33,386 nt of DNA, taken from positions 1-33,386 of the forward strand of contig JARLIP010000170.1 of assembly GCA_031291685.1 (NCBI GenBank), in the 5' to 3' direction. Source of the stretch: Caulobacteraceae bacterium. GTDB lineage: Bacteria > Pseudomonadota > Alphaproteobacteria > Caulobacterales > Caulobacteraceae. Numbering within the stretch: the first letter of the stretch is position 1; the number at the start of each line of letters is the position of its first letter. Shown here piece by piece: positions 1 through 33,386 of this stretch. The notes beneath the pieces were generated by a model. It had not been told where the DNA came from. It made no database searches and saw nothing but the letters and a program-made list of their open reading frames with translations. The position numbers and the translations under genes were made by a program.

Positions 1-120
1 AAGCGCCTCGAACCGCGCGCGCCCCCGCTCCTGCAACGGTCTGCGCGGGGCCGAGCGCCGTGCGACCGGCGGATCACCATCCCCAGACTTGCCAGCGCCC
101 TTAACCGATTGCTTCGCCAT
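1..120 (-). CDS. Probable TetR-family transcriptional regulator, N-terminus only (runs off window)
   Basis: Forty codons from an ATG at 118-120 stay open to the left edge of the window. The peptide is basic and Arg/Pro-rich and ends in a segment of the type PLQERGRARFEAL. That matches the usual entry into helix 1 of TetR regulators, where Q-x-R-(G/S)-x-x-x-x-E-A-(L/I) precedes the DNA-binding domain. The helix-turn-helix itself lies outside the window, so the family rests on this short match only. It lies downstream of the flavin monooxygenase on the same strand, about 140 bases away, and no strong ribosome site is visible before the ATG. It could instead be another regulator with a similar N-terminal tail. 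Confidence 0.5.
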   Translation of the reverse strand, partial: MAKQSVKGAGKSGDGDPPVARRSAPRRPLQERGRARFEAL

Positions 121-229
121 CAGAAGCGCACCCTGTTCCCCTCGGGGCGGGCCCACGACGCGGGTGGGCCGCCTTCTGAATAGGGCAGTTTGATCGCCGG
201 CGGCAAGACGCGGACGGCGCGGTGGAACG

Positions 230-254
230 GCGGCCGGGAAGCCCTCCCGGCCGC
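230..254 (-). terminator. GC-rich hairpin just after the monooxygenase gene
   Basis: A perfect 10-base stem (230-239 with 245-254, loop AGCCC) begins 8 bases beyond the stop of the flavin monooxygenase. There is no T-run after it, so it is not a canonical intrinsic terminator. A second, weaker hairpin (150-156 with 164-170) follows before the TetR-like start. The position suggests transcript end formation or 3'-end protection. Confidence 0.4.
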
Positions 255-261
255 GTCCGAA

Positions 262-2028
262 CTAGGACTTTCCGTAAACCCGCACCGGAAGACCTTCCTT
301 GCGCGCCTTGAGTTGCAGGGCGAGGAACAGGGAATAGAGACGCGACTGGGCCAGGTTGCCGCCGTGGAACCACAGGCCCTCCTGCGCGGTCGGCTTCCAC
401 ATGTTGCGCAGTTCGCCCTCCCAGGGGCCGGGGTCGTTGGTCGTGTCCGACCCGTAGCCCCAGACCTTGCCGACCTTGGCCGCGACGTCCGGCGATACCA
501 GCTGCCCCACGACCTGATCCATGGAGCCGAACCCCGTGGCGCAGACGATCAGGTCGGCCGGAACCTTGGATCCGTCCGTCAGCACGACGCCGTCAGCCTC
601 GATGCGCGTCACCCCAACCCGCGAGCGCAACTTGATCCGCCCGTCGGCGACCATGTCCGAGGCGCCGACATCAATGTAGTAGCCCGAGGCCCGGCGCAGA
701 TATTTCAACGACATGCCGGTGCCGTCCTCGCCGAAGTCGTGCATGAAGCCGACCGCCTCCAGGCGGGCGTAGAAGTCGGCGTCACGGCGGGCTATCGCCT
801 CGTTGAGCGGGCGGTGAACATCCGGCGCCAGGCGCAGGGGCAAGGACGCGCCCAGAAGATCAGCCCGTTCCGTGGTGACCCCGGAGGCCAGGGCCGCTTC
901 GGAATAGAGGCCCGACAACATCAGCTCCAGGACGGTCTGGGAGCGGACGATATGGGTCGAGGAGCGCTGGATCATGGTCACATCGACCCCGTGCTCGACC
1001 AGATCCGCGCAGATGTCGTGGGCCGAATTGTTCGAGCCGATCACGACCACGCGCTGGCCCTTGCAGCCCGCGCCGCCCCCATGGGCGCTGGAATGGATGA
1101 TCGGGCCCGCGAAGGTTTCCATGCCCTCGAACCTGGGCATGTTCGGCTTGCCGGCATTGCCCGTGGCGATCACGAGATGCTTGGGCCGAAGGGTCAGTTC
1201 TTCCTCGCCCCGGCGAAGCTGGACCCTCCATTCCTTCGCGTCCGCATCATAGGCGGCGCCGACGCATTCGGTGGAACCCCACACATTCAGTTCCATGATC
1301 TGGGCGTAGGCGTCCAGCCAGTCGGCGATCTTGTCCTTGGGCGTGAAGACCGGCCAGGTTTCCGGGAACGGCAGATAGGGCATGTGGTCGTACCAGACCG
1401 GATCATGCAGCGAGAGCGAATGGTAGCGCGAGCGCCACTGATCCCCAGGCCGGGCGTTGCGCTCAACGATGATAGTCGGCACGTCCAGCTGCCGCAGACG
1501 GGCCGCGAGCCCCAGGCCGCCCTGCCCGCCGCCAACGATCAGGACATAGGGCTGCTCGTCCCGCCCCAGGGATTCCTGCTCCGCAAGCAGGGCATCGCGC
1601 CAGTTCCAGTTGGGATGTTTGGGATCGACCATGGCTCCCTTGGGGCGATAACGCCCCCGGTGCTGTTCGAAGCCCCGAAGGTCCTGCAGGGTTGTCAGGA
1701 GGGTCCAGCAGCGCCCATTGCGCAGGCGCGCATAGCCCGTACCGCGTCCATGGAGAGTCTCGAAGGTGATGAAGCCTTCCTGCTCCCCCGCGGCGGCGGC
1801 GTCGAGCACCGCCCAGTTTGCGGACCGCGCGGCGTCCGGCGTGGCCGCGAGCATGGCCCGAATTCCGCCCCGCCCCTCAAGGGTCTTGATATCCCAGGTG
1901 AAGGCGACGAAATCCCGCCAATAGCCCCCCTCCTCGAACATGTCGGCGGCCTGATTCGGATCGCCCGAGGCGAGCGCCTGCTCGAATCCAGCCAACCATG
2001 TTTCGAGCGTCCCGACCGCGACAGTCAT
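262..2028 (-). CDS. FAD/NADPH-dependent flavin monooxygenase with N-terminal NTF2/SnoaL-like domain
   Basis: The 588-residue protein has two parts. Residues 1 to about 130 resemble an NTF2/SnoaL-like fold (a WLAGFEQALASGD start and a WRDFVAFTWD segment). From about 160 it is a group B-type flavin monooxygenase: the FAD Rossmann motif GGGQGG at 166-171, an FMO-like FxGxxxH motif at 306-312, and an NADPH motif GSNNSA at 331-336. Such enzymes activate O2 at the flavin to oxygenate N, S or carbonyl substrates. The substrate cannot be told. The ATG at 2026-2028 is preferred because AGGGAGA lies 8 bases upstream; ATGs at 2032-2034 and 2044-2046 are alternatives. It is monocistronic or leads into the TetR-like gene. 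Family confidence is high, substrate unknown. Confidence 0.88.
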   Translation of the reverse strand: MTVAVGTLETWLAGFEQALASGDPNQAADMFEEGGYWRDFVAFTWDIKTLEGRGGIRAMLAATPDAARSANWAVLDAAAAGEQEGFITFETLHGRGTGYARLRNGRCWTLLTTLQDLRGFEQHRGRYRPKGAMVDPKHPNWNWRDALLAEQESLGRDEQPYVLIVGGGQGGLGLAARLRQLDVPTIIVERNARPGDQWRSRYHSLSLHDPVWYDHMPYLPFPETWPVFTPKDKIADWLDAYAQIMELNVWGSTECVGAAYDADAKEWRVQLRRGEEELTLRPKHLVIATGNAGKPNMPRFEGMETFAGPIIHSSAHGGGAGCKGQRVVVIGSNNSAHDICADLVEHGVDVTMIQRSSTHIVRSQTVLELMLSGLYSEAALASGVTTERADLLGASLPLRLAPDVHRPLNEAIARRDADFYARLEAVGFMHDFGEDGTGMSLKYLRRASGYYIDVGASDMVADGRIKLRSRVGVTRIEADGVVLTDGSKVPADLIVCATGFGSMDQVVGQLVSPDVAAKVGKVWGYGSDTTNDPGPWEGELRNMWKPTAQEGLWFHGGNLAQSRLYSLFLALQLKARKEGLPVRVYGKS

Positions 2029-2182
2029 GTCCATTCTCCCTGACATAGAACCGTCGCCCCAACGCGGTTGAACCCGGCGGCGCCCAAACGATCCATTTCT
2101 AATCTAGCGGCGCGGAACTTATTCGATATCTATCGGCTTTTTCAAGCGACCGTATGGCCAGCGCGCACGACCCGCGCCCGGC

Positions 2183-2656
2183 TCACACAGGCAGGGCCGT
2201 GGTGTATTTCACCTGGCTGAGCGCGAAGTGCGAGGCCGAGGTCGCCACGTTGGGATGGTTCAGCATCTCCCGCATCAGGAAGCGCTCATAGTCGGCGACG
2301 TCCGCCGCGACGATGCGCATCTGATAGTCCCATTCCCCCGACATCGAGTGGCATTCGAGGATCTCCGGGCGGGTTTGCACGAAGGCTTCGAACTCCAGCC
2401 GCTGGTCCGGGGCGTGGGAGCGCATACGAACCTGCAGCATGACATTGACGCCGCGCCCCACCCGCGCGGGGTCCACCAGCCGCACATTCGCCCCCAACAC
2501 GCCCGCCTGCTCCAGAGCGCGGATCCGCCGCCAGACCGAGGCGGGCGAGGCGCCGACCTGTTCGGCCAGGGCGGCGTGGGACAGGCTGGCGTCCTTCTGC
2601 AACAGCCGCAGGATCTTGCGATCCAGGGCCGAAATTTCGTGATCAACTTCTTTCAC
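2183..2656 (-). CDS. Lrp/AsnC-family transcriptional regulator
   Basis: The protein has an N-terminal winged helix typical of Lrp/AsnC (ALDRKILRLLQKDASLSHAALAEQVG, then SPASVWRRIRALEQAGV) and a C-terminal RAM/AsnC ligand domain with the EILECHSMSGEWDYQMRI segment. Such regulators form octamers or dimers that sense amino acids. It diverges from the phenylalanine hydroxylase gene, so the likely role is control of the aromatic amino acid operon by Phe or Tyr; this is inference from position. The GTG at 2654-2656 gives a standard length of 157 residues. An in-frame ATG at 2684-2686 would add ten residues (MINRFTWNKL), but that extension lies inside a large dyad that looks like an operator. Confidence 0.88.
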   Translation of the reverse strand: MKEVDHEISALDRKILRLLQKDASLSHAALAEQVGASPASVWRRIRALEQAGVLGANVRLVDPARVGRGVNVMLQVRMRSHAPDQRLEFEAFVQTRPEILECHSMSGEWDYQMRIVAADVADYERFLMREMLNHPNVATSASHFALSQVKYTTALPV

Positions 2657-2685
2657 TAATTTGTTCCAGGTGAAACGATTGATCA
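2640..2685. promoter_or_regulatory. Nested inverted repeat at the Lrp gene start; probable operator
   Basis: Two concentric dyads share a centre near 2663: TGATCAA (2640-2646) with TTGATCA (2679-2685), and TTTCAC (2651-2656) with GTGAAA (2670-2675). Both are perfect. Spans of this size and nesting fit Lrp-type binding, and the site overlaps the start of the regulator next to the phhA promoter region, suggesting autoregulation and control of the divergent operon. If the upstream ATG is used, the dyad would be coding. Binding is inferred. Confidence 0.5.
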
Positions 2686-2749
2686 TATTTTGCCGGCTAT
2701 AGTACGATATTGAAAGGCATTTTCGGCGGGCCGCCCGTAGCCTTGCCCC

Positions 2750-3646
2750 ATGAGCAAAAGCGCGCGCAGGGACCTTGCCGAGCCACCCTCAGGGGCGGGG
2801 GCGGACTGGACCATTCCCCAGGATTGGCGCCGTTACACCTCGGCCGAGCACGCGCTCTGGGACCAACTCTTCGAGCGTCAGATCGTCATGCTCCAGCCTC
2901 GCGCGGCGGCCGCTTTCCTGCGTGGCGTCGATGTGCTGCGGCTCGGCCGTCCCGGCATTCCGGACTTCGAGGAACTTAGCGCGCGGCTCCGGGACCTGAC
3001 CGGATGGCGGGTGGTGGCGGTTCCGGGCCTTGTGCCCGACGAGGCGTTCTTTCGGCATCTGGCCAACCGCACCTTCGTGGCGGGCCGCTTCATCCGCCGG
3101 CCCGACCAGATCGACTATCTGCAGGAGCCAGACATTTTCCACGACGTCTTCGGCCACGCGCCCCTGCTCGCCGACCCGGTGTTCGCAGACTACATGCAGG
3201 CCTATGGCGAGGGCGGGCTGCGCTCGCTCAGGTTCGACTCTCTGGACCATCTGGCCCGGCTCTATTGGTACACCGTCGAATTCGGGCTGATCCGCGAGGG
3301 GTCGGATCTGTAGCTGTTCGGCGCGGGCATCGTGTCCAGCTTTGGCGAGTCGCGGTTCGCCCTGGATGATCCCTCCCCCAACCGGCTGGGCTTCGACCTG
3401 AAGCGGGTGATGCGCACGCCCTATCGCATCGACGACTACCAGCAGACCTATTTCGTGATCGACAGCTTCGAGGACCTGCTGCGCCAGACCCTCAATGCGG
3501 ACTTCGCCCCGCTCTATGGCGAGCTGGCGGGCCTCAGCGATCTCGCCACTGACCAGATCCTCGCCACCGACAAGGTGATCGATCGGGGCGACCAGGCCTA
3601 CGCCCTCGCCCGGAAGGCCGCCTGTTCCAACGGAGCCCCCGCATGA
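2750..3646 (+). pseudogene. phhA: Phenylalanine 4-monooxygenase interrupted by an in-frame amber codon
   Basis: The reading frame encodes a 298-codon aromatic amino acid hydroxylase that converts phenylalanine to tyrosine with tetrahydropterin and O2. The iron ligands are visible: H131 and H136 in IFHDVFGHAPLLADP, and E177 in YWYTVEFGLI. Codon 188 (3311-3313) is TAG, and the same frame then continues as LFGAGIVSSFGES and a normal C-terminal region to a TGA at 3644-3646. In homologues the interrupted position lies in the (L/A)-(R/K)-x-(Y/F)-GAG-(I/L)-SS stretch, so a single AAG, CAG or similar codon changed to TAG would explain it. The stop leaves 187 residues, lacking about 110 C-terminal ones, probably inactive unless read through. 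The final TGA overlaps the hppD start (ATGA). A sequencing error is possible. The gene family is certain; whether it is functional is not. Confidence 0.85.
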
Positions 3647-4731
3647 CCGACCTGTTCGAAAATCCCCTTGGTCTCGACGGCTTTGAGTTCATCGAGTTCT
3701 GCGCCCCGCAAAAGGGCCTGCTGGAACCTGTGTTCGAGACCATGGGGTTCACCCGCGTCGCCCGCCACCGGTCCAAGGACGTGGATCTGTGGCGCCAGGG
3801 CGAGATCAACCTGATCGCCAACTATGAGCCCCACTCCCCGGCGGCCTATTTCGCGGCGGAGCACGGCCCCTCGGCCTGCGGCATGGCCTTTCGGGTCAGG
3901 AACGCCAAGACGGCCTACGATCTTGTGCTGGAGCGCGGCGCCGAGCCGGTGGAGACCAGGCCCGGCCCCCTGGAACTGCGCCTGCCGGCCATTCGCGGCA
4001 TCGGCGGGGCGATCATCTATCTGATCGACCGCTATGGGGACGTCCCCTCGATCTACGACATCGATTTCGACTACCTGCCCGGCGTGGATCGCCACCCCAC
4101 GGGCGCGGGGCTGAGGCTGATCGACCACCTGACCCACAATGTCTATGGCGGGCGCATGGCCCACTGGGCGGGGTTCTATGAGCGGATCTTCAACTTCCGG
4201 GAAATCCGCTACTTCGACATCAAGGGCGAATATACCGGCCTGACCAGCAAGGCCATGACCGCCCCGGACGGCCTGATCCGCATCCCCCTCAACGAGGAGA
4301 GCAAGGCCGGCGGCGGCCAGATCGAGGAGTATCTGCGCGCCTATAACGGCGAGGGCATTCAGCACATCGCCTTTCTCTGCGACGACCTGATCGGCGCCTG
4401 GGACAGGCTCAAGACCCTGGGCACGCCGTTCATGACCGCCCCGCCGGCCACCTATTACGAGATGCTGGAGGAGCGCCTGCCCGGTCATGGGGAGCCGGTG
4501 GCCGAGCTTCAGCGCCGCGGCATCCTGCTGGACGGCTCCACCGAGGCGGGGGACCCGCGCCTGTTGCTGCAGATCTTTTCCCAGACCGTGATCGGCCCGG
4601 TGTTCTTCGAGTTCATCCAGCGCAAGAAGGACGAGGGCTTCGGCGAGGGCAATTTCACGGCCCTGTTCAAGTCGATGGAGCGCGACCAGATGCGCCGCGG
4701 CGCCCTGGCCGTGGAGGCGGCCGCCGAATGA
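3643..4731 (+). CDS. hppD: 4-hydroxyphenylpyruvate dioxygenase
   Basis: A 362-residue non-heme iron dioxygenase of the VOC fold that turns 4-hydroxyphenylpyruvate into homogentisate, the second oxidative step of tyrosine breakdown. The three iron ligands fall where expected for bacterial HPPD: H162 ([12 protein letters not shown]), H241 ([11 protein letters not shown]) and E323 ([19 protein letters not shown]). The C-terminal gating helix region ([16 protein letters not shown]) is intact, and the length is typical. It overlaps phhA upstream and the VOC gene downstream by four bases each (ATGA), so the cistrons are probably translationally coupled. Nothing in it looks broken, in contrast to phhA. 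Confidence 0.97.
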
Positions 4732-5279
4732 CCGTCCCCTTCGCCCTGAGGCGGATCCATCACGTCGCCTATCGCTGCCGCGACGCCCAGGAGACCGTGG
4801 AATTCTACGAACGCGTTCTGGGCATGGCCTTCACCTCCGCCTTCGCCGAGGACAAGGTTCCGTCCACCGGGGCGGACGATCCCTATATGCATGTCTTCCT
4901 GGACGCCGGGGGCGGCAATGTCCTGGCCTTCTTTGAGTTGCCGGGCCAGCCGCCGATGGGGCGCGATCCCAACACCCCGGCCTGGGTGCAGCACATCGCC
5001 TTCGAGGTCGCCGACCTGGACGCCCTGATGGCCGCCAAGGCCCATATCGAGGCGCAGGGGATCGAGGTTCTGGGCCCGACCTTTCACGGCGTGTTCAAGT
5101 CGATCTACTTCTTCGATCCCAACGGCCATCGCCTGGAGCTGGCCTGCAATATCGGCAAGCCGGAGCAGTTTGACGAGTTGCGCCGGGTCGCGCCGCTGAT
5201 GCTGAGCGAGTGGAGCCGCACCAAGCGCGCCCCACGCCACGCGGCGTGGCTGCACAAAGATCCGGACGCCGAGGCTTGA
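4728..5279 (+). CDS. VOC (glyoxalase/bleomycin-resistance/dioxygenase) family protein
   Basis: A 183-residue protein with two beta-alpha-beta-beta-beta modules. The candidate metal ligands sit at the glyoxalase-like places: His in RRIHHVAYR, Glu in VLAFFELPG, His in WVQHIAFEV and Glu in GHRLELACN. It lies between hppD and fahA with 4-base overlaps on both sides (ATGA and TTGA), so it should act in tyrosine or homogentisate breakdown. Its reaction cannot be read from sequence. It could be a ring-cleavage or isomerising enzyme, or detoxify a side product. It is not a homogentisate dioxygenase of the known HmgA cupin type. Confidence 0.88.
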
Positions 5280-6586
5280 TCGACGAAACCCATGATCCGG
5301 CCCGGCTAAGCTTCGTCGCCTCGGCCAACGGTCACCCCGACTTTCCGATCCAAAACCTGCCCTTCGGCGTGTTCAGCCCAGCCGGCGCGGCGCCCCGGGG
5401 CGGGGTGGCGATCGGGGACCAGGTTCTGGATCTGTCCGAGGCCGCCGCTTCTCCCCTGTTGAGCGGAGACGCCCAGCTCGCGGCGGCGGCCTGCGGCGGT
5501 CAGCTCAACGACCTGCTGGCCCTGCCGCCCCAAGCGCGTCGGGACCTGCGCCGCCAGCTATCCACGCTCCTGGTCAAGGGTTCCGAACACGCCCAGACAG
5601 TCTCGGCGTGGCTACACCCCGCCGCCCTGTGCGAACTGCACCCACCGGCGCGGATCGGCGACTACACGGACTTCTATGCCGGCATCCACCACGCCCTGAA
5701 CGTCGGCCGGCAGTTCCGGCCCGATCAGCCGCTGTTGCCGAACTACAAGCACATGCCGATCGCCTATCATGGCCGCGCCTCCTCCATCCGTGTCAGCGGC
5801 GCGCCGGTCTTCCGTCCAAGCGGACAGCGCAAGGCTCCCGACCGCGATACGCCGGACTTCGGCCCCAGCGAGCGGCTGGATTTCGAGCTTGAGTTGGGGG
5901 TCTGGATCGGCGGCGAAAACGCCCTGGGATCGCCTGTTCCCATAGCCGAGGCCGGACGGCGCGTCGCGGGGCTTTGCCTGCTCAACGACTGGTCGGCCCG
6001 GGACCTGCAGACCTGGGAATACCAGCCCCTGGGCCCGTTCCTGGCCAAGAATTTCCTGACGACCATCTCCCCCTGGATCATCACCGCCGAGGCCCTGGAG
6101 CCGTTCCGCATCGCCGCCCAAGCCCGCGCGCCCAGCGATCCCCAGCCCCTGCCCTATCTGTGGGATGCGCAAGACCAGGCCCACGGCGGCTTTTCCATCA
6201 TCCTTGGCGTTCTGCTGCGCACCCAGGGCATGCGTGAACGCGCGGAGCCCCCGGTCAAAATCAGCCACGGGTCCGCCCGACACCTCTATTGGACGGCGGC
6301 GCAGATGGTGGCCCATCACACAGCGGGCGGCTGCGACCTTAGGCCCGGCGACCTCTTCGGCACGGGGACCGTCTCGACGCCGGATGACGAAGGGCTGGGC
6401 AGCCTGCTGGAAATGACCCGGGGCGGCCGAGCGCCGCTCCATCTGCCCGGCGGCGAGACCCGCGGGTTTCTGGAGGACGGGGACGAGGTGTCCCTGACCG
6501 GTCGCGCCGAAGCGGAGGGCTTTGTCGGCATCGGCTTTGGCCCCTGCGTGGGGACGGTGCGGATCTCCACGCTTGGCGTATCGTAG
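5276..6586 (+). CDS. fahA: Fumarylacetoacetase
   Basis: Hydrolyses fumarylacetoacetate to fumarate and acetoacetate, the last step of tyrosine breakdown. The 436-residue protein starts with a conserved N-terminus ([20 protein letters not shown], then FPIQNLPFGVFS), which fixes the start at the TTG 5276-5278, overlapping the stop of the VOC gene by four bases. Metal and catalytic segments are present: the Asp and His of YTDFYAGIHHA, the two Glu of DFELELGVWIG and the Asp of LCLLNDWSARD. HGRASSIRVSG and QPLGPFLAKNF are also typical. Upstream in-frame starts within the VOC gene are unlikely. The preceding enzymes homogentisate dioxygenase and maleylacetoacetate isomerase are not encoded in the window. 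Confidence 0.96.
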   Translation: MIDETHDPARLSFVASANGHPDFPIQNLPFGVFSPAGAAPRGGVAIGDQVLDLSEAAASPLLSGDAQLAAAACGGQLNDLLALPPQARRDLRRQLSTLLVKGSEHAQTVSAWLHPAALCELHPPARIGDYTDFYAGIHHALNVGRQFRPDQPLLPNYKHMPIAYHGRASSIRVSGAPVFRPSGQRKAPDRDTPDFGPSERLDFELELGVWIGGENALGSPVPIAEAGRRVAGLCLLNDWSARDLQTWEYQPLGPFLAKNFLTTISPWIITAEALEPFRIAAQARAPSDPQPLPYLWDAQDQAHGGFSIILGVLLRTQGMRERAEPPVKISHGSARHLYWTAAQMVAHHTAGGCDLRPGDLFGTGTVSTPDDEGLGSLLEMTRGGRAPLHLPGGETRGFLEDGDEVSLTGRAEAEGFVGIGFGPCVGTVRISTLGVS

Positions 6587-6624
6587 CCGTAATACCTACG
6601 GCCATTGAGCTTGACCGTCAGATT

Positions 6625-6769
6625 CCGTCATTCCCACCGTCATCCCGGGCACGCAGTGTCGGGGATCCATGCCGTTCAGGCTCCGCCGCGACGGGCTTTC
6701 AGACTGAATCCCACGCACGATGATCCGGCCTCGTTCACGGAATGGATCGCCGCAAGCGGCGATGACGGG
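6625..6769. repeat. REP-like palindromic intergenic element
   Basis: Between the convergent fahA and SDR genes lies an about 145-base stretch bounded by CCGTCATTC on the left and GATGACGGG on the right. It holds two hairpins: ATCCCGG (6642-6648) with CGGGGAT (6660-6666, one mismatch), and a perfect ATCGCCGC/GCGGCGAT stem (6746-6753 with 6756-6763). The CGTCATCCCGGG...GGATCCATG and GGATCGC...GATGACGGG phrases are of the kind seen in dispersed extragenic repeats of Caulobacterales and sphingomonads. No gene is seen in 6587-6846. Other copies cannot be checked inside this window. Confidence 0.5.
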
Positions 6770-6846
6770 CAAGTTGGCTTCAACGGTTAGCTTCAAAGAC
6801 CCCTCGGTATGAGGAAATGTATCTTCGACGCGGGTCCGGTGAAGGC

Positions 6847-7563
6847 TCACCACGGAACGGCGCGCCCCTCGCGGTCGAGAAATCGCAGGCCGGGTTTGCC
6901 TTGCCGCGAGAGCAGCACGTCCACGACCTTCGGAATGGTCTCCTCGACACCGAACGGCGCGTCCGGCCCGCCAAGAGCGGTGCGGATCCAGCCCGGAGCC
7001 ATCAAGACCAGCGCGCGCGGCTCTCCGGCATGACGCGCGGCGTAGCACCGCATGAACTGGTTCAAGGCGGCCTTGCTGCCGCGATAGACCTCAGCGCCAC
7101 CCTTCTCGTTGTTGCTGATGCTCCCCTGTCCCGACGACATGACGCCGATGAGCCCGTCCGCGGGGACAAGATCCTGTAATCCCTCAATGACGCGCATCGG
7201 GCTCAGGGCGTTCGTGACCATGACGCGAACGAACGCCTCCATCGACACCGCCCCGACGGGCTCGTGCGCGTTGGCGTTGGCGGTCCCGGCGTTGTGAAAC
7301 AGGATGTCGAAGCCGCGGCCAGAGAGACGGTCGTGCAGCGCCATAATCTGATCCGGCTCCGTGACGTCGAGGGACTCGATCTCGATACGGCCCGGATGTT
7401 CGTCCGCCAGATCATGCAGCTCGGTTCTGGCGTCGCCCTGTACCGTGCCAACGACATTCCACCCCTTCTTGAGGAACTCGGCGGCCATGGCGAGGCCAAG
7501 GCCGCGGGATGCTCCAATGAGGAGGACCGTAGGGACGGTGTCGGGTGAAGTGGCGGGGCGCAT
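6847..7563 (-). CDS. SDR-family NAD(P)-dependent oxidoreductase
   Basis: A 238-residue classical short-chain dehydrogenase/reductase. The cofactor motif GASRGLG is at 17-23, NAG at 91-93, the catalytic Ser near 143 (VMSSGQG) and the YxxxK pair at Y160 and K164 (YRGSKAALNQF). It presumably reduces or oxidises a carbonyl/alcohol using NAD(P)H in the cytoplasm; the substrate is unknown. It diverges from the LysR-type gene across 132 bases rich in inverted repeats, the usual layout of a LysR regulator and its target. No good ribosome site precedes the ATG at 7561-7563. Confidence 0.93.
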   Translation of the reverse strand: MRPATSPDTVPTVLLIGASRGLGLAMAAEFLKKGWNVVGTVQGDARTELHDLADEHPGRIEIESLDVTEPDQIMALHDRLSGRGFDILFHNAGTANANAHEPVGAVSMEAFVRVMVTNALSPMRVIEGLQDLVPADGLIGVMSSGQGSISNNEKGGAEVYRGSKAALNQFMRCYAARHAGEPRALVLMAPGWIRTALGGPDAPFGVEETIPKVVDVLLSRQGKPGLRFLDREGRAVPW

Positions 7564-7604
7564 GAGGAGGTCTTTCGCTGCAAAGGTCTGCGGCGAATGT
7601 GTGT

Positions 7605-7690
7605 GACCCTATCAACAAGCGCCAGACGCATCTGATGCACACTACAGTTGCGTCTGACGCTATGGCTGCTGGGCGAGATCCGATAGGGTC
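7605..7690. promoter_or_regulatory. LysR-type operator region with three inverted repeats
   Basis: The SDR/LysR divergent region contains an 11-of-12 inverted repeat, GCGCCAGACGCA (7619-7630) with TGCGTCTGACGC (7649-7660). Inside it is the perfect palindrome GCATC-T-GATGC (7628-7638). An outer perfect 9-base pair of arms, GACCCTATC (7605-7613) and GATAGGGTC (7682-7690), flanks them and the right arm ends just before the LysR ATG at 7696. LysR tetramers bind such paired recognition and activation sites. Which arms are bound is inference. Confidence 0.6.
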
Positions 7691-7695
7691 CGGCC

Positions 7696-8643
<948 letters not shown>

Positions 8644-8676
8644 CTCGTATTTTGCACCCCTTCGGAGAACTGCGGC

Positions 8677-9282
8677 ATGAACCCCAAGACCACGGCCCTC
8701 GTCCTGATCGAATACCAGAACGAATTCGTGAAGCCGGGCGGCGCGCTGCATGACGGGGTCAAGGCGGTGATGGCCAGCAACGGCATGCTCGCCAACAGTC
8801 TGGCGGTGGTCGAGGCGGCCCGCGCCCAGGGCGTGAACATCATGCATGCGCCGATCACCTTCGCCGAAGGCTATCCGGAAATCCCTCCCCAGCCCTATGG
8901 AATCCTCGCCGGGATCGTCAACTCCGGCTCGTTCAAGAAGGGTGGCTGGGGCGCCGAGATCATTGACGAGTTGCGGCCCATGGCGGGCGACATCGTGATC
9001 GAGGGCAAGCGCGGCCTGGATTGCTTCGCCAGCACCAACCTCGATTTCATCCTGCGCGCCCGTGGAGTCACCAACGTGGCCATCGCCGGCTTCCTGACCA
9101 ATTGCTGCGTCGAGTCGACCATGCGCTCGGCCTATGAGCGCGGCTACAATGTGGTCACGCTCACCGACTGCACCGCGACCCTGAGCGAAGAAGAGCAGCG
9201 CGTGGCGGTGGAGAAGGACTTCGCGATGTTCTCGCGCCCCATGACGCACGGCCAGTTCCTGGGGGCGCTCAGCCCGGCCTGA
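8677..9282 (+). CDS. Isochorismatase-like cysteine hydrolase
   Basis: A 201-residue member of the isochorismatase/nicotinamidase superfamily, which hydrolyses amide, imide or vinyl-ether bonds through an Asp-Lys-Cys triad. The Lys is K111 (IEGKRGLDCF) and the Cys is C144 (GFLTNCCVESTMR). The Asp of the usual (V/I)D-x-Q-N-D-F motif is replaced by Glu (E12, LIEYQNEF). Such Glu variants may form their own subfamily. CGGAGAA lies about 8 bases before the ATG. Being 33 bases after the LysR gene, it may share its promoter. The substrate is unknown. Confidence 0.9.
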   Translation: MNPKTTALVLIEYQNEFVKPGGALHDGVKAVMASNGMLANSLAVVEAARAQGVNIMHAPITFAEGYPEIPPQPYGILAGIVNSGSFKKGGWGAEIIDELRPMAGDIVIEGKRGLDCFASTNLDFILRARGVTNVAIAGFLTNCCVESTMRSAYERGYNVVTLTDCTATLSEEEQRVAVEKDFAMFSRPMTHGQFLGALSPA

Positions 9283-9303
9283 GCCTTGGGCGGCCGGCGG
9301 CTT

Positions 9304-9663
9304 CTAACCCAACAACCTCAAGGCGCTCGTCACCGCATTGACCCGCTCCGCCTCGTCCGGCCCGATGCCGACACAGGTCAAGGTCCCCGCCGCGACCACC
9401 GTGCGGCCGGCGTCGGCCACCAGGCCCACGCTCAGGCCCGCGGCCTGAGCCTGATCAGCCAGGCCGCGAAGGGCCGCGGCGCTGTCGCAGGCCAGCACGA
9501 TCTTGGTCATGCCGCTTTCCAGCCACGCCCTTTGCAAGGGCGGGGCGGCGCGCAGGAAGGCGATGATCGCGGCGTGGGCCACCTGGGCGGCCAGCTTGCC
9601 AGGAGGCAGGCCCAGGGACTGGTCAACGACGATCACCTGTTTCAGGGAGGACCGCAGGGTCAT
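9304..9663 (-). CDS. Peptidyl-tRNA hydrolase, Pth2 family
   Basis: A 119-residue protein matching the Pth2 domain end to end: KQVIVVDQSLGLPPGKLAAQ followed by VAHAAI at the N-terminus, a central KIVLACDSAAALRGLADQAQ, and the C-terminal AAGTLTCVGIGPDEAERVNA followed by VTSALRLLG. Pth2 enzymes release peptidyl-tRNA and are best known from archaea and eukaryotes, with scattered bacterial members. The ATG at 9661-9663 gives the family length. A longer frame upstream is out of character (Arg/Pro/His-rich) and overlaps the next gene. The universal bacterial Pth1 is probably encoded elsewhere. Confidence 0.85.
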   Translation of the reverse strand: MTLRSSLKQVIVVDQSLGLPPGKLAAQVAHAAIIAFLRAAPPLQRAWLESGMTKIVLACDSAAALRGLADQAQAAGLSVGLVADAGRTVVAAGTLTCVGIGPDEAERVNAVTSALRLLG

Positions 9664-9829
9664 AAGGTCAGCACGGACAGGCTGCGACACCGCGTCGAGA
9701 TATGGAACATGGCCCAGAACACCATCATGGCCGCGTCTTGCAACCCCCTTGGCGCCGAACGGCGGGTCAGGCGGATGGCGCCGATGCGTAGAGACCTGGA
9801 AGCGGAGCCCGCCGAGCCTCGAATATCGC

Positions 9830-10033
9830 CTATTTTCGGCGCCCCTGAACGCCGCCAAATCCGGGAATCGTATCCTCCGAAAGGAAGTGCTCGCCCGTTT
9901 CGGCGTCGATCACGGCGATTTCCTCGCAGCCCTCGCGGCGGAATTGAGCGACCCGCTCAAGCGCCCGCGGCCCGTCCACGACCTCCGACGACCGCGGCCG
10001 CCCCTCCAGTCGCCCGACTACCCGAAACAGCAT
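9830..10033 (-). CDS. Small hypothetical protein (67 aa)
   Basis: A compact acidic/basic protein with a sensible composition: MLFRVVGRLEGRPRSSEVVD, then RALERVAQFRREGCEEIAVI and DAETGEHFLSED. The pattern suggests a small alpha/beta domain; no family was recognised. It starts at an ATG in an otherwise unoccupied region, is divergent from apbE, and lies 166 bases upstream of the Pth2 gene on the same strand. No ribosome site is obvious. It could be a spurious frame, but its neat composition argues for a real gene. Confidence 0.5.
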   Translation of the reverse strand: MLFRVVGRLEGRPRSSEVVDGPRALERVAQFRREGCEEIAVIDAETGEHFLSEDTIPGFGGVQGRRK

Positions 10034-10145
10034 ATGAACCGCGCCTCCGCGACGCCAGCCGGCGCCCTAACAGGGCTAAGACGACGGCCAAGCTCAACCA
10101 CCTCAACCTGACATTGCGAAAATTTCAATGGGGCGCCCCGGTCCC

Positions 10146-11015
10146 GTGACGCCCCTGTCGATCCACAGCTTCTTCGCCATGGGCTCGCAGTGCGCGATCC
10201 ATCTGCAAGGCGACGATCCGGACGCAGCCCAAGGCCAGGCCCTGGCCGGCGAGGCCGAGGTGCGCCGGATCGAGGCGCGCTATTCACGATATCGCGACGA
10301 CAGCGAATTGGCGCGGATCAATCGCCTGGGGGCCGTGGGCGCCCCGGCCGAGCTTGACGATGAAACCCGTGGCCTGATCGCCTATGCCCAGGCCTGTTTT
10401 TACAAGAGCGGCGGGGCGTTCGACATCACCAGCGGCCTGTTGCGTCAGGCCTGGGATTTCAAGTCGGCTCGGATCCCGGACCCAGCCGAGATCGCCGCCC
10501 TGCTGCCTCGGATCGGCATGGACAAGCTGGCCCTGACGGGAAACATCCTGAGCTTCGCCGGCCCAGGTCTGGAGCTGGATTTCGGCGGATTGGGCAAGGA
10601 ATACGCCGCCGACCGCGCCGCCGAGACCTGCCAGACCCTGGGAGCGCGCTTCGGATTTGTCGATCTGGGGGGCGACGTGCGGGTGATCGGCCCGCAATGG
10701 GACGGCGAACCGTGGCGGTTCGGCGTGCGCGATCCCCGGCGGGCCGGGGCGGCCTTCGCCAGCGTCAGCCTGCTTGAGGGCGCCATCGCCACCAGCGGCG
10801 ACTATGAACGCTTCTTCGAGGCCGATGGCCGACGTCACCACCACATCCTCGATCCCCGGACCGGCTGGCCCGCCCAGGGCCTGTCCTCGGTCAGCGTCAT
10901 CGCCGATCGCTGTCTGGTCGCCGGCAGCCTGTCCACCGCGGCCCTGGTCATGGGCGAAGCGGGCGCGGCCTGGCTGGACGCCCTGGGCGTGCGCCATATC
11001 ACCGTGCCGGGATAA
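10146..11015 (+). CDS. apbE: FAD:protein FMN transferase (ApbE family)
   Basis: Attaches FMN from FAD to Ser/Thr of target proteins such as NqrB/C or RnfG subunits and FMN-binding-domain proteins. Family marks are the N-terminal FAMGSQCAIHL, RIEARYSRYRDDSELARINR, SGGAFDITSGLL, the Gly-rich LDFGGLGKEYAADRAA, GFVDLGGDVRVIG and the flavin/Mg site ATSGDYERFFEADGRRHHHI followed by LDPRTG. The start is taken as GTG 10146-10148 (289 residues); an ATG at 10128 adds six residues. There is no clear signal peptide or lipobox, so this copy looks cytoplasmic, unlike many ApbE proteins. No obvious flavinylation partner is nearby. Confidence 0.9.
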   Translation: MTPLSIHSFFAMGSQCAIHLQGDDPDAAQGQALAGEAEVRRIEARYSRYRDDSELARINRLGAVGAPAELDDETRGLIAYAQACFYKSGGAFDITSGLLRQAWDFKSARIPDPAEIAALLPRIGMDKLALTGNILSFAGPGLELDFGGLGKEYAADRAAETCQTLGARFGFVDLGGDVRVIGPQWDGEPWRFGVRDPRRAGAAFASVSLLEGAIATSGDYERFFEADGRRHHHILDPRTGWPAQGLSSVSVIADRCLVAGSLSTAALVMGEAGAAWLDALGVRHITVPG

Positions 11016-11025
11016 CCCCTTGAGA

Positions 11026-11460
11026 TCAGGCGCTCAGGTCGACGACCGAGCCCTGGGGCGCGTTGGCGGACGGCGCCGCCTTGTCGATCTGGTTCAGCGA
11101 CTGCAGGCTGGTCTCCAGCGACGCGGCGCCGGCGGTTGATGGAGTCGAGGCGGCCGGCGCCCTGAGGGAGGCCATCAGGCCGGTCATGCCGCTGACGAAA
11201 TCCGCCTTGGACACACTACCGGTGTTGTTGGGGTCCAACGCCGCGAAGATGGCGTCGACGCCCTGTTTTTGAAAGACGGCGGGCGGGTTCTTGGACTGAA
11301 ACGCCTGCTCGAATTGAGCCTTGTCGATGCTTCCCGACCCGGCGACATCGATCGAATCGAACAGGTTCGACATTTTTTGCTGCGGCGGCGCGCCCCAGCT
11401 GGCGCCGCTCATGGCGTGCATCGACGCCGCGCCCGACAGGCCTGTCACATCCATCGTCAT
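11026..11460 (-). CDS. EF-hand domain protein
   Basis: A 144-residue protein with two EF-hand-like loops in its centre. The first (D38-x-A-G-S-G-S-I-D, about 38-49) lacks an acidic residue at loop positions 3 and 12 and looks degenerate. The second (D76-P-N-N-T-G-S-V-S-K-A-D87) keeps Asp at positions 1 and 12 and Asn at 3. The ends are Ala/Ser/Gly-rich and there is no signal peptide or membrane segment. It may bind Ca or Mg as a soluble sensor or buffer. Its stop lies 10 bases from that of apbE, in convergent orientation. Target unknown. Confidence 0.8.
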   Translation of the reverse strand: MTMDVTGLSGAASMHAMSGASWGAPPQQKMSNLFDSIDVAGSGSIDKAQFEQAFQSKNPPAVFQKQGVDAIFAALDPNNTGSVSKADFVSGMTGLMASLRAPAASTPSTAGAASLETSLQSLNQIDKAAPSANAPQGSVVDLSA

Positions 11461-11784
11461 GTCTCCTTAGCCAACCCGGCTCCATGGATCCGGCCCTAGG
11501 CCTCGGGATCCTGATAGCAAAGCCCTGCGCGGCCCGAATCACCGCACACCCGTATTGAATATTCGATCCGACGCGCCGGCACATCCCCAACCAAGTCAAT
11601 GCGACATCAGGCGCCAATCGCGCAATTCTCCCTATTTCCATCAATATCACATTGATAGATATGTAAGATCCAATCAGGACTCTGAGAATAAATATCAATG
11701 TCAACATTGCGATTCTATTCGAGTTCCAGAATCACGATGGAATTCACCGCGGGACACAGGTTGAGGCGCGCGCTCGAACACCGA
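11461..11784. other. Gene-free, AT-richer intergenic stretch with small dyads
   Basis: I see no credible gene here. From about 11555 to 11755 the base composition is clearly more AT-rich than anything nearby. It contains ATCAAT-N5-ATTGAT (11640-11645 with 11651-11656) and CAATG-TCAA-CATTG (11696-11700 with 11705-11709). It precedes the EF-hand gene on the minus strand and probably contains its promoter, possibly with protein-binding sites. Short open frames in it have Gln/Arg/Ser-rich translations and no family likeness. Confidence 0.45.
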
Positions 11785-12090
11785 TCAAATATTGAACAGG
11801 CGCTTGACGAGCCCGGCCTCCATCGCCGCCGCCAGCCCCAGATAGGCGCTCAAGATATCCCCCAGGCTGTCGCCCGGGCCCCGCTCGCCCTTGCCCGTGG
11901 CGGTCCCTCGCGCACCACCGCTCGCCTTCAGGGCGCTCGCCTTCAGGGCGCTCGCCTTCAGGGCGCCCGCCGTCAGAGCGTTCTTCGCCTCCACGCGTTC
12001 TTCCTCCACGCCGCTCTCCCTGGCTCCCCTGGCGGGCGCCATCACAGCGCCCCCGTGATCCAAGACGCCGGCGCGGTTCGAACGCCTCAA
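11785..12090 (-). CDS. Hypothetical protein with pentapeptide ALKAS repeats
   Basis: A 101-codon frame (or 85 from the ATG at 12040-12042, which has a G-rich stretch upstream). The middle holds (S/G)ALKA repeats arising from a 15-base tandem repeat, followed by a Gly-rich linker and a hydrophobic C-terminus (SLGDILSAYLGLAAAMEAGL, then VKRLFNI). That could be an amphipathic or membrane-associated helix. No family is recognised. The repeat unit being a multiple of three and the tidy C-terminus give weak support to coding. It diverges from the ECF sigma gene. Confidence 0.35.
   Translation of the reverse strand: MRRSNRAGVLDHGGAVMAPARGARESGVEEERVEAKNALTAGALKASALKASALKASGGARGTATGKGERGPGDSLGDILSAYLGLAAAMEAGLVKRLFNI
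11921..11980. repeat. 15-base tandem repeat, three perfect copies plus one degenerate
   Basis: CTCGCCTTCAGGGCG occurs at 11921-11935, 11936-11950 and 11951-11965 without change, followed by a copy with three differences (11966-11980). It encodes the pentapeptide repeat in the small hypothetical protein on the minus strand. Confidence 0.9.
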
Positions 12091-12225
12091 GGGCGCGGCG
12101 TGAGGGTTCCTTCGGGCGCTCAGCGCCTTTCAGATTGCGTCCGACCCCGGTGTCGGGGACATAGTGGCGCTGCTTCGTTGACAGGGGCGCAGTCCGGCCG
12201 CCCGAGGACCCAGAGACCCTAGGCC

Positions 12226-12750
12226 GTGATTGTGGATGACCAGCAACCTGATCCGGTGCTTACCGCCTATCTGGAGCGCAGGCCCGCCCTGATCCGCTAT
12301 TTTTCCGTCCGCCTGCGCTCGGTGGAGGCGGCCGAGGAACTGGTCCAGGACATCTACCTGAAGATCGCCCGCCGCCCCGCGGAGGCGATCGAAAACCCGG
12401 ACGCCTTTCTGTTCCGCCTGGGCTCCAACCTGATGCTCGATCGCATCAAACGCGACCGCCGCGCCAAGCGACGCATCGAGGCCTATGGCGTGATCTATGG
12501 TTCAGGGGGCGAGCCGGCGGCGGACGAACCGGCGGCGGACGACGCCCTGGCCGCCCGCCAGAGACTGCAAACTATCGTCGAGGCGGTGAAGGCCCTGCCC
12601 GCCCCCGCCCAGACGGCCTTTCGCCTGCACAAGCTGGAAGGCCTCAGCCACGCCGAGACGGCCGCGGCCATGGGCGTCTCCCGCTCCAGCGTGGAAAAAT
12701 ATCTCATGGCCTGCCTCAAACAGATCCAGGACAAGGTGGGTCGCCCCTGA
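12226..12750 (+). CDS. ECF RNA polymerase sigma factor, FecI-like
   Basis: A 174-residue ECF sigma factor. Region 2 is RYFSVRLRSVEAAEELVQDI followed by YLKIARRP, and region 4 is ALPAPAQTAFRLHKLEGLSH followed by AETAAAMGVSRSSVEKYLM. The genes that follow (FecR, then an STN-bearing TonB receptor) place it in the iron-starvation FecI-like group, where the receptor signals through FecR to release the sigma factor. The linker between the regions carries a doubled EPAAD pentapeptide from a 15-base repeat (12511-12540). The start is a GTG; there is no clear ribosome site. Confidence 0.93.
   Translation: MIVDDQQPDPVLTAYLERRPALIRYFSVRLRSVEAAEELVQDIYLKIARRPAEAIENPDAFLFRLGSNLMLDRIKRDRRAKRRIEAYGVIYGSGGEPAADEPAADDALAARQRLQTIVEAVKALPAPAQTAFRLHKLEGLSHAETAAAMGVSRSSVEKYLMACLKQIQDKVGRP
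12511..12540 (+). repeat. Doubled 15-base repeat in the sigma2-sigma4 linker
   Basis: GAGCCGGCGGCGGAC (12511-12525) is followed directly by GAACCGGCGGCGGAC (12526-12540), one base different, encoding EPAAD twice in the flexible linker of the sigma factor. Confidence 0.85.
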
Positions 12751-12847
12751 TGAACAGACAAATTCGATCAGCTTGGAGGCGATGGCCCCATTGTGGCGTC
12801 ATTCGGGCAGGGGCTGGAGCGTCGGCCCGCTGGGGCGAAAATCGCCG

Positions 12848-13870
12848 ATGAGCGGCATGGTGGAACAGGCTGGATCCGATGAACTGCGCGCGCGGGCGAT
12901 CGCCTGGCACGTGCGGCTGCAGTCCGACCGCGCCACGGCGGACGATTGGGCCGCTCTGACGGCCTGGCTCGATGAATCCGAGGCCCATCTAGCCGCCTTC
13001 GAGGCCGTCGAGACCCTGGCCGCGGAACTCGACGCCAAGGCGGATTCGATTCGCGCCGCCCTCGCTCCCCCAGTCCTTGCTCCTCCAGTCCTTGCTCCTC
13101 CAGTCCTAGCTCCCCCTGTGTTGGGACGCGCCCGCCCGGACACGCGCCGGATCCGGTGGCCCGCCTGGACCGCCCTGGCGGCGGCCTGTGTCGCCGGACT
13201 GATGATCGCGCCTTGGGCCTGGAACGGCTGGCTGGGCTCGCCCGTCACCTATCGCACCGCCATCGGCGAGACCCGCGCCATCACCCTGGCGGACGGCAGC
13301 CACATCCATCTGGACGGCGGCTCGACCCTGAGCGTTCGCCTGGGCTGGGGGCAAAGGCGCGTCGCCCTGGGCGAGGCCCAGGCCAGCTTCGATGTGGCCA
13401 AGGATCCACGTCGTCCCTTCGTGATCGACGCGGGAGATGAGCGGATCCGCGTGGTCGGCACCGAGTTCAATATCCGCCACTACGACGCCTCCCTCGTACT
13501 GTCCGTTCGGCGGGGCGTGGTCGAGGTGCGCAGCCCCGGATCGGGGAACGCCATGGTCGCCCGGCTGCGCAAGGGCGATGAACTTCGCCATCAGGACGGC
13601 CAGGCCCAGGCCACCCTGACCTCGGTGGACCCCGACGCCGCCTTCGCCTGGAGCACGGGCCGGCTGATCTGCTCAGATCGCCCCCTGGGCGAGATCGTGT
13701 CGGACCTGAACCATCGGTACGCCTTGCCGATCCAGGTCTCGGGGCCGGCGGCGCAACGGCGCTTCACCGGCGTGCTGATCCTGGGCGATCAGGACGCCCT
13801 GGTTCGCCACCTCGCCGGCTACATGGCCCTGTCGCAGGAGCGGCGACCCGACGCGATCATCCTGCGCTGA
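12848..13870 (+). CDS. FecR-family anti-sigma / transmembrane signal transducer
   Basis: Residues about 8-60 form the DUF4880 anti-sigma domain (ARAIAWHVRLQSDRATADDW). There follow a Pro-rich linker with four APPVL repeats, one membrane helix (WTALAAACVAGLMIAPWAW), the periplasmic FecR domain (TRAITLADGSHIHLDGGSTL through FVIDAGDERIRVVGTEFNIR) and a C-terminal STN-like segment (GRLICSDRPLGEIVSDLNHR). It holds the ECF sigma factor until the receptor's signalling domain contacts it. The ATG at 12848 gives 340 residues; an upstream TTG (12773) adds 25 unlikely ones. The gene lies 97 bases after the sigma gene. Confidence 0.93.
   Translation: MSGMVEQAGSDELRARAIAWHVRLQSDRATADDWAALTAWLDESEAHLAAFEAVETLAAELDAKADSIRAALAPPVLAPPVLAPPVLAPPVLGRARPDTRRIRWPAWTALAAACVAGLMIAPWAWNGWLGSPVTYRTAIGETRAITLADGSHIHLDGGSTLSVRLGWGQRRVALGEAQASFDVAKDPRRPFVIDAGDERIRVVGTEFNIRHYDASLVLSVRRGVVEVRSPGSGNAMVARLRKGDELRHQDGQAQATLTSVDPDAAFAWSTGRLICSDRPLGEIVSDLNHRYALPIQVSGPAAQRRFTGVLILGDQDALVRHLAGYMALSQERRPDAIILR
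13064..13123 (+). repeat. Four copies of a 15-base repeat in the FecR linker
   Basis: Units of the GCTCCTCCAGTCCTT type occur four times in tandem, encoding APPVL x4. The middle copies are nearly identical and the last diverges (GCTCCCCCTGTGTTG). They lie between the cytoplasmic anti-sigma domain and the membrane helix, where length change should be tolerated. Confidence 0.9.
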
Positions 13871-13951
13871 AGCCGCGATGACCTTGCCACATGGGTCGCC
13901 AGGGTCAGAAAATCCCTCACGCTGACCATTGTCAGGCTCTAGGCTGATCGA

Positions 13952-16414
13952 ATGTCGTCACCCGATCCGGCCCGCGCGACGCGACGCGCCACGATGCGCC
14001 CCTGGCGAGCCGCGATTCTGCTGCTGGCGATGATGGCCGCGCCCCAAGGCCACGCCGCCGAAGCCGAGGCCCTGTTCCGGATCGAGCCCAAGCCCCTGAC
14101 GGCGGCGCTGACGGACTTCGCCCTCCAGGCCAATGTTTCGGTCAGTACCGAAGCCGCCAGCCGATGCGCGCCCCTTCGCCATCCCCTGATCGGCCGCTAC
14201 GCCCATCGCACGGCCCTGGCGATGATCCTGGCTGGCAGCGGCTGCGGCTTTCGCCAGATTGACGCCACCGCCTTCGTCATTGTCCGAACGCCCCCGCCGA
14301 CGCCAGCGGCGGCCCCCGCCCAGCGTCCGCCCGCGCAGGCCCCGCCGCCAGCGCCCCTGAGCGTTCCCTTGGTGGTGGTCGCCACCCGACGGCCTACCCC
14401 GATCGATCGCCTCGCCTACTCGATCAGCGTCGCGGATCGCAGCGCCCTGGCCGCCATGGGAATCGAGGACGCCGGCGGGCTGTCCCAGATCACCCCGGCC
14501 ATGATCACCACCAACCTGGGGACCGGCCGGGACAAGATCCTGCTGCGCGGCCTGTCCGACGGACCTCTGACCGGCCGGGCGCAGTCCATGGTGGGGCTCT
14601 ATCTCGATGAGGTGCGCCTGACCTTCAACGCCCCGGACCCTGACCTTCTGCTGGCCGACGTGGATCAGGTCGAGGTTCTGCGCGGGCCCCAGGGCACGCT
14701 CTATGGGGCAGGCTCCCTTGGCGGCGTGGTTCAGATTCAGACCGCGCTACCCGATCCGAGGGCCCTGCGCGCCGCGCTCTCGGCCACCCTGGGCGCGACG
14801 CAGGGCGGCGCGGGGTCGGACGCGGCCCAGGGCATGCTCAACCTGCCCCTGGCCGGTGGCCGGGCGGCGGCGCGCCTGGTGCTCTATCGCGAGACCCAAG
14901 GGGGCTACATCAAGGATTCGACCCTGCGGCTGAACAACGTCAATCAGGTGGAGCGCACGGGGGGACGCTTGGCCCTGAAGCTTGATCTGGCGCCGCGCTG
15001 GACCCTGTCGGCCGGAACAGCCTTCCAGGCCATCAACGCCAAGGACACCCAGTACGCCCTCGCCGACAATCCGCCCTACACCCGCAATAATCGCCTGCGC
15101 GAACCCCACGACAATGATTTCAACGAATACCATCTCGCCCTTCATGGGGACCTGGGATGGGGGGTGCTGCGCACCAGCCTGGCCTATATCGAGCACGACC
15201 TCACCAGCCGCTATGACGCCACCGATGCGCCGCCCGTTCCCTCGCCGCCGGGGCCGGCGGCCTTCGATGACGAGACCCACATCCGCAGCCTGGTGCTGGA
15301 GACCACCCTCTCCTCCCCATCCAGGGCCTCCCCATCCGGCGGCCCAGCGCAGTGGCTCGCGGGGGCCTATTTCGCCGACACCGGCCAGACCCAGCATTCG
15401 GCCCTGACGATCCTGAACGCCGCGCCGACGACATCCTATCAGGACACCCGCCGTGATCGCCTCGACGAAGGCGCCCTGTTCGGCGAGGTGACCCTTTACC
15501 CTCTACCCCTCACCAGCCTGACCCTCGGCGGGCGGTTATCATCGTCCCACGACCAGGTCTCCAGCCTGATCCGCGAGCCCCTCGCCGGGATTTCCTCGCC
15601 CTATCGGGGCGCCGCGGCCCAGTCGGGGTTCGCACCCAAGGTGGTCATCAGCGTGCGGCCGACACCCAAGATCCTCGTCTATCTCCAGGGCGGCGAAGGC
15701 TTTCGGGCGGGCGGACTGAACACCACTGGGCTGACCCAGACCTCCGGCGGGTCGGCGGAGCAGGCGGCGCGGCGCCGATACTCGGGGGATGAACTCTGGA
15801 GCGTCGAGGCCGGTCTCAGGCTCAGCCTGTTGCAGGAGCGCCTGCATCTGGATCTCACCGCCTTCGAGGCCTATTGGAAGAACATCCAAAGCGACCAGCT
15901 GCTGCCCTCGGGGCTCCCCTACACGGTCAATATCGGGGACGGGCGCAATACCGGCCTGGAATTCGAGGGCCGTTTCCGATCCGGCGGCTTGGAACTGAGG
16001 GGCGAGTTCCTGTTCAACAGCCCCGAACTGGCCCGGGTCAATCCCACTCTTCCCGCACTCGCCGATCAGAGCCTGGCCGTGGCGCCAAACGTCAGCTTGG
16101 GCGTATCGGCGCACTATGCCTGGCCCCTTCAGGATCGCCGATCCTTCTCGCTGGATGGGCGCTGGGCCTATGTGGGCGTCTCTAGCCTGACCCTCAACGC
16201 CGCCCCCACGCCGAAGATGGGGGGCTACGCCACCGGCCGTCTGGCGGCGAGCGTGTTCAGTCCGCGCTGGCGCGTGACCCTGGCCCTCGACAACCCCGCC
16301 AACGCCCGCGGCGACACCTTCGCCTTTGGCGACCCCTTCAGCCTGGGCGCGGCGCGTCAGGTCACGCCCCTTCGACCGCGGACCCTGTCCCTGACCCTGG
16401 CGATCAGCCAATAG
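13952..16414 (+). CDS. TonB-dependent outer-membrane receptor with N-terminal STN signalling domain
   Basis: An 820-residue FecA/FpvA-like transducer. A signal peptide (MRPWRAAILLLAMMAAPQGH, then AAEAE) starts best from the ATG at 13994, with an upstream ATG at 13952 also in frame. It is followed by the STN domain (FRIEPKPLTAALTDFALQAN to about residue 115), a Pro/Ala linker, a TonB-box-like PLVVVATRR, the plug (VEVLRGPQGTLYGAGSLGGV) and a 22-strand-type barrel. It probably takes up a ferric siderophore or similar ligand and signals through the FecR and sigma factor upstream, 81 bases away. The C-terminus ends ...SLTLAISQ, without the usual terminal aromatic residue. The ligand is unknown. 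Confidence 0.94.
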   Translation: MSSPDPARATRRATMRPWRAAILLLAMMAAPQGHAAEAEALFRIEPKPLTAALTDFALQANVSVSTEAASRCAPLRHPLIGRYAHRTALAMILAGSGCGFRQIDATAFVIVRTPPPTPAAAPAQRPPAQAPPPAPLSVPLVVVATRRPTPIDRLAYSISVADRSALAAMGIEDAGGLSQITPAMITTNLGTGRDKILLRGLSDGPLTGRAQSMVGLYLDEVRLTFNAPDPDLLLADVDQVEVLRGPQGTLYGAGSLGGVVQIQTALPDPRALRAALSATLGATQGGAGSDAAQGMLNLPLAGGRAAARLVLYRETQGGYIKDSTLRLNNVNQVERTGGRLALKLDLAPRWTLSAGTAFQAINAKDTQYALADNPPYTRNNRLREPHDNDFNEYHLALHGDLGWGVLRTSLAYIEHDLTSRYDATDAPPVPSPPGPAAFDDETHIRSLVLETTLSSPSRASPSGGPAQWLAGAYFADTGQTQHSALTILNAAPTTSYQDTRRDRLDEGALFGEVTLYPLPLTSLTLGGRLSSSHDQVSSLIREPLAGISSPYRGAAAQSGFAPKVVISVRPTPKILVYLQGGEGFRAGGLNTTGLTQTSGGSAEQAARRRYSGDELWSVEAGLRLSLLQERLHLDLTAFEAYWKNIQSDQLLPSGLPYTVNIGDGRNTGLEFEGRFRSGGLELRGEFLFNSPELARVNPTLPALADQSLAVAPNVSLGVSAHYAWPLQDRRSFSLDGRWAYVGVSSLTLNAAPTPKMGGYATGRLAASVFSPRWRVTLALDNPANARGDTFAFGDPFSLGAARQVTPLRPRTLSLTLAISQ

Positions 16415-16430
16415 ACCGCAGCGAATCTCG

Positions 16431-16673
16431 TTACGGCTCTTCCTCGCCGAAGAGCGAGCCGGACAGCGCCAGCCGCAGCAGCATCAGGGAGACGGGCTGA
16501 TCCCCACGCAGCCGCACCCCGATCGATACGGCGTCATAGGTCAACAGCAGGCACATCAGGAACAGCGCGCACCGCCGCGCCAGACGCGGGGCGATATGGG
16601 CGAACGCCGCACCTTGCCGCCGCCGCGGATTTCCCGGGTGAGCGTCCCAAACCGTCTCCCGCGCCGTCCGCAT
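16431..16673 (-). CDS. Possible small membrane protein (80 aa)
   Basis: The frame has a basic N-terminal third, one predicted membrane helix (RCALFLMCLLLTYDAVSIGV) and a second hydrophobic stretch (SLMLLRLALSGSLF) before an acidic end (GEEEP). No family is recognised. It fills part of the 452-base gap between the receptor and the P-type ATPase. The hydrophobic helix and the ATG start are its only support; a chance frame is quite possible. In the remaining 16674-16866 I see no gene, and it probably includes the ATPase promoter. Confidence 0.3.
   Translation of the reverse strand: MRTARETVWDAHPGNPRRRQGAAFAHIAPRLARRCALFLMCLLLTYDAVSIGVRLRGDQPVSLMLLRLALSGSLFGEEEP
16436..16455 (+). terminator. Hairpin after the TonB receptor gene
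   Basis: GCTCTTC (16436-16442) and GAAGAGC (16449-16455) form a perfect 7-base stem with a 6-base loop, 22 bases after the receptor stop. There is no T-run, and it also overlaps the end of a possible small gene on the other strand, so it may simply be coding sequence. Confidence 0.35.
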
Positions 16674-16866
16674 GCTGGCCTCACTGTCTCGTCTGAAGCC
16701 CCCATTCGGACAGACGACGAACCTCCGCCATCACCTCATCCGCTGAGACGGGTTCGGCCCGGCTCCATCCGCCCGGTCCCGGGCTTTGATCTGACGCAAG
16801 GCCAAGAACGACGCGGCGGACACAAGCTGAAGGGCGCGCACCACGACCTGAATTGGATAACCGCCC

Positions 16867-19380
16867 GTGCCCCTCGAAGAGACCGGCTTGAGCGAAGCCG
16901 TCGCGGCGGAGCGGCTCCGCACCGAAGGACCGAACCTGCTGCCCGATCCCGATCATCGCGGTCTTGGGCGGATTCTGATCGAGGTTCTGCGCGAGCCGAT
17001 GTTTCTGCTGCTGCTCGTCGGCGCCGGCCTTTATCTGATCCTTGGCGACCTGCGCGAAGCCCTGGTGCTGGCCGCGTTCGCTTCCCTCTCGGTCGGCATC
17101 GCCGTGATCCAGGAGTTCCGCAGCGAGCGGGTGCTGCAGGCCCTGCGGGACATGACCAATCCCCAGGCCACCGTGGTGCGCGATGGCGCGCGACGGCTCA
17201 TTCCGAGCCAGGAAGTGGTGCGGGGAGACCTGATCGCCATCGCCGAGGGTGAGCGCGCCCCCGCCGACGCCATCCTGCGATCAGGTCACGGCGTCGAGAT
17301 CGACGAGAGTCTCCTGACCGGAGAATCCGCGCCGGTGCGCAAGGTCGCCTCCGCGCAGATCACGGCTATGAGCCCGCCGGGGGGCGAGGATACGCCCTTC
17401 GTCTTTTCCGGCTCGCTGCTGGTGCGCGGCCAGGGGCTGGGGGTGGTGACCGCCACCGGCATCCGTTCGGAGATCGGAAAGATCGGCAAGGCCATCGGCG
17501 GCATCGAGACCCTGCCGACCCGGCTGTCTCAGGAAACAAAGCGCCTGGTGCGGATCGCGGGCCTGGCCGCCGTCGTCGTCTGCGCCACGGTTGTTCTGTT
17601 GCTGGGCGTCGTGCGCGGCGCCTGGATGCAGGCTTTGCTGGGCGGGGTGTCGATCGGCATGTCGATGTTGCCGGAAGAGTTTCCCCTGGTGCTGACCGTG
17701 TTCATGGTCATGGGGGCCTGGCGCATCTCCAAGGCGCGGGTGCTGACCCGCAGAGCCACCGCGATCGAAACCCTCGGCTCGGCCACGGTTCTATGCACCG
17801 ACAAGACCGGCACCCTCACCCAAAACCGCATGAGCCTGGTCAGCGCCTGGTCCAACGGCGCCCTGGTCGAATGGCCGGCGGCGACGGCGACGCCAGATGC
17901 TGTCCTTGATCTGGTCAACCTGGGCGCCCTGGCCAGCGCGCCCCATCCGTTCGATCCCATGGAGATGGCCTTCCATGCGTCGGCCAGACCGGCGGACCGC
18001 CCAGGCCGCCGGCTGGAGCGCACCTATGATCTCGCCCCCGGCTGCCCGGCCATGGGCCAGGTCTGGACGGACACGGATGGACGACAGGTGACCGTCAAGG
18101 GCGCGCCAGAAACGGTGCTCAAGCTCTGCGGCCTCGGCGAGGCCAACAGCCAGAGCGTCCTGCGGGCGGTCGATGAGATGGCGCGGCGGGGCGCCCGGGT
18201 GCTGGCGGTGGCGCAGGCTTGCCCGGACGACGGCGCCCTGCCCGAGACACTGGACGGCTTCGCCCTGCGGTTCATCGGTCTCGTCGGCCTGACCGATCCA
18301 TTGCGAGACGGCGTTCCCGAGGCGGTGGTCGAATGCCAGACCGCCGGGGTGCGGGTGGTCATGATCACCGGGGACTATCCCTCCACGGCTGAAGCGATCG
18401 CCGGCCTCGCCGGGATCAAGGACGGCGTCATGCTGACCGGGTCCGAACTTCGCGATCTGACAGACGCAGACCTGGCCCGCAAGGTTCGCGACGTCTCCGT
18501 GTTCGCCCGCATCCTGCCCGACCAGAAGCTGCGCATCGTCCAGGCCCTCAAGGCCGCTGGCGAGGTGGTGGCCATGACCGGGGACGGGGTCAATGACGCG
18601 CCGGCGCTGAAGGCGGCGGACATCGGCATCGCCATGGGCGCGCGGGGCGCCGACGTCGCCAGGGCCGCCGCCGACCTGGTGCTGCTCGACGACGATTTCG
18701 GCGCCATCGTTCACGCCATGCGCCTTGGTCGGCGCATCTACGACAATCTGCAAAAGGCCATGGGCTTCGTGGTCGCCGTCCATGTGCCGATCGCCGGCCT
18801 GGCGATCCTGCCCCTCGCCCTGGGCTTGCCGATCTTCCTGGCGCCGGCCCACATCGCCTTTCTGGAAATGATCATCGATCCGGTCTGCTCCCTGGTGTTC
18901 GAGGCGGAGACCGAAGAGGGCGACGTCATGCGCCGTCCGCCGCGCGCGCCGGCCCGGCGGCTCTTTACGGCCGGCGGGCTAACCTATCAGGCCGGCCAGG
19001 GGCTCTGCGTCCTGGCGCCGGTCGCCGCGACCTACGCCGTGGCGTCGGCCTGGGGGATGGCCGAGGACGCCGTTCGCGCGACCGCGTTCTTGACCCTGGT
19101 GCTATCGATCCTTGGCCTGATCCTCGCCAATCGAAGCTTCGGTTCGGTGATTGAGGCCGTGGCGCGCCCCAATCGGGTGTTTGGCCTCATCACGGTCGGG
19201 GTCTTGCTCGCCGTCTTCGCCGTAATGGGGATTCCAACGCTTCGGGATCTCTTTCATTTTGGGCGGTTGCCGCCCAAGGGGCTCCTGTTCGCCGTCGTCG
19301 GCGCGGCGGGCGGACTGATCCTGCTGGAACTCTTCCATCAGGTCTCGCACCTGATCGGCCGATCACCCCAAAGGGCATGA
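16867..19380 (+). CDS. P-type cation-transporting ATPase (P2-like)
   Basis: An 837-residue ion pump. It shows the N-terminal GLSEAVAAERLRTEGPN entry of type II pumps, the actuator motif TGES (151-154), the M4 motif MLPEEFPLVLTVF (268-280), the phosphorylated Asp D312 in DKTGTLT, KGAPETVLKLC in the nucleotide domain, and MTGDGVNDAPALKAADIGIA in the hinge. The C-terminal membrane part (M5-M10) begins LQKAMGFVVAVHVPIAGLAI. Length and order are full. The ion is unclear: M4 has PEEFP rather than the PEGLP of calcium pumps, and M6 reads FLEMIIDPVCSLVFEAE. No heavy-metal CPC motif or N-terminal metal domain is present. It starts at a GTG and is convergent with the AI-2E-type gene. Confidence 0.93.
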   Translation: MPLEETGLSEAVAAERLRTEGPNLLPDPDHRGLGRILIEVLREPMFLLLLVGAGLYLILGDLREALVLAAFASLSVGIAVIQEFRSERVLQALRDMTNPQATVVRDGARRLIPSQEVVRGDLIAIAEGERAPADAILRSGHGVEIDESLLTGESAPVRKVASAQITAMSPPGGEDTPFVFSGSLLVRGQGLGVVTATGIRSEIGKIGKAIGGIETLPTRLSQETKRLVRIAGLAAVVVCATVVLLLGVVRGAWMQALLGGVSIGMSMLPEEFPLVLTVFMVMGAWRISKARVLTRRATAIETLGSATVLCTDKTGTLTQNRMSLVSAWSNGALVEWPAATATPDAVLDLVNLGALASAPHPFDPMEMAFHASARPADRPGRRLERTYDLAPGCPAMGQVWTDTDGRQVTVKGAPETVLKLCGLGEANSQSVLRAVDEMARRGARVLAVAQACPDDGALPETLDGFALRFIGLVGLTDPLRDGVPEAVVECQTAGVRVVMITGDYPSTAEAIAGLAGIKDGVMLTGSELRDLTDADLARKVRDVSVFARILPDQKLRIVQALKAAGEVVAMTGDGVNDAPALKAADIGIAMGARGADVARAAADLVLLDDDFGAIVHAMRLGRRIYDNLQKAMGFVVAVHVPIAGLAILPLALGLPIFLAPAHIAFLEMIIDPVCSLVFEAETEEGDVMRRPPRAPARRLFTAGGLTYQAGQGLCVLAPVAATYAVASAWGMAEDAVRATAFLTLVLSILGLILANRSFGSVIEAVARPNRVFGLITVGVLLAVFAVMGIPTLRDLFHFGRLPPKGLLFAVVGAAGGLILLELFHQVSHLIGRSPQRA

Positions 19381-19386
19381 TCGTCT

Positions 19387-20496
19387 TCAGCGTGCGACCG
19401 AGCGCCAGGGCCAGCGGATCTTCAGGTGGGCGCGGGCCTCGACGCGTTCGCCAAGAACGTCCTCGATATAGAGATGATTGACGAGCAGGATCAGCACCAC
19501 GGTGATCGGCGCGGCCAGGAACACGCCCACCGGCCCCAGCAGCAGGGCGAAGACCACCGTCGAAAAGATCGAGATCACCGGTGGAACATCGACCGCCTCG
19601 TCCTGGGCGTAGGGGGTGATGAACGTGCCCTCGATGAAATGCACGGCCCAGAACAGCAAGGCGACCAGCAGCGCCTTGATCGGCTCCTGCAGAAAGCCGA
19701 TCAGCATGCCCGGCAACGCCGCCATGACCGAGCCGACATAGGGAATGAAGGTCAAGATCGCCCCTGTGAGCCCCAGGGCGAAGGGCGCGTCGATGCCCAT
19801 GGCCCAAAGCCCCAGGCTCGACAGCACCCCCACCGCGACCATGACCACAAGCCGCGCCAGCAGCCAGCGGCGCAGGCCGTGGGCCAAGGCGCCAAGCACC
19901 TCGCCATACCGCTCCCGACGCGATTGGGGGACCAGGGCCAGGAAATTGCTGCGATAGCGCTCCGGCTCGATCGCCAGAAACACCCCGCCGGCGATCATCA
20001 CCAAGGCGTAGGTCAAGGCTTGCCCGACGCCGGCGACCAGGCCGGCCAGCAGGCGGGGACCTGTGCCGGTGGCGGCGGTCTTCAGGGCGTCGCTTGAGCG
20101 CGCGACCATGTCGCGACCAAGGGGGCTGCCATTGAGCCATGCAAGGAAGCTGTGCAGGCCTTTGGGCAGCTTCTGCGAGAGTTCGTCATATTGCGAGGCC
20201 ATCATCGCCCCGAACACCTCGAAGGCCAGGGCCACCGCCCCAAACACCCCGACGATGACCACCGCCAGCGCCAACCCCCTGGACAGGCCGGTTCGCTGGC
20301 CGATGCCATCGGCCAGACCCCGGAATCCCACAGCGAGGACGATCGCGCCGAACGCGATCGACAGAACGTCCTTGAGCCGCCAGAGCGCGAGCCCCAAGGC
20401 CACAAGCGCTATGACAATCACCGTTCGAGCGATGAACGCGCCAAGCCCGACGGGAGCCATCGCCTCGGCGGCCTTGCCCGGCGAACGATCGTCCAT
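19387..20496 (-). CDS. AI-2E transporter / PerM family membrane protein
   Basis: About 369 residues with paired N-terminal membrane helices (TVIVIALVALGLALWRLKDV and GAIVLAVGF), a soluble middle part (YDELSQKLPKGLHSFLAWLN) and the family's conserved C-terminal block (LGLTGAILTFIPYVGSVMAA, then LPGMLIGFLQ, EGTFITPYAQ and LLLGPVGVFLAAPITVVLIL). Family members export autoinducer-2 in some species or act as Na/H antiporters in others, so the cargo is not known. The ATG at 20494-20496 is favoured; the frame stays open 39 bases further up. It starts 5 bases after the lipoprotein gene's stop, so the two are likely co-transcribed. Confidence 0.92.
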   Translation of the reverse strand: MDDRSPGKAAEAMAPVGLGAFIARTVIVIALVALGLALWRLKDVLSIAFGAIVLAVGFRGLADGIGQRTGLSRGLALAVVIVGVFGAVALAFEVFGAMMASQYDELSQKLPKGLHSFLAWLNGSPLGRDMVARSSDALKTAATGTGPRLLAGLVAGVGQALTYALVMIAGGVFLAIEPERYRSNFLALVPQSRRERYGEVLGALAHGLRRWLLARLVVMVAVGVLSSLGLWAMGIDAPFALGLTGAILTFIPYVGSVMAALPGMLIGFLQEPIKALLVALLFWAVHFIEGTFITPYAQDEAVDVPPVISIFSTVVFALLLGPVGVFLAAPITVVLILLVNHLYIEDVLGERVEARAHLKIRWPWRSVAR

Positions 20497-20501
20497 CGTC
20501 G

Positions 20502-21356
20502 TCAGCGCCCGTCCCAGGGGGGCGCCGCTGGGCATGGCGCACGCAGCGCGCCGGCATAGGTCAGGCCGCCCTCGCCGAGCCCCTTGACCCAGCAGACGGG
20601 GCCCAGGGCAAGTTGCCGCGCCGGAGCAGCGGCCAGGGCGTCGGTCGCCGCTGGCGCCTCAAGGGCTGCGGCGGCCAGCTTGCCAGCTAGTCCCGCACCC
20701 CGCGCCGGGCTGGCCGCGGAGGGCCTGACCGTCACGCGATAGCCAATGACTCCACCGCCGAAACTGGGCGTCAGGCCTTCAAGGCAGATCGTGGCGGCGC
20801 AGCTTGACCAGTTCACGGCCCCGTCGCCCTGCCCTGGCCGGCGCGCCGCGAACCGGGGCAGTCGCTCGCTCTCTCCGCTCCGCGACAGGGCTTGGTTGAC
20901 CCGATCGCGGACCTGATCGATGGAGGGATAGAGCACGGCTCGGGGGTCGATCCGCGCGGCCATTTCACCCACATCACCAAGCCTGCGATTGTAGATCCTG
21001 GCCCCGAGATCGATCAGAGCGATCGATGCGCGTTGGTGAAAACTCTCCTCAGGCGCTTCGCAGGCGGCGGTGAAGGCCTCTGTGTCCGCCAGCGAAAGCC
21101 CAGGGTCTTCCGACGCCAGCCGCACCCCACGCCATGCGCAGGCGATGGCCGGGTCGGGGGGAATTCCGAGACAACCGCCCGTTTTTGCATAGCAGCCCGC
21201 AAGAACCGCCTGTTGATCGATATCGCCGCTCAGCGCCGCGTGCAGATGCTCCGGCGCGGAACGGATGGCCTTGGAGCTGTGCTCCTCGCACCCTGTCAGA
21301 CCCACGAGGCCCGCCGCGATCGCCATGGCGGCGGCAGTCAGCGCGATAGATCTCAT
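20502..21356 (-). CDS. Hypothetical lipoprotein
   Basis: A 284-residue protein with a lipoprotein signal (MRSIALTAAAMAIAAGLVGL followed by the lipobox LTGC) and a mature part with eight or so further Cys residues, several spaced as possible disulfides (LAGCYAKTGGCLG, AIACAW, TAACEA, SSCAATICLEG). Asp after the lipidated Cys is absent (C-E-E), so outer-membrane sorting is likely. No family is recognised. It is the first gene of a probable two-gene unit with the AI-2E-type protein and diverges from the MmcQ/YjbR gene. A GGGGCA-GTG-TGCCCC hairpin (21378-21392) lies just before its start. Confidence 0.75.
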   Translation of the reverse strand: MRSIALTAAAMAIAAGLVGLTGCEEHSSKAIRSAPEHLHAALSGDIDQQAVLAGCYAKTGGCLGIPPDPAIACAWRGVRLASEDPGLSLADTEAFTAACEAPEESFHQRASIALIDLGARIYNRRLGDVGEMAARIDPRAVLYPSIDQVRDRVNQALSRSGESERLPRFAARRPGQGDGAVNWSSCAATICLEGLTPSFGGGVIGYRVTVRPSAASPARGAGLAGKLAAAALEAPAATDALAAAPARQLALGPVCWVKGLGEGGLTYAGALRAPCPAAPPWDGR

Positions 21357-21527
21357 GGATTTGGCCCTCAACGTCCTGGGGCAGTGTGCCCCCGGTCGGC
21401 GCGGATCGGCCTTGATCCTGCTCAAGCCCGGCGGAACCATCCCGCCGCCGCGCCGATTGGCGTTTTCACCCTGGGCGACTCATGGCCTTGGTTCGCCCCC
21501 ATCTCGTGCGACCTCAAAGACCCAGTC

Positions 21528-21962
21528 ATGACCCCCGACGCGTTTCGCCTCCTGGCCCTGAGCTTTCCGCGGACCCGGGAGGTTCCGTTTCTCGGCTCCC
21601 AGGAGTTTCGCGTCCGGGAGCGCACCTTCGCCACCCTGGGCTGGCCCGAACCGGGCTGGGCCATCCTGCGCCTGACGCCGGCCGATCAGGCCCGGCTGCT
21701 GTCCGCCACCCCAGCCCTGGCGCCGGAGCCCGGCGGACGGGGCAAGCGCGGGGTGACCCGGCTGCGCCTCGCCGCCCTGCACGAGGGCGATCTGAAGCCG
21801 ATCCTGAAGGCCGCCTGGCGCGCGGCGAGCGAGCCTTCGCACGCCGCCGGTCCTGTCGCGGCAAAAGCCCGGCCTTCGGCGCCTCCGGCCCCGGCCTGGA
21901 CCCAGACCGGCTCGTCCCAGGTCATCCCCCTGTTCGCGGCGGCGCGGCCGCCGACCCGATAA
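21528..21962 (+). CDS. MmcQ/YjbR-family protein
   Basis: A 144-residue protein. Its first 105 residues match the MmcQ/YjbR fold (FRLLALSFPRTREVPFLGSQ, EFRVRERTFATLGWPEPGWA, ILRLTPADQARLL, HEGDLKPILKAAWRAA), a small DNA-binding-like domain whose function is undefined in most species. The last 40 residues are a Pro/Ala-rich tail that may be unstructured. The start is the ATG at 21528; upstream in-frame codons lie inside the divergent lipoprotein region. It converges with arsA. Confidence 0.8.
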   Translation: MTPDAFRLLALSFPRTREVPFLGSQEFRVRERTFATLGWPEPGWAILRLTPADQARLLSATPALAPEPGGRGKRGVTRLRLAALHEGDLKPILKAAWRAASEPSHAAGPVAAKARPSAPPAPAWTQTGSSQVIPLFAAARPPTR

Positions 21963-22029
21963 GCCTGCCGACCGGTCGCCTCGTCATGGAAGACGGCCAC
22001 CTCGACCGTCATTCGGCCTAAGGCGCCAT

Positions 22030-23823
22030 TCAGTTCCGATCGGTCTGCCCTGAAACAAGTTCCGACAGGGCGTCCAGGCCAATCGGCGGCTCGGCTTGCC
22101 AGGGAACGACAAATATCCGCTCGGAAAGCTCACGCTCAATGCGCTCCATCTGCCGCAGCTCGCCTAGGAGGCGGGCCTTGAGCAAGGGGTCGCTGGTTCC
22201 GGCGGCGGCGAGGCTCTTATTGACCACCCAGCCATAGGTCTCGATCCGCGCCCGCCGCAGATCCGCTTGGAGGGCCTGCGCCTGCAACACCGGCGTCGGC
22301 TCGGGAACCGTGACCAGGATGATCCGGGTGTAGCTGGCGTCTTGCAGCCGCATGAGCGGCGTTACGATATGGCCGTGGGATGTGGCGTCAAACTCGCGCA
22401 TCGTCTGCCGGTGATAGGCGCCCGTCGCATCCATCAGCAGCAGGGTATGCCCCGTGGGGGCGGTGTCGAGCACGACATAGGCGTCCTTCGCCTCGCGGAC
22501 GGTCCGCGAAAAGGCATGAAACACCGCCACCTCCTCGGTGCAGGGCGAGGCGAGATCCTCGCGCAGCAGATCGAGTTCATCCGGGTTCAGGGACGGGCCG
22601 CGCGCGGCGACCATCTTGTCGATATAATCCTTCGTCTCCCGCTTGGGATCGATGCGGTCGACCCGCAGTCCAGGCATCTCTCCGGCCAGGGTCATGGCGA
22701 GGTGGGCGGCCGGGTCCGTGGTGCTCAGATGCACCGCCTTGCCGCGTTTCACCAGGCCGATCGCCAGGGCCGAGGCGATCGTGGTTTTTCCGACGCCCCC
22801 CTTGCCCATGACCATGACCAGCCCAGGGCCAACCGCGGCCAACTCGTCGGCCAGGCGGTCCAGTCCGGCATGGGCCTTCATCGGACCCACGGCGACGGCG
22901 GCCTCGACATAGCTGGGCTGCGCGCTCAGGAGCGCCCGCAACGCGGCCAATCCCATCATGTTGAAGCCGCGCAGCGGGATCTCGTCCCGAGGCAGGGCGC
23001 TCAGCTGCGGCGACATTCCAGCGATCGCCTCCCGACCGCTGACCTCAAGGGAGTGGGCCGTCCGATCCTGGGGATCGCTCGCGTGGAAGACGCCGTTGAT
23101 GGCCAGCCGCTGATTGCCGAGCCCGAGGGCGCGAAGCTCCTCCGAGGTCCGGGAAGCCTCCGCGATCGCGCCCTTCTCCGGCCGCGTCACCAGGACCACG
23201 GCGGTCAGGGCGGCGTCACCGAGGGAGGCCAGCGCGGTCTTGAACCGGTCCTCCTGCATCTTCAGTCCGGAATGCGGCCCCAGGCACGAGGCGCCGCGGT
23301 CATTGTCCTTGAGAAATCCGGTCCAGGCCTTCGGCAGGCTGAGGAGGCGCAGGGTATGGCCCGTTGGCGCGGTGTCGAAAATGACGTGATCATAGGCCTC
23401 CACCCTATCGGCCAGCAGGGCGGCGAACTCGTCAAAGGCGGCGATCTCCGTGGTGCAGGCGCCGGATAGCTCCTCACGGACCGTCGCGCGTTCGGCCTCG
23501 CTCGCGTCCGGCGCCATCTGCGCCAGCACCCGCCCGCGATAGGCGTCGGCGGCGGCCTCTGGATCTATATTCATCACCAGCAGGCCGGGCGCGCCCGGGA
23601 CCGGGGTCGGGGTATCCTTGAGTTCCGCGCCGAGCATCTCGTCCAGGTTCGAGGCGGCGTCGGTGCTGACCAGCAGGACCGACTTGCCCGCGTCCGAGAG
23701 CGCCAAGGCCGTGGCGGCGGCGAGGGAGGTCTTGCCGACCCCGCCCTTGCCGGTGAAGAACAGATGGCGGGTCGGATGCGCCAGCAGTCCCAGCGCGAGC
23801 TTCTCCTCGGGGCGATCCGTCAT
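22030..23823 (-). CDS. arsA: ArsA-type arsenite-stimulated ATPase, two-domain
   Basis: A 597-residue tandem ATPase close to E. coli ArsA length. Each half has a P-loop (GKGGVGKTS at 25-33, GKGGVGKTT at 340-348) and the signature DTAPTGHT (150-157, and again in the second half). The three cysteines that bind As(III)/Sb(III) in ArsA are all present in their contexts: C123 (GACTTEIAAFDEF), C180 (GASCLGPHSG) and C428 (SPCTEEVAVFHAFSR). In known operons ArsA energises the ArsB efflux pump and receives metalloid from ArsD. No arsB, arsD, arsC or arsR is in the window. The ATG at 23821-23823 is chosen; earlier residues are Arg-rich and unlikely. It may serve arsenite efflux with a pump encoded elsewhere. 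Confidence 0.93.
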   Translation of the reverse strand: MTDRPEEKLALGLLAHPTRHLFFTGKGGVGKTSLAAATALALSDAGKSVLLVSTDAASNLDEMLGAELKDTPTPVPGAPGLLVMNIDPEAAADAYRGRVLAQMAPDASEAERATVREELSGACTTEIAAFDEFAALLADRVEAYDHVIFDTAPTGHTLRLLSLPKAWTGFLKDNDRGASCLGPHSGLKMQEDRFKTALASLGDAALTAVVLVTRPEKGAIAEASRTSEELRALGLGNQRLAINGVFHASDPQDRTAHSLEVSGREAIAGMSPQLSALPRDEIPLRGFNMMGLAALRALLSAQPSYVEAAVAVGPMKAHAGLDRLADELAAVGPGLVMVMGKGGVGKTTIASALAIGLVKRGKAVHLSTTDPAAHLAMTLAGEMPGLRVDRIDPKRETKDYIDKMVAARGPSLNPDELDLLREDLASPCTEEVAVFHAFSRTVREAKDAYVVLDTAPTGHTLLLMDATGAYHRQTMREFDATSHGHIVTPLMRLQDASYTRIILVTVPEPTPVLQAQALQADLRRARIETYGWVVNKSLAAAGTSDPLLKARLLGELRQMERIERELSERIFVVPWQAEPPIGLDALSELVSGQTDRN

Positions 23824-23957
23824 GCGCTTGGCTTTCCATCCTCGTTGCGACCACGCTCGCGCAAGGCGTGCGATACGGCGCCCCAGTAGCAACAACGGCC
23901 GGGGCCTTGCCTCAGCCGTCCCGCGTCTTCTTGGTCACTCGCTTGAACGCGCGCCGA

Positions 23958-24590
23958 TCAGCGGCGATCGCCCCGATAGTGGCGCTGCTCGTAGTGATAC
24001 CAGTAGCGATGATAGGGATAGGGACGATACCCCCAACGACCGTCGTTCCAGATCCACGGACGGTAGCCCGGGGGGGCGACATAGGCCACGCCGCCGCCGA
24101 ACACCGGCGGCTCGAACGGCGGAGCGCCGGGGCGCACGCCATAGCCGGGCGGGCAGCCTGGGCTGGTCGCGCTGGCGCCGATGGCGCTGCCGGCGATGGC
24201 GCCCAGGGCCCCGCCGACCACCATGCCGGCGCCGCGGTCGTGCCGCCCGGAGACGCTGGAGCCAAGGATGGCGCCCAGCACCCCGCCGATCACCGCCCCG
24301 GCCGCCTGGTTCTGGTTGCGCTGATCGATGCAGCTTTCCGCCGCCCAACGCTGAACGGCCTCGGCATAGCGCCGATCCTCCTCCTGCGCCGAAGGTGCGC
24401 TGTCGTAACGGCCATCCCGGGGATTATAACCGTCCGGCGGCGGCACGTCGGGGTCGCCATAGGCATAGCCCGGCTCGTAGCCGGGCGGCGGCGGACCCAG
24501 CCCCGGCTGGGCCTGGACAGGTCCGCCCCCCGCGGCGGTCATCATCACCACGGCGCAGAGCCAGCCGGTCGCCTTCACCAAGCCTTGCAT
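23958..24590 (-). CDS. Exported glycine-zipper protein
   Basis: A 210-residue protein with a signal peptide (MQGLVKATGWLCAVVMMTAA, cleaved near VQAQ), a Pro/Gly/Tyr-rich stretch, a central glycine zipper (AAGAVIGGVLGAILGSSVSG and AGMVVGGALGAIAGSAIGAS) and a Tyr/His/Arg-rich tail (YRPYPYHRYWYHYEQRHYRG). Glycine-zipper proteins of this sort sit in or at the outer membrane as small helical hairpins, sometimes in stress responses. The role is unknown. The ATG at 24588-24590 fits the signal peptide. It lies 134 bases upstream of arsA on the same strand. Confidence 0.8.
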   Translation of the reverse strand: MQGLVKATGWLCAVVMMTAAGGGPVQAQPGLGPPPPGYEPGYAYGDPDVPPPDGYNPRDGRYDSAPSAQEEDRRYAEAVQRWAAESCIDQRNQNQAAGAVIGGVLGAILGSSVSGRHDRGAGMVVGGALGAIAGSAIGASATSPGCPPGYGVRPGAPPFEPPVFGGGVAYVAPPGYRPWIWNDGRWGYRPYPYHRYWYHYEQRHYRGDRR

Positions 24591-24745
24591 CACGGTCTCC
24601 GGTTTGGGGTTCGATCGCTTCCGAACCTGGCGGCGATCCAATGAGCTCCAACCTGCGCGCCCGGCCGAGCCCGGTCATTGCGCGAGATCAACCGGGTTCT
24701 CGCCCTGGCATCCGGCATTAAGCGGGTCTGAGGGCCCAGAGCGGC

Positions 24746-25267
24746 TCACGGCGTCTTGGCGCTCTCCTTGCGCAGCAGGTCATCGGGATTGTGGGCCAGG
24801 GCGTCGGCGAACTGCTCAAAGGCCCAGTAGGCGTCCGACCAGGTCCACTTGTGCGGCGTCAGAAGGATATCGGTTTCATACCAGGCGTAGCGCCCGATCT
24901 GGGCGCTCCCGTCCGGCTGGACCAGACGGGCCTCGATCCGGGCGCCGCCGAGGCTGAAGCTCATCATCGACAGGCCCGGTCGGTCGCTCAACTGCTTGAA
25001 CGTCGGCCGGTTCGGCTTGGCGTCGACCAACACCAGCTTCAGTTCGCCGCCACTCGCCGACAGTCCGCCGCCGCGCGACAGGGCGTGCTCCACATCGCCC
25101 TTGAGCTCGGCCGCGAGGCTATCCAGTTCGCCCTGCCCATAGGTCTGGGCCTGGGCCGCAAGCTCAGGGCCGATCGCAACGGAAACCTTCGCGACACTGA
25201 CTGGCGCGGCCTGCGCCGCGGTGAAGGTGACGGCCGCCAGGGCCACAGCCAGCAAGGTCGATCTCAT
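24746..25267 (-). CDS. Hypothetical exported protein
   Basis: A 173-residue protein with a clear signal peptide (MRSTLLAVALAAVTFTAAQA, cleaved before APVS). The mature part reads VSVAIGPELAAQAQTYGQGE through ELKLVLVDAKPNRPTFKQLS to WTWSDAYWAFEQFADALAHN. The pattern of an N-terminal beta strand, an LKLVLVDAKPNRPT strand and a helix near the end suggests a small periplasmic or outer-membrane-associated domain of the kind found in DUF3313-like lipoproteins, but no family was firmly recognised and there is no lipobox. It diverges from the MgtC/DUF4010 gene. Confidence 0.7.
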   Translation of the reverse strand: MRSTLLAVALAAVTFTAAQAAPVSVAKVSVAIGPELAAQAQTYGQGELDSLAAELKGDVEHALSRGGGLSASGGELKLVLVDAKPNRPTFKQLSDRPGLSMMSFSLGGARIEARLVQPDGSAQIGRYAWYETDILLTPHKWTWSDAYWAFEQFADALAHNPDDLLRKESAKTP

Positions 25268-25407
25268 TGTCCTGCTCCACGACGTGAGATTATTGGGGCG
25301 CCGCGACGCCCGCCCGGCATTGACGCCGATCAAGGCCCATTCCAGTCGCAAGGACCAGGGTTTTCCGCATGACGCCCGCCAGGGGCGAGCCAACCCATTG
25401 ATTTGCA

Positions 25408-26682
25408 TTGCCGGAGCCTGCGGCCATCCTAGACCCGACCCTTCTGAACCTCGCCGTGGCGCTGGGCATCGGCCTCTTGATCGGCGCCGAGCGCGAACGG
25501 CGCAAGGGTCAGGGTCCGTCGCGATCATCGGCGGGGATCCGCACCTTCGCGGCGGTGTCGCTTCTGGGCGGTGTCAGCGTCCTGATCGGCGGGGCGCCCA
25601 TGCTGGGGGTCGGCGTGGCGAGCGTAGCGGGGCTCGCCGCCCTTGGCTATTGGCGCAATCGCGACAGCGATCCGGGCCTGACCACCGAGGTCGCCCTGGT
25701 TCTGACGGCCCTGCTCGGCGGGCTCTGTCTTCATCAGCCCACCCTGGCGGCGGCGCTCGGCGTCGCCGTGGCGGTGCTGCTGGCGGCCCGCTCGCCCCTG
25801 CATCACTTCGTCAACGCCGTGCTAACCGAAGCCGAGGTCAAGGACGCCCTGATCTTCGCCAGCGCGACCCTGGTGGTCCTGCCGCTCCTGCCGGATCGCG
25901 CCTTTGGGCCCTATGGCGCCCTGAACCCCCATGCGATCTGGATCGTGGTGGTGCTGGTCCTGGGGATCAGCGCCGCCGGCCACATCGCCGTTCGCCTGCT
26001 GGGCGTGCGCTTTGGCCTGCCCCTGGCTGGCCTGGCCTCCGGCTTCATCTCCAGCGTGGCGACCATCGGCGCCATGGGCGGCAGAGCCCGCGCCGCGCCA
26101 TCCCTGCTGGCGGGGGCCGTTGCCGGAGCGGTGCTTTCGACCCTGGCCACCATCGTGCAGATGAGCGCCGTCGTCGCCGTCACCAGCGTCTCCACCCTGA
26201 TCGCGCTCAGGCCCTCCCTTATCTGCGCCGGCATAGCCGCCGCCCTCTATGGACTGGTCTTTTCCGTCGCCGCCCTGCGCCAAAGGCCCCAGGACAAGAC
26301 CGAGCTGGGTCCAGCCTTCAGCCTGCCCGCCGCCCTGGGCTTCGCCCTGACCCTGGCGGTGGTGCTGCTGGCGGCGGGCGCCCTGCGGGATCGATTTGGC
26401 GAGGCCGGCGCGACCGTCGCCGCCGGCCTCGCCGGCTTCGTCGACGCCCATTCGGCGGCCATATCGATCGCCGCCCTGACGGCCTCCGGAAAGCTGCCCG
26501 CCGCCGACGCCGTGATCCCGATCCTGGTGGGTCTTTCCACCAATACGATCAGCAAGATGGTCTTCGCGGCGACCGGCGGCGGGCGTTCCTTCGCCCTGAG
26601 GGTGATCCCGGGCCTGATCCTGGTGACCCTGGCCGCCTGGGCCGGAACCCTCATTGGCCCGGCCGGTCCGCTCCCGCATTGA
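25408..26682 (+). CDS. MgtC/SapB and DUF4010 family membrane protein
   Basis: A 424-residue polytopic protein. The N-terminal third is MgtC/SapB-like (LNLAVALGIGLLIGAERERR, SSAGIRTFAAVSLLGG, TTEVALVLTALLGG) and the rest is DUF4010 (EAEVKDALIFASATLVVLPL, GLASGFISSVATIGAMGG, ILVGLSTNTISKM). About a dozen hydrophobic helices are visible. MgtC proteins are tied to Mg homeostasis and to F1Fo ATP synthase in pathogens, but this DUF4010 fusion type has no settled function. The start is a TTG just before LPEPAAILD. No ribosome site is seen. It converges with the DUF1810 gene. Confidence 0.88.
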   Translation: MPEPAAILDPTLLNLAVALGIGLLIGAERERRKGQGPSRSSAGIRTFAAVSLLGGVSVLIGGAPMLGVGVASVAGLAALGYWRNRDSDPGLTTEVALVLTALLGGLCLHQPTLAAALGVAVAVLLAARSPLHHFVNAVLTEAEVKDALIFASATLVVLPLLPDRAFGPYGALNPHAIWIVVVLVLGISAAGHIAVRLLGVRFGLPLAGLASGFISSVATIGAMGGRARAAPSLLAGAVAGAVLSTLATIVQMSAVVAVTSVSTLIALRPSLICAGIAAALYGLVFSVAALRQRPQDKTELGPAFSLPAALGFALTLAVVLLAAGALRDRFGEAGATVAAGLAGFVDAHSAAISIAALTASGKLPAADAVIPILVGLSTNTISKMVFAATGGGRSFALRVIPGLILVTLAAWAGTLIGPAGPLPH

Positions 26683-26696
26683 GGGCCGATTCAGCC

Positions 26697-27134
26697 TCAG
26701 GGCCGCGCGCCATGTCGCAACAGGGCCAGGGTGCGCGTATCGGGTTGCCCGCCGCACCAGCGATCCAGCGCCGCCTGATAGGGCCCTTCCGGCGAGGCGA
26801 CGGCGAACAGGGTCACGCAGGAGCAAAACTTCAGATCGTCCGGAGAGCCGAAAATGGCCTGAAGCGTGGCGCCAGGGCTTGACCGCGCCGCGGCCACGGC
26901 GGCCTCCAACCGGTGGCCAAGCACGGGATGCTGGAGATAGGCGGTGGCCTCGTCGAGGGAGGCGATCCCATAGAACTGGGCGGTCGATGAATGGCCCAGC
27001 CCCCTCAGCTGCGGAAACACGAACCACATCCAGTGGCCGCGCTTGCGCCCCGCCCGAAGCTCCTCAAGCGCGGTTTCGAACACCCCCGCCTGGGCGCTCA
27101 GGAACCGCTCCAGGTCGAATGGATCGGCGCTCAT
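26697..27134 (-). CDS. DUF1810 family protein
   Basis: A 145-residue protein matching DUF1810: FDLERFLSAQAGVFETALEE, GRKRGHWMWFVFPQLRGLGH, STAQFYGIASLDEATAYLQH, FGSPDDLKFCSCVTLFA. The conserved MWFxFPQ and SSTAQFYGI segments hint at an enzymatic or nucleotide-binding pocket, but the function is not established. GGAG lies 7 bases before the ATG at 27132-27134, which decides that start over a GTG two codons upstream. It follows the histidine kinase gene by 16 bases and should be on the same transcript. Confidence 0.88.
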   Translation of the reverse strand: MSADPFDLERFLSAQAGVFETALEELRAGRKRGHWMWFVFPQLRGLGHSSTAQFYGIASLDEATAYLQHPVLGHRLEAAVAAARSSPGATLQAIFGSPDDLKFCSCVTLFAVASPEGPYQAALDRWCGGQPDTRTLALLRHGARP

Positions 27135-27150
27135 CGTCACACTCCACGTT

Positions 27151-29241
27151 TTAGTGGATCAGGGAACTCACGGTCCGGCTCAGGCCCTGGACGTCAAAGG
27201 GTTTGCGCAGCACCACCGCCCCGCTGATCCCCTCAAGGGCGATAGTGTCGAAATAGCCGCTGACAAAGACGATCGGCAGGCCCGGCCGCATCTTCTGGAC
27301 CCTGCGCGCGACCTCGGCGCCGTTCATTCCGGGCATGATGAAGTCGATGATCGCGGCGACCGGTTTGAGCTGTTCGAGAAGCTCCAGGCCTTCCTCGCCG
27401 CTCGCCGCCTGGGCGATCTGAAACCCCGCCGCCTTCAGCGCATCGACCATGACCGAGCGGACGTCCCGATCATCGTCGATCACCAGCAGCAGGCGCCCCT
27501 CGCCGGTGTTCGCGGGCGCGGGTCCCACGCGCGCCGCCGGCCCGTTCGCCAGGGCGGCGGCCGGGGCCTGGGGCAAGAAGAGTTCGATGCTCGCCCCACT
27601 CCCGACCGCGCTGGAGATTTTCAGATCTCCCCCCGACTGCCGCACGAAGCCATAGACCTGGGACAGGCCAAGGCCGGTGCCCTGGCCGCGCGGCTTGGTG
27701 GTGTAGAAGGGATCGACCGCCCTGGCCGCGACCTCGGGCGCCATGCCCTGGCCGGTGTCGGTCACGCGCACCCAAAGATAGTCGCCCTCCTTGTCCTCCG
27801 TGCTGAGGCGGGTGCGGACGGCGCCGCTTTCGATCGTGAGGGAGCCGCCCACTGGCATGGCGTCCCGACTGTTGAGCGCCAGGTTGAGGATGGCCAGTTC
27901 CAACTGGTCGGGATCGGTCGCCGCCCAAAGGCCGGGGGCGTTCAGCCGCATCTGGATATCGATCTGTGGCCCAAGGGCGCTGCCCACCAGGTCGCGAGCG
28001 CTGCGCAGGACGGGATCCAGCTCGATCGGCCGGATGTTCAGCTTCTGAATGCGGGAAAAGGCCAGGAGCTGGCCGGTCATCTTGGAGCCCTTGTCGACCG
28101 CCTGCTTGGCGTTTTCGAGATATCGCCGAACCGACGCCTCAAGACCGGGCTGTCCGAGCGAAAGCTGCAGGTTGCCGCTGATGGCCATCAAGAGGTTGTT
28201 GAAGTCGTGGGCGATACCGCCGGTGAGCTGCCCGACGGCCTCCATGCGCTGAGCGCGAAGCAGGGCCGCTTCGGCCTTGAGCCGCTCGGCGCTTTCAACG
28301 GCCAGCTCCTGCGCCTGGTCCGCGAGGCGCCGCTCCAGGGCGCTGGCCAGCGCCTCCTGAAGAGCGTTTTTTTCTCGGCGTTCGTCCTCGATGGCGTCGA
28401 GCCGGCGGCCGTCGCGCAGGATCAGCAGCGCCAGGGGGATGATGGTCAGGACCACCAGAAAGGCCATGGCCGCGCCGGGCCCGAGCCGATGGGCGTCAAA
28501 GGCCCGCAGCAGGAGGCCCCCGACAATGGGCGGAACCAGAACGAAGGTGAACTGCCGCCTCACCGTGGCGCCGCCGACGCCCTTCGACGTAAAGACCTCC
28601 GCCCAGCCGCCCTCAGGCTGGTTGAAGATCGAGACCCCGGACATCAGCAAGATGCCCGTGGCGGTGTGCAGCGCCATGGTGCGAAAGATCGGAACCGCAT
28701 AGAGGTCCTTCACCCCATAGACATAGCCGATCAGGGCCATGCCCGATACGGCAAGGGACAGGCCGGCCAGCAGATCCGCCCGGTGGGGGCGCGCCCTGTT
28801 CAGGCTCGCCATCGCCAGGGCGAGCAGGCAGCCGGCCGTCGCCACGGAGGTTCGCCCGGCCGCGGCCGGATCATAGCCAAAGATCGTCTTGGCGACCGCG
28901 GGTCCAAGGGGATCCGAGCCCAGGGCCAGGTTGAGGCCGAGCAGCAGAGCGCTGAGGGCGAGCACCGCCCAGGCGATCAGGCTCGCCAGGCGCGGGCGCT
29001 GGAAAATCTCCGCGAACGCAGCCGCCGCCAAGCCCAGAAGGCCCAGGGCGGTCAAGGGAGACATGCCTTGCAGGCCCGGCGCGACGGCGATCAGGGCGGG
29101 CGCATGAATTCCATAGCCGACAAGCACCGACATGGCCGCCAAGACGACCAGGGCGGTAACGCCCGTCGTTACGATTGGGAGGCTTCCAAGCCGGCTCGCC
29201 GTCAACGCCCTCACCCCAGAATGCGATTCCTCGAAGATCAA
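27151..29241 (-). CDS. Membrane-bound hybrid histidine kinase with receiver domain
   Basis: A protein of about 696 residues (starts TTG 29239-29241, or GTG 29212-29214). Seven or eight hydrophobic helices fill residues 20-275 and are the sensor. Then come a coiled-coil-like segment (about 280-330), the dimerisation/phosphoacceptor domain with H345 (QLTGGIAHDFNNLLMAISGN), the catalytic domain (ILNLALNSRDAMP, VTDTGQGMAPE, GTGLGLSQVYGFVRQSGGDL) and a C-terminal receiver with D633 (IIDFIMPGMNG) and the SGYF and KPF segments. It phosphorylates its own receiver or a partner; no stand-alone regulator is adjacent. The stimulus is unknown. The next gene on the transcript is the DUF1810 gene. Confidence 0.93.
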   Translation of the reverse strand: MIFEESHSGVRALTASRLGSLPIVTTGVTALVVLAAMSVLVGYGIHAPALIAVAPGLQGMSPLTALGLLGLAAAAFAEIFQRPRLASLIAWAVLALSALLLGLNLALGSDPLGPAVAKTIFGYDPAAAGRTSVATAGCLLALAMASLNRARPHRADLLAGLSLAVSGMALIGYVYGVKDLYAVPIFRTMALHTATGILLMSGVSIFNQPEGGWAEVFTSKGVGGATVRRQFTFVLVPPIVGGLLLRAFDAHRLGPGAAMAFLVVLTIIPLALLILRDGRRLDAIEDERREKNALQEALASALERRLADQAQELAVESAERLKAEAALLRAQRMEAVGQLTGGIAHDFNNLLMAISGNLQLSLGQPGLEASVRRYLENAKQAVDKGSKMTGQLLAFSRIQKLNIRPIELDPVLRSARDLVGSALGPQIDIQMRLNAPGLWAATDPDQLELAILNLALNSRDAMPVGGSLTIESGAVRTRLSTEDKEGDYLWVRVTDTGQGMAPEVAARAVDPFYTTKPRGQGTGLGLSQVYGFVRQSGGDLKISSAVGSGASIELFLPQAPAAALANGPAARVGPAPANTGEGRLLLVIDDDRDVRSVMVDALKAAGFQIAQAASGEEGLELLEQLKPVAAIIDFIMPGMNGAEVARRVQKMRPGLPIVFVSGYFDTIALEGISGAVVLRKPFDVQGLSRTVSSLIH

Positions 29242-29341
29242 CCAATAGCTTAGCGCACATCGAAGCGCCGCGCCCGTGACGTCTTCGCACAGTCACACGC
29301 GACAATCACCCGAGAGCGCACGCTCTCGATCAGCGCCGCCC

Positions 29342-29378
29342 TTGACTTCGATATATCGAATATTATATCATAAGATAT
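29342..29378 (+). promoter_or_regulatory. Predicted padR promoter overlapped by two palindromes
   Basis: TTGACT (29342-29347) lies 16-18 bases before TATATC/TATCAT (29364-29371), a sigma70-like pair. The perfect palindrome TTCGATATATCGAA (29347-29360) fills the spacer, and ATATC-N4-GATAT (29365-29378) covers the -10 and the first bases of the padR ATG (29377). Self-repression by PadR would fit. The transcript would begin at or near the start codon. Confidence 0.6.
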
Positions 29379-29982
29379 GTTTTACGATACGCATCCCAAT
29401 TCTCATCGCGGCCATGGCGGCCCTCACGGGGGCGGCGGTCGCGGCGGCTTCTGGCGCGGCGGCGGCGGTCCCGATGATTTCGGTCGCGGGCGCAAACTAA
29501 GTTCGGAGGCGCTGCAGCTTCTGCTCCTAGGTCTGCTGGAGAACGGTCCGGCCCATGGCTATGAGCTGATGCGGCGGCTGGAGGAGCATTCGGGGGGCTA
29601 CTATTCGCCCAGTCCCGGGATGATCTATCCGGCCCTCGCCTATCTGGACGACGCGGGCGAAATCGTCGCCGAGGCCCAGGGCAATCGAAAAAGCTATCGG
29701 CTCACCCCCCAAGGCGAGCACCGCCTGAACCAGAACCGCGACGTCTTCGACGCCCATATGAGCAGCCTGGGCCAGATCGGCTCGCGCATGCAGGAGGTCC
29801 GGGACGCCTTCACCGGCCTTCATGACCAGGACCCCGCCGCGGCCAACGACCTGCACGAGGCCCGCCACCGCCTCAAACAGGCGCTCTATCAGAAGCGCGG
29901 CTGCTCCCCCGAGGAAGCCCGCCGCATCGCCGACGCCCTGAACCGGCTCGCGGACGAAATCCTGGGCCCCACCAAATCCTAA
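29377..29982 (+). CDS. PadR-family regulator with His/Gly-rich N-terminus (NfeR/YqjI-like)
   Basis: A 201-residue regulator. The first 38 residues are His/Gly-rich (His at 6, 10, 13 and 17), a probable metal-binding arm. Next is the PadR winged helix (LLLLGLLENGPAHGYELMRR, YYSPSPGMIYPALAYLDDAG, YRLTPQGEHRLNQN) and a C-terminal dimerisation helix. The same plan occurs in E. coli YqjI (NfeR), which binds nickel or iron and represses the ferric reductase gene yqjH. Here a siderophore-interacting protein gene follows on the same strand, supporting that likeness. No ribosome site precedes the ATG, and a promoter overlaps it, so the mRNA may be leaderless. Confidence 0.9.
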   Translation: MFYDTHPNSHRGHGGPHGGGGRGGFWRGGGGPDDFGRGRKLSSEALQLLLLGLLENGPAHGYELMRRLEEHSGGYYSPSPGMIYPALAYLDDAGEIVAEAQGNRKSYRLTPQGEHRLNQNRDVFDAHMSSLGQIGSRMQEVRDAFTGLHDQDPAAANDLHEARHRLKQALYQKRGCSPEEARRIADALNRLADEILGPTKS

Positions 29983-30005
29983 GTCCCTTCAAGGAAATGA
30001 ACATC

Positions 30006-30767
30006 ATGAGCCAAGACGCCCCCACGGCCACCCGGCTCAAGCGGGTGCGGATCGAGCCCAAGCGGCGCACCCTCACCGTCGTCGCCATCGAGGCATTGAC
30101 CCCCGGAATGCGCCGCATCCGCTTTCAATCCCCCGCGCTCCAGGACTTCTCCAGCCTGTCCCCGGACGACCACATCAAGCTGTTCTTCACCGGGGCGGAT
30201 GGGGCGACGATCATGCGGGACTACACCCCTCGCGGCTTCGACAACGCAGCCGCGACCCTGGTGATCGATTTCGCGCTGCATGAGGCGGGACCGGCCACGG
30301 CCTGGGCGATCGCGGCCAAGGTCGGCGACACCCTGGAGATCGGTGGCCCCCGCGGCTCTACGGTCGTCCCCGATGTCTTTGCCTGGTATCTGCTGATCGG
30401 CGACGAAACCGCCCTGCCCGCCATCGCCCGGCGGGTCGAGGAACTGCCGCCGGGGACCGCCGTGACCACCATTGTGACCGTGGACAGCGCCAAGGAGATC
30501 CAGTCTTTCAAGACCACGGCCAATTGGACCGCCGAATGGGTTCTCCGCGACATCGCCGGGCAGGACGATATCGCCAATGTTCGGCAGGCGATCGGCCGGC
30601 TGACCCCGACGACCGCGAACGGCTTCGTCTGGATCGCCGGGGAGGCTCAGTTCGCCAGGAGCCTGCGCGTCTGCCTGATCGAGGAGCATGGCCACCCCGC
30701 CATCGACATGAAGGCGGCGGGCTATTGGGTGCGGGGCGCGGAGGGCGCACACCAGCCCCTCGATTGA
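30006..30767 (+). CDS. Siderophore-interacting protein (NAD(P)H-dependent ferric-siderophore reductase)
   Basis: A 253-residue flavoreductase of the ViuB/YqjH type. The FAD-binding stretch is MRDYTPRGFD with VIDFALHEAGPATAWAIAAK and GDTLEIGGPRGS, followed by the nucleotide domain (YLLIGDETALPAIARRVEEL, FVWIAGEAQFARSLRVCLIE) and the conserved end KAAGYWVRGAEGAHQ. It releases iron from imported ferric siderophores by reduction in the cytoplasm. AAGGA sits 10 bases before the ATG at 30006 but only 1 base from the ATG at 29997, which decides the start. It follows padR by 23 bases, so PadR probably controls it. Confidence 0.92.
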   Translation: MSQDAPTATRLKRVRIEPKRRTLTVVAIEALTPGMRRIRFQSPALQDFSSLSPDDHIKLFFTGADGATIMRDYTPRGFDNAAATLVIDFALHEAGPATAWAIAAKVGDTLEIGGPRGSTVVPDVFAWYLLIGDETALPAIARRVEELPPGTAVTTIVTVDSAKEIQSFKTTANWTAEWVLRDIAGQDDIANVRQAIGRLTPTTANGFVWIAGEAQFARSLRVCLIEEHGHPAIDMKAAGYWVRGAEGAHQPLD

Positions 30768-30795
30768 TCGCTTGGATATTGGAGGGGCGAGCCCC

Positions 30796-31203
30796 ATGAT
30801 CACCGCCGAGGACGCCATCCGGGCGCGCCGCAGACTGACCAACAAGTTCATCGCCGCCCACGAGGCCGCGAGACTGCGCCCGTTCATGACCCCCGACATC
30901 AAGGTGATCGCCGGCGACGGAAGCCTGCTGGTGGGGGTCGAGCAGGTTCTGGGCGCCTTCCATGATCAGTTCCAGGACCCCGCCTTCCTGACCTATGAGC
31001 GCAAGACCGCCAGTGTCTCCATCGACGCCGACGGCGCGCGGGCCGCCGAGCGGGGACAATGGGTCGGCCGCTGGAAGCCCACCGCCCCGACAAGCCTGCT
31101 GAACGGCGATTACCTGGCCGCTTGGCGCAAGGTCCATGGGCAATGGGTCATTGATTCCGAACTCTACATCACCCTGGGAGCCGAAGACCCCGCCGAGGCC
31201 TGA
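30796..31203 (+). CDS. NTF2/SnoaL-like (DUF4440-type) protein
   Basis: A 135-residue single-domain protein with the cone-shaped NTF2-like pattern: ARRRLTNKFIAAHEAARLRP, FMTPDIKVIAGDG, VGVEQVLGAFHDQFQDPAFL, NGDYLAAWRKVHGQWVIDSE. Such domains are enzymes of small-molecule metabolism or binding modules; no catalytic residues can be named here. GGAGGGG lies about 8 bases before the ATG at 30796. It follows the siderophore-interacting protein by 28 bases and is likely the last gene of the padR unit. Confidence 0.85.
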   Translation: MITAEDAIRARRRLTNKFIAAHEAARLRPFMTPDIKVIAGDGSLLVGVEQVLGAFHDQFQDPAFLTYERKTASVSIDADGARAAERGQWVGRWKPTAPTSLLNGDYLAAWRKVHGQWVIDSELYITLGAEDPAEA

Positions 31204-31215
31204 GGTCCGATTGGG

Positions 31216-32451
31216 TCAGACCTCAATGGAATCGGCTTCCTGGGTCAGGCGCTCGCAGGTGGCCAGGTCCCGCCGAGCGAAGGCGGCCGCCGCGGTCTTG
31301 CGCAGGAGCAGGAGCGCGGCCTTGGGCTGGCGCACCCTCAACCTGGCGGCCCAGGCCTCGGTCTCGGCATAGGGCGCCTTGATCTCATCGGCCCGGGTCT
31401 CGATCATCCGCGCGGCCTCGGGCAGGGCCGGCCAGTCCATCAGGAACCGCAAGCCCCTGGGGAAGTCGGGATGCCGGGCGGCGTGGTCGAAGGCGCGGCC
31501 CTCGGCCTCCACGTCCTGGAAATCCGTCAGGCGCCGGGTGAAGGCGCGGGCCCGCTCGACGGAGAGGGTGCGCTCGAACGAGGCCCAGCGCACGGCCTGG
31601 GCCTCGGCCTCCTGGCCGGACTGGTCGAGATAGTCGATCCAGACGCTTTCCCAGGCGAAATCGGGCTCGGACGCAACGTTCTTGGCCGCCTTCAGCCGCT
31701 CACCGGCCTCCTTCAGCCGCCCCGCCGCGATCAGGCGCCGGCCGAGCTCCGCCGCAATGGCCGGCGTCCGCAGCATCGCGGGGGAAAAGGTCGCCTGGAA
31801 GATGTCGATATTCCCCGCCGCATCCGCCAACTGGCGGACCAGCCCGATGACGATGGGTCCGGGCCCCTTATCCGCCGTCAGCCGAGCCAGCGCGCCCTTG
31901 GCCACCCCCTGGGGCGCCTGATCCAGGACCAGTGGCAGCCAGGTGGTCCAGCGGGCGGTGTCCCTGACCAGGGCCTCGGCCAGATCGTCGGCCAGCGACG
32001 CCTCCCCCGCCTGGCGCATCAGGGCGCCGATATCCTCCGCCGCCCGGTCGAACACCGCCTCAAGGCCGCCGTCCGGGTCGCGCACCCGGGGGGAAAGACG
32101 CCGGGCCAGGGCCATGAACGGCCACAGCCGCTGTAGCGCCGCCGGGGCGTCGAGGGCGGCCAGGCGCTCTGAGATCAGGATGCGCAGGATATCGAGGTCG
32201 CGCACGAAGGTGGGGCGCTGGCGCCAGGAGATCTTCGAGCGGCCGGTTTCAAGCACGGCGATGCGTTTGTCGATTTCCAGCAGCAGATGCGGCGCGCCCT
32301 GGGCGGCGGCCAGCTCCATGCGCAACTGGCGCTTCAGCTCCGCCCGCCCGTCGGCGGCCCGCATCAGGATCTCCGCCAACCGCTCGGCCCCGAGGTTGGC
32401 GAGGTTCTCGGGGGTCAGGGTCTTGCGGCTGGCGACGGTGGGACGCTTCAC
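31216..32451 (-). CDS. DUF6880-type hypothetical protein
   Basis: A 411-residue, mostly alpha-helical cytoplasmic protein. The start region (KTLTPENLANLGAERLAEIL, ELKRQLRMELAAAQGAPHLL) and the block RQRPTFVRDLDILRILISER are of the DUF6880 type, common in alphaproteobacteria and without known function. The rest is repeated helix pairs, like a tetratricopeptide or SEL1-like solenoid (LGRRLIAAGRLKEAGERLKA), so it may be a protein-binding scaffold. The GTG at 32449-32451 is favoured; upstream codons give a Ser/Arg/Gly-rich stretch. It lies 165 bases downstream of the glutathione peroxidase gene. Confidence 0.78.
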   Translation of the reverse strand: MKRPTVASRKTLTPENLANLGAERLAEILMRAADGRAELKRQLRMELAAAQGAPHLLLEIDKRIAVLETGRSKISWRQRPTFVRDLDILRILISERLAALDAPAALQRLWPFMALARRLSPRVRDPDGGLEAVFDRAAEDIGALMRQAGEASLADDLAEALVRDTARWTTWLPLVLDQAPQGVAKGALARLTADKGPGPIVIGLVRQLADAAGNIDIFQATFSPAMLRTPAIAAELGRRLIAAGRLKEAGERLKAAKNVASEPDFAWESVWIDYLDQSGQEAEAQAVRWASFERTLSVERARAFTRRLTDFQDVEAEGRAFDHAARHPDFPRGLRFLMDWPALPEAARMIETRADEIKAPYAETEAWAARLRVRQPKAALLLLRKTAAAAFARRDLATCERLTQEADSIEV

Positions 32452-32592
32452 GGGCGCCCCGAGCGGATCGGCGCGCCGGGACGCCTGGCCAGAAGGGACG
32501 AGGGAGTCAGCATGCCCGGCGCATGATGCGCGGAGCCGGTCGGAGGAACAAGGCGGGACGCCACGCGAGCGCCCACGCCCGTTCAAGCCTCA

Positions 32593-32608
32593 AGAGAGAG
32601 AGAGAGAG
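32593..32608. repeat. (AG)8 dinucleotide repeat between two genes
   Basis: Eight AG units on the plus strand lie 9 bases beyond the glutathione peroxidase stop. They are bracketed by GCCTC (32587-32591) and GAGGC (32606-32610), which can pair. Such a simple repeat is unusual in this GC-rich window. Confidence 0.85.
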
Positions 32609-32616
32609 GCCGCCCG

Positions 32617-33162
32617 TCAGCTGGCCGGCAGCAGATCCGCGATCGCGGCGGTCAGGCGGGGATCCTCGGCGGTGACGTCCGGGGCGAAACGGCCGACGAC
32701 CTTGCCGTCCGCGTCGATCAGGAACTTCTCGAAGTTCCACAGCACCTCGCCCGGGGCGCCGGTGGGGATGCCATAACCCTGAAGACGCTCGCGCATGGGG
32801 CCTTCGCCGGTGGCCTCGGGCTGGGCCGCGGTCAATTGGTCGTAGAGCGGATGGCGCTCATCGCCGGTGACGGTGATCTTGGCGAACAGGGGGAAGGTGA
32901 CGTCATAGGTCGTGGCGCAGAAGCTGGCGATCTCGTCATTGGTCCCCGGCTCCTGCCCCTTGAAGTCGTTGGCGGGGAAGGCCAGCACCTCAAGACCCTT
33001 GTCCTTCTGGCTGCGGTAAAGCGCCTCCAGTCCGGTATATTGGGCGGTGAGGCCGCACTTGGAGGCCACATTGACGATCAGCAGCACCTTGCCGCTGTAA
33101 TCACCCAGGGTGGCCGGCGATCCGTCGATGCGTTGCAGGGCGATGTCGGTGATTTGGGTCAT
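32617..33162 (-). CDS. Glutathione peroxidase family (probably thioredoxin-dependent Cys-GPx)
   Basis: A 181-residue peroxidase that reduces H2O2 and lipid hydroperoxides. The peroxidatic Cys is C36 (NVASKCGLT), and the partner residues are Q70 (GQEPG), W142 and N143 (LWNFEKF). The usual FPCNQF reads FPANDF here, so that Cys is absent, but C82 (EIASFCATTYDVTFP) is in the place of the resolving Cys of 2-Cys, thioredoxin-using members. No selenocysteine is involved. The ATG at 33160-33162 has GGAG about 9 bases upstream. It is separated from the amidase-like gene by 131 bases with an AT-richer core. Confidence 0.93.
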   Translation of the reverse strand: MTQITDIALQRIDGSPATLGDYSGKVLLIVNVASKCGLTAQYTGLEALYRSQKDKGLEVLAFPANDFKGQEPGTNDEIASFCATTYDVTFPLFAKITVTGDERHPLYDQLTAAQPEATGEGPMRERLQGYGIPTGAPGEVLWNFEKFLIDADGKVVGRFAPDVTAEDPRLTAAIADLLPAS

Positions 33163-33293
33163 GGGCAGGGCTCCGGGCGGTTCAGGTCAAGGACGCGATC
33201 GTCAAACCACGGGCCAGGCCAGGATAGCAAGCAAGCGATTGAATTGTGCAAAATTATTTATGAGCCCTATCCGATGGGGATATGAGGCCGCGC

Positions 33294-33386
33294 CTACGTC
33301 CCCCGGATGACCGACTCCAGCCCGGCGGCGAGGGCCAGCAACGCGCGATCCTCGCCGGTGCGGCCCATCAAGCTCAGGCCCACGGG
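33294..33386 (-). CDS. Probable amidase, C-terminal end only (runs off window)
   Basis: The last 30 codons before a TAG at 33294-33296 read PVGLSLMGRTGEDRALLALA then AGLESVIRGT. This is the standard end of amidase-signature enzymes, where P-x-G-x-x-L-x-G precedes a final helix of Leu/Ala residues. The catalytic Ser-Ser-Lys part lies outside the window. The substrate is unknown, and a short tail gives only moderate certainty. Confidence 0.6.
   Translation of the reverse strand, partial: PVGLSLMGRTGEDRALLALAAGLESVIRGT

Follow-up and report, generated by a model that had tools for sequence, protein, structure and literature searches.

A padR-type gene with a predicted leaderless start inside its own candidate operator heads a ferric-chelate reductase operon in a Caulobacteraceae bacterium

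The NfeR/NfeF (YqjI/YqjH) pair of E. coli joins a PadR protein with a histidine-rich N-terminal arm to a neighboring siderophore-interacting ferric reductase. NfeR requires conserved cysteines for nickel sensing, and E. coli nfeF is under Fur control. NfeR is a repressor of nfeF in both E. coli and Klebsiella, and in E. coli the repression is lifted by excess nickel; in an nfeR deletion nfeF rose 85-fold (PMC7981267). The closest precedent in design for the locus considered here is another operon, the leaderless acuR-acuI-dddL of Rhodobacter sphaeroides. As PMC3017554 describes it, the repressor gene comes first, the promoter (TTGATT/TATTAT) is overlapped by an inverted-repeat operator, the first gene lacks a Shine-Dalgarno sequence and the downstream genes have one, the transcript start was mapped exactly to the AUG, and the repressor is translated less than the downstream genes. 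No homology to that operon is claimed; its repressor is of the TetR family and released by acrylate, and its enzymes are different ones. Leaderless messages are ordinary in Caulobacter crescentus, where 375 mRNAs are reported to start at the start codon and leaderless and led mRNAs to be translated with similar efficiency (PMC4117421), and where the housekeeping promoter motif begins 34-37 nt ahead of 1,542 of 1,666 transcription starts (PMC4287350). The leaderless mRNAs of that organism have the form predicted here, but they are a transcript class and not a regulator family.

The locus occupies positions 29342-31203 of a 33,386-nucleotide stretch of a Caulobacteraceae bacterium (GCA_031291685.1, contig JARLIP010000170.1), which as a whole is called the window. 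Three genes lie there in the same direction, on the + strand. The first, padR (29377-29982), encodes 201 amino acids matching PF03551 (PadR; E 3.9e-18). A His/Gly-rich arm (residues 1-40, with four histidines, at 6, 10, 13 and 17), His-rich as in NfeR, precedes the PadR domain (residues 50-118). The start was placed at ATG 29377; an in-frame TAA at 29371-29373 closes the frame upstream, and no further in-frame ATG, GTG or TTG was read from the sequence ahead of the DNA-binding domain. The second gene (29997-30767, 256 aa, with an alternative start at ATG 30006) encodes a siderophore-interacting protein of the ferric-chelate reductase family that carries both the FAD-binding and the SIP domain (PF08021, 6e-27; PF04954, 2.2e-31); ViuB and others among its relatives have solved structures, and ferric-chelate reductase activity is probable from family membership. 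The third (30796-31203) encodes a DUF4440/NTF2-like protein of 135 amino acids (PF14534, E 2.3e-8) and has a strong Shine-Dalgarno sequence of its own; its end is 12 nt from that of a convergent DUF6880 gene. The intergenic gaps of 14 nt (padR/reductase) and 28 nt (reductase/NTF2-like gene), and the absence of a terminator-like site, fit a single operon. All the features stated in the preliminary description are present: the three genes, the arm histidines, the promoter and the palindromes.

A -35 element, TTGACT (29342-29347, + strand), lies 35 nt ahead of the padR ATG. The -10 region (29362-29371, + strand) may be read as TATCAT at 29366-29371 or, by an alternative alphaproteobacterial-type consensus, TTGACTT-N13-ATTATATC, as ATTATATC at 29362-29369. 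TTGACT-18 nt-TATCAT is the single promoter-like site found in 29100-31400, shuffled sequences yielding 0.3 (sd 0.6). Two palindromes overlap this promoter. Predicted operator 1 (29347-29360), in the promoter spacer, is the perfect palindrome TTCGATATATCGAA and carries a GATATATC core; predicted operator 2 (29365-29378), ATATCATAAGATAT, consists of ATATC and GATAT around ATAA, and overlaps the -10 region, the predicted start point of transcription and the A and T of the padR start codon. That start point, set from the promoter spacing and the Caulobacter spacing, coincides with the start codon (29377-29379, + strand; range 29375-29379). Pairing with the anti-Shine-Dalgarno sequence is only -1.5 kcal/mol ahead of padR, compared with -5.4 ahead of the reductase gene and -9.8 ahead of the NTF2-like gene. 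A promoter under two palindromes that runs up to the ATG with no ribosome site, as first described, is present. A Fur box at this promoter was considered and rejected: the best match in 29340-29400 scores 10/19, no better than the 9-12 reached by most of 500 single-base shuffles of it, and the best in 29230-29420 scores 11/19.

The case that the palindromes are operators comes from their recurrence. The own genome was searched over 3,934,149 bases in 361 contigs (80.87% complete). TCGATATATCGA has a single exact occurrence there, at padR, where 0.027 would be expected at an assumed 67% GC; with at most one mismatch it is found in four places, against one for the reversed control. Of the three sites with one mismatch, that at C243:8429 immediately precedes the genome's other close PadR gene, whose product is the sole further match to the window PadR in that genome at E ≤0.001. 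With at most one mismatch ATATCNTANGATAT is found only at the window site, and its control once. The GATATATC core occurs twice in the E. coli nfeF-nfeR intergenic region, as TCAGATATATCTAA and TTAGATATATCTAATT; in the window, the site at the padR promoter that carries this core is a candidate NfeR-type binding site.

Of 86 related padR genes, 79 are preceded by GATATATC or by a palindrome of the second type and seven lack both, against 1 of 722 control windows with such a motif. The proportions are 28 of 30 loci in the window's family (window counted; control 0/243), 26 of 28 in the class sample (control 1/235) and 25 of 28 in family f31 (control 0/244), and they fall to 17 of 54 in named distant relatives (2 of 56 skipped), against 4 of 1,346. 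For these counts a constant length of 260 bases upstream of the PadR domain was scanned at the best-scoring loci of each search, and the motif was picked after 16 promoters, some of them among the counted loci, had been read. A genome-contig search with the window PadR found distant matches only, at 56 loci (38% in the top row); in plasmid searches the reductase and the PadR proved widespread, with no closer relative. These comparisons support well the reading of the palindromes as operators that serve a broad family of regulators, and the core common to the E. coli nfeF/nfeR sites and most relatives examined supports the proposal that the PadR protein would repress itself through palindromes over its promoter.

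The leaderless reading was examined in the closest relatives. A PadR search of family f31 matched 92 of 200 genomes; the best 21 (E ≤4.1e-40; 71 weaker f31 matches were left out) together with the window gave 22 padR genes. In 13 of them, the window among them, a -35 TTG(A/C) lies 34-36 nt ahead of the ATG; none of the 13 has a Shine-Dalgarno sequence of at least 5 nt, a 4-nt match in 10 of them being part of the operator, and operator 2 lies at the ATG in 12. In seven the TTG lies 51-57 nt ahead of the ATG, and six of these have a Shine-Dalgarno sequence of at least 5 nt with pairing of -7.4 to -9.5; L189 has the long spacing and no such sequence. The remaining two (L204 and L133) lack such a TTG, and L204 has a Shine-Dalgarno sequence. 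The contrast of 0/13 with 6/7 gives a Fisher p of 0.00018 in a simple test that ignores kinship among the rows; five of the six led forms make up one clade, and two changes between led and leaderless account for the labels on the tree. Start codons were picked by the analyst where several were possible, most clearly in L189, L193 and L198. The f31 genes nearest in kind (L132, L186-L203) encode 19 PadR proteins 54-59% identical to the window's over most of their length; 12 have the TTG at 34-36 nt and no Shine-Dalgarno sequence, like the window, and six have a led promoter.

The padR mRNA thus probably begins at the start codon itself, which lies inside the repressor's own predicted site. The leaderless message supposed in the preliminary description is well supported, at the level of sequence, by a geometry common to relatives and by the Shine-Dalgarno sequences of six of the seven relatives whose promoter is further upstream. 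It is highly improbable that the operators are real and the mRNA is nonetheless led in the cell, by virtue of a promoter further upstream, or is translated by another route. Relatives with a leader do occur in the same clade, and the leaderless start is a prediction from sequence; but padR is the only one of 31 window genes (heuristic gene calls) with TTG(A/C) 34-37 nt ahead of its start, it has no Shine-Dalgarno sequence, the promoter-like site is the single one in 29100-31400, and 12 other close relatives have the same geometry.

A pattern for an operator at the start codon, ATATCNTAAGAYATG, was drawn from the padR promoters after some had been viewed. In the 200 f31 genomes it occurs in 14 places in 13 genomes, and the reversed pattern nowhere. 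Ten of the 14 are padR start codons, all with TTG at 34-36 nt; nine of these were already among the 22 genes, and that of G608 is new. A further place (L246) is the padR upstream region of G783, in the opposite orientation, and L242, L243 and L254 lie ahead of frames of 49, 24 and 23 codons. At L242 (G795:C123) ATATCATAAGACATG is accompanied by a TTG at -35, ahead of a 49-codon frame unlike padR; it is possible that this is another leaderless target or a relic. Within the window's own family, of which 129 genomes were scanned, the pattern is found in two places, the window padR and one ahead of a 31-codon frame, and the reversed pattern in one.

The resemblance to NfeR/NfeF extends to 48 identical residues in 121 aligned columns between the window PadR and NfeR (residues 6-122) and to 79 of 251 between the reductases. 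The E. coli genes are divergent, whereas those of the window are co-directional; E. coli nfeR has a Shine-Dalgarno sequence (aaaggagg ahead of the ATG) that the window padR lacks, and the window operon carries an extra gene, for DUF4440. In a PadR tree of 36 rows (arms removed, midpoint root, NfeR on a long branch), NfeR and eight other rows form a clade (100/98) that includes the second PadR (C243) of the window's own genome, and the window PadR stands outside this clade with f31 rows (88/85; inner group 82/86). The arms differ as well, with four His and no Cys in the window and 12 His and seven Cys in NfeR. Among the 22 close PadR proteins the arms have 3-16 His and 0-1 Cys (18 of 22 have no Cys), and the positions of the arm histidines are poorly kept; at the C-terminus C176 is kept in 18 of 22, and H160 and H164 in 19 each, where NfeR differs. 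The first description of the pair as a copy of NfeR/NfeF is therefore not supported. That it is functionally orthologous to NfeR/NfeF and responds to nickel in the E. coli manner, which the identities and the common operator core would favor, is quite improbable given the place of the window PadR outside the nine-row NfeR clade, with C243 inside it (on a tree with a long NfeR branch and midpoint root), an arm without Cys, and a promoter at which, unlike that of the Fur-controlled E. coli nfeF, no Fur-box-like site rises above shuffles. The C243 gene itself (G000:C243; L178, L184) encodes a PadR of the NfeR clade and has TCGATATATCTA just upstream of its likely start, and the two PadR proteins of this genome may bind each other's sites. 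A literature search of titles and abstract openings yielded no description recognised as that of the window PadR clade or of a leaderless padR, which is weak evidence of absence.

In a reductase tree of 29 rows the window sequence groups with L160, L161, L166, L167 and L168 (87/79). All f31 reductases but L199 fall instead with NfeF (80/80), apart from that of the window. Since PadR and reductase are placed differently, the histories of the two genes may differ, and there is a hint, of moderate support, that the window operon was reshuffled from a PadR and a reductase of different lineages.

Operons that join padR and the reductase gene in this way are common and not special to the window. Fourteen reductase regions were taken from the searches of family, relatives and class; padR adjoins the reductase gene in nine of them (G553 of f31 included), and three further loci from two actinobacterial species have padR and reductase within about 1 kb. 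The one-operon arrangement proposed earlier fits the layout, then, and fails as a distinctive feature. Within f31 the reductase gene adjoins padR at 12 of 21 loci. The NTF2-like protein, as had been said, is an addition to the pair: its gene does not follow the reductase gene in the nine padR-reductase operons, nor does it occur at the 21 f31 loci, each viewed to about 1.5 kb from where the PadR matched. Its own relatives are found at seven loci in five other genomes (with the own genome, 6 of 372 gave a match); neither the PadR nor the reductase of the window is matched in the sequence examined at any of them, and GATATATC is absent at the six of the seven that were checked (L240 left out). 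As a conserved partner the gene was accordingly rejected, being linked to padR or the reductase gene at no other locus examined, and since every other such locus lacks it, it is most likely a local addition.

The gene identities, the operators with their conservation, and the leaderless geometry with its counterpart in relatives are computed results; from them we infer binding, repression, transcript start, ligand and physiological role, in a reading that, taken whole, we regard as reasonably probable: a self-repressed, signal-released operon with a leaderless repressor start, and with metal as the likeliest signal. A PadR dimer would bind one or both palindromes at 29347-29378 and block RNA polymerase at the promoter of all three genes; by analogy with the repression of nfeF by NfeR, PadR should keep the operon that encodes it shut and leave the DNA on meeting its signal. 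Transcription would then start at the padR ATG or within 2 nt of it, the repressor would be translated from its leaderless start and the two downstream genes from their own ribosome sites, and the reductase would free iron from ferric chelates. The acuR-acuI-dddL design suggests a purpose for the leaderless first gene, namely to hold the repressor below the enzyme; here too it might be kept scarce relative to the enzyme while rising along with it, as measured for that operon in PMC3017554. This dose-keeping is uncertain because leaderless and led Caulobacter mRNAs are reported in PMC4117421 to be translated similarly.

The likeliest signal would be a divalent metal (Ni, Co, Zn or Fe), for which the histidine-rich arm would supply the ligands, perhaps with a share taken by H160, H164 and C176. 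Metal as the ligand, taken from the arm and the reductase, is a guess and the weakest step, and the make-up of the arm does not support nickel in particular. Other PadR proteins bind organic ligands. It is conceivable, if unlikely, that the same self-repressed leaderless operon answers a non-metal signal (heme, flavin, a ferric chelate or an aromatic compound in the PadR dimer), the His/Gly arm merely tuning DNA binding or solubility. An arm with four His and no Cys, the poor keeping of arm histidines among relatives and the nine of 21 f31 relatives without an adjacent reductase gene would suit such a signal; all 22 arms are nevertheless rich in His, and the gene often found next to padR encodes an iron reductase. 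Those nine loci also argue that control of the reductase does not fully explain why the regulator is kept. Metal release remains the preferred reading. A more elaborate form of it, which we put forward only tentatively, would make these proteins a sister family of NfeR with the start codon within the operator, in which switching among lineages between leaderless and led forms of the operon tunes the repressor against the enzyme dose, and metal is sensed without the NfeR cysteines by way of the His arm and H160/H164/C176.

Elsewhere in the window, an ECF sigma factor, a FecR and a TonB-dependent receptor stand in a row (Pfam) at 12226-16414, 13 kb upstream of the operon; the reductase might use the substrate of this iron-uptake type cassette. 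Between the cassette and the operon lie an ArsA-type ATPase (22030-23895; PF02374) and an MgtC + DUF4010 membrane protein (25408-26682; PF02308, PF13194). An ApbE flavin transferase is encoded at 10128-11015, and at 11785-12090 lies a frame in which the peptide LKASALKASALKAS is repeated, with weak support for its being a gene.

Leaderless repressor-first operons and NfeR/NfeF were already known, and the locus is no radical departure from them. It indicates that the NfeR-type operator core extends well beyond the enterobacteria, and the window PadR, if metal-sensing, cannot use the arm cysteines of NfeR. The leaderless and leadered versions of what appears to be one self-repressed operon provide natural pairs in which the effect of a leaderless start on repressor dose would be measurable.
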